DNA of 15,269 nucleotides from a bacterium (GTDB lineage: Bacteria; JALSQH01). The notes below the pieces were generated by a model. The model saw only the letters and a program-made list of their open reading frames with translations, was not told the origin of the DNA and searched no databases. Positions 1-15,269 of this stretch are shown here, one piece after another. The stretch covers positions 1 through 15,269 of the forward strand of contig JALSQH010000085.1 of NCBI GenBank assembly GCA_026985515.1, written 5' to 3'. A program made the position numbers and the translations under genes. Position 1 is the first letter of the stretch. The number at the start of each line of letters is the position of its first letter.

Positions 1-491
1 CTGTTTCTGAGACAGGTATAAACTATTTTTCTTTTTATCCCATCAATAGTGACCGATTTGATATCAAGACTTGCCTGAATAGCATCACAGGATATTGGAG
101 CAAATTTCATTATGGGAAGTCTCAATGTGGAAGCAATAATCTCTCCTGTTATGCTTGAAACAAAAAAACCAGAGAATTCATTGTTGGCTGAGAGGAGAAT
201 TTTCAAGTTAATGATGAGATCCCTTTTTTCTCTGGTGGTTAATTTTCTGTTAATGTCTGTAAATATTCTCCTCCTCCCGTAACTTTCCAGTTCCCTGGTT
301 AAAAAGATAAGCCAGGCTTCTGTTTCAGTTTTGATTTTGCTGAAGGAAACCCTGAGGGTGGTTTCTGCATTGGATATGGCCATTTTCTTTGTTATGGTGA
401 TATTGACATAGGTAACTATGATGGTTGAAACGATTACTATGAAAATTATAAAAGTTATGAGTCTGAAACGTATTGAAGACAGAAGCTGCAC
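1..491 (-). CDS. Membrane-anchored, probably sensory protein (N-terminal part, cut by window edge)
   Basis: The minus strand stays open from an in-frame TGA at 546-544 to the window edge, giving about 163 residues from a GTG at 491-489; a TTG directly before it (494-492) is an alternative start. Both lack a well-spaced Shine-Dalgarno sequence (a GGGGGA lies only 0-3 nt upstream), so the start is uncertain. The product opens with a short basic segment and then one strongly hydrophobic helix of Ile, Val, Phe and Thr (about residues 11-31). A polar region follows that would lie outside the membrane and contains helical and beta-rich stretches. This layout is typical of the periplasmic sensor part of histidine kinases, diguanylate cyclases or chemoreceptors, but the output domain is outside the window, so the function is not assigned. 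It follows the thiolase operon in the same direction but has its own promoter-like sequence. Confidence 0.6.
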   Translation of the reverse strand, partial: MQLLSSIRFRLITFIIFIVIVSTIIVTYVNITITKKMAISNAETTLRVSFSKIKTETEAWLIFLTRELESYGRRRIFTDINRKLTTREKRDLIINLKILLSANNEFSGFFVSSITGEIIASTLRLPIMKFAPISCDAIQASLDIKSVTIDGIKRKIVYTCLRN

Positions 492-507
492 CAATCCCCC
501 GCTGTCG

Positions 508-541
508 AAATAAAATGGGAGGGGAAATACCCCCTCACCAT
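508..541 (-). terminator. Rho-independent terminator after the thiolase operon
   Basis: Read on the minus strand from 541, ATGG, one unpaired T and GAGGGG pair with CCCCTC and CCAT around a 6-nt GTATTT loop. The run TTTTATTT follows immediately (515-508). The stem is GC-rich and lies about 30 nt beyond the thiolase stop codon, as expected for intrinsic termination. Because a promoter-like sequence lies just upstream, it could also act as a leader hairpin of the next gene. Confidence 0.65.
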
Positions 542-544
542 ATC

Positions 545-573
545 ATAATATTCCCATTTTGCTTAAAAATCAA
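545..573 (-). promoter_or_regulatory. Sigma-70-like promoter for the truncated sensor-like gene
   Basis: On the minus strand, TTGATT (573-568) and TATTAT (550-545) are separated by exactly 17 bp. The -35 element overlaps the stop codon of the thiolase gene. Transcription would start near 538, inside the hairpin at 515-541, so that hairpin would form at the very 5' end of the message. Only the match to the consensus supports this. Confidence 0.45.
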
Positions 574-1760
574 GGTGTCCTGTATATCGCCACTGCTGCT
601 ACTGATCCTGGCCCTCCCAGATTGTGAATCAGACCAAGTTTGGGATTTTTCACCTGCATTTTCCCTGCTCTACCAAGGAGTTGCTGATAAATCTGATATG
701 TCATTCTCACCCCTGTGGCGCCTATAGGATGTCCACAGGATTTTAATCCACCACTTGTGTTGACGGGAAGTTTTCCATCAAGGGCTGTTATACCCTCCCT
801 TATGAGGGTTGCACCTTTACCCTTTTCCACAAAGAAGAGGTCTTCATAGTTGATAATCTCGGTTATGGTGAAACAATCGTGAACCTCAGCGACTCCGATT
901 TCATCAAATGGATTTTTAATTCCTGCTTCCTCGTAAGCCATTTTGGCAGCCATCTGGGTTGATCTGAAACCGATGTATTGCTCGTAGGGGTCAAAGTATC
1001 TTGCATCGGTGGTGATGGAAAGCCCAATTGATTTAATAAGTACATAATCTCCATTGGGCTTAAGAGATTTTGCAATTTCCGGAGTGGTGAGAATGGCTGC
1101 AGCTGCTCCATCGGCAACGGTACTGCAATCATAGAGTCCCAGGGGATCTGCTATCATATACGCATTCATCACAGTGTCAATGTCAACCTGTTTTCTTATA
1201 TGGGCCTTTGGATTCAGACTACCATTGTAGTGATTTTTTACTGCCACAAGAGCCAGATCTTTTTTTGTCGTACCAAATTCGTGGAAATGTCTGTTTGCCA
1301 TGAGGGCAAACATACCGGGAGCAGTCTGACCCTTTCCAATAACTGGATGGCCGTTGAGGAGTGTCTGCCTGATCAGACTGTCCCTTGAACCAACATCTCT
1401 CATCTTTTCCTCACCAAGCACAAGGACAATTTTGTACTGACCAGCGGCAATGGCATAGGCTGCATTTCTCAATGCATCCATACCGGTGGCGCAGTAGTTG
1501 GAAACCCTGCTTGATGGTCTGTCCCACAGTCCAAGAGCTTCAGCAAGATAAGAACCTGCCTGCCCCTGAAATCCACCTGCCATATTTGGTTCAAAAACCC
1601 CAAGCCACATGGCCTCTATCTGGGATGGTTCTATGCCAGCATCCTGTATTGCTTCAACATACGCCTCTACAGCCAGATCCACAAATCCTGCGTCAAATCT
1701 ATCCCCTAATTTTGTTTGTCCCATACCGATTATTGCAACCTTATCTTTTAAACCCTGCAT
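570..1760 (-). CDS. Acetyl-CoA acetyltransferase-like thiolase (SCP2/archaeal type)
   Basis: This 396-residue thiolase condenses or cleaves acyl-CoA units. The N-terminal half carries the nucleophilic Cys90 in the motif SNYCATGMDA. The C-terminal half has the HDCF motif typical of SCP2-type thiolases (His294), GHPIGATG with the catalytic His344, and HNLGG near the end in place of the CxG loop of classical biosynthetic thiolases. Length and motifs match the subgroup that pairs with DUF35 proteins. The ATG at 1760 follows a strong AAGGAGGAG Shine-Dalgarno sequence. The gene starts 17 bp after the stop of the HMGS-like/DUF35 gene and shares its transcript. In archaea, a thiolase, an HMG-CoA synthase and a DUF35 protein form one complex that channels acetoacetyl-CoA; a physical complex here is inferred from that precedent. 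Substrate is unknown: the pathway may run in the beta-oxidation or the condensing direction. Confidence 0.9.
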   Translation of the reverse strand: MQGLKDKVAIIGMGQTKLGDRFDAGFVDLAVEAYVEAIQDAGIEPSQIEAMWLGVFEPNMAGGFQGQAGSYLAEALGLWDRPSSRVSNYCATGMDALRNAAYAIAAGQYKIVLVLGEEKMRDVGSRDSLIRQTLLNGHPVIGKGQTAPGMFALMANRHFHEFGTTKKDLALVAVKNHYNGSLNPKAHIRKQVDIDTVMNAYMIADPLGLYDCSTVADGAAAAILTTPEIAKSLKPNGDYVLIKSIGLSITTDARYFDPYEQYIGFRSTQMAAKMAYEEAGIKNPFDEIGVAEVHDCFTITEIINYEDLFFVEKGKGATLIREGITALDGKLPVNTSGGLKSCGHPIGATGVRMTYQIYQQLLGRAGKMQVKNPKLGLIHNLGGPGSVAAVAIYRTP

Positions 1761-1777
1761 GGTTCTCCTCCTTAATT

Positions 1778-3241
1778 TTATTTGCCTCTAACTGGTCTTG
1801 CTTTCCAGTAGTAGTTGTAAAATCCCTTCGCCCTGTGGAAAATTCTGAAGGTCAATTCAACCTCTTTATCTATCAGGCTTGATTCTTTATCCTGCCACTC
1901 GGGAGGCATATCTGTTAACTGTGTGAATGTTCTTCCTCCTCCCTCAAAGTCAACAACTGCCATTCCTACTGGATGCTCAGGATTTGGTATGGCTCGTTCC
2001 CTGGTGAAGGTAACTATTTTGCCTCTTCTTGAAAGTTTGAATGGTTCAAATTCATCTATGGCACCACACTTTGGACACACTCTTTTGGGTGGGAAGTAAA
2101 TAGAGCCACATTTTTTACACTTCACACCGTAAAGAGAGAGGATTGTTTTCTTTTCCCTGTACAGTTCTGTTACAGATGTGTAGGGTTCTGCAGGCCAGAG
2201 GCCTTTTTTTGTTACAATTTCCTCCCTCCATTTCAGAACCTTGGTGTAGTATGGAAGATCAATTTTGCTGCCGAGCCAGTCCCGAACACTTCTCTTACCC
2301 TTTTTCTTGAAATCTTCTATTGCCTCTGTTACCCTGAAAGAGAAAGCTTCTGCACCATCTCCATAAGAAATAAGAATTATTCTTTCGCCGGGATTTGCCT
2401 CTTCCAGGGCCAGGACGCATTGAAGAAGAACATTTGCCACTCCCGGATTGCCTACTCCAAGGAGAAGTGTGGGGTCCTGGTTCAGTTTCACGGCAAAATT
2501 TCCAAGACGTTTTGCAAGGGCCCTGTACGTATTTGCATCTGATGCGTAAACGATAATTTTGCTAACATCATCTGGAGTCAGATTGAGTTTTTTGGCAAGA
2601 CCTTCAAGGGCTTTTGGCACCATGTTGAGGTAACCAAAAATAGATGCAGCCTTTTCATCATCTGAAAAGATGTACTTGTCTTCCCTCTTTCTCCAGTAAT
2701 CGAGAAGTTCCTGTGAGAGCAGATAACTTCCTTCAAATTCTGCAATTACATCGTCACCCTCTCCCACAACAACAGCAGCAGATGCGTCTCCGCTCATCGT
2801 TTCCATGATACTTTCCGGCTCATAAAGCCTTACATCTGAGGCAACCACCAATCCTTCTTCAAATGCACCGGCTTTAACGCCGTTGAGAGCCACCAGCATT
2901 GCACTTGTGCCGGCCCTGAGACTGTTTGCAAAATCGATGGTGCTTATGGAGGATGGCAGGTCAGCTATTTCTGCGAGGGTGCTTGAGGAATTTTTTTCCA
3001 GATATGGGGCGGTGGTTGAGGCGAAGTAAAGTGATCCAATTTTTGAAGCATCTCTTCCCTCCAGAGCAAGGAGAACCGATTCCGATGCCATGGTGAGAGC
3101 ATCTTCGTCATAGTTTGCAACTGCCTTTTCTCCCAGCAGCATCTTCATGATGAAGGGGTCATACCCCCACGCCTCACCTATCTTCTGCCGCTGAATACGG
3201 TGGGCTGGAATGTAGGAACCAACATCTTTAATTCCAATCAT
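1778..3241 (-). CDS. HMG-CoA synthase-fold protein fused to a DUF35 zinc-ribbon/OB domain, catalytic Cys and His not conserved
   Basis: The 487-residue protein has two parts. Residues 1-310 follow the HMG-CoA synthase/KAS III thiolase fold, with PYLEK (Glu82), GNPG (Asn265) and SYGDGAEAF conserved. Residues 370-487 form a DUF35 unit: a zinc ribbon with Cys375, Cys378, Cys389 and Cys392, followed by an OB fold that usually binds CoA or bridges partners. Where HMG-CoA synthases have the nucleophilic Cys (archaeal ACKAGT), this protein reads NSLRAGT, with Ser107-Leu108 and no cysteine before Cys275. The usual His of the HQPN region is also absent (YASDANTY, residues 232-239). From memory, a whole bacterial subfamily shares the NSLRAGT motif, so this looks like a conserved variant and not decay. 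It is unlikely to make HMG-CoA for mevalonate. It is the first gene of the operon, with AAAGGAG ahead of the ATG, and probably works with the thiolase encoded next. Confidence 0.85.
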   Translation of the reverse strand: MIGIKDVGSYIPAHRIQRQKIGEAWGYDPFIMKMLLGEKAVANYDEDALTMASESVLLALEGRDASKIGSLYFASTTAPYLEKNSSSTLAEIADLPSSISTIDFANSLRAGTSAMLVALNGVKAGAFEEGLVVASDVRLYEPESIMETMSGDASAAVVVGEGDDVIAEFEGSYLLSQELLDYWRKREDKYIFSDDEKAASIFGYLNMVPKALEGLAKKLNLTPDDVSKIIVYASDANTYRALAKRLGNFAVKLNQDPTLLLGVGNPGVANVLLQCVLALEEANPGERIILISYGDGAEAFSFRVTEAIEDFKKKGKRSVRDWLGSKIDLPYYTKVLKWREEIVTKKGLWPAEPYTSVTELYREKKTILSLYGVKCKKCGSIYFPPKRVCPKCGAIDEFEPFKLSRRGKIVTFTRERAIPNPEHPVGMAVVDFEGGGRTFTQLTDMPPEWQDKESSLIDKEVELTFRIFHRAKGFYNYYWKARPVRGK

Positions 3242-3260
3242 ACCACACTCCTTTCTTTAA

Positions 3261-3282
3261 TTTTTGACAATTTTGTCAAAAA
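3261..3282. promoter_or_regulatory. Perfect palindrome, likely repressor operator of the HMGS-like/thiolase operon
   Basis: The arms TTTTTGACAA (3261-3270) and TTGTCAAAAA (3273-3282) are exact reverse complements around a central TT. The site lies directly downstream of the -10 element of the minus-strand promoter and covers the expected transcription start, so a bound protein would block transcription. The core TTGACAAN(2)TTGTCAA-like shape resembles operators of dimeric TetR-family acyl-CoA regulators; that assignment is an inference. No regulator gene is present in the window. Confidence 0.6.
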
Positions 3283-3283
3283 A

Positions 3284-3312
3284 ACATTAACACATTATTC
3301 CTCTCGTGTCAA
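3284..3312 (-). promoter_or_regulatory. Sigma-70-like promoter of the HMGS-like/thiolase operon
   Basis: On the minus strand a perfect -35 TTGACA (3312-3307) is followed by a 17-bp spacer and TAATGT (3289-3284), which keeps the three most conserved -10 bases. Transcription would begin near 3277, about 36 nt before the ATG at 3241, inside the palindromic operator. The -35 sits in a second, imperfect inverted repeat (CTCTTG/CGAGAG, 3301-3315). Confidence 0.6.
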
Positions 3313-3348
3313 GAGCAGATTTTCTGAGCTGGCTGTATCTAATTTTCT

Positions 3349-3377
3349 TTGCGGAGGATGGGGAATTGGGCTATAAT
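3349..3377 (+). promoter_or_regulatory. Sigma-70-like promoter of the HD-GYP-like/rarA gene run
   Basis: A perfect -10 TATAAT (3372-3377) is preceded at 17 bp by TTGCGG (3349-3354), a half match to the -35 consensus. Transcription would begin near 3384, leaving a leader of about 12 nt that is made up almost entirely of the GAGAGGTGAG ribosome-binding site. It diverges from the operon promoter at 3284-3312 within the same 154-bp gap. Confidence 0.5.
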
Positions 3378-3395
3378 GATAAAGAGAGGTGAGAA

Positions 3396-4259
3396 ATGGC
3401 TAAAGTTCTGTCAATTAATCTCGGTGATATACATAAAAATCTTATCCTTCCTAAGGGAACGAATGTTACAAAGGAAACTCTGAAAGGACTTCATGAAAAA
3501 TTCAAGACATCTGGTATCAGGAAAATTGCTTCTACTTCTGTTTTCCGTGACATGAAAAAGATTTTGAAGGAAAAAAATTATTCACCTCTTTTCCGGGATC
3601 ATGAAACTGCAGAAAAGGTTCTCAGATATCTGGAGCAGATCAGTTATCCGGAAGAGATTTTCCTTGAACTTGAATATCTTAAGAAAAAGTCTATCTTCAC
3701 TTACCACCATTCCCTGGCAACCACCATAATTGTGACAAGAATAGCCCTGGATTTCGTGTTTTATCACGATTTAATCACGGAAATTGCATCTGCGAATCTG
3801 ACAAAAGATATTGGTATGTCAAGATTGAGCAAGACCCTGATCCAGAACACAGATTTTCTCTCAAGAGAGGAGTATGAGACAATTAAAGAGCATACCCTGT
3901 GGGGATTGATTCTGCTGATCTACTATCTGGGCGAGGGTTTGAATGCTCTTATTGCTTATCGCCATCATGAGAGAGGTTTGCACGATGATAAGTTCAAATT
4001 TCTTGATCTGGTTGTGGCGGTTGATATTTTCAATGCCCTCATATCTCCAAGACCATTCAGGAAAAAACCTTACAATATAAGGGGAGCTCTTGATCTTCTC
4101 ACAGAAATGGGTGAGAAAAAGGAAGTTAATCTGGAAATGGTAAAGAGAATTATTGCTGCGTATAGAGAGGAGTACCAGCCACCTGAAGAAATTACGCTTT
4201 CAAAGGAAAAGCTTGGTTTTATACCTGATGATAATTTTTACGGGGTAAAAGATCTGTAG
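3396..4259 (+). CDS. Degenerate HD-GYP-type domain protein
   Basis: The 287-residue protein lacks a signal peptide or membrane helix and is probably cytoplasmic. Residues 16-45 resemble the short N-terminal module found before many HD-GYP domains (LILPKGTNVTKETL, then GIRKI). Residues 100-230 follow the HD-GYP order: HHS (104-106), KDIG (137-140) where the family has HDIGK, EHTLWG (165-170), HHERG (190-194), and VDIFNALISPRPFR (209-222). The metal-binding HD pair is reduced to Lys137-Asp138, and the GYP tripeptide is absent after HHE. Active HD-GYP proteins hydrolyse cyclic di-GMP; with these losses, a binding or regulatory role is more likely than catalysis, though His104/105, His166 and His190/191 could still bind metal. 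The start has GAGAGGTGAG upstream. It is the first gene of a run and ends 3 bp before rarA. A remote HDOD protein is the alternative, but HHE plus the RPFR segment favours HD-GYP. Confidence 0.7.
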   Translation: MAKVLSINLGDIHKNLILPKGTNVTKETLKGLHEKFKTSGIRKIASTSVFRDMKKILKEKNYSPLFRDHETAEKVLRYLEQISYPEEIFLELEYLKKKSIFTYHHSLATTIIVTRIALDFVFYHDLITEIASANLTKDIGMSRLSKTLIQNTDFLSREEYETIKEHTLWGLILLIYYLGEGLNALIAYRHHERGLHDDKFKFLDLVVAVDIFNALISPRPFRKKPYNIRGALDLLTEMGEKKEVNLEMVKRIIAAYREEYQPPEEITLSKEKLGFIPDDNFYGVKDL

Positions 4260-4262
4260 TTA

Positions 4263-5546
4263 ATGGATTCTCTTTTTTCGAAGGATAATACCGGGAAGTT
4301 AACTCTCTCACAAAAATATGCTCCTTCTTCCTTTGAGGAAATGGTGGGTCAGGAACACCTCATCGGAGAGAGTGGTGTCATCAGGAGGTTTCTGAAAGAG
4401 GGTTATGTTCCATCAATGATCTTCTGGGGTCCTCCAGGAACGGGTAAAACAACTCTTGCCAGAATAATTGCTGAGAAGATTTCCATCAAATTTATATTCA
4501 CCTCCGCCATTACACATGGTGTCAGGGAGCTTAAGGACCTGATAGAAAAAAATTACAGGTATTATGGAAAATTCATTCTCTTTGTGGATGAGATTCATCA
4601 CTTCAACCGTAAGCAGCAGGATTTTTTTCTCCCCTACATTGAGGAAGGGAAAATTATTTTAATTGGTGCAACAACGGAAAATCCCTCTTTTAATCTTATT
4701 AACCCTCTGCTTTCCAGGTGTCATATTATTGTATTTCACCCTCTTTCTTCCGTTGATATAGCCGGGAAATTGAGAGAAATTGTGGTGAAAGAATGGGATG
4801 GTTCGGACCCTTTCCCCGATGAGCTGATCAGGGGAATCGCAGAAAGCTCAGGAGGGGATCTTAGAAGAGCCATCAATACACTTGAGCTAATCCTGTCAGT
4901 TTCGAGAGAAAGGATTGAAGAGGATAAACTGAAGAAGATTCTCCCTCCAATGGTACTTCGTTATAATAAGGAGGGAGATTATCATTACCAGTTGATATCG
5001 GCATTTATTAAAAGTATGAGGGGCTCTGATCCTGATGCTGCAGTTTACTATCTTGCAAGGATGCTTGAGAGTGGAGAGGATCCACTCTATATTGCCAGGA
5101 GGATGATAATTTTTGCAGCTGAGGATGTGGGAAACGCTGATCCTCTGGCACTCCTTGTGGCAGTTGCTGCAAAACTTGCCTATGAGGCAGTGGGTGACGC
5201 AGAAGGGTGGATTCCTCTTGCTCATGCCGCTATTTACCTTGCTTCTACGGAGAAGAGTAACTCCACCTATCTTGCCTATAAAAGAGCAAAGGAGGAAATT
5301 AAAAGAAGCGGAGAATTGAATCCACCGTCTGAGATCTCCTTTGCGGGCAATAAGTTTATGGAGAATCTGGGCTATGGAAAAGGTTACAAATATCCCCATG
5401 ATTTTCCGGAGCATTTTGTTGAATTTTTATATCTTCCGGAGAAAATAAAGAATAAGCGATTTTATTTCCCTTCTGATCAGGGTAGGGAAAAGAGGTTAAA
5501 AGAGAGACTTAAAAAACTGTGGAAAGAACTTAAGAAGTATGAATAA
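4263..5546 (+). CDS. rarA: Replication-associated recombination protein A (RarA/MgsA), AAA+ ATPase
   Basis: RarA is a clamp-loader-related AAA+ ATPase that acts at stalled replication forks and single-strand gaps. The 427 residues match the family along their full length. Walker A is GPPGTGKT (56-63), Walker B has the Asp109-Glu110 pair in FVDEIHHFN, sensor 1 is the characteristic GATTENPSF, and an LLSRC arginine-finger segment follows. The C-terminal tetramerisation region ends in YKYPHDFPEHFVE and a LPEKIKNKRFYFPSDQG stretch typical of RarA. The ATG lies 3 bp after the stop of the HD-GYP-like gene with only a distant GGGG upstream, so translation is probably coupled. Its last 8 bases overlap the start of the next gene. 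A DnaX or RuvB identity is excluded by the C-terminal region. Its place ahead of envelope genes looks like operon packing and not a functional link. Confidence 0.95.
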   Translation: MDSLFSKDNTGKLTLSQKYAPSSFEEMVGQEHLIGESGVIRRFLKEGYVPSMIFWGPPGTGKTTLARIIAEKISIKFIFTSAITHGVRELKDLIEKNYRYYGKFILFVDEIHHFNRKQQDFFLPYIEEGKIILIGATTENPSFNLINPLLSRCHIIVFHPLSSVDIAGKLREIVVKEWDGSDPFPDELIRGIAESSGGDLRRAINTLELILSVSRERIEEDKLKKILPPMVLRYNKEGDYHYQLISAFIKSMRGSDPDAAVYYLARMLESGEDPLYIARRMIIFAAEDVGNADPLALLVAVAAKLAYEAVGDAEGWIPLAHAAIYLASTEKSNSTYLAYKRAKEEIKRSGELNPPSEISFAGNKFMENLGYGKGYKYPHDFPEHFVEFLYLPEKIKNKRFYFPSDQGREKRLKERLKKLWKELKKYE

Positions 5547-7674
5547 AAAAGCAATCCTTGCGATTTTTTTCGCTTTTCATCTTTTCATCAGTGGATGTAT
5601 CACTTCATCCTCTGGTAGAAAAGAGAGGATCTATTCTCATGAAGTAACATACTCCACCTATCTTTCTTTTGCTCTCATGAGGGATTATGTGAAGTTTGGT
5701 GATTACAGGGGAGCTCTCAGGGTATATGAGAGCTTCCATGGAAAGAAGACAGTTAATCTTGAATTTCTTGCCGCTTATACTTTGATGAAGCTGGGCAGGT
5801 ACAGTGAAGCAGCTGAGAAGTTTTTCATGCTCTATAAAAAAGGGTTTCTGCCTGATTATTCTCTTTACTTTGCAGGGTTGAATTATTTTAAAAGTGGAAA
5901 TTTTTATGTAAGTAAGGATCTATTTGAACTTCACCTCAGTTCTTTTCCTTCTTCAATCTTTGCCAGTGAGGATAGATGTCTTCTCACCAAGATAACTGGT
6001 AAACTTGGATTGAGAAAGGTTTATGAGGGTGATTTCCCAAATTCAGCAGATTGTCTGTATACAAGGATCCTATCTGAGAAAAACAGGCAGAGGATGGTTG
6101 CTCTTGTAAAGGATTTTCTCGTTACTTACCCGGGGCATCCCTATGAAGAGGAAATTCTTGATAGGGCAGGGGCTACAGTTTTTACACTGCTTGATCTGGA
6201 TTCTTTGAAGAAGAGATGGGAGAGGATGATCGGGAGGGGAGAATGGAAGATTCTGAAGAGAGAGGCCAGGAAGTATTTGAAGAGGACGGGGGATAGAGGT
6301 TGTTACTATTATTTGCTGGGAAAGATGAGGTTCAGAATGAAGGATTACTCTTCCGCAGCAAGATACTTTGTTAAAGCAAGAAAAATGAGGAAAAATAATT
6401 GTGCAGAAGAGGTCTTATACAATCTGGGGCGCACCTACGCAAGGCTTGACAGAAACAATGACTCAATAAAGATTTTCAGAACCCTATTGAAAAAGTTTCC
6501 CAACACCAGGTTCAAAGAGGATACAATTTACAGATTGGGGCTTGTATATACATACATGAAGGTTACAGATTCTGCAATCTCAGCTTTTGAAAATTATCAT
6601 CTTGCCTATCCTTCGGGTAAGTATATAGAGGATGTTTTGTGGAAACTGGCAATGTACAGTTATTCTCGCGGAAACACAACTGCTTCAATCAGTTATTTGA
6701 AGGAACTTTATGAGAAGGGCCACAGACTGAGAAAGGCTCAATCCCTCTACTGGCGGGCTAAATGGGATAAAAGTAACCGGGAAAAGTATCTAAAAGAACT
6801 CCTTACACATTTCCCCTTGTCATTTTATGCCTATGTTTCATCACGCTGTTTGAGTAGCAGAATGCCTGTGATGACTCCTGAAATCAGATTTTACGCCGAG
6901 ACGATCACAGGACTTGTGAATGATACCACCACAGTTACAGAATCTTCTCACATATACAATATAAAGCATCTCCTCGAACTTGGATTAAACAGATATGTTG
7001 CCTCTGAAGTTAAGATTCTGGTGGAGAGCGCCACAAAGAAAAGGGTTATGGCTTATCTGCTCGGGGGGTGGTTGAATCACAGAAAACTCTTCTATCTTTC
7101 CCAGAAGTTAATAGTCACGTATTTCCCTGATCAGATGTTGCTGGTGAGTTTTGATAATCCTGTGTATCTTGATCTGACAAGGCTGGTTTTCCCTATGGCA
7201 TACAGGGAGATTGTGGAACAATGGGCGGAAGAGACAGGTCTCTCCCCTGAATGGTTGTGGGCGATTATGCGGCAGGAAAGCAGATTTAATCCCATGGCAG
7301 TATCTGTGGCTGGTGCTATTGGATTGATGCAGATTATTCCGCCAACTGCCGGAAAAATAGCTAAAAAGATATATTACTATTTTGACACCATTGATCTTTT
7401 CAATCCTGATGTGAATGTGATGCTTGCCTCTTACTACCTTAAGTTCCTTTTTAAGCAGTTTAATGATCCTGTTTTTGTTGCTGCAGCTTACAATGCAGGT
7501 GAAGACAATGTGGATAGGTGGAGGAAGCAGATAAATTATAGCTGCATAGATGAATGGGTGGAGGAAATACCCTTTGATGAGACACGGAAATATGTCAAAA
7601 AAGTTATTGGTAACTGGTTGACCTATAACTTCCTGAAGAGGATAGCTTTTTATGAAGCCAGTGGTAGTTATTGA
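5539..7674 (+). CDS. Lipoprotein lytic murein transglycosylase with TPR repeats (Slt family)
   Basis: The 711-residue protein begins with a lipoprotein signal (hydrophobic stretch, lipobox FISGC, lipidated Cys20). Residues 30-470 are helical repeats of TPR type, with several clear units that follow A/G-Y/F spacing, for example around residues 262-285 and 296-320. The C-terminal SLT domain (about 560-700) contains the catalytic Glu580 in MRQESRFNP, then GAIGLMQIIPPTA, and AAYNAG. This order matches Slt70-type exolytic transglycosylases that cleave murein glycan strands to 1,6-anhydro products. Slt70 itself is soluble in the periplasm, while this one would be tethered to a membrane by its lipid. 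It overlaps rarA by 8 bp and the next gene by 23 bp, so the three are probably co-translated. A role in wall turnover, or in making room for an envelope complex, is inferred. Confidence 0.9.
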   Translation: MNKKAILAIFFAFHLFISGCITSSSGRKERIYSHEVTYSTYLSFALMRDYVKFGDYRGALRVYESFHGKKTVNLEFLAAYTLMKLGRYSEAAEKFFMLYKKGFLPDYSLYFAGLNYFKSGNFYVSKDLFELHLSSFPSSIFASEDRCLLTKITGKLGLRKVYEGDFPNSADCLYTRILSEKNRQRMVALVKDFLVTYPGHPYEEEILDRAGATVFTLLDLDSLKKRWERMIGRGEWKILKREARKYLKRTGDRGCYYYLLGKMRFRMKDYSSAARYFVKARKMRKNNCAEEVLYNLGRTYARLDRNNDSIKIFRTLLKKFPNTRFKEDTIYRLGLVYTYMKVTDSAISAFENYHLAYPSGKYIEDVLWKLAMYSYSRGNTTASISYLKELYEKGHRLRKAQSLYWRAKWDKSNREKYLKELLTHFPLSFYAYVSSRCLSSRMPVMTPEIRFYAETITGLVNDTTTVTESSHIYNIKHLLELGLNRYVASEVKILVESATKKRVMAYLLGGWLNHRKLFYLSQKLIVTYFPDQMLLVSFDNPVYLDLTRLVFPMAYREIVEQWAEETGLSPEWLWAIMRQESRFNPMAVSVAGAIGLMQIIPPTAGKIAKKIYYYFDTIDLFNPDVNVMLASYYLKFLFKQFNDPVFVAAAYNAGEDNVDRWRKQINYSCIDEWVEEIPFDETRKYVKKVIGNWLTYNFLKRIAFYEASGSY

Positions 7675-10438
7675 GTTTATTTTGTTTTACCTGATCCTTC
7701 TCATTGTGCCACTCCGGGCAGGTGAGTATCCTCCCGGCCTCAAATGGTATACCCTGGAAACAGAGCATTTCTATATTTATTATCCTGAGGATTTGAAGGA
7801 AGTTGCTCAGAAAATTGGTTTTATTGCTGAGGATGTCTATGAAAAGCTCGTCCCTTTTATGAGGTGGATGCCAGACAGAAAGGTTGATGTGGTGTTGAAT
7901 GACTTTACAGATCTTGCCAATGGATTCACAACATTTGTACCTTCAAACAGAATTGAACTTTTTTTAACACCTCCTCCCCTTGAATCCCAGCTGAACAACT
8001 ACAACGACTGGCTCTATCTTCTGTTTACCCATGAATTTACCCATACTTTACATATTGACCAGAATGGAGGTATCGCCTCCCTCTCAAGGTATCTTTTTGG
8101 TAGATTTTACTACTCTCCGGCTCCTTTTCTTCCTTCAATACCTGTGGTATTTTTCCCTTCATGGATTCATGAGAGTATAGCTGTTTACAATGAGACATTG
8201 TTTACCGGAAAGGGTAGGGGTAACAGTCCCTATACAGATATGGTTATTTTCACTGCTCTTCTTGAACACAACTTCCCCACCCTTGCGCAACTCATTACCC
8301 CACCTCCTTCCTGGCCAGATGGTTATATTCCCTACATTTTCGGAGAGGAATTCCTCAAGTTTTTGATTAACAGGCACGGAAAAGAGGCACTTTACAGATC
8401 TTTCAGACTTGAAAGAAACTATATTTTCCCTTTCTGGGAAGAGATCCTGCACTTCTTTTCGTTTCACACACCAATGGAAGCTGACTGGAATGCGTGGAAG
8501 AGGTATCTCTTTGATGAAGCAGAGGAGAGAGGTTTTAAACTTCGCAGAAGAGGTGTGAAGTTTATTTCACCACCCCAGTGGGGACACTCTTCTCCTGTGT
8601 GCATGGGTGGGAAGGTGTACTATGTAGAAATATCTGGCTACAGAGAGAGGAGGCTGATCCTGTATGATCCTCTGACAGGCAGCAGGAAGGTTCTTATTAA
8701 AGGTAAAATTCTTCCCTACCTCACCACAGATGGAAGGTATCTTTACTATTCAAAAATCGATTTTTTTGAGAGGCATTATCTATTTTCTGATCTTTACCTT
8801 TATGATCCTCTTAAAGGTACGGAAAAAAGATTAACATGGGGTAAGAGATTGAAGTACCCTGTTTCTGACGGAAAGTTCATTTATGCTCTCAAAGTAACAT
8901 GGAAAGGTGTCTGGCTTGTAAAGATCAGCTTTGATGGTTCTGTTCTTGATTCATACAGAATACCCGGTGCAGATAATGCCGCTTTTCTGATTGTTGACAG
9001 GAAAGGTGATAGATTGATTTTCAGTGTGCATAAGGAAGGGAGTGTCGTTATAGAAAGTTTTGATCCTTCAAACGGTGAGTTTCATGATATAACAGATGAA
9101 GGATGGATTGACCTTTATCCAGGTTTTACACCGGAAGGAGATATTATTTTTTCTTCAAGCCGTGGTAATAAAGGTTTCAATCTTTTTATGATCTCTGACG
9201 GAAAAATAATACCTGTAACCCGGGGTTTTGGTGGTTACTTTAAAAGTTGCTTCCTGGACAAGAGACATATAATTGTGGACCTTTACACCAGCAGAGGTTT
9301 CAGGGTAGCAGAAATGAAAGTCCGAAAAGGTAAAAAGAGGAAATTGCAGAAAAAGGTTACAGAAGATTTCTCTTCCCCGGCAGGTGAAGGTAAAGTTTTC
9401 CAGCCTTCAGGGAGATACAATCCTTTTTCACATCTTTCACCTGCTGCTGTTTTCCCCGAAATTTCATACTCCCCGGTGTGGAAGTGGAGAGCCGGTTTTG
9501 AGCTTAAGGGTGGTGACCCCCTCAACTTTGTCTCTTATGATTTTCAGATTGATAGAAAAATGTCCTTTAACACCACTGACTTTTCCGGGTGGATAGTCTT
9601 GAGCAGATTTGACCCTGACATTGCAGCGGGTGGAGGTATACTCTCAATTCCGGCAGATAAGTCTGGTAAAAGGGCATTCGTGAAGAAAAAATTTTTTACT
9701 TTTCAGATGCTGTATAATTCCCCTTCTCTAAATGATATTTCAAAGGCTATTGTATTTACATACAGTTTCGCATCTACCTCTACAGAAGAAGGTGGCGCAA
9801 GAGTTACCTTTCAGTATTCCACGGTAAAAAGTTATCCCGAAATATGGCGCTTGAATGACGGTTTTTATGCAGGGCTATCCCTCATCTCCTATTCACCTTT
9901 TCTTGGTTCTCCCTACAACACGGCTGGGGTTATAACAGATTTCAGGGATTATTTTTCAATTCTTCCTGATGTGCTTGGAAGGTTCGAAGTTTATGGGGGT
10001 ATCACCGGAGGGGATGGGAGAAAAGATCTGAAAATAACTCCTGGAGAAAATGCATATAAATCTGATCCCTTTTATTACTCTGTCCCCTCAGAAAACTCTT
10101 TTAACTTTTATGGTTACCTGGAAGGTGAAATCAAAGCCTATACTCTGGGAGCTTTCTCGACCTCTCTTGATTTCAGAGTGTGGAGAATTAATGATGGATT
10201 TGGGGCTCTTCCCTTCTGGATCGGGGAGGTATGGGCAACTTTTTTTACTCAACATGTTTTCTCTGCCTCTAAAAAATTTTCCATACCTGATGAATACCAT
10301 GGAAATGTTGGAACATCCTTCACTTTTAACTTCGTGGCAGGTCATTTGATCCCCTTTTACATTAAGTTTGTGGTAACTTACAGGATCCCCGATGGCAAAA
10401 CTCTTGAGAGCTTTTATGTTTCTTTTTACCCCCTGTGA
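7652..10438 (+). CDS. HExxH metallopeptidase with beta-propeller and C-terminal outer-membrane beta-barrel-like region
   Basis: The 928-residue protein has an N-terminal signal peptide (hydrophobic residues 5-22, likely cleaved after LRAG). Residues 28-290 form a gluzincin-type peptidase domain: HEFTH (His127, Glu128, His131) supplies two zinc ligands and the general base, and Glu174 in WIHESIAVYNE is the likely third ligand. Residues 300-560 are beta-rich repeats with motifs such as LYDPLTG, LYLYDPLKG and SRGNKGFNLFMISDG, consistent with a TolB/DPP-IV-like propeller. From about 590 (YNPFSHLSPA) to the end, alternating aromatic and polar strands fit an outer-membrane beta-barrel. I recall similar undescribed proteins in Bacteroidetes-related and candidate phyla; none has a known role to my knowledge. 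It overlaps the Slt gene by 23 bp, with GAAGAGGA as ribosome-binding site. TolB is excluded by the peptidase and barrel parts. Substrate unknown; possibly lipoproteins or murein-associated proteins. Confidence 0.75.
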   Translation: MKPVVVIEFILFYLILLIVPLRAGEYPPGLKWYTLETEHFYIYYPEDLKEVAQKIGFIAEDVYEKLVPFMRWMPDRKVDVVLNDFTDLANGFTTFVPSNRIELFLTPPPLESQLNNYNDWLYLLFTHEFTHTLHIDQNGGIASLSRYLFGRFYYSPAPFLPSIPVVFFPSWIHESIAVYNETLFTGKGRGNSPYTDMVIFTALLEHNFPTLAQLITPPPSWPDGYIPYIFGEEFLKFLINRHGKEALYRSFRLERNYIFPFWEEILHFFSFHTPMEADWNAWKRYLFDEAEERGFKLRRRGVKFISPPQWGHSSPVCMGGKVYYVEISGYRERRLILYDPLTGSRKVLIKGKILPYLTTDGRYLYYSKIDFFERHYLFSDLYLYDPLKGTEKRLTWGKRLKYPVSDGKFIYALKVTWKGVWLVKISFDGSVLDSYRIPGADNAAFLIVDRKGDRLIFSVHKEGSVVIESFDPSNGEFHDITDEGWIDLYPGFTPEGDIIFSSSRGNKGFNLFMISDGKIIPVTRGFGGYFKSCFLDKRHIIVDLYTSRGFRVAEMKVRKGKKRKLQKKVTEDFSSPAGEGKVFQPSGRYNPFSHLSPAAVFPEISYSPVWKWRAGFELKGGDPLNFVSYDFQIDRKMSFNTTDFSGWIVLSRFDPDIAAGGGILSIPADKSGKRAFVKKKFFTFQMLYNSPSLNDISKAIVFTYSFASTSTEEGGARVTFQYSTVKSYPEIWRLNDGFYAGLSLISYSPFLGSPYNTAGVITDFRDYFSILPDVLGRFEVYGGITGGDGRKDLKITPGENAYKSDPFYYSVPSENSFNFYGYLEGEIKAYTLGAFSTSLDFRVWRINDGFGALPFWIGEVWATFFTQHVFSASKKFSIPDEYHGNVGTSFTFNFVAGHLIPFYIKFVVTYRIPDGKTLESFYVSFYPL

Positions 10439-10449
10439 GGTGGTTTCCC

Positions 10450-10478
10450 TTGAAAATAAGCCATCTACCTGTTATCAT
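10450..10478 (+). promoter_or_regulatory. Sigma-70-like promoter immediately before the MltD-like gene
   Basis: TTGAAA (10450-10455), a 17-bp spacer and TATCAT (10473-10478) match the consensus at 5 of 6 positions each. Only 5 bases separate the -10 element from the first ATG, so the expected start falls at 10484-10487, on the ATGATG itself. There is no Shine-Dalgarno sequence. A transcript from here would be leaderless. Confidence 0.5.
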
Positions 10479-10483
10479 TAAGA

Positions 10484-12199
10484 ATGATGAGTGGTAGAAT
10501 TATAGCCGGGTTTCTGATGGGGGGATTACTTCTTGTGTCGTGTTCAACCATCAATGTGAATTTTCTGAATCGAACCTTTAACTCCGGGAATGAAAAAAAA
10601 GAGGTAATCAACACGATTCAGGATACTTCTGAAAACTATCCTTTTGTTGCCACAATAGCAACTGTTAAAAGTGGATTAAATGATATTGAAGAAGATATCG
10701 TTTATCCTGACGAGGAGGAACTGACCACAGAAGAGGGTTTAAATGAAGAGATTCCGGAGGTAAAAATTTCAGTCCCACTTCCCTTTCCCTATCCACTGAG
10801 AAAGATAAAGTTTGATTTCCCTGTTACCTACAACACCGAGGTGGAGAGCTGGATAAATTATTTTACGGGTAAGGGCAGGAAACATTTTGAGAAGTGGCTT
10901 CACCGTATGTTTATGTACATTGATTATGTCAAGGGAGAATTCAGAAAGGCGGGGTTGCCCGTTGATCTTGCCTATCTTCCACTGATTGAAAGTGGTTTCA
11001 ATGTCAGGGCTGTATCGCCTGCCTGGGCAGTGGGAATGTGGCAGTTTATGGCCACCACTGGAAGGAAGTATGGATTGAAGATAAATTACTGGATAGATGA
11101 GAGGAGGGATCCCTGGAAGTCCACAGAAGCTGCTATAAGATATTTGAAGGATCTCTATTCGATGTTTCACGACTGGTCTCTCTCCATTGCAGCATACAAT
11201 GCAGGAGAGGGAAAAATCAAAAGAGCAATAAAGAGATACGGCACAAATGATTTCTGGACATTGAAGAATCACAGATACATCAGACGGGAGACTGCCAATT
11301 ATGTGCCAAAGTTTATTGCTGCCCTTTTAATAGCAAAATGTCCAACCTGTTTTGGTTTTAAAATCAGAGATGTGAAGAGTATCGAGGTTGAGAAGGTAAA
11401 GCTGCCATTTCCCGTTGATCTCTATCTTGTTTCCCGGGTTACAGGAGTACCTGTAAAAGATATACTTTTCCTCAATCCTGAATTGAGGCACTGGGTTACT
11501 CCCCCCGATTATCCAGGTTATTTGCTGAAACTCCCGCCCGGCAAGGGGAAGATCCTTATTGCAGAGCTGGAAAAGATGGATAAAAAGTTAATTGCCAGAA
11601 GATACAGGAAGTACAGAAAATTGCAGAGGGAGAGGGCTTTTATTGTTCACAGGATGAGATGGGGTGAGACTTTATCTCATGTTGCAAGGAGATTCAGGGT
11701 TTCAGTCAGAACTCTCATGAGAGTAAACCACATAAGAAATCCCAGAAGGGTTAGAGCGGGAAGAAAAATACTTGTTCCCATTGTGAGAGGCAGTACCCTG
11801 AGGTACTACACTGGTGGAAGATACTATGTTCCCGCCAGAAAGAGAAGTTACAGACACAGGAAATACAGAAGGGGAATGACAGGGTACAGAGTCAGGCCGG
11901 GGGATACTCTCTGGTCCATCGCGAGGAAATTCGGTGTTACTGTTTCTCTGCTGAAGAGATGGAATAATATCAGGGGAAATTTTATCAGGGTGGGGAGAAT
12001 CCTCTATGTAAAAACTCCTTCATTCAGAAGTTACGCTGGCAATAGCAGAGTCATAAGGTACAGGGTTAAAGAGGGAGATACTCTGTGGGAAATTTCAAGG
12101 AGGTTTGGAGTTTCCATATCCAACATTAAAACAATCAGAAAGAGGTATCCCGGAAATTCTCTCTATCCCGGAGATATACTGCTGATAAAGAAGGATTAG
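10484..12199 (+). CDS. mltD: MltD-like membrane-bound lytic murein transglycosylase lipoprotein with three LysM repeats
   Basis: The 571-residue protein opens with a lipoprotein signal (lipobox LVSC, Cys20). Residues 30-100 are acidic and probably disordered. The SLT domain (about 155-290) has the catalytic Glu169 in LPLIESGFN, then AVGMWQFM and AAYNAGEG, as in MltD. Three LysM murein-binding repeats follow at about 386-430, 467-510 and 525-569, each with a GDTL- or GETL-type turn. Between the first two lies a linker (435-467) in which more than half the residues are Arg, Lys, His or Tyr. MltD cleaves between MurNAc and GlcNAc; the LysM repeats hold it on the wall. Two tandem ATG codons (10484, 10487) are possible starts. 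It begins 45 bp after the peptidase gene, with its own promoter-like sequence. Its stop overlaps the convergent yjbQ stop as TTAG, with no terminator in between. Confidence 0.9.
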
Positions 12200-12591
12200 C
12201 CTTCTATAATTTTGACATACACCTTTCTTCTGCGGGGACCATCAAATTCACAGAAAAATATACCCTGCCAGGTTCCCAGGATCAGCTCTCCATTCTCAAT
12301 GATCACATTGATGGAGGAACCCACAATTGTTGATTTTATGTGTGAATCGGCGTTTCCCTCCATGTGGAGATAACCTTTTCCAGCTGGTACGAGTCTTGAA
12401 AGGGTATTTTCAATATCTTTTGCCACAGAGGGATCTGCGTTTTCATTAATCGTTATGCCTGCCGTTGTGTGTGGCACATATACAACCACTATTCCATCTC
12501 TGACATTGCTCTCCTTTACAACCCTCCTGATATGTGAGGTTATGTCAATCATTTCAATTCTCTTTGAGGTGGAGATTTCAATAACCTTCAT
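12196..12591 (-). CDS. yjbQ: YjbQ/UPF0047 family protein (thiamine-phosphate synthase-like)
   Basis: The 131-residue protein matches the YjbQ family along its full length: [16 protein letters not shown] (His41 onward), then a [12 protein letters not shown] segment with His76 and His84, and the closing [15 protein letters not shown] (106-120). The conserved His residues probably bind a metal. Some members show weak thiamine-phosphate synthase activity, which may not be the true role, so function here is only family-level. The ATG overlaps the upstream lipoprotein's stop as ATGA, with GGAGGAAAAG as ribosome-binding site, so the two are translationally coupled. No thiamine gene is nearby. Confidence 0.9.
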
Positions 12592-13913
12592 TCTTTTCCT
12601 CCTTCAATACCCACTATGAAGTCTCTGATATTATCGGGAAACTGGAAGGTGCCATAAACTGCATCGATGGTTGTATCAATTACAACAATCATGTTATCTT
12701 CCGATTTAACAAAGATGTAATCAAACCCCTTCATGCTTCTGATCATTGTGGGTGAGCTCACCAATTTACTGTATTCGCTATTCAAAATAGAACTGATTGC
12801 ACCTGTTTCAAGTGTTATCTTCTCAACAGTTGAAGATACAGGATCTGAAAAGAGTATTTCACCGGTTACAGGGGATGGAGCGAATCCATTTGCAATTTTT
12901 CCATCAATTCTCCACGAATAGAGATTTGAGGGATCAGTTACAGGAATTTTAAAAATAATCGGTGTTTCTTCATTCCATCCTGTGAGGAGAAAATTGTTAC
13001 CTCCTTCGGGGAAAATATCATAAATCTTTATGAAGGGAAGGGGATAAGAGTTTTCCGGAGAAAAGGATTTATCGTAAAAGATCATTTCTCCGTTCTGCAC
13101 ATCAAATACAGGCTTTGTGAAAACCACAAAGTCAGAGGTGGTTGAAGAGTAGAATATCCTGAATGGACGACCGAAGGGCATTTCTCCTAGGAGGGAGGTC
13201 GTTTTTGAGGGAGTGAGGGTTGAAGGTGAGAGTTCGATAACACTTCTGTTCATGAAATCAAGTAGATAGTAATTGTTCCCCTTTTGAATAGCATCAATAA
13301 CTGGACCTGAAACTTCCACAGGAGATGATACAAAACTTGAATAGTTTTTGTTGAGAAAGAGGAAGTACTTTGTGGTACCATTTTTTTCAATCCAGCCAGA
13401 GAGAAAAAAATTGTTACTGTTTTTTACGGGGATGAGGAGATCTCCGTTTAATTTTTCATTTCCCACCCTGAAGGTGAAGATACGGGTGGTATCAATGTAA
13501 AATCCCTTTTCAGGATCTCCTTTTATGGCGTTTACTTCTCCATTGTCTAAAAGCACCCATACAATTGCAGGTACTTTTATGGGGGCAAAGTGAAGCACCG
13601 TAAATGTTACATTATCAATGCTTTTCTTTCCATTAACTTCAACCACAACTCTTCCGCTTTTTGCATTCTCAGGGACAGAGGCAATGATTTTTGAGTCACT
13701 CCAGAAAAGAATATTTTTTACAGGTGTGGTAACTCCTCCGAAGTAAAGGGCCACTTTATCTTCATGAAAATTCCCAAAACGTGTACCCTGAATGGTAACC
13801 TGCGTTCCAACAGGACCCCTGTCAGGGGTGATTGAGTATATACGCGGTAATTGCAGTATCTCACACGCTGAGGCAAAAAATAGAAGAAAAAGGAAACCAG
13901 CAATTTTCTTCAT
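12588..13913 (-). CDS. IPT/TIG-domain lipoprotein with propeller-like repeats
   Basis: The 441-residue product starts with a lipoprotein signal (hydrophobic FLFLLFF, lipobox FASAC, Cys17). Residues 23-108 form an IPT/TIG immunoglobulin-like fold, seen in [20 protein letters not shown] and the later [12 protein letters not shown]. The rest (110-440) is beta-rich, with weakly repeated blades of the type [18 protein letters not shown] and [19 protein letters not shown], suggesting an NHL/YVTN-like propeller. Such proteins sit on the cell surface or in the periplasm and usually mediate binding; no catalytic motif is visible and the role is unknown. A strong GAAAGGAGGGG precedes the ATG. It has its own promoter-like sequence and overlaps yjbQ by 4 bp. 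Confidence 0.75.
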
Positions 13914-13947
13914 AAGCCCCTCCTTTCAAATCCCCCCTTTTGAAGTA

Positions 13948-13976
13948 ATTATATATCAGTTGGGTTTTGAAAGCAA
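13948..13976 (-). promoter_or_regulatory. Sigma-70-like promoter of the IPT lipoprotein/yjbQ operon
   Basis: On the minus strand TTGCTT (13976-13971), a 17-bp spacer and a perfect TATAAT (13953-13948) precede the lipoprotein start by about 35 bp. Transcription would start near 13941, giving a leader of about 28 nt that includes the Shine-Dalgarno sequence. No terminator hairpin is visible between the racemase stop and this promoter, so read-through from upstream is likely. Confidence 0.55.
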
Positions 13977-13984
13977 AAGAGGTA

Positions 13985-15136
13985 TTAAATTACGCCCTTT
14001 TTTTTGAGAGATTCCAGTTCATCTAGTCCAAGTTCTTTGAGGATCTTCTCCGTGTCTCTTCCGATGTCTGGTGCCTCGCCAATTTCATCCTTTCTGAGAT
14101 TCCTGACAGGAAATTTGAGAAATCCTCTGCCATTCTCATCTTTCCCTATAACTTCATTTTCTCTAATGAGGGGGCTTTTCAGAAGGTTTTCAAAATCATT
14201 GACTGCCTCACAGCAGAAATCATACTCCTCATTCAGCTTTTCCCATTCCTCAACTGTTTTTGATTTAAATATCTTTTCCAGTTCTTCCCTTACTTTTTCC
14301 CCCTCCTTCCCTGTTGCAAAGGCTTTATCCAGTAGATCTTCTCTTCCCACGGCTCTGCAGAAATTCTGCCAGAACTTGGGTTCAAGAGCGGCAAGGGAGA
14401 CATACCCATCTTTTGCTCTGTATATTCTGTAGCATGGGTAAAGTCCATTGAGAGTGTATCCCTCGGGTCCGGGAGATTTACCTGAGGCAATAAATTCCGC
14501 AAATCCCATTACTGTAAAAGGGATACTCCCGTGGGTCATGGATATATCAAGAAATTTGCCTCTTCCTGTGGTGCTCCTCTCAATCAGCGCAGCGAGAACG
14601 GATATGAGTGTCATATAGGCTCCGCCCCCTATATCTGCCACCTGAATGCCCAGATGAAGGGGACCCGTTTCTCTTGTCCCGTTAAGAGAGGCGATCCCGT
14701 TGATTGATACATAATTCAGATCATGCCCGGCTCTCTTGAGATATGGAGTTTCTCCATATCCATATCCAGTTACAGCTGCATAAATCAATGAGGGGTTTAT
14801 CTCTGAAAGTGTTTCATAGCCCAGATCAAGAGAATCCATCACTCCAGGTCTGAAACTTTCCACAAGAACATCTGCTTTTTCAACAAGTTTTTTAAAAATT
14901 TCCCTTCCCTCTTCTTTCTTCAGATTCAGGGTTAAACTCTCTTTTCCCCTGTTGAGAATGTAAAAAAAGGAGCTGTATTTTCCGGTGAGTGGAGGTGTCC
15001 ATCTTATGTAATCTCCCCCTGATGGGTCTTCGATTTTTATTACCCTTGCTCCCATCTGTGCCATAAAAAGGGTGGCAAGGGGAGCAGGTAATAATCTGGA
15101 AAGGTCAAGTACAGTGATACCTTCAAGGGGAAGCAT
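13985..15136 (-). CDS. Alpha-methylacyl-CoA racemase-like protein (CoA-transferase family III)
   Basis: The 383-residue protein belongs to the CaiB/BaiF family. It opens with LEGITVLDLSRLLPAPLAT, the usual N-terminal signature, followed by VIKIEDPSGGD. Three residues that act in alpha-methylacyl-CoA racemases are present at similar spacing: His138 in GHDLNY, Asp168 in VADIGGG, and Glu252 in LEPKFW. Racemases use these to epimerise 2-methylacyl-CoAs between R and S forms; CoA transferases of this family use the Asp alone, so a transferase role cannot be excluded, but the His and Glu favour racemisation. The ATG shares its A with the stop of the enoyl-CoA hydratase gene (TAATG), so the two are coupled. 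The product may let S-specific beta-oxidation enzymes accept branched acyl-CoAs. Confidence 0.8.
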   Translation of the reverse strand: MLPLEGITVLDLSRLLPAPLATLFMAQMGARVIKIEDPSGGDYIRWTPPLTGKYSSFFYILNRGKESLTLNLKKEEGREIFKKLVEKADVLVESFRPGVMDSLDLGYETLSEINPSLIYAAVTGYGYGETPYLKRAGHDLNYVSINGIASLNGTRETGPLHLGIQVADIGGGAYMTLISVLAALIERSTTGRGKFLDISMTHGSIPFTVMGFAEFIASGKSPGPEGYTLNGLYPCYRIYRAKDGYVSLAALEPKFWQNFCRAVGREDLLDKAFATGKEGEKVREELEKIFKSKTVEEWEKLNEEYDFCCEAVNDFENLLKSPLIRENEVIGKDENGRGFLKFPVRNLRKDEIGEAPDIGRDTEKILKELGLDELESLKKKGVI

Positions 15137-15269
15137 TATTTTCCTTTAAATTGTGGTTTTCTTTTTTCAATTTTTGCCATCATTCCTTCGAAAACATCCT
15201 GACTGGGAAGAATGGTGCTTGAGATCCTCGCCTCTACTTCAAGTTCTCTATCAATTTCAGGGATAAGGG
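15136..15269 (-). CDS. Enoyl-CoA hydratase/isomerase (C-terminal 43 residues, cut by window edge)
   Basis: The minus strand reads in frame to a TAA at 15138-15136. The last 43 residues end in DVFEGMMAKIEKRKPQFKGK, the standard C-terminus of crotonase-family enoyl-CoA hydratases, where an EKRKP-x-F-x-GK tail follows a DxxEG helix. The catalytic glutamates lie outside the window, so hydratase cannot be told from isomerase or another crotonase. It is the upstream partner of the racemase gene with a TAATG junction. Confidence 0.8.
   Translation of the reverse strand, partial: LIPEIDRELEVEARISSTILPSQDVFEGMMAKIEKRKPQFKGK

Follow-up and report, generated by a model that had tools for sequence, protein, structure and literature searches.

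A fused HMG-CoA synthase-like and DUF35 protein that lacks the catalytic triad is probably a non-catalytic thiolase subunit

In archaea, thiolase, HMG-CoA synthase and DUF35 occur as individual chains that together form one channelling complex (PDB 6ESQ), in which the synthase keeps its Glu-Cys-His triad and is a working enzyme; the key residues of the archaeal synthase are Glu82 and Cys114 (PMC6392133). The Friedel-Crafts acylase PhlABC (PDB 5M3K, 5MG5) also consists of three chains, of which PhlA is HMG-CoA synthase-like without the Cys and Glu, PhlB is a DUF35 protein and PhlC has the thiolase fold with the active Cys88. The PhlA cavity adjoins the PhlC active site, the substrate is acted on by PhlC residues only, and the PhlA lobe was judged not to be directly involved in acyl transfer; all three subunits are needed, and the whole operon must be co-expressed (PMC6392133). 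Going by its title, MucABC (PDB 9VBO, 9VBT) is a multi-component acyltransferase that likewise contains an HMG-CoA synthase-like subunit. In the benzoylsuccinyl-CoA thiolase BbsAB (PDB 7PXP), a catabolic thiolase is joined by a DUF35 subunit, with no HMG-CoA synthase-like lobe among the chains seen. Fusions of DUF35 to members of the thiolase superfamily, and PhlA as an inactive member of that superfamily, were already noted in 2010 in the SSO2064 paper (PMC2954200), whose excerpted text holds no analysis of the catalytic residues of the fused HMG-CoA synthase family or of its pairing with a thiolase. Our literature search combining DUF35 and HMG-CoA synthase found no study of the fused family as such.

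The window analysed here is the whole 15,269-nt stretch of contig JALSQH010000085.1. It encodes the same three modules as the 6ESQ complex, but with synthase lobe and DUF35 joined in one chain and the triad gone (Table 1). The initial annotation had read the locus as an HMG-CoA synthase fold joined to a complete DUF35 and paired with an intact thiolase, and had described the archaeal counterparts correctly as separate chains; domain matching bore out this reading, with both DUF35 Pfam models over their cut-offs in the fusion protein. The thiolase ORF follows the fusion ORF after 17 bp, and these two genes alone seem to make up the operon. Elsewhere in the window are a 928-aa protein with a metalloprotease-like HEFTH motif and no Pfam match (7652-10438, plus strand) and a Family III CoA-transferase (13985-15136, minus strand), the latter about 11 kb away from the pair.

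Table 1. Features of the fusion gene and the neighbouring thiolase gene, in window coordinates.
Feature	Position	Strand	Basis
Pseudo-HMG-CoA synthase-DUF35 fusion protein, 487 aa	1778..3241	minus	ORF
HMG-CoA synthase-fold lobe, residues 1-343	2213..3241	minus	Sequence alignments and fold match (residues 1-341 on 6esq_I)
Triad positions in the HMG-CoA synthase-fold lobe: Thr76, Leu108, Tyr232			Alignment to 6ESQ
Nucleophile loop FANSLRAGTS, residues 104-113, Leu108 replacing Cys	2903..2932	minus	Alignments
DUF35 rubredoxin-like zinc ribbon, residues 369-394, Cys375/378/389/392	2060..2137	minus	Pfam zf-ChsH2 PF12172, E 2.2e-09
DUF35 OB-fold domain, residues 403-466	1844..2035	minus	Pfam OB_ChsH2_C PF01796, E 3.4e-07
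DUF35-partnered-type thiolase, 396 aa, catalytic Cys90/His294/His344	570..1760	minus	Pfam thiolase domains

An AlphaFold2 model of the fusion protein (pLDDT 81.3, pTM 0.84) had as its best structural matches the 6ESQ HMG-CoA synthase (6esq_I; Z 40.0, rmsd 2.6 Å over 326 residues, 30% identity), PhlA (Z about 38) and MucA (Z 35.6). By this match, the overall fold of an HMG-CoA synthase is predicted to be present. The catalytic residues were mapped with phmmer and MAFFT alignments against 6ESQ, in which the archaeal Glu, Cys and His fall on Thr76, Leu108 and Tyr232, i.e., the complete triad is lost. Leu108 takes the position of the nucleophilic Cys inside the loop DFANSLRAGTS, and Tyr232 that of the HQPN-type His; the initial annotation had likewise read Ser107-Leu108 in the loop and noted the His as missing around residues 232-239. 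Its further statement that Glu82 was retained does not hold: the archaeal Glu82 aligns with Thr76, and Glu82 of the window protein aligns with a Val of true archaeal-type synthases, so that the earlier assignment was a coincidence of numbering. With the catalytic Glu gone too, nothing of the triad remains, and the loss goes further than first reported. Asn265 is indeed present, although Asn is found there in only 50 of 98 fused sequences.

These losses extend to the whole fused family. Residues were counted in an alignment of 98 distinct fused sequences, the window protein included, of which 97 lack the entire triad and one keeps the Glu alone. The alignment with characterised synthases and with the fused subfamily, which had been suggested from the outset, showed that none of the 98 has a Cys where the nucleophile would be, and none a His at the His position; the old triad positions are hydrophobic or variable (Leu, Ile, Val or Thr at 108; Tyr, Pro or Asp at 232). 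All 98 keep the four zinc cysteines. In a separate search, Glu, Cys and His were missing from 18 of 18 fused sequences, and Glu-Cys-His-Asn was intact in 9 of 9 unfused relatives. A chance motif was rejected on this family-wide pattern. In the DUF35 part of two plasmid homologues (L183 and L186), a single zinc cysteine of the four is kept (C-T-S-Q and C-T-S-P).

The notion that the protein is a true HMG-CoA synthase whose catalytic residues have moved elsewhere draws on HMG-CoA synthase being the best-scoring full-length family for residues 1-343 (NCBIfam PRK04262, 213.8 bits). However, this score lies under the curated cut-off of 244, as do those of eight homologues, all three catalytic groups are lost, and no HMG-CoA reductase was found in the window genome, which is 97.6% complete. 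We rejected this explanation, the triad, cut-off and pathway all being negative, and regard it as highly improbable. GcpE of the MEP pathway is present in the same genome; despite this, the DXP reductoisomerase model had no match there, which could reflect a different reductoisomerase or a gap in the assembly.

The family was collected by an alignment-based profile scan of named genomes, a single-sequence scan having given no matches. One such scan returned 579 related stretches, in line with the widespread family first supposed, of which 80 were retained, and a search of 59 further genomes added more. Bacterial members occur in Chloroflexota, Myxococcota, Thermodesulfobacteriota, Bacillota, Rokuibacteriota, Methylomirabilota, Armatimonadota and Pseudomonadota, and one member is an Alkanophagales archaeon; on plasmids, homologues were also found in Rhodococcus and haloarchaea. 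The supposition that such proteins are commonly labelled HMG-CoA synthase stood only in part. One paper does name a copy in this way (EGO55_13555, in the oestradiol operon; PMC7793797), but the window protein falls short of the NCBIfam cut-off, and plasmid copies are labelled 'OB-fold domain-containing protein', '3-oxoacyl-ACP synthase III C-terminal', 'UPF0219' or 'hypothetical'.

In a maximum-likelihood tree, the fused sequences occupy one side of a branch with support of 100/100, with the unfused synthases and the PhlA/MucA sequences as separate groups across it; the PhlA/MucA clade (97/91) does not include the window protein. Seven plasmid homologues group with the fused set, the branch support being 99 after their addition. 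When a bacterial HMG-CoA synthase was used as outgroup, PhlA/MucA and the fused clade fell on one side (96/86), though the rooting is uncertain. A single shared loss of the Cys is therefore possible, but the long branches make this weak.

Loss of catalytic residues might also mark a decaying gene that is a functionless remnant. Against this, the frames are open across at least nine phyla, the loop and zinc sites are conserved, and dN between the window fusion gene and its nearest relative is 0.11 against a saturated dS, in a comparison where the window's phylum is represented by only two genomes. The conservation, and a dN far below the saturated dS, led us to reject decay, the probability of which we consider close to negligible; the dN and dS values support maintenance of the fusion gene by selection. 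In this nearest relative (G001), the fusion gene is split across two contigs, C211 and C145 (L044 and L045, 86% and 84% identical), and the thiolase is 94% identical to that of the window.

The pairing with an intact thiolase is equally a family trait. Of the 98 fused genes, seven lie near a contig edge, leaving 91 testable loci, and in 84 of these a thiolase gene is directly downstream (82 on the same strand without overlap and two overlapping), most gaps being shorter than 60 bp. In the other seven, where there was room downstream, no thiolase was found. The fused genes at the Rokuibacteriota loci L068, L077 and L083 gave no thiolase match downstream. The window thiolase exceeds the cut-off of NCBIfam PRK06157 (468.7 bits against 403), its closest solved relatives include the 6ESQ thiolase, BbsB and PhlC, and it keeps the catalytic Cys90, His294 of HDCF and His344 of GHPIGATG. 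Cys90, HDCF and the GHP His are invariant in the partner thiolases wherever the sequence is present. Just upstream of the fused gene, five loci carry a gene of the CoA-transferase family (613 aa in L068). The window genome has a second thiolase (446 aa) with a stand-alone DUF35 protein (178 aa) immediately after it at G000:C198 656-2535 (L050), a pair without an HMG-CoA synthase-like lobe.

Since the triad is lost and the family stands almost always beside an intact thiolase, the fusion protein is most likely a non-catalytic subunit of that thiolase and not an HMG-CoA synthase, an identification that we hold to be probable. The non-catalytic scaffold suggested in the initial annotation is thus well supported by the family-wide triad loss, the intact adjacent thiolase and, by analogy, the solved PhlA precedent. 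In sequence, the window pair has the PhlABC-type layout, with a synthase-like part lacking Cys and Glu, a DUF35 and an active-type thiolase-fold partner, and PhlABC, which the initial annotation had overlooked, is the nearest functional precedent. Both halves of BbsAB also match the window pair. Related non-catalytic subunits being already known, the fusion is probably a variant on the PhlABC and archaeal theme.

As a mechanism, we suggest that the fusion would set the ratio of pseudo-synthase to DUF35 at 1:1 and that the protein and the downstream thiolase presumably come together in a complex resembling 6ESQ or 5M3K. In such a complex, DUF35 and the pseudo-synthase lobe may contribute to the cleft that binds CoA and form one wall of the cavity for the substrate, and Cys90 of the thiolase, with His294 and His344, would do all of the acyl-transfer chemistry. 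With no second Cys there would be no second condensation, so that the pair is proposed to be a plain 3-ketoacyl-CoA thiolase. The complex would run mostly in the cleaving direction, on substrates that are probably branched, alicyclic or aromatic-derived acyl-CoA compounds.

It is also conceivable, as the initial annotation allowed in speaking of a differently catalytic scaffold, that the lobe works as an enzyme beside the thiolase through a new active site, catalyzing hydrolysis, retro-aldol cleavage or another acyl-CoA step. Thr76, Glu82 (89 of 98), Arg109, Arg138 and Asp152 are near-invariant in the fused family and different in true synthases, and could form such a site; thiolase folds can serve in other kinds of chemistry, as in the Sal aldolase (PMC12329534), and another activity was suggested by Ibero et al. 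for the oestradiol-operon copy (PMC7793797). However, the old triad positions offer only hydrophobic or variable residues, Arg138 and Gly267 are shared with PhlA, whose lobe was judged to have no direct part in acyl transfer (PMC6392133), and Arg138 and Asp152 are missing from some plasmid homologues. We judge a new active site to be unlikely, and the narrower idea that in degradation pathways it runs an additional acyl-CoA step, one linked to that of the thiolase, to be a shade more doubtful still.

The surroundings of the homologues bear on the role of the proposed thiolase subunit. Their neighbours include acyl-CoA dehydrogenases, enoyl-CoA hydratases, SDRs, CoA ligases and CoA-transferases, with at least one same-strand acyl-CoA metabolism gene within 5 kb in 49 of 91 loci, a count that has no genomic baseline. 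In the window genome itself there are 20 matches to acyl-CoA dehydrogenase and five genes for thiolases. Each of the seven annotated plasmid regions has a catabolic look, with the triad lost and the thiolase intact. Ring-hydroxylating dioxygenases are found alongside in Variovorax SRS16 and in Rhodococcus qingshengii; the region of Novosphingobium ES2-1 carries a P450, an indolepyruvate ferredoxin oxidoreductase and VOC proteins. The role of the fusion protein is most likely in the breakdown of acyl-CoA compounds together with the thiolase. These same operons, with their dioxygenases, dehydrogenases and hydratases, are of the degradation type and argue against a biosynthetic acyltransferase of the PhlABC or MucABC kind that passes an acyl group to a non-CoA acceptor. 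Such a function would accord with PhlABC and MucABC being the closest structural precedents after 6ESQ and with PhlA likewise lacking the Cys and Glu. However, PhlA and MucA form a clade of their own; we consider this function improbable. Compared with the window pair, PhlABC has three chains and carries out biosynthetic acyl transfer without added CoA, and MucABC is unfused; the aligned MucA sequence, too, has no Cys where the nucleophile would be.

The ES2-1 plasmid locus (acyl-CoA dehydrogenase, SDR, fusion, thiolase, two hydratases, hypothetical protein, lipid-transfer protein, DUF35, P450) mirrors the gene order of operon OpA in the oestradiol (edc) cluster of Novosphingobium tardaugens. 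In that operon, Ibero et al. could not assign EGO55_13555, called 'HMG-CoA synthase', to a step and doubted that it performs a condensation (PMC7793797). EGO55_13555 is likened to the ES2-1 fused homologue by gene order alone, and a non-catalytic thiolase subunit is a candidate answer to this published puzzle.

What these observations add is a name for the family and a possible answer to a published question, not a new kind of system. A large and poorly named protein family gains a testable identity, and it presents a clean case, across many phyla, in which a lobe of an enzyme has become a subunit joined to its DUF35 bridge. If the assignment is true, expression without the fusion partner would leave many catabolic thiolases inactive or unstable, which would bear on pathway assays and on gene assignment for such thiolases.
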